The position numbers and the translations under genes were made by a program. DNA of 26,095 nt from a virus: positions 1 to 26,095 of the IMG/VR virus record IMGVR_UViG_3300008266_000607; one strand, written 5' to 3'. The stretch's first letter is position 1. Every line of letters starts with the position of its first letter. The notes under the pieces were generated by a model, which saw nothing but the letters and a program-made list of their open reading frames with translations, made no database searches and had not been told where the DNA came from. Shown here piece by piece: positions 1-26,095 of the stretch.

Positions 1-90
1 GTATCTTTTTTGGAAAAGTCTGCTTTGGATAAAGTCAGAATAGCTTTGAGAGCTCGCTATGATGTCTATTCCCCCGATGATCTTGTATGA
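1..90 (+). CDS. 3' end of an unknown protein (partial)
   Basis: An open frame enters from the left edge and runs 29 codons to a TGA at 88-90. The visible tail ends in RARYDVYSPDDLV. Its stop overlaps the ATG of the next gene as ATGA, the coupling used elsewhere in this genome, which supports it as a real gene end. Too little is present to name a family. Confidence 0.6.
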   Translation, partial: VSFLEKSALDKVRIALRARYDVYSPDDLV

Positions 91-380
91 CCATCTACCG
101 CAATAAGAAGCTCCTAGAACTCGTTAGAACCAGCCCATGCCAGAACTGTGGCAAACAAGACGGAACTGTCTGCGCTGCGCACTCCAATCAGCTCCGTGAC
201 GGAAAAGGGAGATCCCTCAAGTCCCACGATTACCGCATTGCAGCATTATGTTATCGCTGTCATTCCAATCTGGATCAGGGCTACCAGATGGATAAAGAAG
301 AACGCAGAGAAATGTGGGAAGAAGCCCACCGCAAGACTATAGGCTGGCTCTTTGAGAACGGAAAAATTCATATACAATGA
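87..380 (+). CDS. Small HNH-type zinc nuclease, DUF1364/Ref-like
   Basis: A 97-aa protein with a CxxC pair near residues 18-21 (CQNC), a central AAHSNQ histidine, and a second pair followed by His (CYRCH, near residues 55-59). This C-C/H/C-C-H arrangement is typical of the small phage HNH/treble-clef proteins grouped as DUF1364 and the P1 Ref-like nucleases, which act on DNA during recombination. The start ATG overlaps the previous stop. The gene is the last one before a 635-base non-coding stretch, so it probably ends an upstream recombination or replication operon. The nuclease role is inferred from the motif only; a structural zinc-binding role is possible. Confidence 0.6.
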   Translation: MTIYRNKKLLELVRTSPCQNCGKQDGTVCAAHSNQLRDGKGRSLKSHDYRIAALCYRCHSNLDQGYQMDKEERREMWEEAHRKTIGWLFENGKIHIQ

Positions 381-385
381 TTTCC

Positions 386-504
386 GTATGCTTGGCTTCT
401 GGAAAATAAGGCTGACCCCCAGCCCCATGTTGGGGGGGTTTGAGTACCAAGTAGTGGGTACTAAGCACTAATAAACTACATCTCCGTTATAGATCCAAGC
501 ATAC
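386..504. other. Candidate structured RNA with a 10-bp closing stem
   Basis: GTATGCTTGG (386-395) is perfectly complementary to CCAAGCATAC (495-504). Inside this closing stem sit two further hairpins: CCCCCA (416-421) with TGGGGG (431-436), and AGTACC (443-448) with GGTACT (457-462). The layout of one long-range stem enclosing two local hairpins is that of a multibranched RNA. It begins just after the nuclease gene's stop. The first inner hairpin is followed only by GTTTGAG, so it is at best a weak terminator. No known riboswitch or tRNA consensus was recognised, and the strand is not determined. Confidence 0.4.
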
Positions 505-534
505 AACTACTAAATATTGGCAATTTTCTTTTCT

Positions 535-607
535 TTGTGGTACATTTAGTGTACCAGCCCACACTGGTATCGCACAATCTTTCCACTCCTAGCAGATTGG
601 TTTTGTG
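535..607. repeat. Cluster of three short inverted repeats
   Basis: Three dyads follow one another: GGTAC with GTACC around 539-555, TACCAG with CTGGTA around 552-569, and GCACAATCT (572-580) with AGATT...TTGTGC (594-608). The last one contains a minus-strand copy of the TGCTAGGAG box also seen at 726. No ORF of note covers this stretch. The role is unknown; protein binding sites or RNA hairpins are possible. Confidence 0.35.
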
Positions 608-638
608 CAATGCAAGCCCTCGGTGAACACACTCACCT

Positions 639-673
639 AAAAACCCCCAGGCTCACACTCCTGGGGGTTTTTT
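639..673. terminator. Rho-independent terminator
   Basis: AAACCCCCAG (641-650) pairs perfectly with CTGGGGGTTT (661-670) around a 10-base loop, followed by a run of T on the plus strand and preceded by A residues, so it could work in both directions. It separates the upstream nuclease transcript from the ParB operon. Confidence 0.9.
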
Positions 674-691
674 CTTTTGTGCAAAAAGTTG

Positions 692-718
692 TTGCAAATT
701 TATTTCTGTTGGTTTAAT
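692..718 (+). promoter_or_regulatory. Candidate sigma-70 promoter for the ParB operon or an RNA
   Basis: TTGCAA (692-697) and TTTAAT (713-718) lie 15 bases apart, directly after the terminator and within an AT-rich stretch. Transcription would start near 725, exactly at the foot of the large hairpin at 731-790. The -10 matches consensus at five of six bases, but the spacing is short, so this is a candidate only. Confidence 0.35.
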
Positions 719-725
719 CTAGTCG

Positions 726-752
726 TGCTAGGAGATGTATGGAAAGATTGTG
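726..752. repeat. Second arm of a diverged inverted repeat (first arm 573-594)
   Basis: TGCTAGGAG (726-734) and TGGAAAGATTGTG (740-752), separated by ATGTA, match the reverse complement of 573-594 at all 22 bases; the other arm lacks the 5-base spacer. The two arms face outward on either side of the terminator at 639-673. The TGCTAGGAG part is also the recurrent Shine-Dalgarno box of the minus-strand operon. Confidence 0.6.
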
Positions 753-790
753 AATAGGCATCATTGCCTTTTCACCTTTCATACGTCTCC
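731..790 (+). ncRNA. 60-base hairpin at the head of the ParB leader
   Basis: The arms GGAGATGTATGGAAAG (731-746) and CTTTCATACGTCTCC (776-790) pair with one G-U and one bulged G. After a 3-base bulge, GTGAATAGGC (750-759) continues pairing with GCCTTTTCAC (766-775) with one T-T mismatch, leaving a 6-base loop. About 24 pairs form one continuous stem. The ATGs at 735 and 739 and the AGGAG at 730-734 would be buried in it. It is followed by a second hairpin, CCATATAG (800-807) with CTATATGG (825-832). Function unknown: a regulatory leader or a stand-alone small RNA. Confidence 0.5.
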
Positions 791-875
791 CCAGCTACAC
801 CATATAGGTCGGACATAACAGCAGCTATATGGGAAGAACCCCTACTGTGGGATTAGATCTGAAACAGGGGAAAGG

Positions 876-941
876 ATGGCGAAGTCAGAGTCCTTGATCG
901 AACGTCTGGCGGGTGCTGTGGCTCCAAAAAGCAACAGTTGA
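876..941 (+). CDS. Possible 21-aa leader peptide
   Basis: An ATG following GGGGAAAGG opens a 21-codon frame (MAKSESLIERLAGAVAPKSNS) ending at TGA 939-941. It lies in the long leader upstream of the ParB operon and has no strong Shine-Dalgarno at normal spacing. Short frames like this arise by chance, so it is listed only as a possibility. Confidence 0.15.
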   Translation: MAKSESLIERLAGAVAPKSNS

Positions 942-983
942 AGGCAACCTAGGAGAGGCTAGGTGCGTTCACCAAAAAGCAAC
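924..983 (+). repeat. Direct repeat of CCAAAAAGCAAC with a hairpin between
   Basis: CCAAAAAGCAAC occurs at 924-935 and again at 972-983, each preceded by GGTGC a few bases upstream. Between the copies lies a hairpin, ACCTAG (947-952) with CTAGGT (959-964). The arrangement sits 33 bases before the first gene of the ParB operon, so it may be an iteron-like or operator site, or part of the leader RNA. Confidence 0.4.
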
Positions 984-1015
984 TCTTCTTACTTGACTGT
1001 ATTACTTACTTAACT

Positions 1016-1174
1016 ATGACGAAATACGAGATACGAGATGAGACGGGCGAACTGATGCGGATAGTCGGGCGCTTAGAGGAAGCAAAAAGTTTAGTCGCTG
1101 TGCGTAAGGGCTGGTCGTACAAGCGATTGAAGCAGGATAAACCAGCCTATGTGTTTGAAGAAGCCCCATTTTAG
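1016..1174 (+). CDS. Small protein of unknown function (52 aa)
   Basis: ATG at 1016 opens a 52-codon frame starting MTKYEIRDETGELMRIVGRLEEAK and ending at TAG 1172-1174. The amino-acid pattern (K-Y-E-I-R-D-x-x-G-E-x-x-R with an EEAKxLVxxRKGW tail) resembles many small phage proteins with a beta-beta-alpha layout that lack a known role. The stop lies just before the AGGAG of the ParB-like gene, so the two are probably co-transcribed. The Shine-Dalgarno in front of this ATG is poor. Real coding is supported by the protein-like composition and the tight junction. Confidence 0.6.
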   Translation: MTKYEIRDETGELMRIVGRLEEAKSLVAVRKGWSYKRLKQDKPAYVFEEAPF

Positions 1175-1183
1175 GAGAAAAAA

Positions 1184-2053
1184 TTGAAGAAACTGAACCT
1201 ACTAAACATCCGCACCGATGGGGGGACTCAGCCCCGTGTCAAGCTGGATCAAGACTTGGTGAAAGAATATGCAGAGGTCATGCGTGAGGGCGTGGTATTC
1301 CCACCAGTCGAGGTATTCCATGATGGCTCAGAGTACTGGCTAGTCGATGGATTCCACCGCTACTTTGGTTATAAAGCCAATGGGCTAACCAGTATTGAAG
1401 CCATTGTTCATACGGGCACACTGCGTGAAGCCCAGTTTTACGCATGGAAAGCCAACAACAAACACGGCAATCGTCTTAAAGCAGAAGATATTCGTGCCAT
1501 CATCCGCATCATGTTTGCCGATGAGGAATACAGCAAATGGTCAAACAACCATATTGCCAAGGAACTGAATGTATCCAGCATGACTGTCGGGCGTGTGCGT
1601 ATAGCGATGCAAGAAGAAGCAAAAGCGCCAGCCCAAACTAGCGTTACTTATGTTGATAAGCATGGCAACACAACGACCATGAACACCGACAAATCTAAGA
1701 AAAAGGCGTCAACCCAAAGACCAACCACCAAGCCTGATGTCACCACCGAAAGCCCCACCGCAGAACTGGAGCAAAAGGTAAACGAACTGACCGATACAGT
1801 GAACTCACTGGCAGACGAGAACACCCTGCTACGGGACAAGATTGCTATCGGACAGTGGAATGCATCAGAGATTGAGAAGATCGATGCTGAGCAAACGATT
1901 GCAGACTTGCGTGAGCAGATCCGAGTCTTGGAGATTGAGAACAAATCCTTGCGTGAAGGCAGAGATATGTATCAGAACCGCAACTCCGAATTAATGAGGA
2001 CTAATAAATCATTAATGAACAAACTTAAAAAACTAGAGAAGGAGACAGAATGA
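1184..2053 (+). CDS. ParB/Srx-fold DNA-binding protein with coiled-coil tail
   Basis: 289 aa from a TTG start placed six bases after AGGAG (1173-1177); no ATG is better placed. Residues 1-90 match a ParB N-terminal domain: TQPR near 15-18 and VDGFHRYFG at 54-62, which occupies the position of the ParB nucleotide-binding box (usually a GxRRxRA form) in a variant spelling. Residues 121-141 (NNHIAKELNVSSMTVGRVRIA) form a helix-turn-helix. A threonine/proline-rich linker (about 145-190) leads to a long heptad-rich coiled coil (about 192-289). ParB-family proteins bind centromere-like or operator DNA. Here the role could be partition, transcription control or DNA modification accessory; no ParA is present in the window. 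It overlaps the next gene by ATGA. Confidence 0.8.
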   Translation: MKKLNLLNIRTDGGTQPRVKLDQDLVKEYAEVMREGVVFPPVEVFHDGSEYWLVDGFHRYFGYKANGLTSIEAIVHTGTLREAQFYAWKANNKHGNRLKAEDIRAIIRIMFADEEYSKWSNNHIAKELNVSSMTVGRVRIAMQEEAKAPAQTSVTYVDKHGNTTTMNTDKSKKKASTQRPTTKPDVTTESPTAELEQKVNELTDTVNSLADENTLLRDKIAIGQWNASEIEKIDAEQTIADLREQIRVLEIENKSLREGRDMYQNRNSELMRTNKSLMNKLKKLEKETE

Positions 2054-2214
2054 CCGATTATTCCGATGTATGCACAGCGATTAAGCATACGATCCGCACC
2101 GCATACGAACTAGCCAATGAAAGGAAACTCAAAGAGGCTTTGGAAGAAGCCCGATTCCTTACAGCACTGGCAACGCAGTTAGAGGAAGCACTTAAAAAAG
2201 AACTGGGCAAATAA
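2050..2214 (+). CDS. Small helical protein of unknown function (54 aa)
   Basis: ATG at 2050 overlaps the ParB-like gene's stop as ATGA, with GGAG at 2041-2044 as Shine-Dalgarno. The 54-aa product (MTDYSDVCTAIKHTIRTAYE...) is rich in Ala, Glu, Lys and Leu and is expected to be almost entirely alpha-helical, perhaps a helical hairpin. Translational coupling to the ParB-like gene suggests the two are made together, but no family is recognised. Confidence 0.65.
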   Translation: MTDYSDVCTAIKHTIRTAYELANERKLKEALEEARFLTALATQLEEALKKELGK

Positions 2215-2228
2215 TTGCCCAAGCCCAA

Positions 2229-2256
2229 GTTAGGGGGGAATCCTAACAGTTAGGAG
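2229..2256 (+). promoter_or_regulatory. Hairpin abutting the helicase ribosome binding site
   Basis: GTTAGG (2229-2234) pairs with CCTAAC (2242-2247), and GTTAGG recurs at 2249-2254 as part of the Shine-Dalgarno GTTAGGAG. The hairpin ends one base before the ribosome binding site and may affect helicase translation. It lacks a T run, so it is not a terminator. Confidence 0.35.
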
Positions 2257-2261
2257 TTTTC

Positions 2262-3740
2262 ATGCAGTCTTTAGAATTGCGTGAGCATCAAATCAGCGTG
2301 GTAGATGCTCTACGAGAGGGATTTAAGCGTGGTCATAGATCCCAATTACTTTATGCACCAACTGGATTTGGCAAGACTGAGGTAGCAATCTACCTTATGA
2401 AAGCCACATCCGATAACTACAAAAGAGCATCCATGGTGCTAGATCGTGTGGTGCTGGTCGATCAAACCAGTATGCGCCTGACCAAGTATGGCATCAACCA
2501 TGGTGTGTTTCAGGCTGACCACTGGATGTTTGACCGCAACAACCGCATTCAGGTATGTTCTGCCCAGACCCTAGAACGCAGATCAGACTTTCCAGAGGTC
2601 GATCTAATGATCGTGGATGAGTGCCATATTGCTAGGAAGCAGACATCTGACTTCATCCTGAACAATCCCCACATCAAGGTTATAGGGCTCACCGCAACCC
2701 CGTTTACTAAGGGGCTAGGGGATCTCTATACCAATGTGGTGTGTGGCGCAACCACCGAAGATCTAGTCAATAAGAAATGGCTGACCCCCTTAAAGGTCTA
2801 TATCGCCAAAGAGATTGACATGACAGGGGTAAAGAAGATCGCTGGCGAGTGGTCTGCTGACCAAGTAACAGAACGAGGTATGCGTATTACGGGCGATATT
2901 GTAGATGAGTGGATCAAAAAGACCCATGAAATCTATGGCAAACCCATGAAGACAATCGTTTTCTGTTCGGGTGTAGCCCATGGCGCAGACCTTGTAGAGC
3001 AGTTTGCCATTAAGGGATACAACTTTGTCTCCATATCCTACAAAGATAATGACGAGTTCAAAAAGGCTGCGATTGAAGACTTTGCCAAGCCAGATACTCA
3101 GATCAACGGATTGATAGCCACCGACATCCTGACCCGTGGCTTTGATGTATCGGATGTAATGATCGGAGTTTCTGCCCGACCCTTTTCTAAATCCCTGTCC
3201 TCACATATCCAACAGATGGGGCGTGTTATGCGAACCCACGAAGGTAAGGAGTTTGCCCTATGGCTCGATCATTCGGGCAACTATGTTCGTTTTCGTAGCG
3301 ATTGTGATGAAATATACGAAGATGGGGTGCGTTCTTTGCGTGGCAAACAAGAAAAAGCCAAGAAAGAACCCACTGAGAAGATCAAGAATGAGTCTAAATG
3401 CCCATCCTGTGGGTATCTATGGCCCAAGAACAGTGATACTTGTCCTGCCTGTGGTCATGTGCGCAAGAGACGAAACCAAATAGATGCCGTAGCGGGTGAG
3501 TTAATTGAACTGGTATCAGGCATCAAGGCAAAAAAAGATGATAAGCAGATCTTTTACTCCGAACTCCTGTATATCGCAGAGCAGAGAAGATACAACCCCA
3601 ACTGGGCTAGTCATAAGTATCGGGAGAAGTTTGGGGTATGGCCTAAAGGTTTGGCTGACACTACCATCCCCCCATCCATGACTACCCAGAAGTGGATTAG
3701 GAGTAAAGACATTCAATGGGCAAAAAGGAGAGATAGATAA
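2262..3740 (+). CDS. SF2 DEAD/DEAH-like helicase with C-terminal zinc ribbon
   Basis: 492 aa with the SF2 motifs in order: Walker A APTGFGKT (32-39), Walker B DECH (119-122), motif III TAT (144-146), and motif VI QQMGRVMR (317-324). A four-cysteine zinc ribbon follows (CPSC 380-383, CPAC 394-397). This is the layout of the type III restriction/ERCC3-like helicase class that phages use in replication or recombination. It would unwind or remodel DNA in the cytoplasm using ATP. AGGAG at 2252-2256 supports the ATG at 2262. It lies upstream of a Toprim primase, so the two likely serve phage DNA replication. There is no nuclease domain, so it is not a complete restriction subunit. Confidence 0.88.
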   Translation: MQSLELREHQISVVDALREGFKRGHRSQLLYAPTGFGKTEVAIYLMKATSDNYKRASMVLDRVVLVDQTSMRLTKYGINHGVFQADHWMFDRNNRIQVCSAQTLERRSDFPEVDLMIVDECHIARKQTSDFILNNPHIKVIGLTATPFTKGLGDLYTNVVCGATTEDLVNKKWLTPLKVYIAKEIDMTGVKKIAGEWSADQVTERGMRITGDIVDEWIKKTHEIYGKPMKTIVFCSGVAHGADLVEQFAIKGYNFVSISYKDNDEFKKAAIEDFAKPDTQINGLIATDILTRGFDVSDVMIGVSARPFSKSLSSHIQQMGRVMRTHEGKEFALWLDHSGNYVRFRSDCDEIYEDGVRSLRGKQEKAKKEPTEKIKNESKCPSCGYLWPKNSDTCPACGHVRKRRNQIDAVAGELIELVSGIKAKKDDKQIFYSELLYIAEQRRYNPNWASHKYREKFGVWPKGLADTTIPPSMTTQKWIRSKDIQWAKRRDR

Positions 3741-4516
3741 TGAGAAGAAACTATCCAGCACGAATACATTTGAAATGTGAGGTTTGTGAAACAGAATTTA
3801 CGAGACAACCAAGCCTTGTTAAAAAAGTTAAACGATCCTTTTGTAGCAAAAACTGTGCAGATATAGCGCAAACGACTGCACCAAGATTTAATTTTAAGTG
3901 CGAGGTATGTAAAAAAGTTTTTAGAGATACCAAAGATCATGGTGCTGACAGGCGTTTTTGCAGTCGTGATTGTTTTAGTGCTAATGCACCAGATTTTAGT
4001 GAGAAAGAATGTCCTGAGTGCGGAAATTTATTTACCCCAATTAGATCGGTTCATACAACGGATGGAGTATCCAAGCATTGTTCTAAAAAATGCTATTCGG
4101 ACAGTCAAAAAAATGGTGAAGAAAGACCTTGCTTGAATTGTGGTAAAAATTTTTATACAAATCCAAGCCATGACAATACTTGCTGTTCTTTGAAGTGTAA
4201 AGCCGAATATTACAGTGGATCAACCTCTCATAAATGGAAAGGTGGCAAATTTTTATCTGAAGCCACAGGGCATAAATTTGTGGCATTAGAACGACCTGAC
4301 AGAGTAGGGAAGTATGTTGCAGAACATAGAATGGTAGCCATGAAACACATTGGAAGATTGTTAGAGCAATGGGAAAAGGTAATTCACCTTAACAACTTGC
4401 CTGACGATAACAGACCTGAAAATCTATACATATGTGGCACAAATAGCCAAATGAGAAAACTATTTAATGGCACTCTGCCATGGCCCAAGAAAAGCAACCT
4501 AAAGGAATACAAGTAA
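3740..4516 (+). CDS. HNH endonuclease with four zinc-finger units, probably a mobile (homing) gene
   Basis: 258 aa, starting at an ATG that shares one base with the helicase stop (TAATG). Residues 1-160 contain four repeated CxxC...CxxxC treble-clef-like units (for example CEVCE/CSKNC, CEVCK/CSRDC, CPECG/CSKKC, CLNCG/CSLKC), which should bind DNA. The C-terminal third has an HNH_3-like core: AEHRMVAMKHIG, then VIHLNNLPDDNRPENLYI. The usual VHH pair is VIH here, so one commonly metal-binding residue is replaced by Ile and activity is uncertain. The gene is visibly richer in A/T runs than the helicase and primase on either side and splits an otherwise logical replication operon, as free-standing homing endonucleases do. 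The end overlaps the primase start by one base. Confidence 0.82.
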   Translation: MRRNYPARIHLKCEVCETEFTRQPSLVKKVKRSFCSKNCADIAQTTAPRFNFKCEVCKKVFRDTKDHGADRRFCSRDCFSANAPDFSEKECPECGNLFTPIRSVHTTDGVSKHCSKKCYSDSQKNGEERPCLNCGKNFYTNPSHDNTCCSLKCKAEYYSGSTSHKWKGGKFLSEATGHKFVALERPDRVGKYVAEHRMVAMKHIGRLLEQWEKVIHLNNLPDDNRPENLYICGTNSQMRKLFNGTLPWPKKSNLKEYK

Positions 4517-5313
4517 TGAGATTTGAAGACTTTGCCCGTTCCCATGGGCTGATTATTAACAATGTTGTTCCGTTTAAGTGGGTAGCAACCCCAACAGATG
4601 ACCATCCCCATAAGCGTAACGGGCGGTATAAATTCATGGGTGATGTTGGCTGGGTGCAAAACTGGGCAACCATGGATAAGCCCAGTATGTGGCGTAACAA
4701 TGGAAATTATGCGACAACCCCACAGTTCCTAAAATTACGAGACCAAGAAGATCAAAAACGCAAGGCACTGGCTGATCGTGCGTGTGCAAAAGCGGGCTGG
4801 ATCATGCACCAGACCGAACTTATGCACCATCCCTATCTAACGAAAAAAGGATTCCCAGACGAAAAAATGCCAGTGCATGACGGCAAATTAGTAGTTGCGA
4901 TGCGGAAAGATGGAAAAATAGTAGGATGCCAACTCATCAATGACGAGGGGGATAAGAAGTTTCTCTATGGTCAACAGACGAAGGGGGCAACTTTCACCTT
5001 TGACGCAAAAGGTATCCCGATCTTCTGCGAGGGTCTTGCTACGGGCTTGTCCATTCAGGCGGTAATGAGAGCCAATAAAATGCGATACACAATCCATGTC
5101 TGCTTCAGTGCAGGCAACCTCAAGGAAGTAGCAAGGCTTATCCCCAATGGGATAGTCGTTGCTGACAATGATGCCAGTGGTGTCGGAGAAAGAATCGCCA
5201 AAGAGACAGGCAAACCTTATTGGATCAGCGACACAATCGGGCATGATTTCAATGATGACTATGTTGCTCATGGTCTATTTAGGATGTCCAATCCCTCAAA
5301 AAAGTGCTTATAG
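4516..5313 (+). CDS. Small Toprim-domain primase-like protein
   Basis: 265 aa from ATG 4516, chosen because it gives a TAATG overlap with the upstream gene and has AAAGGAA (4501-4507) at good spacing; an in-frame ATG at 4480 would lie inside the HNH gene. The C-terminal half shows a Toprim fold: IFCEGLATGLS with the catalytic Glu near 172, VVADNDASGVG with the DxD pair at 217-219, and HDFNDDY. The N-terminal half resembles the primase-type region of phage Toprim_3 proteins (AGWIMHQT, HPYLTKKG). No CxxC zinc finger and no fused helicase domain are seen, so it may need the upstream SF2 helicase as partner. Likely role: primer synthesis for phage DNA replication. Confidence 0.8.
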   Translation: MRFEDFARSHGLIINNVVPFKWVATPTDDHPHKRNGRYKFMGDVGWVQNWATMDKPSMWRNNGNYATTPQFLKLRDQEDQKRKALADRACAKAGWIMHQTELMHHPYLTKKGFPDEKMPVHDGKLVVAMRKDGKIVGCQLINDEGDKKFLYGQQTKGATFTFDAKGIPIFCEGLATGLSIQAVMRANKMRYTIHVCFSAGNLKEVARLIPNGIVVADNDASGVGERIAKETGKPYWISDTIGHDFNDDYVAHGLFRMSNPSKKCL

Positions 5314-5327
5314 CCAGATAATATAGA

Positions 5328-5362
5328 AAAACCCCCAGTCTTACGGCACTGGGGGTTTCCTT
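5328..5362. terminator. Bidirectional terminator between converging operons
   Basis: ACCCCCAGT (5331-5339) pairs with ACTGGGGGT (5348-5356) around an 8-base loop; A residues precede it and T residues follow. It lies 14 bases after the primase stop and 16 bases before the last minus-strand gene's stop, so it can end both transcripts. Its stem closely resembles the terminator at 639-673. Confidence 0.88.
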
Positions 5363-5378
5363 TTACTGCTAGGTAAAT

Positions 5379-5525
5379 CTACTCAGGTTTTGGATCTTTC
5401 TTTTCCTCATACTCCTCAACCCTCTTAATTAAGGTATCAACTCGGTCATTCCATAACTGGGAATCCACCGACTGAGGCCATGTAATTAAGTGTTCTCTAA
5501 TCAGTTCTAAGATACTTTTAGTCAT
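5379..5525 (-). CDS. Small protein of unknown function (48 aa), last gene of the minus operon
   Basis: A 48-codon frame (MTKSILELIREHLITWPQSV...EEKKDPKPE) whose ATG overlaps the preceding gene's stop as ATGACTAA, the 8-base overlap used repeatedly in this operon. The product looks helical with an acidic/basic tail. Function unknown. Confidence 0.65.
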   Translation of the reverse strand: MTKSILELIREHLITWPQSVDSQLWNDRVDTLIKRVEEYEEKKDPKPE

Positions 5526-5691
5526 TCGGATCTACCTCATCTAATCCGTAAACCTCAACGATCTCCCAGTTATCTACATCTTTCGGATTAGCCACATCCA
5601 TCCCATATTCTTCAGGATCTTCACCATTTGGCACATCTACCTCAACATAAGTCGTGCCAATAAATTTGACACTCATTCCATATCTACGCAT
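5518..5691 (-). CDS. Small acidic protein of unknown function (57 aa)
   Basis: The start was taken at 5691 (MRRYGMSVKFIGTTYVEVDVP), where ATG overlaps the upstream stop as ATGCGTAG and GAGGGGG lies before it; ATG at 5676 (MSVKFIG) is the alternative. The product is acidic, with a predicted beta-rich N-terminus, and ends in VYGLDEVDPND. No family recognised. Its end overlaps the next gene by 8 bases. Confidence 0.6.
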   Translation of the reverse strand: MRRYGMSVKFIGTTYVEVDVPNGEDPEEYGMDVANPKDVDNWEIVEVYGLDEVDPND

Positions 5692-5887
5692 CATCATCCC
5701 CCTCATCCCATGATTCTTGTTTGATCCCAACCACGCAAAAGTATGCACCTCTAGCACTGGGATCAATATCAAAGTCTTTGCAGATATCATTCCAATCCCT
5801 TGGCATTACTTCGGGATCAATGTGTATCCATCCACCCTTGGGTAAGACTGTATATCCCGCTTGTTCCACCTCAGTTTTGGTAAGCAT
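5684..5887 (-). CDS. Small acidic protein of unknown function (67 aa)
   Basis: Starts MLTKTEVEQAGYTVLPKGGWIHIDPEVMP, with AAAAGGAG at good spacing. A longer in-frame extension exists but would overlap two upstream genes. It contains a WIHIDPEVMPRDWNDICKDFDIDPSA stretch and an acidic DEGDDDA tail. It overlaps the upstream gene by 17 bases. Function unknown. Confidence 0.65.
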   Translation of the reverse strand: MLTKTEVEQAGYTVLPKGGWIHIDPEVMPRDWNDICKDFDIDPSARGAYFCVVGIKQESWDEGDDDA

Positions 5888-6041
5888 TTGCTCTCTCCTT
5901 TTCAGTTTGATACCACTCAACATGGATTGGGAAGTCATCAGGATCGTCATAGTAGTAAATGCCATGAACATATCCTTGATTGTCATGCCCGTAAAACTCT
6001 TGTAGGCTTTCTTCAAACCAGTTTACAAATCGTTTAAGCAT
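5871..6041 (-). CDS. Small aromatic-rich protein (56 aa)
   Basis: Starts MLKRFVNWFEESLQEFYGHDNQ at an ATGCTTAA overlap with the upstream stop, with GAGGAG encoded in the upstream gene's last codons. It contains a GIYYYDDPDD segment like the YYY tracts of neighbours. The first 15 bases of its coding region are identical to those of the gene ending at 6834, which points to duplicated junctions. Function unknown. Confidence 0.65.
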   Translation of the reverse strand: MLKRFVNWFEESLQEFYGHDNQGYVHGIYYYDDPDDFPIHVEWYQTEKERANAYQN

Positions 6042-6204
6042 CTTGCATCTCCTCAATATCTACCACCTCTGAGTCGGTGTATTCAGGCTTTGCCCAGTGA
6101 ATGTTGGTTTCCCACATTTTGTCTTTAGCAGTCCCCCAACAATCGGCTTCTACTTCAACCTTGTAGTAGTAAATATGCTTTACATACCCCGTGAATTTAG
6201 GCAT
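6034..6204 (-). CDS. Small protein with YYYKVEVEA motif (56 aa)
   Basis: Starts MPKFTGYVKHIYYYKVEVEADCWGTAKDKMWETNIHW at an ATGCCTAA overlap with the Api92-like gene. The pattern of a tyrosine-rich strand, VEVEA, then a helix is common in small phage proteins with a beta-alpha fold. It ends EEMQDA, a tail that doubles as the Shine-Dalgarno and start region of the next gene. Role unknown. Confidence 0.65.
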   Translation of the reverse strand: MPKFTGYVKHIYYYKVEVEADCWGTAKDKMWETNIHWAKPEYTDSEVVDIEEMQDA

Positions 6205-6841
6205 CTTCCATCTCCTCAAGTTCTTTCTTCTTGGCGATCAACTGGGCAATCGTTTCGTGATTGTCTTTATCATCAGACAAAGACTGTTCCAGTTCCTCAA
6301 TTTCATCAGCCAGTTCTTGCATAGCCCATTCTTTCATGTTCTCGGTAATGCAAAACTCAAGATCAATGTTCTCAGGGATATTGTTTTTGACATCTAACCA
6401 TTTACCGCTAATGTCATAGGTCTCATCTGAACCATCCACATACTCACCGCAAAAGCAACAACCACCCTCGTAGTAAAGGGCATTGACCCCATACCCATCC
6501 TCTACCAGTTTGTCAAAGATACCAGTGGGGGGAGACCACGCAGTGGCAAATGATGCTTTGATCTGATTCTCTTGAATATCAATGTAGGCTTCATCCGTTG
6601 TGATCTCCCACTTTGTTCCCCAGTTCTGAACCCGCCAGTCCCACCATGCAGATTCAACGCTAACTGGATTGTCATTCCCAGTGATTTGCGGGAATGTTGG
6701 TTTGACCTTGACCTTGTTGTAATCAGGCTCAGGATGAATCGTTCCAAAAAATTTGTTTTCTTTCCACGCATCCACAAGAACCTGAATCTTCTTGGGATCA
6801 TCATGGGTTATATACACAGTGTTATCGCACCAGTTAGGCAT
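6197..6841 (-). CDS. Api92-like protein with ferredoxin-like fold (DUF1281 family)
   Basis: 214 aa from the ATG in the ATGCCTAA overlap at 6834-6841. The opening MPNWCDNTVYI and the internal WSPPTGIFDKL motif are hallmarks of the Api92/YubB (DUF1281) family found in phages and plasmids, whose N-terminal domain has a ferredoxin-like fold. A WWDWRVQNWGTKW segment (about 69-81) and a GCCFCGEYVDG Cys cluster follow, as in family members. The C-terminal 50 residues form a charged coiled coil (LADEIEELEQSLSDDK...KKKELEEMEDA). The biochemical role of the family is unknown; members often sit in accessory regions next to anti-restriction or transfer genes. Confidence 0.75.
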   Translation of the reverse strand: MPNWCDNTVYITHDDPKKIQVLVDAWKENKFFGTIHPEPDYNKVKVKPTFPQITGNDNPVSVESAWWDWRVQNWGTKWEITTDEAYIDIQENQIKASFATAWSPPTGIFDKLVEDGYGVNALYYEGGCCFCGEYVDGSDETYDISGKWLDVKNNIPENIDLEFCITENMKEWAMQELADEIEELEQSLSDDKDNHETIAQLIAKKKELEEMEDA

Positions 6842-7001
6842 TTTCAATCTCCTTTACATTTCCAATATATTCATAGTTAAAAAGTGATACATCTCCGTAG
6901 TTGACACAATCCCTCAAATACTCAAGAGTTTTGTCATACGCACCTTCTTCGGTTTCTGCTTCAACTTCATCAATGTAATAAACCCTAAATCGTTTAAGCA
7001 T
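6834..7001 (-). CDS. Small acidic protein of unknown function (55 aa)
   Basis: Starts MLKRFRVYYIDEVEAETEEGAYDKTLEYLRD, with a strong GAGGAGA before it and an ATGCTTAA overlap at 6994-7001. The beta (RVYYIDEVEAET) then helix pattern resembles the 56-aa protein ending at 6034 and may be a distant paralogue. Ends EIENA, overlapping the next start. Function unknown. Confidence 0.7.
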   Translation of the reverse strand: MLKRFRVYYIDEVEAETEEGAYDKTLEYLRDCVNYGDVSLFNYEYIGNVKEIENA

Positions 7002-7173
7002 TTGCTTTCTCCTCTTCAGAAATTACAAAGTAATAGGTGCTATAACATTTAGGGCAAACTACCTCTGCTTCCTCTTGCCCTTCGATTTCATGCTCGGCAT
7101 GGGTAAATCCAATATGATGGCAGTCCAAACAAATGTTCTGCACATCATCTTCAACCTCAAAATATTTAGGCAT
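6994..7173 (-). CDS. Small zinc-ribbon protein (59 aa)
   Basis: Starts MPKYFEVEDDVQNICLDCHHIGFTHAEHE. CLDCH near residue 15 and CPKC near residue 41 form a four-cysteine zinc ribbon. Its ATG lies in the ATGCCTAA overlap at 7166-7173. Zinc ribbons of this size in phage early operons often bind nucleic acid or host proteins; no specific function can be given. Confidence 0.7.
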   Translation of the reverse strand: MPKYFEVEDDVQNICLDCHHIGFTHAEHEIEGQEEAEVVCPKCYSTYYFVISEEEKANA

Positions 7174-7303
7174 TCTCTTTCTCCCAAATAATGTTTTCAA
7201 TTTGTCGGATATATGGCATATCTTTCATGCCAACCCCGCCAGTTTTAATTTCGACCAGAAGATTGCGTAATCTACGCACACTCCACCGATAGTAATTAGG
7301 CAT
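7166..7303 (-). CDS. Small basic protein of unknown function (45 aa)
   Basis: A 45-codon frame (MPNYYRWSVRRLRNLLVEIKTGG...) between two ATGCCTAA overlaps, with GAGGAGTGTG before its start. It has an Arg-rich N-terminal helix, unlike its acidic neighbours. The perfect fit between flanking genes supports its being real. Function unknown. Confidence 0.65.
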   Translation of the reverse strand: MPNYYRWSVRRLRNLLVEIKTGGVGMKDMPYIRQIENIIWEKENA

Positions 7304-7586
7304 CTTCACACTCCTCATCACTGCTTACGCAGACCTCTAACCCATCACCCTCGTATGGCACTTCGGTAATGTAGTAGTAGATACGATTGACCAAGTGATA
7401 ACCATCCACCACATAAGTCCCGCCATCCCCATCCACATAAGTCCACACCCTTTTAGGCTGAGTATCTGCGATACCTAATACATAACCCAGTTCAAGGTCA
7501 TAGGTCTCAAAGTAATCCCGATTCTCACCCCTTGCAAGGTGATTTTTAATCGGCTTGTATTTGTCATACCATTCATCAAAGTCCAT
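7296..7586 (-). CDS. Acidic protein of unknown function (96 aa)
   Basis: Start at ATG 7586 (MDFDEWYDKYKPIKNHLARGEN), 8 bases after AGGAG; an upstream GTG at 7595 would sit directly on the Shine-Dalgarno and is rejected. Contains VWTYVDGDGGTYVVDGYHLVNRIYYYITE, a beta-rich stretch with another YYY tract. The tail SSDEECEDA encodes the next gene's ribosome binding site. Function unknown. Confidence 0.7.
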   Translation of the reverse strand: MDFDEWYDKYKPIKNHLARGENRDYFETYDLELGYVLGIADTQPKRVWTYVDGDGGTYVVDGYHLVNRIYYYITEVPYEGDGLEVCVSSDEECEDA

Positions 7587-7588
7587 AA

Positions 7589-7861
7589 TTAGCACTCCTG
7601 AAAGTTAAATGGCACATGGGTTTCTGATTGGATATTGCCATCTACATCAAATACCAAGACAGAAAAACACTTTCCCTCATCATCTTGTTTGACCATGACA
7701 TATCCACCCATTTTGACAACGCACCCTTGATCGTTATCAAACACATCAAAATTAACCACCACCGATTTATCGTCTAATACTTCAGTGCTCATTTGCACTT
7801 CAAGATCATCCGATACTGGATCATGGCTTCCTTGATACCCATCTTCACAAATGTTCTGCAT
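7589..7861 (-). CDS. Acidic protein of unknown function (90 aa)
   Basis: Start taken at 7861 (MQNICEDGYQGSHDPVSDDLEVQ), preceded by AAAGGAG at 7 bases; a frame extension of six codons upstream overlaps the neighbour. The protein is predicted to be mainly beta strands (SVVVNFDVFDNDQGCVVKMGGYVMV...). No family recognised. Its stop forms the GGAGTGCTAATTATGG junction with the next gene. Confidence 0.65.
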   Translation of the reverse strand: MQNICEDGYQGSHDPVSDDLEVQMSTEVLDDKSVVVNFDVFDNDQGCVVKMGGYVMVKQDDEGKCFSVLVFDVDGNIQSETHVPFNFQEC

Positions 7862-7872
7862 ATTTATCTCCT

Positions 7873-8343
7873 TTACCAACTGGCTTGATAGTAAAACTCG
7901 TATTTATGTTCAGGCAACGACAATGCATTGGTAATGCCCTCGACAGTGTTCTTTAAGTCTTGGTAATACCATTCATCTTTTTCGTATGACCCAAAGAAGA
8001 ATCCCTCTGTCGGCTCTAAATCCGCATCTCCAGTGGCATCAGGATTGTCAAGAATGCTCTTGCACAAATCCCGCAACTCCACCAGTTTTTCCCTTGGAAC
8101 ATAGGTCTCTTGGCATTCATCCCTACCCCCTTGGCATTTCTCCACGAACCACCCATGGATAGCGTTTGCTTTTCTCCAATACATGGCATCAATAGATACT
8201 TCTTTGACCATCATGCTTGAACCAACAAATCGTTTTTCAGGATCAAACTCCACACCTACGGCATCATTGATATCCTTTGCAATTTCTTTGTCCTTGTCAG
8301 ACCAAAGATATCTCTTGGCAGTTAAATACATATCTAAACCCAT
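7873..8343 (-). CDS. MGLDMYL-family phage protein (156 aa)
   Basis: Starts MGLDMYLTAKRYLWSD, followed by YWRKANAIHGWFVEKCQGGRDECQE near residues 55-80 and TEGFFFGSYEKDEWYYQDLKNT in the C-terminal half. These three blocks (MGLDMYL, YWRKAN-IH-WFV, GFFFGS) recur in a widespread but uncharacterised protein family of phages and bacteria. The ribosome binding site is CTAGGAGA at the end of the repeated RNA element at 8350-8422. Role unknown; it is one of the larger genes in the accessory operon. Confidence 0.7.
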   Translation of the reverse strand: MGLDMYLTAKRYLWSDKDKEIAKDINDAVGVEFDPEKRFVGSSMMVKEVSIDAMYWRKANAIHGWFVEKCQGGRDECQETYVPREKLVELRDLCKSILDNPDATGDADLEPTEGFFFGSYEKDEWYYQDLKNTVEGITNALSLPEHKYEFYYQASW

Positions 8344-8349
8344 AACATT

Positions 8350-8422
8350 CTCCTAGCAGTTAAAGTTATGATTGCCGAATGACAATCCCTATGCCCTCAC
8401 ACAAAGGCATAGAAGTATCACT
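8350..8422 (-). ncRNA. Intergenic two-hairpin RNA element, copy B
   Basis: Read on the minus strand: CTATGCC pairs with GGCATAG (8406-8412 with 8389-8395), then GATTGTC pairs with GGCAATC around loop ATTC (8370-8387), then AACTGCTAGGAGA supplies the ribosome binding site of the next gene. Same order and spacing as the copies at 10944 and 11557, but with different stem sequences. Confidence 0.6.
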
Positions 8423-8688
8423 CAGGGCATTACTGGCAGACAACTCTCCTTGTTATCACTGGTAAACAATGCACCACCCCCATTACCCTCATCATCACGA
8501 CTAGGGAAGAACCACAATCCATCTTGGGTTTGGAATGCCACACTCCGTTCATACCAACCCATATCTGCCGATTCTTCCTTGGTCAGATAACGCACATTAA
8601 CAATCCGTTTATGCAACAACAGTTTTTTGGCAACATCTTCCCAGTAGTTATCCAACTCCTTGTTGTTCATTTGATCCAGTTTTTTCAT
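8422..8688 (-). CDS. Phage/plasmid accessory protein (88 aa), GWYxRxVxF...DDEGNxGGALF type
   Basis: Start at ATG 8688 (MKKLDQMNNKELDNYWEDV), with AAGGAGAG before it. Contains VRYLTKEESADMGWYERSVAFQTQDGLWFFPSRDDEGNGGGALFT, a pattern I associate with small uncharacterised proteins in phage and plasmid accessory regions. The longer frame to 8733 covers the 25-aa peptide gene and is not used. Function unknown. Confidence 0.7.
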   Translation of the reverse strand: MKKLDQMNNKELDNYWEDVAKKLLLHKRIVNVRYLTKEESADMGWYERSVAFQTQDGLWFFPSRDDEGNGGGALFTSDNKESCLPVMP

Positions 8689-8698
8689 CACACTCTCC

Positions 8699-8776
8699 TT
8701 AGTTAAATACAACGATTGCACTCCACACCACATAGGCAGTGTAGGCTATTGCTATTGGCACGATCCAGTCCCACAT
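8699..8776 (-). CDS. 25-aa single-pass membrane peptide
   Basis: ATG at 8776 overlaps the upstream stop as TGATG and opens a 25-codon frame, MWDWIVPIAIAYTAYVVWSAIVVFN, ending at TAA inside the Shine-Dalgarno of the next gene. Almost every residue after position 4 is hydrophobic, so it should span the inner membrane once. The tight coupling on both sides argues for real translation. Possible roles include a superinfection or lysis-timing peptide, but nothing shows which. Confidence 0.5.
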   Translation of the reverse strand: MWDWIVPIAIAYTAYVVWSAIVVFN

Positions 8777-9354
8777 CACTGCACCCCCAATACCCGATAC
8801 TCCAACTTCTTCCAGTTTGGGATTCTGCACAACTGCCCAGTTTGAGTCCTGAATGCTTTCTTCCCATTCCAGTCCGTAGCGATTGTGAAAGTTTTTTCCT
8901 CAAATGATCCACCAGTGCGACTGGTGAACTTAAAGGTTTTCATAAACTGGATGATTGTCCCCAACTCCACCTTGATCTTGGCTCGTTGAGCATTCTCCAA
9001 ACAACGATCCCGCCATTGACGAGCATTGTCATTGAATGGCTCGCCTAACTCGTTTAACTTCTTAATCAGGCTTACAGGTGCGTCAAAGTAATAGGGCAAA
9101 CAACTTTCCCCTACTTCTTTGTGATAAATCCAATGCGGATCATCCTTACGCTTTTCAGTCAGAATAACCATTCCCTCATGGGTTTCTATCCCAGTGGTTT
9201 CATCCTTTTGCCAATGGATACAGTAAGCCACTGCACCACGCATGGAGACATCCGATATCCACCAAGTATGCGTCTCACTCTTTTGTAAAAAAGTATGTTT
9301 CAAGAAGTCCTTACGGCTTCCAGACCCAAACCATTGTGTCCCAGTCCATCCCAT
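8776..9354 (-). CDS. MGWTG-type phage protein (192 aa), possibly DUF6927-like
   Basis: Start at ATG 9354 (MGWTGTQWFGSGSRKDFLKHTF), 8 bases after GAGGAG. Residues 1-100 contain the features of the MGWTG family: SRKDFLKHTF, AVAYCIHWQKDETTGIE, WIYHKEVGESCLPYYFDAP. The C-terminal part (GTIIQFMKTFKFTSRTGGSFEEKTFTIATDWNGKKAFRTQTGQLCRIPNWKKLEYRV) is a beta-rich domain. Proteins of this kind are found in phages and mobile elements without a known function. The family call is from memory of sequence pattern and needs a profile search. Confidence 0.65.
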   Translation of the reverse strand: MGWTGTQWFGSGSRKDFLKHTFLQKSETHTWWISDVSMRGAVAYCIHWQKDETTGIETHEGMVILTEKRKDDPHWIYHKEVGESCLPYYFDAPVSLIKKLNELGEPFNDNARQWRDRCLENAQRAKIKVELGTIIQFMKTFKFTSRTGGSFEEKTFTIATDWNGKKAFRTQTGQLCRIPNWKKLEYRVLGVQ

Positions 9355-9356
9355 GA

Positions 9357-9545
9357 TTAGCACTCCTCATCTGTTAATGAATAAAACTTACCAACCTTGT
9401 TGCCATTGGTATCCTTAATAATCCCATCCAACTCCGAGCAATCTACCTTACCAATCACGCTTTTTAAGTTTGCTATTACCTCTCCGTAATAGTCATCCTC
9501 ATAAGCAGAATTGTCGGTTTTAATCTCGACCATAAACTTGCTCAC
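9357..9545 (-). CDS. Small protein of unknown function (62 aa), GTG start
   Basis: Start taken at GTG 9545 (MSKFMVEIKTDNSAYEDDYYGEVIANLK), 8 bases after GAGGAG, the same spacing as the sister junctions at 7586 and 9354; ATG at 9533 is the alternative. Pattern: beta strand, helix, then GNKVGKFYSLTDEEC. No family recognised. Confidence 0.6.
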   Translation of the reverse strand: MSKFMVEIKTDNSAYEDDYYGEVIANLKSVIGKVDCSELDGIIKDTNGNKVGKFYSLTDEEC

Positions 9546-9829
9546 GATAAGCACTCCTCAAGTATGTATTCAACTTCAAAAATAGTGGGATCAACCTTAT
9601 CAATCTCAACAATGGTGAAGTCCTCACCATCATTAAGAACATCACCCACTTTCAGCGATTGCATTTCTTGCTCAGTCAGGAAGAAGTAAATCTTTTCATC
9701 TGCCCAACTATCAAAATGAGCATCTTCAGGATGCCCTTCCTCTGCAACTCCGAGTAAAACACTTGCACCATTACCTAACCAGTCGCAATTTATGACTGCA
9801 TCATAGGCTTTGATTTTGATTGTCGGCAT
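9542..9829 (-). CDS. Acidic protein of unknown function (95 aa)
   Basis: Start at ATG 9829 (MPTIKIKAYDAVINCDWLGNG), 8 bases after CTAGGAG; an ATG six bases upstream is too close to the Shine-Dalgarno. The C-terminal half (YFFLTEQEMQSLKVGDVLNDGEDFTIVEIDKV) reads like a small beta-barrel with a helix. The operonic RNA element copy D lies directly upstream. Function unknown. Confidence 0.65.
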   Translation of the reverse strand: MPTIKIKAYDAVINCDWLGNGASVLLGVAEEGHPEDAHFDSWADEKIYFFLTEQEMQSLKVGDVLNDGEDFTIVEIDKVDPTIFEVEYILEECLS

Positions 9830-9835
9830 ATCCAT

Positions 9836-9889
9836 ATCTCCTAGCAGTTTGACAAAGACCAAACCCCTTACTGGCGGTTTGGTTTCGAC
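9836..9889 (-). ncRNA. Intergenic RNA element, copy D (reduced)
   Basis: On the minus strand ACCAAACC (9876-9883) pairs perfectly with GGTTTGGT (9858-9865), followed by AAACTGCTAGGAGA. The second hairpin found in copies A-C is absent or degenerate here. Confidence 0.45.
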
Positions 9890-10089
9890 TATTCAAGTCT
9901 CATCAGTTTGTCTTGATTATTTTTAATGCTATTTTCAATAAACTCAGCCCATGATCTAGCGACTATCTCATCAAAGACCCATATCTGATCTAACTTCATA
10001 TTACTGGCAGTATTCTCGGCACTTTCCCAGTCTCCATGATCTCCCAAGTCATACAGAAGTCCATCAGTGTTCAAAGCAAAATAGATCAT
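9889..10089 (-). CDS. Small protein of unknown function (66 aa)
   Basis: Starts MIYFALNTDGLLYDLGDHGDWESAENTASNM directly after the upstream TAA, with GAGG as Shine-Dalgarno. A strand-loop-helix pattern (ALNTDG...DWESAENTA...WVFDEIVARSWAEFIENSI) common to small phage proteins. No function known. Confidence 0.65.
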   Translation of the reverse strand: MIYFALNTDGLLYDLGDHGDWESAENTASNMKLDQIWVFDEIVARSWAEFIENSIKNNQDKLMRLE

Positions 10090-10275
10090 TTAATAATCCT
10101 CGTTTTCTTCCCACAGGCAAGGATCAACCAATCTTTGCCCAAAGGCATTGAACAACTGCCCACAATCACAAGCAACATCCTCGCCTGAACCATCCGAGCA
10201 GACCTTTCTATTGCACTGGCACTTCCATTCCCGCCACAGAATCCGACCAGTATCTTGGCATTCAACGATTCTCAT
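10090..10275 (-). CDS. Small cysteine-rich, probably zinc-binding protein (61 aa)
   Basis: Contains five Cys in WKCQCNRKVCSDGSGEDVACDCGQLFNAFGQRLVDP, a C-x-C...C-x-C zinc-finger-like layout ending in FNAFGQRL. Small phage proteins with a CxC...CxCG-x-YN-x-x-GQ pattern are frequent and uncharacterised. Start ATG overlaps the upstream stop (TAATG), with AAGGAG at 8 bases. Confidence 0.7.
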   Translation of the reverse strand: MRIVECQDTGRILWREWKCQCNRKVCSDGSGEDVACDCGQLFNAFGQRLVDPCLWEENEDY

Positions 10276-10577
10276 TATTCAAACTCCTTTGGCACAATGA
10301 CATCAAACTTACGCAACAGGGCTATTGCCTTGTCAGACAGGCACATCACTCCATCATATTCATCCAAGGTGCGGATGCCGAACTGGTCAATGGTGAACCA
10401 CAGACCAATGTATTCAAAACCCACATCCTCGATATCCCACTCAATGAACCCAGTAGCATCATCTCTGAAATACAACTCCATGGTGGATTCGTGAGTCCCG
10501 ATATCCTTCTCGCCCCAACTGCCTTCCATGATTAGGGGGGCAGTAAAGGTTTCTTTGCCGATAAAGTAGTGAGTCAT
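10275..10577 (-). CDS. Protein of unknown function (100 aa)
   Basis: Starts MTHYFIGKETFTAPLIMEGSWGEKDIGTHEST, with CGGAG at 9 bases. Middle part (MELYFRDDATGFIEWDIEDVGFEYIGLWFTI) is rich in aromatic and acidic residues and likely beta-strand. C-terminus has SDKAIALLRKFDVIVPKEFE. No family recognised. Confidence 0.65.
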   Translation of the reverse strand: MTHYFIGKETFTAPLIMEGSWGEKDIGTHESTMELYFRDDATGFIEWDIEDVGFEYIGLWFTIDQFGIRTLDEYDGVMCLSDKAIALLRKFDVIVPKEFE

Positions 10578-10579
10578 GG

Positions 10580-10939
10580 TTAATACTCCGAAGTAAGCAT
10601 GAGAACATTGTCAGTCAGGAAGAACTCATAGAGTCCACTAGGGCAATCAGTGTGAGCAATATGCTTAGAGAAAAGCAGTTTAAGATCGCCATCCTCAACT
10701 GAGATTGTGGCTTCACCATCTTCTGCTTTCAGGTTGATCGCCAAGAATGGGTCTTTCTTGGTCAAGGGATAAATCTCGGTAGCAACAATATCCAAGAACC
10801 AGTAAGCACCATTACCTGCATTGTCGGCAAAGTATTGAACCCCATCAGTGTGAACCAATTTAGGTGCAAACATGAATGTTGAATAGTAATTCTCAGTCCC
10901 GTAAAACTGGGATAAATCTAATTTGGTAGTCGATTCCAT
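10580..10939 (-). CDS. DUF6876-like protein (119 aa)
   Basis: The blocks FYGTENYYSTFMFAPKLVHTDGVQYFADNAGNGAYWFLDIVATEI (about 12-56) and the end FFLTDNVLMLTSEY match the pattern of the DUF6876 family, whose members share a FxGTExYY, YTDGVxYLAE..GAYWLxDxI core and an LPSEY-like end. The family is found in plasmids, phages and integrative elements; its function is not established. The ribosome binding site is the CTAGGAGA of RNA element copy C. Family call by memory of pattern. Confidence 0.7.
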   Translation of the reverse strand: MESTTKLDLSQFYGTENYYSTFMFAPKLVHTDGVQYFADNAGNGAYWFLDIVATEIYPLTKKDPFLAINLKAEDGEATISVEDGDLKLLFSKHIAHTDCPSGLYEFFLTDNVLMLTSEY

Positions 10940-10943
10940 TTAA

Positions 10944-11015
10944 TTCTCCTAGCAGTTATGACTATCAGGATTGATAATCCACAAACCCACGCAGTGCATG
11001 GGCTTGTAGGTATCA
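10944..11015 (-). ncRNA. Intergenic two-hairpin RNA element, copy C
   Basis: On the minus strand ACAAGCCCAT (10998-11007) pairs with GTGGGTTTGT (10981-10990) with G-U wobbles, then GATTATCA pairs with TGATAGTC (10960-10979) with one wobble around loop ATCC, then AACTGCTAGGAGA. The pairs that are mismatched on the plus strand are wobbles on the minus strand, so the functional RNA is the minus one. Confidence 0.65.
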
Positions 11016-11261
11016 ATGCTTAGTGAATCTTGGGGTAAAGTTATCTTCAGTAATGATGCCAACAATGTCATGCACGAAGTCATATCTCTCGCCAGTCAGC
11101 ATAGAATCTAAATCCAAATTGCCATGCTTGGCTTGATACTCTCCCAGTTTGATAGCGATCTCGATAGAAAGCAGACCAAGCGTATCAGGTTGAACTTTTG
11201 AGAATGCATCCAAAGCAGTAAAGCGATCTACAACTTGGGTAATCTTTTCTAAGTCTTTCAA
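11013..11261 (-). CDS. Small helical protein of unknown function (82 aa), TTG start
   Basis: TTG at 11261 (MKDLEKITQVVDRFTALDAFSKVQPD) lies five to six bases after AGGAGA. Helical throughout (DTLGLLSIEIAIKLGEYQAKHGNLDLDSMLTGERYDFVHDIVGIIT). No recognised domain. Confidence 0.65.
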   Translation of the reverse strand: MKDLEKITQVVDRFTALDAFSKVQPDTLGLLSIEIAIKLGEYQAKHGNLDLDSMLTGERYDFVHDIVGIITEDNFTPRFTKH

Positions 11262-11275
11262 TTTAATCTCCTAAG

Positions 11276-11551
11276 TTAAAAGGTTTTTACCCAAATACGG
11301 GCATTGTCGGCAAGGTCATACAGGTCAGCCAGTAGGTAATCCACTTCGGCAGTATCGTCAGCGTATGACAGACCCTCAGCGATTTCTTCTAGATCGTCAG
11401 TGATATCGTTGCGATCAGTCCAAGACTGGTGAGTCTCAATGAACTTGGTGATACGGGCAGACGCTTTCTTGGCAAAATCCTGAGCACTTTCGGATTGCTC
11501 AAAATCTTCCATCAAGTCGGTAAGGTCAATTTCTTGTTTCCAGTTAGCCAT
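11276..11551 (-). CDS. Acidic helical protein of unknown function (91 aa)
   Basis: Starts MANWKQEIDLTDLMEDFEQSESAQDFAKKAS after CTAGGAGATTCAA. A strongly acidic all-helical composition (DITDDLEEIAEGLSYADDTAEVDYLLADLYDLADNARIW). Acidic small proteins are common among phage inhibitors that mimic DNA, but no specific evidence is present here. It follows RNA element copy A. Confidence 0.65.
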   Translation of the reverse strand: MANWKQEIDLTDLMEDFEQSESAQDFAKKASARITKFIETHQSWTDRNDITDDLEEIAEGLSYADDTAEVDYLLADLYDLADNARIWVKTF

Positions 11552-11556
11552 TTGAA

Positions 11557-11632
11557 TCTCCTAGCAGTTAGTCGAATGATTGTTGAATAACAATCCCTAA
11601 ACCCACTGGGCAGTGGGCTTAGAGGTATTACT
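11557..11632 (-). ncRNA. Intergenic two-hairpin RNA element, copy A
   Basis: On the minus strand CTAAGCCCACT pairs with AGTGGGTTTAG (one G-U) around loop GCCC, then GATTGTT pairs with AACAATC (11578-11595) around loop ATTC, then AACTGCTAGGAGA (11557-11569). The first stem starts right after the upstream gene's TGA. Confidence 0.65.
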
Positions 11633-11856
11633 CAATAACTGGATCTCGCTTCTGCTTGATGCTCTGCCATAAGATCGCTACGCAATGAGACCATGGCTTG
11701 CAGTGATTTGATAGTCTTTACCAAATCCATACCATTCTCAGACAATTCTTCCAGTAGATCGCCATCATCATAGGCTTCTACTACGACATCCCAACCCTTA
11801 TCGTATAAGGCTTCAGCGTGTTTGCGTATTGCTTGAATCTTTTCTTGATCAGTCAT
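11632..11856 (-). CDS. Small helical protein, first gene of the minus operon (74 aa)
   Basis: Starts MTDQEKIQAIRKHAEALYDKGWDVVVEAYDDGDLLEELSEN, with TAGGAGA at good spacing. Helical, acidic in the middle and ending in MAEHQAEARSSY. As the promoter-proximal gene it should be among the earliest and most strongly made products of this operon. No family recognised. Confidence 0.7.
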   Translation of the reverse strand: MTDQEKIQAIRKHAEALYDKGWDVVVEAYDDGDLLEELSENGMDLVKTIKSLQAMVSLRSDLMAEHQAEARSSY

Positions 11857-11861
11857 ACTTT

Positions 11862-11900
11862 TCTCCTATTAGTCGAATCGGTGTTTAATCACCTACCGAC
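11862..11900 (-). promoter_or_regulatory. Leader hairpin of the minus operon
   Basis: GGTG (11880-11883) pairs with CACC (11890-11893) with flanking CGG/CCG, followed on the minus strand by ATTCGACTAATAGGAGA, a close match to ATTCGACTAACTGCTAGGAGA in RNA element copy A. It looks like a shortened fifth copy of the element. Confidence 0.4.
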
Positions 11901-11929
11901 AGTTTTGCAAAGTAGCAATACCTTGTCAA
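11901..11929 (-). promoter_or_regulatory. Probable promoter of the minus-strand operon
   Basis: A perfect sigma-70 -35 box TTGACA (11924-11929, minus strand) lies 17 bases from AAAACT (11901-11906), a weak -10. The position just upstream of the first of about 22 same-strand genes, in an AT-rich divergent region, supports it. The poor -10 suggests an activator or a modified RNA polymerase, or that the real -10 is nearby. Confidence 0.5.
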
Positions 11930-12153
11930 CACTTTTTGATAAATATTTTTAGGGCTTACTGGATAAGGGTTTGCGGGTCATGGAGTCTGGGCGAAAAGAC
12001 CTAAAAGCGGGCAAAGGTGCGAAGCACAACAGTCCAGTATCAACTCTCAGTGTATAGAGACATAGAAGTAATAGAGGAGTAGATAACAGAGTAGTAGCAG
12101 AATTGTCCTGATTGTCCTAGAATCAGGGGTAAGAGGATACCTAACAGATACTT
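11930..12153 (+). promoter_or_regulatory. Divergent leader region before the packaging genes
   Basis: This stretch holds no convincing ORF. It includes an AT-rich block (11934-11955) suited to a plus-strand promoter, a TGTATAGAG near 12050 that could be a -10, and a hairpin CCTGATT (12107-12113) with AATCAGG (12121-12127) shortly before the small terminase. No clear plus-strand -35/-10 pair could be assigned. Confidence 0.35.
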
Positions 12154-12942
12154 ATGAAAAGACTCACAAGGAAAGAGATAGAGCAAGGCTTACAGGCTAT
12201 GCCAGTGGAGACACTGCTCATGGGAGTCAGCACTGCCAAACAGAAGCGACTAACCCACAAACAAGTAGAGTTTGCCAAGCAGGTAGCACTGGGAGAAAGC
12301 AAGGCAGGGGCTTATCGGAAGTCGCATAACAGTAAGGGAAAGCCAAGCACACAGAGCAAGAATGGGCAGGCTCTCGCAAAAAACAAGGCTATTCAAACCC
12401 AAATAGATGCCTTTAAGGTGGCTTTGGAAGCACAGAAATATCAAACTCCTGCTCATTTAAGGGCGTTAGCAATCCATAGAATCACGGAAAAGGCTCTCGA
12501 TCCTGAATGCCCGCCTGCTCAGCAACTCAAGGCACTGGAACTATTGGGCAAGATTACCGAGGTCGCACTCTTTACCGAAAGGCGGGAGATAGTTAAGGTC
12601 AGCGATCCCAGTGAGATGCGGGAGAAACTCATGGCGAGTATCAGACTGGCTATTGAGAACAGTCAGGCAATCGACATTGAAGCACGATCAGCAGATGAAC
12701 TACTGGCAGAACTCGTAGGAAAGAACAATCAAGATGATGATGTGGCACAGGATGATGTAGAACTAGATGATGTGGATGGCAAAGAGACATCCTTAGACGG
12801 GGCAGACGGGTCGCAAAAGGCAGATTCGTCAGACCCACTAGACCCCGACAGCCAAATTTTGGCATTGGCTCGTGAGCCAGACTTGCATAGTATTCCGCAC
12901 AATGGAAGCGGTCCAGATTCCATACCTAGTGAAAACCCTTAG
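12154..12942 (+). CDS. terS: Terminase small subunit
   Basis: 262 aa. Residues 30-90 (QKRLTHKQVEFAKQVALGESKAGAYRKSHNSKG...QALAKNKAIQTQIDAFK) match the helix-turn-helix DNA-recognition domain of phage small terminases (typically LT-KQ-F---Y--G--A-AA-R-AG--------A--L--N--V---I). A central helical oligomerisation region (about 90-180) follows, then a long acidic, disordered tail rich in D (180-262). The small subunit binds the packaging site and loads the large subunit; its place just upstream of terL fits. The Shine-Dalgarno (AGGAT) is far from the ATG, so translation initiation may be weak or use the hairpin upstream. Confidence 0.75.
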   Translation: MKRLTRKEIEQGLQAMPVETLLMGVSTAKQKRLTHKQVEFAKQVALGESKAGAYRKSHNSKGKPSTQSKNGQALAKNKAIQTQIDAFKVALEAQKYQTPAHLRALAIHRITEKALDPECPPAQQLKALELLGKITEVALFTERREIVKVSDPSEMREKLMASIRLAIENSQAIDIEARSADELLAELVGKNNQDDDVAQDDVELDDVDGKETSLDGADGSQKADSSDPLDPDSQILALAREPDLHSIPHNGSGPDSIPSENP

Positions 12943-12967
12943 TCACCATAACAGCTGTTATAGTGAC
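12942..12967. repeat. 26-bp near-perfect palindrome after the small terminase gene
   Basis: GTCAC-c-ATAACAGCTGTTAT-a-GTGAC: a perfect 14-bp palindrome (12948-12961) extended by five matching bases on each side after one mismatch. It starts in the stop codon region of the small terminase gene and has no T run, so it is not a simple terminator. A protein-binding operator or packaging/resolution site is possible. Confidence 0.6.
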
Positions 12968-12997
12968 ACAGGGTAAACCCTAAGCCCCCACCCCCTT

Positions 12998-13192
12998 ATG
13001 AAAACTTCATCAAAGAAAAAAAATGTTCCACGTGAAACACCCCTCGTCAATGATTCGGGTCCCATCTATAAACTAGACCCAGATGAATTAGAGGATCGGC
13101 TAAGTCGGTTAAGTTATCAGGATCAAAAGAAGTTACTTGATTTGATTGATAGTTATAAGGCAGTAATGTTTAGTAAGGACTCACACTCATGA
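12998..13192 (+). CDS. Small protein of unknown function (64 aa) containing a parS-like sequence
   Basis: MKTSSKKKNVPRETPLVNDSGPIYKLDPDELEDRLSRLSYQDQKKLLDLIDSYKAVMFSKDSHS: a basic N-terminal tail followed by an amphipathic helical part (LEDRLSRLSYQDQKKLLDLIDSYK). No Shine-Dalgarno is visible before the ATG, which is unusual in this genome. Codons 9-14 (N-V-P-R-E-T) carry the 16-base parS consensus. The gene ends in an ATGA overlap with the next one. It could be a small terminase-associated or regulatory protein; no family recognised. Confidence 0.6.
   Translation: MKTSSKKKNVPRETPLVNDSGPIYKLDPDELEDRLSRLSYQDQKKLLDLIDSYKAVMFSKDSHS
13024..13039. promoter_or_regulatory. parS-like centromere site TGTTCCACGTGAAACA
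   Basis: The 16 bases match the chromosomal parS consensus TGTTNCACGTGAAACA at every specified position. parS is the binding and CTP-dependent loading site of canonical ParB proteins. It is the only CACGTG-centred copy I noticed in the window. It lies within a small gene, 57 bases after a 26-bp palindrome. Confidence 0.7.
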
Positions 13193-13371
13193 ACGCACAG
13201 AAAATCACAGCAGTCCAAAAAGAGCAGCTGGTCTTGGATTATTTAGAAGAGTTACTACATAAAGACAAGGGTCGGTTGTTAAGGATGATGAGTTATTTGA
13301 AAGAACGAATATTAGAAGAGGAAGCAATGGCACGGGCGCATGATGTCATTGAACGTGTTAAACATGGGTAG
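13189..13371 (+). CDS. Small helical protein of unknown function (60 aa)
   Basis: MNAQKITAVQKEQLVLDYLEELLHKDKGRLLRMMSYLKERILEEEAMARAHDVIERVKHG: two to three amphipathic helices, expected to form a coiled coil or helical hairpin. The start overlaps the previous stop as ATGA. It sits in a run of three small genes between the terminase subunits and may regulate packaging or transcription. No family recognised. Confidence 0.65.
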   Translation: MNAQKITAVQKEQLVLDYLEELLHKDKGRLLRMMSYLKERILEEEAMARAHDVIERVKHG

Positions 13372-13387
13372 ACATAAGGAGAAAGAC

Positions 13388-13612
13388 GTGACTCCCGCAC
13401 AAAAAGAGATATTTTTAGTAATCGATGAGTTTTGGAAAAAGTATGGGTTTGCACCCAGTATTGATGATGTGATGTATATCACGGGCGAAAAGGGTAGGGG
13501 TAATGTCGCTCGCAAGATGTGGAGATTAGTAGAGCTTGGTCTTTGTAAGGGGATCAAGGGAAATTTTAGAACTATCAGACCAACATATATAAGGGCTCGT
13601 CACATTGAGTGA
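13388..13612 (+). CDS. LexA-type winged-helix DNA-binding protein without protease domain
   Basis: Start taken at GTG 13388, six bases after AAGGAG (13376-13381) and just after the previous stop; in-frame ATGs upstream (13340, 13364) overlap the previous gene and leave the strong Shine-Dalgarno unused. The 74-aa product TPAQKEIFLVIDEFWKKYGFAPSIDDVMYITGEKGRGNVARKMWRLVELGLCKG matches the LexA N-terminal domain layout (TPxQxEIxxxIxxxxxxxGxxPSxxxI...VxxxLxxLxxxGxI). It ends shortly after, with no Ser-Lys autoprotease region, so it cannot self-cleave. Likely a transcription regulator of the packaging/late genes. Confidence 0.7.
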   Translation: MTPAQKEIFLVIDEFWKKYGFAPSIDDVMYITGEKGRGNVARKMWRLVELGLCKGIKGNFRTIRPTYIRARHIE

Positions 13613-15104
13613 GCAACTAGAAAAGTTTTTAGAGAGTCTTCCAGAGGGTGATCGGGAGAATCTATTTACTATGGCTGAGGACTATAAGAACTCGGTCATT
13701 CGGCAAACCGCTGAAAAGTCTTTTATGGCGTTTGTAAAACAAATGTGGCCTGGGTTTATATTGGGTAGACACCACGCTGTTATGGCTAAAAAATTTGAGG
13801 AGATTGCCAATGGTAAAGTTAGACGCCTTATTATTAATATGCCTCCTCGTCATACTAAATCTGAGTTTGCGTCATTTCTTCTCCCTGCATGGTTTTTAGG
13901 CAGGTTCCCGCATAAGAAGGTGATTCAGTGTTCTAACACAGCTGAACTAGCCGTAGGATTTGGTCGTAAAGTTCGTAACCTTGTTGATGGAGAAACCTAT
14001 GCCAAGATATTCCCCAATGTCGCTTTGCGCACTGATTCCAAGGCTGCTGGCCGCTGGGCTACTAATGCTAATGGGGACTATTTCGCTATTGGTGTTGGTG
14101 GTACTGTTACGGGTAAAGGTGCTGACCTACTCATTATTGACGATCCGCACTCGGAACAAGAAGCCGCTTTAGCCGCCTCAGACCCCTCGGTCTACGATAA
14201 AGTCCATGAGTGGTTTACCTCTGGACCACGCCAACGTCTTCAACCTGGTGGCTCGATTGTGATCGTTATGACCCGCTGGGGTAAACGAGATTTAACGGGT
14301 AGGGTCCTTCAGTCCATGGTCGAACGAGATGGGGATGAGTGGGAGGTTATTAATCTCCCCGCTATCATGCCAACGGGAAAACCTCTATGGCCTGAGTTCT
14401 GGTCTTTAGATGAATTAGAAAAATTAAAAAACGAACTACCAATCTCTAAGTGGTCAGCCCAGTACCAACAAGATCCAAGTGCCGAAGAAGGCGCCCTAGT
14501 CAAACGGGAATGGTGGCAAGTCTGGGAAAAAGAAAACCCGCCAATCTGTGATTTTATTATCCAGTCTTGGGATACCGCCTTTACTAAAAACGAGCGTTCA
14601 GACTATTCCGCATGCACAACTTGGGGGGTATTTCGTAAAGACGAGGATCCTACGGATGTGCATATTATTCTCTTAGACGCCTTAAAAGAACGGCTAGAGT
14701 TCCCTGAATTAAAGATCAGAGCGCAACAGATGTACAGCGAATGGGAGCCCGATGCGTTTATAGTAGAGGCTAAGGCTTCGGGAGCTCCGCTAGTCTTTGA
14801 GCTACGAAGAATGGGTATTCCTGTACAAGAATTTACGCCAACCCGTGGTAATGACAAGATCTCCCGTGTAAACTCTGTAGCAGACATCTTTGCATCAGGA
14901 AAAGTATGGGCGCCAAGAAAGCGCTGGGCTGAGGAAGTGATTGAGGAAATGGCAGCGTTTCCCAATTCAGACCATGATGACTTGGTAGACTCCGCAACAC
15001 AGGCGTTAATACGATTTAGAAAAGGCGGTTTTATCCGATTACAAACAGACGAGGAAGACGAGATCAAGTACTTCAAGTCTAGGCGAGCAGCAAGTTATTA
15101 CTAA
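13605..15104 (+). CDS. terL: Terminase large subunit (ATPase-nuclease)
   Basis: 499 aa. The ATPase half has a variant Walker A PPRHTKSE (80-87) and Walker B LLIIDDPHSE (Asp at 179-180). The nuclease half has the RNase H-like acidic residues: SWDTAF (Asp about 323), VEAKASG (Glu about 388) and HDDLVD (Asp 458-459). This is the standard two-domain motor that cuts concatemeric DNA and pumps it through the portal. A TTG start overlaps the LexA-like gene by eight bases, with AAGGG upstream; the next ATG is at codon 23. Length is normal for the family. It is directly followed by the portal gene. Confidence 0.93.
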   Translation: MSEQLEKFLESLPEGDRENLFTMAEDYKNSVIRQTAEKSFMAFVKQMWPGFILGRHHAVMAKKFEEIANGKVRRLIINMPPRHTKSEFASFLLPAWFLGRFPHKKVIQCSNTAELAVGFGRKVRNLVDGETYAKIFPNVALRTDSKAAGRWATNANGDYFAIGVGGTVTGKGADLLIIDDPHSEQEAALAASDPSVYDKVHEWFTSGPRQRLQPGGSIVIVMTRWGKRDLTGRVLQSMVERDGDEWEVINLPAIMPTGKPLWPEFWSLDELEKLKNELPISKWSAQYQQDPSAEEGALVKREWWQVWEKENPPICDFIIQSWDTAFTKNERSDYSACTTWGVFRKDEDPTDVHIILLDALKERLEFPELKIRAQQMYSEWEPDAFIVEAKASGAPLVFELRRMGIPVQEFTPTRGNDKISRVNSVADIFASGKVWAPRKRWAEEVIEEMAAFPNSDHDDLVDSATQALIRFRKGGFIRLQTDEEDEIKYFKSRRAASYY

Positions 15105-15113
15105 GGAACTATT

Positions 15114-17549
15114 ATGGCTATCGAAAAAGCACTCTATGCATTACCACAAGGTCTTGAAGCAGCCTCTGCGATGCAAGAACCAATTGAGATTGAGATCGAG
15201 GATCCAGAATCCGTCAAGATTGGTATTGATGGCTTAGAGATTCAGATTGAACCTAAAGAGGAAAGCGCAGACGACTTTGACGCCAACCTTGCCGAATACT
15301 TAGATGACGGTGAATTAAATGAAATCGCTGGCGATTTATTAGGCGATGTTGACTCAGATATTGGCGCCCGCAAAGAATGGATGCAGACCTATACAGACGG
15401 CATCGAACTTCTTGGAATGAAGATTGAAGAGAGAACCGAGCCATGGGAAGGCGCTTGTGGCGTCTACCATCCCCTCCTCTCTGAAGCCTTAGTTAAGTTC
15501 CAAGCTGAGACTGTCATGGAGACCCTACCTCCCGCTGGTCCAGTAAAGACCGTGATTGTTGGCAAAGAAACCCCAGAAAAGATGGCAGCTGCGGATCGGG
15601 TTCAAAAAGACATGAACTACCAGATTACCGAAGAGATGCCAGAGTACCGCCCAGAGCACGAGAGAATGTGCTGGGGACTTGGACTTTCAGGTAACGCCTT
15701 TAAGAAAGTCTATTTTGATCCTGCCTTAGATCGTCAAGTTTCGTTGTTTGTGCCCGCAGAAGACCTGATTGTTCCTTATGGCGCCTCCGATCTACAGACC
15801 GCAGAGCGTGTTACCCATGTCATGCGTAAGACCGAGAACGAATTACGCAAACTGCAAGTCGCAGGCTTTTATCGGGATATCGACCTAGGAACGCCTAGCA
15901 CTGCATTTGATGAGGTAGAGAAGAAGATTGCCCAGAAAATGGGCTTTCAGGCTACCTCAGATGACCGCTATAAAATACTAGAAATTCAAGTTAACCTAGA
16001 TATTGAAGGTTTTGAAGATAAAGATAAAGACGGAGAACCTACAGGAATCGCATTACCTTATATTGTGACCGTTGAAAAGGGAACACAACAGGTATTAGCG
16101 ATCCGTAGAAATTGGAGACCCGAAGATGAAACTAAGCAAAAACGTCAACATTTCGTCCATTATGGCTATGTTCCAGGCTTTGGCTTTTATTGTTTTGGGC
16201 TTATTCACCTTGTCGGTGCTTTTGCTAAGTCTGGTACTAGTCTTATTCGGCAGCTCGTGGATGCTGGAACACTCTCGAACTTGCCAGGTGGCTTTAAGAC
16301 CCGTGGCATGCGAGTCAAAGGAGACGACACCCCGATCTCCCCAGGAGAGTTTAGGGACGTTGACGTTCCTTCTGGTGCGTTAAAAGACAACATACTCCCG
16401 CTTCCATACAAAGAACCCAGCCAAGTTTTATATACCTTGCTGGGTACTATCGTAGAAGAGGGAAGACGCTTTGCCTCGGCTTCCGATATGAAGATTGCCG
16501 ATATGTCAGCCAATACCCCAGTCGGTACAACTCTGGCTATTCTGGAGAGAACCCTCAAGGTTATGTCCGCAGTCCAAGCCCGTGTTCATTACTCAATGAA
16601 ACAGGAGCTAAAACTCTTAAAAGATATTATCCGTGACTACACTCCTGACGAATACAGCTACCAGCCAGATGTAGGCAACCGTTTTGCTAAGCAGTCAGAC
16701 TACGATAACTGCGATGTAATCCCAGTATCCGATCCTAATGCAGCGACTATGAGCCAGAAGGTTGTTCAGTACCAAGCGGTTCTCCAGTTAGCTCAACAGG
16801 CTCCACAGTTATACGACTTAGGGCAGCTGCACCGCCAGATGTTAGAGGTCTTAGGGATTAAGAACGCTAAGAAGCTGGTCAAGATTGAAGACGACCAGAT
16901 GCCAGAAGACCCTATTACGGAGAATATGAACATCCTAAACATGAAGCCTGTGAAGGCGTTTATGTATCAGGATCATCAGGCACACATCACAATCCACATG
17001 AATGCCATGAAGGATCCCAAAATTGCAGCATTAATGGGTCAAAACCCACAGGCACAAGCAATTGCCTCAGCTGCCATGGCTCATATTCAACAACATTTAG
17101 CCTTTGAATATAAGAAACAAATGCAAGAAATGATGGGAATGCCTCTGCCAACAGGCGAAGAGGACGAAGCAATCCCACGAGATTTGGAAGTTCAGATCTC
17201 ACAAATGGCGGTCAAGGCTTCCGATGCCTTGTTACAGCGAAATCAGACCGAAATCGCTGCCCAACAAGCGCAACAAGCAGCCCAAGACCCAGTAATTCAA
17301 ATGCAAGCGAAGGAACTTGAACTCAAACAGGCCGAGGAACAACGCAAAGCAATGAAAGACCAAGCCGATGCAGCAGAAGCAGCTGCTCGTTTGGAAGTAG
17401 AAAGAGAAAGAATTGCCTCTCAAGAACGTATTGCTGGCGCTCAGCTTCTGGCAAAAACAGAAAAAGACGCTATGGAAGTCGAAATCAAGAGAATGCAAGA
17501 ACTTTCCAAGATGCAACAACTAACTAAACCTCAAACAGGAAAAAGATAG
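15114..17549 (+). CDS. Portal protein (large, SU10-like podoviral type)
   Basis: 811 aa, much longer than siphoviral portals. The body contains features typical of large podoviral portals: WEGACGVYHPLLSEALVKFQAETVMETLPPAGPVKT (about 115-150), EERMCWGLGLSGNAFKKVYFDP-like core, VPAEDLIVPYGASDLQTAERVTHV, and a C-terminal helical barrel/coiled coil rich in Gln, Ala and Glu (about 690-811). An acidic N-terminal arm (1-80) precedes the clip/stem region. The portal forms the dodecameric ring at one capsid vertex for DNA entry and tail attachment. AAGGAA lies before the ATG. The SU10-type label is by resemblance. Confidence 0.87.
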   Translation: MAIEKALYALPQGLEAASAMQEPIEIEIEDPESVKIGIDGLEIQIEPKEESADDFDANLAEYLDDGELNEIAGDLLGDVDSDIGARKEWMQTYTDGIELLGMKIEERTEPWEGACGVYHPLLSEALVKFQAETVMETLPPAGPVKTVIVGKETPEKMAAADRVQKDMNYQITEEMPEYRPEHERMCWGLGLSGNAFKKVYFDPALDRQVSLFVPAEDLIVPYGASDLQTAERVTHVMRKTENELRKLQVAGFYRDIDLGTPSTAFDEVEKKIAQKMGFQATSDDRYKILEIQVNLDIEGFEDKDKDGEPTGIALPYIVTVEKGTQQVLAIRRNWRPEDETKQKRQHFVHYGYVPGFGFYCFGLIHLVGAFAKSGTSLIRQLVDAGTLSNLPGGFKTRGMRVKGDDTPISPGEFRDVDVPSGALKDNILPLPYKEPSQVLYTLLGTIVEEGRRFASASDMKIADMSANTPVGTTLAILERTLKVMSAVQARVHYSMKQELKLLKDIIRDYTPDEYSYQPDVGNRFAKQSDYDNCDVIPVSDPNAATMSQKVVQYQAVLQLAQQAPQLYDLGQLHRQMLEVLGIKNAKKLVKIEDDQMPEDPITENMNILNMKPVKAFMYQDHQAHITIHMNAMKDPKIAALMGQNPQAQAIASAAMAHIQQHLAFEYKKQMQEMMGMPLPTGEEDEAIPRDLEVQISQMAVKASDALLQRNQTEIAAQQAQQAAQDPVIQMQAKELELKQAEEQRKAMKDQADAAEAAARLEVERERIASQERIAGAQLLAKTEKDAMEVEIKRMQELSKMQQLTKPQTGKR

Positions 17550-17740
17550 TGGATAAAAACTTGGATTACCTCTTAAATGAGTACCGTGACCGCATAAATA
17601 TGCTCCAAAACGCTATTTCTGCGGGAAATTGTGCCAATTACGAGGAATATAAGTACGCTTGTGGACAAATACGGGGTCTTGAGTCCGCATGTTTAGCAAT
17701 AACAGACCTCAAACAACGAATGGAGAAATCTAATGACTGA
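17549..17740 (+). CDS. Small helical protein of unknown function (63 aa), GTG start
   Basis: GTG at 17549 shares its G with the portal stop TAG. MDKNLDYLLNEYRDRINMLQNAISAGNCANYEEYKYACGQIRGLESACLAITDLKQRMEK: three helices with a YACGQIRGLE segment that resembles small proteins found beside portal genes in other phages. The role is unknown, but its place between portal and co-chaperonin suggests a head-assembly function. Confidence 0.7.
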   Translation: MDKNLDYLLNEYRDRINMLQNAISAGNCANYEEYKYACGQIRGLESACLAITDLKQRMEKSND

Positions 17741-18143
17741 AATACTAATCGGCTCAAATCCCGATGACGTATCCGCAGTAACAACTCTGCCTCAAACAGC
17801 AGAAGAAAAAGCAAAACAACTACCCGAACCCTCTGGATACCGCATTTTGTGCGCTATTCCAGACATTGAAGAGAGTTACGAAAGCGGAATCCTCAAATCG
17901 GATACCACACTGCGTCACGAAGAAGTACTTTCAACGGTGTTTTTTGTTGTCAAAATGGGTCCTGATTGTTACAAGGACGAAAGCCGTTTCCCTACTGGGC
18001 CATGGTGCAAAGTTGGTGACTTTATCCTAGCCAGACCAAACTCTGGCACACGATTAAAGATCCACGGACGTGAATTTAGGATCATCAATGACGATTCTGT
18101 AGAAGGAATAGTCGAAGATCCCCGTGGCATAACCAGACCTTAA
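17733..18143 (+). CDS. GroES-like co-chaperonin (Cpn10 family)
   Basis: 136 aa. Residues 29-136 follow the Cpn10 beta-barrel pattern: PSGYRILCAIPDIEESYESGIL, then the mobile-loop region, then VLSTVFFVVKMGPDCYKDESRFPTGPWCKVGDFILARPNSGTRLKIHGREFRIINDDSVEGIV. Co-chaperonins cap host GroEL; phages such as T4 (gp31) use their own version to fold the capsid protein. Its place between the portal and the scaffold/capsid genes fits that use. The N-terminal 28 residues are an extra extension. The start overlaps the previous gene as ATGACTGA, with GGAG at eight bases. Confidence 0.8.
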   Translation: MTEILIGSNPDDVSAVTTLPQTAEEKAKQLPEPSGYRILCAIPDIEESYESGILKSDTTLRHEEVLSTVFFVVKMGPDCYKDESRFPTGPWCKVGDFILARPNSGTRLKIHGREFRIINDDSVEGIVEDPRGITRP

Positions 18144-18153
18144 GGAGAAAATA

Positions 18154-19119
18154 ATGCCTGAATTAGAAATGGAAGAATTTCAGTTTCCCCATGAAAAAAA
18201 GGAAACCGAAGAGGAAGAGCTTGAAATAGTTATCGAAGACGATACCCCAGAGGAAGACCGTGTTAATGCAACACCAATGCCAAAGGACATCGTTGAAGAG
18301 CTTGACACCGATGACCTAGAAGCCTTTACTGGCAGAGCTAAGGAAAAACTTTTACAGCTTAAAAAGGTTTGGAACGATGAACGCAGAGCAAGGGAAGACT
18401 CAGCTAAAGAAGCTAAAGAGGCTGCCCGTGTAGCACAGCAATTGCTTGCGGAAAATCAAAAACTCAAAACCAAATTAAGCGCTGGCGAGCAGACCTTGCA
18501 CACCAAGTACAAGGAAAACATAGCCCATGAATTAGAAAAGGCTAAGTCGGAATACAAGAACGCATATGACTCTGGCGATTCAGATCGTCTTGTAGAAGCT
18601 CAAGAAAAGCTCACCAAAGTACAGCTTGAATCCCAACAGGTGGAGCAGTACAAACCAGAATTTGCAGAAGACACTTTACAAAATGAAGAAACTCCTGTAC
18701 AAATACAACAACAACCTCAAAGATTGGACTCAAAAACCCAATCTTGGCTGGACAAAAACAGCTGGTATGGGGTTGATGAAGACATGAGCTACCTAGCGAT
18801 GGGTGTTCATAGACGCTTGGAAAGAGAAGGAGTTCCGATAGGATCTGACCACTATTTCAAGGTCATTGACACAGAAATGCGTCAAAGATTCCCAGAGAAA
18901 TTTGGGGTCGCAGAAGAGACCAAATACTCTTCGGAGACGGAGGCCAAAACCTCTGTAAAAACTAGTAAACCGAGCACGGTAGTTGCGCCAGCGACTAGGT
19001 CTACCTCTCCAAAAAGAGTCAAACTTACGCCAACGCAAGTACAACTGGCTAAGAAATTTAATCTAACACCAGAGCAATACGCTCGTGAACTTACTAAACT
19101 GGAGTCCCAAAATGGCTGA
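18154..19119 (+). CDS. Capsid scaffolding protein
   Basis: 321 aa, highly charged: an acidic N-terminus (1-50), a long coiled coil (about 55-170, with AKEKLLQLKKVWNDERRAREDSAKEAKEAARVAQQLLAENQKLKTKL), a Gln-rich linker, and a basic helical C-terminus (KRVKLTPTQVQLAKKFNLTPEQYARELTKL), which is the usual capsid-binding end. Position just ahead of the head genes is standard for scaffold. No protease motif was seen. TAAGGAG precedes the ATG. Confidence 0.75.
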   Translation: MPELEMEEFQFPHEKKETEEEELEIVIEDDTPEEDRVNATPMPKDIVEELDTDDLEAFTGRAKEKLLQLKKVWNDERRAREDSAKEAKEAARVAQQLLAENQKLKTKLSAGEQTLHTKYKENIAHELEKAKSEYKNAYDSGDSDRLVEAQEKLTKVQLESQQVEQYKPEFAEDTLQNEETPVQIQQQPQRLDSKTQSWLDKNSWYGVDEDMSYLAMGVHRRLEREGVPIGSDHYFKVIDTEMRQRFPEKFGVAEETKYSSETEAKTSVKTSKPSTVVAPATRSTSPKRVKLTPTQVQLAKKFNLTPEQYARELTKLESQNG

Positions 19120-19558
19120 AAACAGAAAACCTCGTGAAGTAGAAACCCGTCAACAAGACATGCGTCCCCAGCAGTGGAAACCGCCTGAATTGTTGCCAGA
19201 ACCAGACAAGCAGGCAGGATTTGCTTACCGCTGGATCAGAACTTCTACTTTAGGTACTGCGGACCCTCGTAATCTCTCTGCCAAACTCAGAGAAGGATGG
19301 GAACCTGTACGGATAGAGGAGCAACCGAAGTTCCAACTGCTAGTTGATCCCAATAGTCGTTTTAAGGACAACATTGAGATTGGCGGTTTATTGTTATGCA
19401 AAACTCCAGATGAGTTTGTTGGACAACGTAATCAACATTACCGAATCCAAGCAGAAAGTCAGATGGACGCTGTAGACAATAATCTTATGCGCCAGAATGA
19501 CCCAAGGATGCCGCTCTTTAATGAGAAGAAATCCACGGTGACTTTTGGAAAAGGTTAA
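19112..19558 (+). CDS. Head-region protein of unknown function (148 aa)
   Basis: Start at ATG 19112, overlapping the scaffold stop as ATGGCTGA with GGAG upstream; a frame extension to 19085 is rejected. Contains WKPPELLPEPDKQAGFAYRWIRTSTLGTADPRNLSAKLREGWEPVRIEEQP and a C-terminal RQNDPRMPLFNEKKSTVTFG. The GFAYRWIR...N-S-KLREGWEPV pattern recurs in proteins beside capsid genes of podoviruses and other phages, without a proven role. Likely a virion or head-assembly protein. Confidence 0.7.
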   Translation: MAENRKPREVETRQQDMRPQQWKPPELLPEPDKQAGFAYRWIRTSTLGTADPRNLSAKLREGWEPVRIEEQPKFQLLVDPNSRFKDNIEIGGLLLCKTPDEFVGQRNQHYRIQAESQMDAVDNNLMRQNDPRMPLFNEKKSTVTFGKG

Positions 19559-19579
19559 TTTTTAATTTAGGAGTTATAA

Positions 19580-20194
19580 ATGGCTTATCCTACCGTAGAC
19601 GGACCCTATGGGTTCAGACCGATCAATTTGATCGGTGGTCAGGTATTTGCTGGTCAAATTCGCTCAATTCCCATCGCCTCAGGCTCTGGCACATCCATAT
19701 TTTTTGGTGATGTCGTGCGTCTGAACACAGGCGGTACTTTGAGTCGTGTTTCTACCACTGATTCTGCGACCGATGCTGTTGGTATTTTCATGGGCTGTCA
19801 GTTCACAAACCCAACTACCAAGCAGCTCCTTCAACAGCAATACTATCCTGCAAGCACTGTTGCTTCGGATATCGTTGCATTTGTGTCTGACGATCCTGAT
19901 GCTTTATTTAAAGTAGCAGTTCTCTCGTCATCAACCGCTATTGGCGGATTGGTTCAGACTGATGTAGGTAACAACGTTGGTATCTTTACCACCGCTGGTT
20001 CTACAACTTCTGGTGATTCAAACGAAGGTGTACGTAACGCTACTAGCGATTCAGTAACAACTCTGCCATTCCGTATTATTGCGGGTGTTCCAGAGACTGT
20101 TAATGCCGCTGGTTCTTTCACTGAGGTAATCGTCAAGTTTAACTTTGGCGTCCATACCTATTACAGTGCAACCCCTGTCGCAACAGCAGCTTAA
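19580..20194 (+). CDS. Head decoration-like structural protein (204 aa)
   Basis: MAYPTVDGPYGFRPINLIGGQVFAGQIRSIPIASGSGTSIFFGDVVRLNTGG..., rich in Gly, Ser, Thr and Val, probably all beta. The opening PYGFRPIxLIGGQ and the GDVVRLNTGG turn are typical of virion proteins encoded directly upstream of the major capsid in this phage type. A capsid stabilising/decoration role is inferred from position and composition. TTAGGAG precedes the start. Confidence 0.7.
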   Translation: MAYPTVDGPYGFRPINLIGGQVFAGQIRSIPIASGSGTSIFFGDVVRLNTGGTLSRVSTTDSATDAVGIFMGCQFTNPTTKQLLQQQYYPASTVASDIVAFVSDDPDALFKVAVLSSSTAIGGLVQTDVGNNVGIFTTAGSTTSGDSNEGVRNATSDSVTTLPFRIIAGVPETVNAAGSFTEVIVKFNFGVHTYYSATPVATAA

Positions 20195-20205
20195 GGAGCA
20201 ATTAA

Positions 20206-21120
20206 ATGGCTATTTCTCGTGCCCAACTACTTAAAGAGTTGCTCCCTGGCTTGAACGCATTGTTCGGTTTGGAGTATGCAACATATGGTGAACAACACAA
20301 AGAGATCTACGAAACTGAGACCTCTGAGCGTTCGTTTGAAGAAGAAACCAAACTGTCTGGCTTCTCAGCTGCACCAGTCAAAAACGAAGGCTCTGCCATC
20401 GCTTATGACAATGCACAAGAGGCATTCACAGCACGTTACAACCACGAAACCATTGCTCTCGGCTTCTCCCTAACGGAAGAGGCAATCGAGGACAACTTGT
20501 ATGACAGCCTATCCGCTCGTTATACCAAGGCTTTGGCTCGTGCTATGGCTTATACCAAACAGGTTAAAGCCGCTGCTGTGTTAAACAACGGTTTCACCAA
20601 CTCTGCCCAATATTACGGTGGTGACGGTGTACCTTTGTTCTCGACATCACACCCACTGGTTTCTGGTGGCACTAACAGCAACACTCAGTCTACCGCTGCT
20701 GATTTGAACGAAACTTCCTTGGAAGCTGCCGTTATTCAGATCGCTGCTTGGACAGACGAGCGTAGTTTGTTAATCGCTGCAAAACCACGTAAGTTAATTG
20801 TTCCACCCGCACTACAGTTCGTTGCAACTCGTTTGCTCGAAACCCAATTGCGTGTTGGTACAACTGACAACGACATCAACGCTTTAGTAAACAATGGTTC
20901 GATCCCAGAAGGTTATTCAGTTAATAACTACCTGACCGATCCAAATGCTTACTTCCTCTGTACTGATGTTCCAAACGGTATGAAGCATTTTGTTCGTACT
21001 CCTTTGAGCAACAGCATGGACGGTGACTTCGATACTGGTAACGTTCGTTACAAGTCTCGTGAGCGTTACAGCTTCGGCTGGTCTGATCCCCTCGGTATGT
21101 GGGGTTCACAAGGCGCTTAA
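20206..21120 (+). CDS. Major capsid protein (HK97 fold, Mu gpT-like)
   Basis: 304 aa. Features of the Mu-like major head family: SFEEETKLSGFSAAPVKNEGSAIAYDNAQEAFTARYNHETIALGFSLTEEAIEDNLYD (about 42-100), the spine helix LSARYTKALARAMAYTKQVKAAAVLNNGF, GDGVPLFSTSHPLVSGG, and a C-terminal RYKSRERYSFGWSDPLGMWGSQGA. Length is normal. Preceded by TAAGGAG and followed at once by a strong terminator, as expected for the most abundant virion protein. No cleaved N-terminal delta domain is evident, in line with a separate scaffold gene. Confidence 0.88.
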   Translation: MAISRAQLLKELLPGLNALFGLEYATYGEQHKEIYETETSERSFEEETKLSGFSAAPVKNEGSAIAYDNAQEAFTARYNHETIALGFSLTEEAIEDNLYDSLSARYTKALARAMAYTKQVKAAAVLNNGFTNSAQYYGGDGVPLFSTSHPLVSGGTNSNTQSTAADLNETSLEAAVIQIAAWTDERSLLIAAKPRKLIVPPALQFVATRLLETQLRVGTTDNDINALVNNGSIPEGYSVNNYLTDPNAYFLCTDVPNGMKHFVRTPLSNSMDGDFDTGNVRYKSRERYSFGWSDPLGMWGSQGA

Positions 21121-21126
21121 TGTGCT

Positions 21127-21157
21127 AAAAAAGGGGAGCCAAAAACTCCCCTTTTTC
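21127..21157 (+). terminator. Rho-independent terminator after the major capsid gene
   Basis: AAAAAAGGGGAG pairs with CTCCCCTTTTT around a loop of seven bases and ends in a T run. It lies seven bases after the major capsid stop and would reduce transcription into the following virion genes. Confidence 0.88.
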
Positions 21158-21200
21158 TTTTATTTGTAGTAAGATTGTTTCAAGACTAGGACTAATTTGT

Positions 21201-21241
21201 CCATATCAGCCCGCCTAGGGGACGATGCACCGATGATATGG
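21201..21241. repeat. Inverted repeat CCATATC/GATATGG in the leader of the next gene
   Basis: CCATATC (21201-21207) and GATATGG (21235-21241) are perfect complements across a 27-base loop, located between the terminator and the AAGGAG of the 156-aa gene. It could be a leader hairpin or an operator for a promoter restarting transcription here; no clear promoter was found. Confidence 0.4.
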
Positions 21242-21267
21242 GTTTATGTGCATATAAGGAGAACCTC

Positions 21268-21738
21268 ATGGGTTTCGCTACACACCTAGGTCCTTGGTTA
21301 TTAGGGACTGTTAAAAACACCACTGGCACTACTGCTGGTTCTATTCGCAACACAGGCTGCACCGTAGTTGCTCAAAATGCTACTTTAGGATTTGCCAACG
21401 GAGCAACAAACGTATTCACAATTCCTGCTGGAGCTTTAATTACAGGCTTTCAGTTAATCACTACAACAGGCTATGCTGGCGGTACAACCCCAACAATTAC
21501 CCTGTCTAGTGGTGCTACTACTATTACCTCTGGATTAACAAACCCATCCGCAGCGGGCGTGTCTAGCTTTACTATTGCTACTACTGGGGCAGCTTTTATG
21601 GCTAACGTAGGAACTACAGACGCTATCATTACTGCTACTTTAGCTGGTACATCTACTTCAGGTGCATCAGTTTTGGTTGCTACATATGTGGTTCGTAATT
21701 CTGATGGCGGTCAGTTCCAAACGACCTTTAATAATTAA
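21268..21738 (+). CDS. Beta-rich virion protein (156 aa)
   Basis: Start at ATG 21268, nine bases after AAGGAG; the in-frame ATG at 21238 lies inside the inverted repeat and is not used. The protein is rich in Thr, Gly, Ala and Val (GLTNPSAAGVSSFTIATTGAAFMANVGTTDAIITATLAGTSTSGASVLVATYVVR) and predicted all-beta, the composition of capsid decoration or fibre-like proteins. No named family recognised. Confidence 0.7.
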   Translation: MGFATHLGPWLLGTVKNTTGTTAGSIRNTGCTVVAQNATLGFANGATNVFTIPAGALITGFQLITTTGYAGGTTPTITLSSGATTITSGLTNPSAAGVSSFTIATTGAAFMANVGTTDAIITATLAGTSTSGASVLVATYVVRNSDGGQFQTTFNN

Positions 21739-21744
21739 TCTGGC

Positions 21745-21766
21745 GGGTTAGGGTTTTCCCTAGCCC
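21745..21766 (+). terminator. Weak hairpin between two virion genes
   Basis: GGGTTAGGG (21745-21753) pairs with CCCTAGCCC (21758-21766) with one mismatch and a 4-base loop. No T run follows, so it may attenuate or stabilise transcripts rather than terminate them. Confidence 0.4.
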
Positions 21767-21790
21767 ACTTAACATCTTAGGAGATTAATT

Positions 21791-22105
21791 ATGGCAATGC
21801 AATCAGATGTACAAGCGTCAGCACCGCTAACTGCGACTGGACAAGTCACTAATAATGCTGGTACTCCCGCCAATTTAGGGCGTATCCGTATTAAAAGCCT
21901 TTATGTAGTACCAGGATCAACCGCTGGTTCTGTTGTCTTTAGAGATAACGGAGCAAGTGGAGATATTCTTTTGACCCTAAATACCCCAGCCGTAGCAAAT
22001 GCTGGTGCATATAGCGTCATTATTCCTGGCGAAGGTATTTTGGTTGAAACTAATCTACACGGCACTGTAAGCAATACAGCGTCTGTAGTTGTCTTTTACG
22101 GATAA
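21791..22105 (+). CDS. Small beta-rich virion protein (104 aa)
   Basis: MAMQSDVQASAPLTATGQVTNNAGTPANLGRIRIKSLYVVPGSTAGSVVFRDNGASGDILLTLNTPAVANAGAYSVIIPGEGILVETNLHGTVSNTASVVVFYG. Predicted all-beta, with the RIKSLYVVPGSTAGSVVFRDNGASG block seen in many small phage head proteins of unknown structure. TTAGGAG precedes the ATG. A capsid accessory or head-completion role is inferred from position. Confidence 0.7.
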   Translation: MAMQSDVQASAPLTATGQVTNNAGTPANLGRIRIKSLYVVPGSTAGSVVFRDNGASGDILLTLNTPAVANAGAYSVIIPGEGILVETNLHGTVSNTASVVVFYG

Positions 22106-22108
22106 AAA

Positions 22109-22879
22109 ATGTCAGAACCAGTACAAGCACAAGGTTCATTTAATTTAGTAGGCAGGAAGATCATGCTTGGTCTTCCCGCTTATGACTTTAAAGTTTCTGT
22201 AAAACTAGCTATCTCATTAGCCCAGTTTTGCGTAGAAGCACCTAAACATGGAGTACAAATCCAGATCTGCAACATTTCTGGGTGTTCCGTAGTTTCTCGT
22301 GTAAGAAACTTAATAGCTAAAGATTTTTTAGCCTCAGACTGCACGGATCTAATGTTTATTGATTCAGACATCAACTTCAACGCAGAAGACATTTTCCGTT
22401 TAATGGCTTGGAATATAGATCCTAAGAAGGGTATCGTAGGCGGTGTTCCTGTAGCCCGTAAGAAACAAAAAACTTACATTTCTACATTAGAGCAAGATGC
22501 CGATGGCGGTATTTATATGAATGCCTATGGTTTAGTTAAAGCTAAACGCATCGCCACCGCCTTTATGTTGATTCGTAGAGAAGTATTTGAGACCCTCAGA
22601 GACAATCATCCTGAGTGGAAGTACCATGATGACCGAGTAGAAAACGGACATCCAGACAAGTTTTGCTATTCATTCTTTGACTTTAAATCCACTCCAGAAG
22701 GCTATGTAGGCGAGGACTATACGTTCTGCGACCGTGCTACTGAGCATGGCTATGAGGTATGGATTGATCCTACAATTAAGTTAAATCACATGGGCATTAC
22801 TGAGTTTGAAGGATCATTTGGTGAGGACTATTTATATCCTCTTATTAGACCTATTGACTCCAAAAAGGATGTCGCATAA
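22109..22879 (+). CDS. GT-A fold glycosyltransferase
   Basis: 256 aa. After GRKIMLGLPAYDFKVSVKLAISLAQF, the block VVSRVRNLIAKDFLASDCTDLMFIDSDINF gives the DxD motif (DSD, 85-87) that binds the metal and nucleotide sugar. GGVPVARKK, ATAFMLIRREVF, GEDYTFCDRATEHGYEVWIDP and LNHMG continue the family pattern (Anp1/phage glycosyltransferase type). Phages use such enzymes on their own DNA, virion proteins or host surface sugars. Its place within the virion genes suggests a virion protein as target, but this is inference. The Shine-Dalgarno is weak; the end overlaps the next gene (TAATG). Confidence 0.78.
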   Translation: MSEPVQAQGSFNLVGRKIMLGLPAYDFKVSVKLAISLAQFCVEAPKHGVQIQICNISGCSVVSRVRNLIAKDFLASDCTDLMFIDSDINFNAEDIFRLMAWNIDPKKGIVGGVPVARKKQKTYISTLEQDADGGIYMNAYGLVKAKRIATAFMLIRREVFETLRDNHPEWKYHDDRVENGHPDKFCYSFFDFKSTPEGYVGEDYTFCDRATEHGYEVWIDPTIKLNHMGITEFEGSFGEDYLYPLIRPIDSKKDVA

Positions 22880-23139
22880 TGGTTACTAAAAAGAAAGGAC
22901 CCTCTCTTGCGATTGGTCGTGGTGAAAAGCTGCCTGTATCTAAGGGTGCTGGGCTTACCGCCAAGGGTCGTGCTAAATATAATAAAGCGACTGGCTCGAA
23001 TCTAAAGGCTCCACAGCCAGAAGGTGGCGCTCGCAAGAAGTCTTTCTGCGCTCGTATGTCTGGAATGCCTGGACCAATGAAAGATGAAAAAGGCAGACCT
23101 ACTCGTAAAGCAGCTTCTTTGGCAAGATGGAAGTGCTAA
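22879..23139 (+). CDS. DUF6321-like basic protein (86 aa)
   Basis: MVTKKKGPSLAIGRGEKLPVSKGAGLTAKGRAKYNKATGSNLKAPQPEGGARKKSFCARMSGMPGPMKDEKGRPTRKAASLARWKC. The GLTAKGRAKYNKATGSNLKAPQPEGG and RKKSFCARMSGM blocks are characteristic of a very widespread small phage protein (DUF6321 in my recollection) usually encoded among virion genes. Strongly basic; function unknown, perhaps DNA or scaffold binding. Start overlaps the glycosyltransferase stop. Confidence 0.75.
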   Translation: MVTKKKGPSLAIGRGEKLPVSKGAGLTAKGRAKYNKATGSNLKAPQPEGGARKKSFCARMSGMPGPMKDEKGRPTRKAASLARWKC

Positions 23140-23141
23140 AC

Positions 23142-23393
23142 ATGAGCCAAGAAATGTTATATCTATGGAACGCTGTCTTAACATTAGCAGGAGTTCTTGT
23201 TGGTCTTTGGGCAAGAGAAAAGTCCTCTGAACTGGCACGTCTTAACATCCTATTAAATAAAACCCGTGAGGAGGTAGCTCGTGATAACGTCACTAATGCA
23301 GAAATTGACAAAATTATGGCTCATATTGACCAACGCTTTAACAAGCTTGAAGTCAAAATTGATCAGCTTATTCAAGGGAAAATAAATGCCTAG
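23142..23393 (+). CDS. Small membrane protein with coiled coil (83 aa)
   Basis: Start taken at ATG 23142 after GGAAG; ATG 23127 is the alternative. One short hydrophobic segment (MLYLWNAVLTLAGVLVGLWA, about 5-24) is followed by a charged coiled coil (SSELARLNILLNKTREEVARDNVTNAEIDKIMAHIDQRFNKLEVKIDQLIQ). The layout resembles XhlA-type or other lysis-related small membrane proteins, or a virion membrane-contact protein. No other lysis gene is in the window, so the role is open. Ends in the overlap ATGCCTAG with the next gene. Confidence 0.65.
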   Translation: MSQEMLYLWNAVLTLAGVLVGLWAREKSSELARLNILLNKTREEVARDNVTNAEIDKIMAHIDQRFNKLEVKIDQLIQGKINA

Positions 23394-23940
23394 CGTCAGC
23401 AAAAAACAGCACAACCTAATGGCAGCTGTGGCTAATAACCCAAAGTTTGCTAAAAAGGTTGGCATTCCTAAATCTGTTGGAGAAGATTTTATGGAAGCTG
23501 ATAAAGGTAAAAAGTTTAGAACTGGTGGATCTACTAATCCATCTAAAGGTAAATTCAACAAACCACGGTCTAATCATGGGATGATGCAATTACCAAATTT
23601 TAGTTTAGAAAAGTATGCTGGTAAAAAAGACGGTGGAATTTTGAAAGGAAAAGAAATGAAAGAATCTAAGATGATGGTTAAGAAAGAAGTTGATTTTATG
23701 AAGAAAAAGGGCGCTCCTAAGTCCATGATTAAACATGAGATGGCTGAGGCTGGTATGAAAAAAGGCGGTATGGCCCATTCAGACGTTTCTAAAGACAAAC
23801 CAATGATGAAGAAAGTTGCTGCCAAGGCTGTTAAAGGACATGAGAAGCGTATGCATAGCATGGCTAAAGGCGGTGGCATTGAGATCAAAGGCAAAACCAA
23901 AGGCAAGATGGTCAAGATGAACAAAGGCGGGTATTGCTAA
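23386..23940 (+). CDS. Lysine/glycine/methionine-rich phage protein (184 aa)
   Basis: N-terminus MPSVSKKQHNLMAAVANNPKFAKKVGIPKSVGEDFMEADKGKKF matches the small phage family resembling DUF3008 (MPxxSxxQxxxMAxxxxxPxFAxxxGIPxSVAxEFxxADKGK). The rest is low-complexity, with MKKGGMAHSD, MAKGGGIEIKGKTKGKMVKMNKGGYC and many Met-Lys runs. Strongly basic, probably largely disordered, perhaps binding DNA or organising virion assembly. The IKGKTKGKMV tail resembles that of the next gene. Confidence 0.65.
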   Translation: MPSVSKKQHNLMAAVANNPKFAKKVGIPKSVGEDFMEADKGKKFRTGGSTNPSKGKFNKPRSNHGMMQLPNFSLEKYAGKKDGGILKGKEMKESKMMVKKEVDFMKKKGAPKSMIKHEMAEAGMKKGGMAHSDVSKDKPMMKKVAAKAVKGHEKRMHSMAKGGGIEIKGKTKGKMVKMNKGGYC

Positions 23941-23942
23941 TC

Positions 23943-24251
23943 ATGGCTAATTTCCCAGACCTTAACGATGACGGCAAAGTAACTCGTGCTGACGTTCTTA
24001 AAGGACGTGGCGTTCCAGGCTTTAATAAAGGAACTGTTGTTAAAGACGAGCTGCCACAAGAGATGGTTGATCGCCTCGCCCGTGAGGAGAACGAAGCTAA
24101 TCCTATGGTTAAGTTACGGGATAAGATCTTTGGTCCAGAAAAGAAAAAGCCAGAACCAGTTAAAAAAGCTAAAGGTGGAAAAGTTTCCAGCGCTTCTAAG
24201 CGAGCTGATGGATGCGCTATTAAAGGCAAAACTAGAGGAAAGATGGTGTAA
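23943..24251 (+). CDS. Small protein with EF-hand-like loop and RADGCAI tail (102 aa)
   Basis: Start at ATG 23943 (MANFPDLNDDGKVTRADVLKGRGVPGF); three codons upstream overlap the previous gene. Residues 6-17 (D-L-N-D-D-G-K-V-T-R-A-D) fit the calcium-binding EF-hand/dockerin loop D-x-N-x-D-G-x-V-x-x-x-D. The C-terminus is KAKGGKVSSASKRADGCAIKGKTRGKMV, the shared tail of three adjacent genes. Function unknown; a virion-associated protein is inferred from the neighbourhood. Confidence 0.65.
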   Translation: MANFPDLNDDGKVTRADVLKGRGVPGFNKGTVVKDELPQEMVDRLAREENEANPMVKLRDKIFGPEKKKPEPVKKAKGGKVSSASKRADGCAIKGKTRGKMV

Positions 24252-24253
24252 CT

Positions 24254-24622
24254 ATGGGATTCAAACTCGGAGATATTAGTCCTGTTGTTGGAATGGTAAC
24301 TGGTGAAGGCATGACGGGCAATCTTATCCGTCAAGGTGTTGGTGGGTTTTTGCCTCAAATGATTGCTAAAGATGCTTATGATAGCAAGCAGCAATCAATT
24401 GCTAATAAAGCTCAAGAAGACGAAAAAAACGCACAAGCTGCAGCACAAGAGGCTGCTATGGCGGCTAAACAACAAAAAGCAGAGCAAGCAAGAAATTATG
24501 TTTCTAGTGCAAGAGAAACAGGCGGATTAGAAGGATACAAATCATATAAAAAGGGTGGAAAAGTTAAGTCTGCCTCAGCTCGTGCAGACGGCTGTGCTAT
24601 CCGTGGAAAGACTAGAGCGTAA
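24254..24622 (+). CDS. Protein with internal Gly-rich head and RADGCAI tail (122 aa)
   Basis: MGFKLGDISPVVGMVTGEGMTGNLIRQGVGGFLPQMIAKDAY, a Gly/hydrophobic N-terminus (about 1-42) that could contact a membrane, then an Ala/Gln/Lys/Glu-rich helix (about 43-85), then KKGGKVKSASARADGCAIRGKTRA. The N-terminal part resembles small phage proteins of the type found beside internal virion proteins. Starts after AGGAAAG, and its stop overlaps the next ATG (TAATG). Confidence 0.65.
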   Translation: MGFKLGDISPVVGMVTGEGMTGNLIRQGVGGFLPQMIAKDAYDSKQQSIANKAQEDEKNAQAAAQEAAMAAKQQKAEQARNYVSSARETGGLEGYKSYKKGGKVKSASARADGCAIRGKTRA

Positions 24623-24990
24623 TGCCAATAGAGCCTATTGACCCTTCTAAAAAAGTTGGTGATGGTAAGAGTGATAAATACACTCCTCCCAAGGAAAAGT
24701 TTGGACCTAGCGAATACGATAAAGCTGCTGAAAAAGTAAAGCAGGAGAACGAAAGGGCTAAGGCTGAAGCGCATAGAATGGCAGAAGAGCAAAGGGCAAA
24801 AGCTAAAGCTGAAAGCCCACGCACTTATGCTGAAAGATTGCAGGACATGGGAAGGTTGACTACAGGCGGTGGCGGTGTAATGCCCAAGTCAAACCGTGAC
24901 ATTACTAAGAATTACAAAGCTGGTGGCAAAGTTAAATCAGCGTCATCCAGAGCAGATGGTTGCGCTATTCGGGGAAGGACAAAGATATGA
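24622..24990 (+). CDS. Charged helical protein with RADGCAI tail (122 aa)
   Basis: MPIEPIDPSKKVGDGKSDKYTPPKEKFGPSEYDKAAEKVKQENERAKAEAHRMAEEQRAKAKAES..., a Lys/Glu/Ala-rich helix or coiled coil in the middle (about 30-68), then GGGGVMPKSNRDITKNYKAGGKVKSASSRADGCAIRGRTKI. The last 20 residues match the tails of the two preceding genes although the rest does not. Function unknown. Confidence 0.65.
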   Translation: MPIEPIDPSKKVGDGKSDKYTPPKEKFGPSEYDKAAEKVKQENERAKAEAHRMAEEQRAKAKAESPRTYAERLQDMGRLTTGGGGVMPKSNRDITKNYKAGGKVKSASSRADGCAIRGRTKI

Positions 24991-25241
24991 GACCAAGTCG
25001 TGGAATGGGCGCTATTATGCCTACTAAAATGGGCAAACCTAAGCGTAAAGCTCGTAGGGATGATACTGACTTTACCGAATATAAAAAAGGCGGGGAAGTC
25101 TGGGATAAGCCAAGACCAAAAGGTTTAGGTAAACCCAAAAAACTATCTACTGCTAAAAAAGCCAGCGCAAAAGCCATGGCAAAAGCTGCTGGTAGACCAT
25201 ATCCTAATCTTGTAGACAATATGAGAGCCGCTAAAAAATGA
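24987..25241 (+). CDS. Small basic protein with KKGG motif (84 aa)
   Basis: Start at ATG 24987, overlapping the previous stop as ATGA. MRPSRGMGAIMPTKMGKPKRKARRDDTDFTEYKKGGEVWDKPRPKGLGKPKKLSTAKKASAKAMAKAAGRPYPNLVDNMRAAKK: a basic protein with a YKKGGEV element in place of the full RADGCAI tail and a Lys/Ala-rich helical end that ends PYPNLVDNMRAAKK. Similar small basic proteins are frequent before the adaptor gene of phages. Probably binds nucleic acid or a virion component. Confidence 0.65.
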   Translation: MRPSRGMGAIMPTKMGKPKRKARRDDTDFTEYKKGGEVWDKPRPKGLGKPKKLSTAKKASAKAMAKAAGRPYPNLVDNMRAAKK

Positions 25242-26095
25242 CCACCTCTGGAACCACATCGTTTAACCTAGACCTTAATAACCTCATTGAAGAGGCTTTT
25301 GAGCGTTGTGGTACAGAATTACGTACGGGTTACGATATGCGGACTGCCCGCAGATCCTTGAACTTATTGACAGTTGAATGGGCAAATCGTGGTATTAACC
25401 TGTGGACTATTGAGCAGGGACAGGTTGCAATGGTTACTGGGCAAGGGATTTATCCTATTCCAGTCAATACAATTGACCTTTTAGACCATGTAGTTCGCCA
25501 GAATAACGGTGTTACCAGCAACCAGATAGACATTAATATTACCCGTATTTCAGAGTCTACCTACTCTACTATTCCTAATAAACTGACTACTGGGCGTCCT
25601 ATTCAAGTCTGGTTTAATCGCCAATCAGGACAGTCTAATTCGACCGCTGTGACCTTAAACGGCACAATTGATGCTGTGACCACATCTATCACAGTTAGTG
25701 ACGCCAGCGCCCTTCCTATCGGTGGCTTTGTTAAGATTGACAATGAGACAATTAGCTACGCCAACGTCATTGGTAACGTCCTAACAAATTGCTACCGTGG
25801 TCAAAACGGAACTACAGCAGCTGCCCATACGACAGGTGCAGCCCTTACAGTACAGAACCTTCCTTCTATTAATGTATGGCCCACGCCCGATGCGGGTGGC
25901 GGTCCTTATACCTTTGTGTATTGGAGGTTGCGTAGGATTCAAGATGCTGGATCTAATGGAACGGTAGAGCCAGATATTCCCTTTCGCCTATTACCTTGTA
26001 TGGTGGCTGGATTGGCTTTCTATATGGCTCAAAAGCTACCAGACGGACAGGCACGAGTGCAATTTTTAAAGCAAGAATACGAGGAGCAGTGGCTC
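25238..26095 (+). CDS. Head-tail adaptor, P22 gp4/tail-tube A-like (5' part, runs off the window)
   Basis: An open frame from ATG 25238 (ATGA overlap with the previous stop) continues 286 codons to the window edge. MTTSGTTSFNLDLNNLIEEAFERCGTELRTGYDMRTARRSLNLLTVEWANRGINLWTIEQ is the characteristic helical start of podoviral adaptor proteins that dock on the portal ring, followed by beta-rich GQGIYPIPVNTIDLLDHVVR. Around residues 140-210 an Ig-like/beta insertion occurs (TIDAVTTSITVSDASALPIGGFVKIDNETISYANVIGNVLTNCYRGQNGTTAAAHTTG), then the family resumes (INVWPTPDAGGGPYTFVYWRLRRIQDAGSNG, FRLLPCMVAGLAFYMAQKLP). Not closed by a stop within the window. Confidence 0.82.
   Translation, partial: MTTSGTTSFNLDLNNLIEEAFERCGTELRTGYDMRTARRSLNLLTVEWANRGINLWTIEQGQVAMVTGQGIYPIPVNTIDLLDHVVRQNNGVTSNQIDINITRISESTYSTIPNKLTTGRPIQVWFNRQSGQSNSTAVTLNGTIDAVTTSITVSDASALPIGGFVKIDNETISYANVIGNVLTNCYRGQNGTTAAAHTTGAALTVQNLPSINVWPTPDAGGGPYTFVYWRLRRIQDAGSNGTVEPDIPFRLLPCMVAGLAFYMAQKLPDGQARVQFLKQEYEEQWL

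Follow-up and report, generated by a model that had tools for sequence, protein, structure and literature searches.

A two-hairpin RNA element and a predicted hammerhead ribozyme replace one another between gene blocks of a freshwater phage operon

Results

The junctions between gene blocks in the early operon of a freshwater phage carry two kinds of RNA, a two-hairpin element (copies A, B and C) and a predicted hammerhead ribozyme (copy D), and related phages exchange one for the other in front of the same genes. The functional equivalence of the two is well supported. We give about an even chance to the reading that all four are intercistronic mRNA-processing sites, at which D cuts itself and A, B and C are probably cut by host RNase III, with strands 2 and 3 then refolding. 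The window, that is, the whole 26,095-nucleotide stretch that we analysed (IMG/VR record IMGVR_UViG_3300008266_000607), contains the features listed in Table 1.

Table 1. Positions of RNA features in the window
Feature	Position	Strand	Basis or detail
Element A	11575..11637	-	covariance models R1, R2; predicted fold
A, strand 1	11633-11626	-	predicted fold
A, hairpin I (P2)	11624-11595	-	predicted fold
A, strand 2	11595-11585	-	predicted fold
A, hairpin II (P3)	11595-11578	-	predicted fold
Element B	8367..8427	-	covariance models R1, R2
B, strand 1	8423-8416	-
B, hairpin I	8414-8387	-
B, hairpin II	8387-8370	-
Element C (GGATTATCA type)	10957..11022	-	covariance models R1, R2
C, strand 1	11018-11011	-
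C, hairpin I	11009-10979	-
C, hairpin II	10979-10960	-
Hammerhead ribozyme (copy D), predicted	9851..9912	-	sequence; RF03152 match; relatives; stem covariation
D, stem I	GACAAA 9912-9907 / UUUGUC 9856-9851	-	6 bp
D, core	CUGAUGA 9906-9900; GAAA 9886-9883	-
D, stem II	9899-9896 / 9890-9887	-	4 bp
D, stem III	9883-9876 / 9865-9858	-	8 bp
D, predicted cut	between 9857 and 9856	-	GUC/UUUGUC
Ribosome-binding box AACTGCTAGGAGA after A	11557..11569	-	sequence match
Ribosome-binding box after B	8349..8361	-	sequence match
Ribosome-binding box after C	10945..10957	-	sequence match
Ribosome-binding box after D	9837..9849	-	sequence match
Operon leader hairpin GTCGGTAGGTGATTAAACACCGATTCGAC	11872..11900	-	near-invariant, 4 relatives; TTGACA at 11929-11924
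Terminator-like hairpin	5327..5360	-	terminator scan

The minus-strand early operon spans about 11,900 to 5,330, with all four candidate processing sites inside it, in gaps between its genes, and the terminator-like hairpin is its probable end. The box that follows each site occurs exactly four times in the window, on the minus strand only. A preliminary description of this DNA had reported hairpin I, hairpin II with a 4-base loop and then this box before the next gene in A, B and C, and we find that arrangement on the minus strand at the places it gave; the hairpin II stem of C has 8 bp. The same description took the operon leader for a shortened copy of the element. The leader is instead a separate hairpin, conserved at the 5' end of the operon in relatives, where the promoter region upstream of it varies.

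The two-hairpin elements form a family with no Rfam entry that is present in many uncultivated phages, with several copies per genome or operon. Covariance model R1 scores A, B and C at 75.7, 74.1 and 56.9 bits. A second model, R2, was made from phages of other lineages alone, with the window and its close relatives left out; with filters off it gives A 56.1 bits (E 1.8e-10), B 55.0 bits (E 3.2e-10) and C 54.8 bits (E 3.5e-10). These are its only matches in the window, the next-best score being 11.8 bits, and all three lie far above chance. R2 found nothing above 19.9 bits in about 395 kb of bacterial contigs, a core-pattern scan of bacterial genome contigs gave chance-like matches, blastn of the elements against isolated phages gave chance-level matches only, and none of 9 isolate or named records searched whole holds the element. 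The gene behind B likewise has no relative among isolated phages. In Rfam, A, B and C match no family up to E 5.

Two alternative pairings covary in the element. A second pairing partner of the strand GGATT(G/A)T(C/T)A, the 5' flank GAGTGATACC, was overlooked in the preliminary description; because of it, hairpins I and II belong to two alternative folds rather than being simply adjacent. In our model the element has three strands, of which strand 2 pairs either with strand 1, in a single long hairpin interrupted by a small internal loop, or with strand 3, as hairpin II. P1 and P2 flank a 1 x 2 internal loop and both show covariation. Across 65 distinct copies, both-sided changes occur in 7 of 8 pairs of P1, 11 of 13 of hairpin I and 3 of 7 of hairpin II, which bears out the compensating changes first described in the stems. 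At pair 11-51 of the alignment of other lineages we counted U-A 23 times, C-G 8 times, A-U once and no mismatch, and its partner column also varies together with strand 3. Divergent second copies in two phages (L140 and L205) have strand 2 replaced with both pairings retained. A search that gave no further copies and no covariation would have refuted the proposal of a functional minus-strand RNA under selection; both were found. The proposal is supported by covariation, by strand-specific model matches and by where the copies sit, after a stop codon and ahead of a ribosome binding site.

We also considered a pseudoknot between strand 1 and the hairpin II loop. Pairs 7-10 fit it; 11-51 and 12-50 covary or remain paired, and they clash with hairpin II. 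The alternative folds therefore fit the aligned sequences better.

Two other explanations were considered. Recognition by a phage or host RNA-binding protein, as the preliminary description suggested, would suit the several copies per operon and the partial conservation of strand 2. However, no single-stranded motif is common to all types, we found no candidate protein, the exchange with hammerheads would go unexplained, and strand sequences are replaceable wholesale with pairing kept, as in the two divergent copies. Nothing points to such a protein, and we regard this explanation as very unlikely. An intrinsic terminator or attenuator is more improbable still. In A and B, where ATTGTTATTC and ATTGTCATTC come next, hairpin I does register as terminator-like in a simple scan, but C and D are unflagged, AT and AACTGC stand after hairpin II in place of a U tract, the candidate tract is a conserved pairing strand itself, and T is scarce at this place in C-type and V-type copies.

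The elements fit tightly between genes. Of 94 distinct copies, at least 90 lie in the space that separates a stop codon from a ribosome binding site, and in 90 the upstream stop codon marks the 5' edge of the element. Where a next start codon was found, it follows the end of hairpin II by 17-29 nt. The mean difference in predicted energy between the two folds is -0.1 kcal/mol (sd 2.15; 65 copies), making them near-equal. Stop codons so placed, next to covarying, mutually exclusive folds of equal energy, would suit a switch that works without cutting: a ribosome at the strand 1 stop codon would block the first fold, let hairpin II form and so make the expression or mRNA stability of a block depend on translation of the block before it. 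Yet hammerheads overlap the upstream stop codon too, so compact packing explains its placement; neither fold occupies the ribosome binding site, which leaves the switch no apparent output; and the exchange with a self-cutting ribozyme is left unexplained. Such a switch seems to us unlikely, although its chances are not negligible. Because the ribosome binding site lies outside both folds, we rejected its sequestration, and direct control of translation, which the preliminary description had allowed for, is unlikely to work by hiding this site.

Copy D had been described as hairpin I and the box alone. Judged by its sequence, it is a complete type I hammerhead ribozyme, and the supposed hairpin I is its stem III. 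It has CUGANGA, GAA, the A15.1-U16.1 pair (A9883-U9858) and C9857 as H17, with three helices joined at the core and no mispair adjoining it. The first stem III pair is A-U in 48 of 48 distinct relatives of D, among which most stem positions show several pair types. Its nearest Rfam model is the RAGATH-1-hammerhead RF03152, at 27.6 bits against a gathering score of 56.3, and we file it as a hammerhead but not as a member of that family. Cultured Flavobacterium elemo phages carry a hammerhead 85% identical to it. A truncated two-hairpin copy is ruled out; close relatives keep a hammerhead at the same place. In its complete core, stems I-III, GUC site and position between stop codon and ribosome binding site, D resembles known type I hammerheads, whereas A, B and C are not hammerheads and the core CUGANGA ... 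GAAA is absent from all three.

The two RNAs exchange places in relatives. Among 48 downstream gene families, a stricter count gave 8 in which some phages have the two-hairpin element and others a hammerhead, and the genes that follow A, B, C and D are in this group. Hammerheads stand before the genes that follow A, B and C in L014/L033, L060/L062 and L062/L064, respectively, and a homologue of the gene that follows D is preceded by a two-hairpin element in L021 and L095. Genes inside blocks had neither RNA in 38 and 18 distinct upstream regions. The classifier of upstream regions applied a permissive hammerhead rule and gave a few false positives (window C_up, L120, L063 and L105 B_up). This exchange is evidence of shared function, not of shared chemistry, and it gives good support to the early suggestion that each downstream gene block is processed in parallel.

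Discussion

Pistol, hatchet and twister-sister ribozymes were discovered because they accompany hammerhead and twister genes. The two-hairpin element came to light in the same way, through gene positions shared with hammerheads, which makes it a candidate for a new class of self-cleaving ribozyme interchangeable with them, for instance through a pseudoknot between strand 1 AGUG and CAUU of the hairpin II loop region. It occupies hammerhead positions, and the residues ACCU and GGAUU are conserved among close types. However, there are almost no invariant residues family-wide, and sequence turnover is near-complete with pairing alone kept in the second copies of L140 and L205. The junction differs in V-type copies, which have a 2-nt bulge in place of the internal loop, and strand 1:2 pairing extends, free of mismatches at 11-51, past the part that a pseudoknot could accommodate, making the two folds mutually exclusive. 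No sequence or structure match to the three classes was found, nor did Rfam ribozyme families match the elements in 12 other loci up to E 0.5. We consider self-cleavage by the element doubtful; if it did self-cleave, it would be a new ribozyme class.

The RNase III reading draws on phage T7, where RNase III cuts the R1.1 site, an intercistronic hairpin of 60 nt whose internal loop is asymmetric (PMC6121014). A, B and C resemble the T7 early sites in intercistronic position, similar size and repetition along a phage operon, and share with R1.1 a lower stem, a small asymmetric internal loop and an upper stem. Unlike in R1.1, the 3' side of the lower stem has a competing partner in a third strand, a 5'-terminal hairpin would follow the putative cut, the loop is smaller, ribozymes take the element's place and cutting is predicted. 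Three observations sit against RNase III: the 1 x 2 internal loop is smaller than the 4 x 5 loop of R1.1, V-type copies have their bulge instead, and strand 2 is conserved within close types beyond what an RNase III site needs, a conservation partly forced by our first search pattern. Strand 2 pairing with strand 1 or 3 and a stop codon on strand 1 also recall trp-type three-strand attenuators, but A, B and C have no U tract, leader-peptide codons or hidden ribosome binding site.

Under the processing reading, D would cut itself at GUC/UUUGUC, a site 22 nt ahead of the start codon, so that a short leader with a 5'-OH end would precede the next ribosome binding site; RNA downstream of a hammerhead cut is predicted to be unstructured. 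A, B and C would do the same job with a different RNA. Strands 1 and 2 would first form a 20-bp hairpin with a small internal loop, the shape of a T7 RNase III site, and a host double-strand-specific nuclease, most likely RNase III, would cut at or near the loop. The cut would release strand 2 at the new 5' end, where it could pair with strand 3 as a terminal hairpin of 7-8 bp, which would drive product release and shield the 5'-phosphate end against decay, while hairpin I would remain on the upstream message as its 3'-end hairpin. For A, B and C we infer the occurrence of cutting, the enzyme, the cut position and the protective role alike. In RNAs predicted from hairpin II onward, the 5' end is paired in 54 of 54 copies. 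A 5'-phosphate end, as opposed to a 5'-OH end, may be why the two-hairpin solution needs a 5' hairpin and the hammerhead solution does not.

Hammerhead arrays flanking prophage gene blocks had earlier been read as a sign that transcripts are processed (Perreault et al. 2011, PMC3088659). The element described here adds a new RNA family, outside Rfam and present in several copies per genome. To our knowledge, hammerheads in phage operons, known since 2011, have no settled function. Their replacement at the same junctions by an unrelated, bistable RNA provides an internal comparison, in which the effect common to both is the function of the site. The exchange suggests that a long phage message is cut in parallel into separate pieces.

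A three-strand RNA family with two exclusive folds

The two-hairpin elements A, B and C, in gaps of the minus-strand operon, matched their preliminary description in the window sequence, and the ribosome-binding box AACTGCTAGGAGA, which precedes the gene downstream of each of them and of the fourth site D, occurs four times in the window, always on the minus strand. Folded on that strand, A, B and C are far more stable than shuffled sequences (z = -3.7, -2.6 and -5.1). They had been described as two hairpins side by side. The pairing of hairpin II (strand 2 with strand 3) holds, but in the minimum-energy fold the flank preceding hairpin I (strand 1) pairs with the segment that follows it, giving a single long hairpin.

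A hairpin II pattern retrieved 28 virus contigs, about 20 of them carrying the element, and models and further patterns extended the family to 94 distinct copies, of canonical type (GGATTGTCATTC), C-type (GGATTATCA) and V-type (GTAATCC ... GGGATTGCCATT). Several lineages of unrelated gene content have two copies per operon. In the proposed covariance search, a model built solely from lineages other than the window's recovered the three elements at 55-56 bits, with no other match in the window (filters off) and nothing convincing in ~395 kb of bacterial contigs. A core-pattern scan covering ~85,000 species genomes of bacteria and archaea turned up chance-like matches only, so the family seems to belong to phages, although prophages with divergent copies would escape that scan. 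In several other lineages the gene after the element encodes a small protein related to the beta sliding clamp of DNA polymerase III (Table).

The compensating base changes first noticed in the window recur across the family: in 65 distinct aligned copies, both sides have changed in 11 of 13 hairpin I pairs and 7 of 8 pairs of the strand 1:strand 2 helix. These two helices guided the alignment; hairpin II, where both-sided changes affect 3 of 7 pairs and 98% of cells are paired, did not. All these counts overstate the number of independent events, since the aligned copies share ancestry, but slid controls scored far lower than the true register. Strand 2 is common to both folds. The partner of its column 52 is column 11 in one fold and column 68 in the alternative; for column 54 the partners are columns 9 and 66. 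Changes in both columns go together with the partners of both folds. Pair 11-51 shows three pair types and zero mismatches in lineages other than the window's, and the second copies in L140 and L205 keep both pairings with a wholly different strand 2. The predicted energies of the folds are equal (mean difference -0.1, sd 2.15 kcal/mol), lying within 3 kcal/mol of each other in 56 of the 65 copies. The most interesting alternative to the mechanism proposed below is a new self-cleaving ribozyme, but no core is conserved across the types, which counts against it.

Copy D is a hammerhead

When the operon was compared with isolated phages by blastn, the single match (68 bases, 85% identity) fell on D, in nine Flavobacterium elemo phage records. 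D had been taken for a copy with hairpin I and the box only; instead, it and the elemo phage sequence both read as hammerhead ribozymes, D having stem I (GACAAA/UUUGUC), CUGAUGA, a 4-bp stem II, GAAA, an 8-bp stem III and GUC. The nearest Rfam model, RAGATH-1-hammerhead, scores 27.6 bits, under its curated threshold. In close relatives D's place is again occupied by a hammerhead, whose stem III differs considerably in sequence. The A-U adjoining the cut is invariant (48/48) among the distinct hammerheads of the collected loci, and several types of pair occur at most stem positions; this variety is informative, whereas the pairing rate is not, because the gathering search required stems.

The elemo phage hammerhead is crossed by an antisense annotation, hypothetical protein QLF85237.1, probably a spurious gene. 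In some hammerheads stem III contains long inserts in which a GAGNCCGCAAA motif recurs, perhaps a module for tertiary contacts or protein binding. Further hammerhead-like motifs at gene junctions lack a clear stem III or cut site.

Features of the window and of the collected loci
Feature	Record	Position	Strand
TTGACA before operon start	window	11929-11924	minus
Operon leader hairpin	window	11900-11872	minus
Terminator-like hairpin, operon end	window	near 5360-5327	minus
Similar strong hairpins, AAAAACCCCCAG...CTGGGGGTTT	window	639-670; 5327-5358	
Betaproteobacteria-1 sRNA (RF02932)	window	798-914	plus
Gene-junction repeat TGAGGAGATGGAAGATGCCTAA, seven copies	window	5388-7317	minus
Hammerhead upstream of gene behind A	L014, L033		
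Hammerhead upstream of gene behind B	L060, L062		
Hammerhead upstream of gene behind C	L062, L064		
Two-hairpin element upstream of homologue of gene behind D	L021, L095		
Clamp relative after two-hairpin element	L012; L026; L150	2869-3558; 8529-9167; 	
QLF85237.1 annotated over elemo phage hammerhead	L005 (MT497017.1)	3967-4074 (17275-17382)	
Stem III inserts with GAGNCCGCAAA	L064; L063	6298; 3500	
Stem III inserts with GAGNCCGCAAA	L019; L029; L023	9256; 11273; 2653	minus
Hammerhead-like motifs, CTGATGAG...CGAAAC behind short hairpin	L036; L037	680, 981, 2511; 5330	

The window phage

The record comprises 26,095 bases and encodes a large terminase similar to those of podovirus-like phages, among them Pelagibacter phage HTVC027P and phage 023Pt_psg01. 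The RF02932 match (98 bits), lying within a phage contig, suggests a betaproteobacterial host. The two similar hairpins are probably transcription terminators at operon ends. The gene-junction repeat, where the stop codon, the ribosome binding site and the start codon overlap one another, is the plus-strand repeat family D1.

Exchange at block boundaries

Downstream genes cluster into 48 families, 29 behind two-hairpin elements only, 11 behind hammerheads only and 8 behind either; the last include the genes behind A, B, C and D (Table). Block-internal genes never have an element or a hammerhead upstream, and where the order of the D gene and its neighbour is altered, the hammerhead remains at the block start. 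Read most simply, the two kinds of RNA serve one function at the boundaries of blocks. A switch that is coupled to translation and involves no cutting is possible, but it has no visible output and leaves the exchange unexplained; a protein-binding site or an attenuator fits less well.

The upstream gene's stop codon lies at the element's 5' edge in 90 of 94 copies. The next start codon follows 17-29 nt (median 22) after hairpin II and a median of 25 nt after the predicted hammerhead cut, and the ribosome binding site is beyond both folds. RNA beginning at hairpin II has a predicted paired 5' end in each of the 54 distinct cases (mean -7.5 vs -1.4 kcal/mol shuffled), and RNA downstream of the hammerhead cut is predicted to be unstructured.

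Hammerheads and RNase III sites are already known in phage operons. Rfam holds no three-strand bistable family exchanging with hammerheads at orthologous gene junctions, nor does the literature found, whose coverage is incomplete, describe one.

A proposed mechanism

Since a hammerhead cuts RNA, the common job is probably cutting of the polycistronic message, as was proposed for prophage hammerhead arrays, some of whose hammerheads cleave (Perreault et al. 2011, PMC3088659). The element's first fold resembles T7 R1.1, a hairpin of 60 nt whose internal loop is asymmetric and which RNase III cuts between phage genes (PMC6121014). We infer that RNase III may likewise cut the two-hairpin element: after a cut at the internal loop of the first fold, the upstream message would end in hairpin I, and the downstream message would begin with strand 2, for which strand 3 would be the only partner left. 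Cleavage by RNase III produces a 5'-phosphate end, which is prone to RNase E-dependent decay unless protected by a 5' hairpin; hammerhead cleavage leaves a 5'-OH. Hairpin II would block decay from the phosphate end of the downstream message. Such a scheme would account for the presence of hairpin II in the two-hairpin element alone and for the balance of its two folds.
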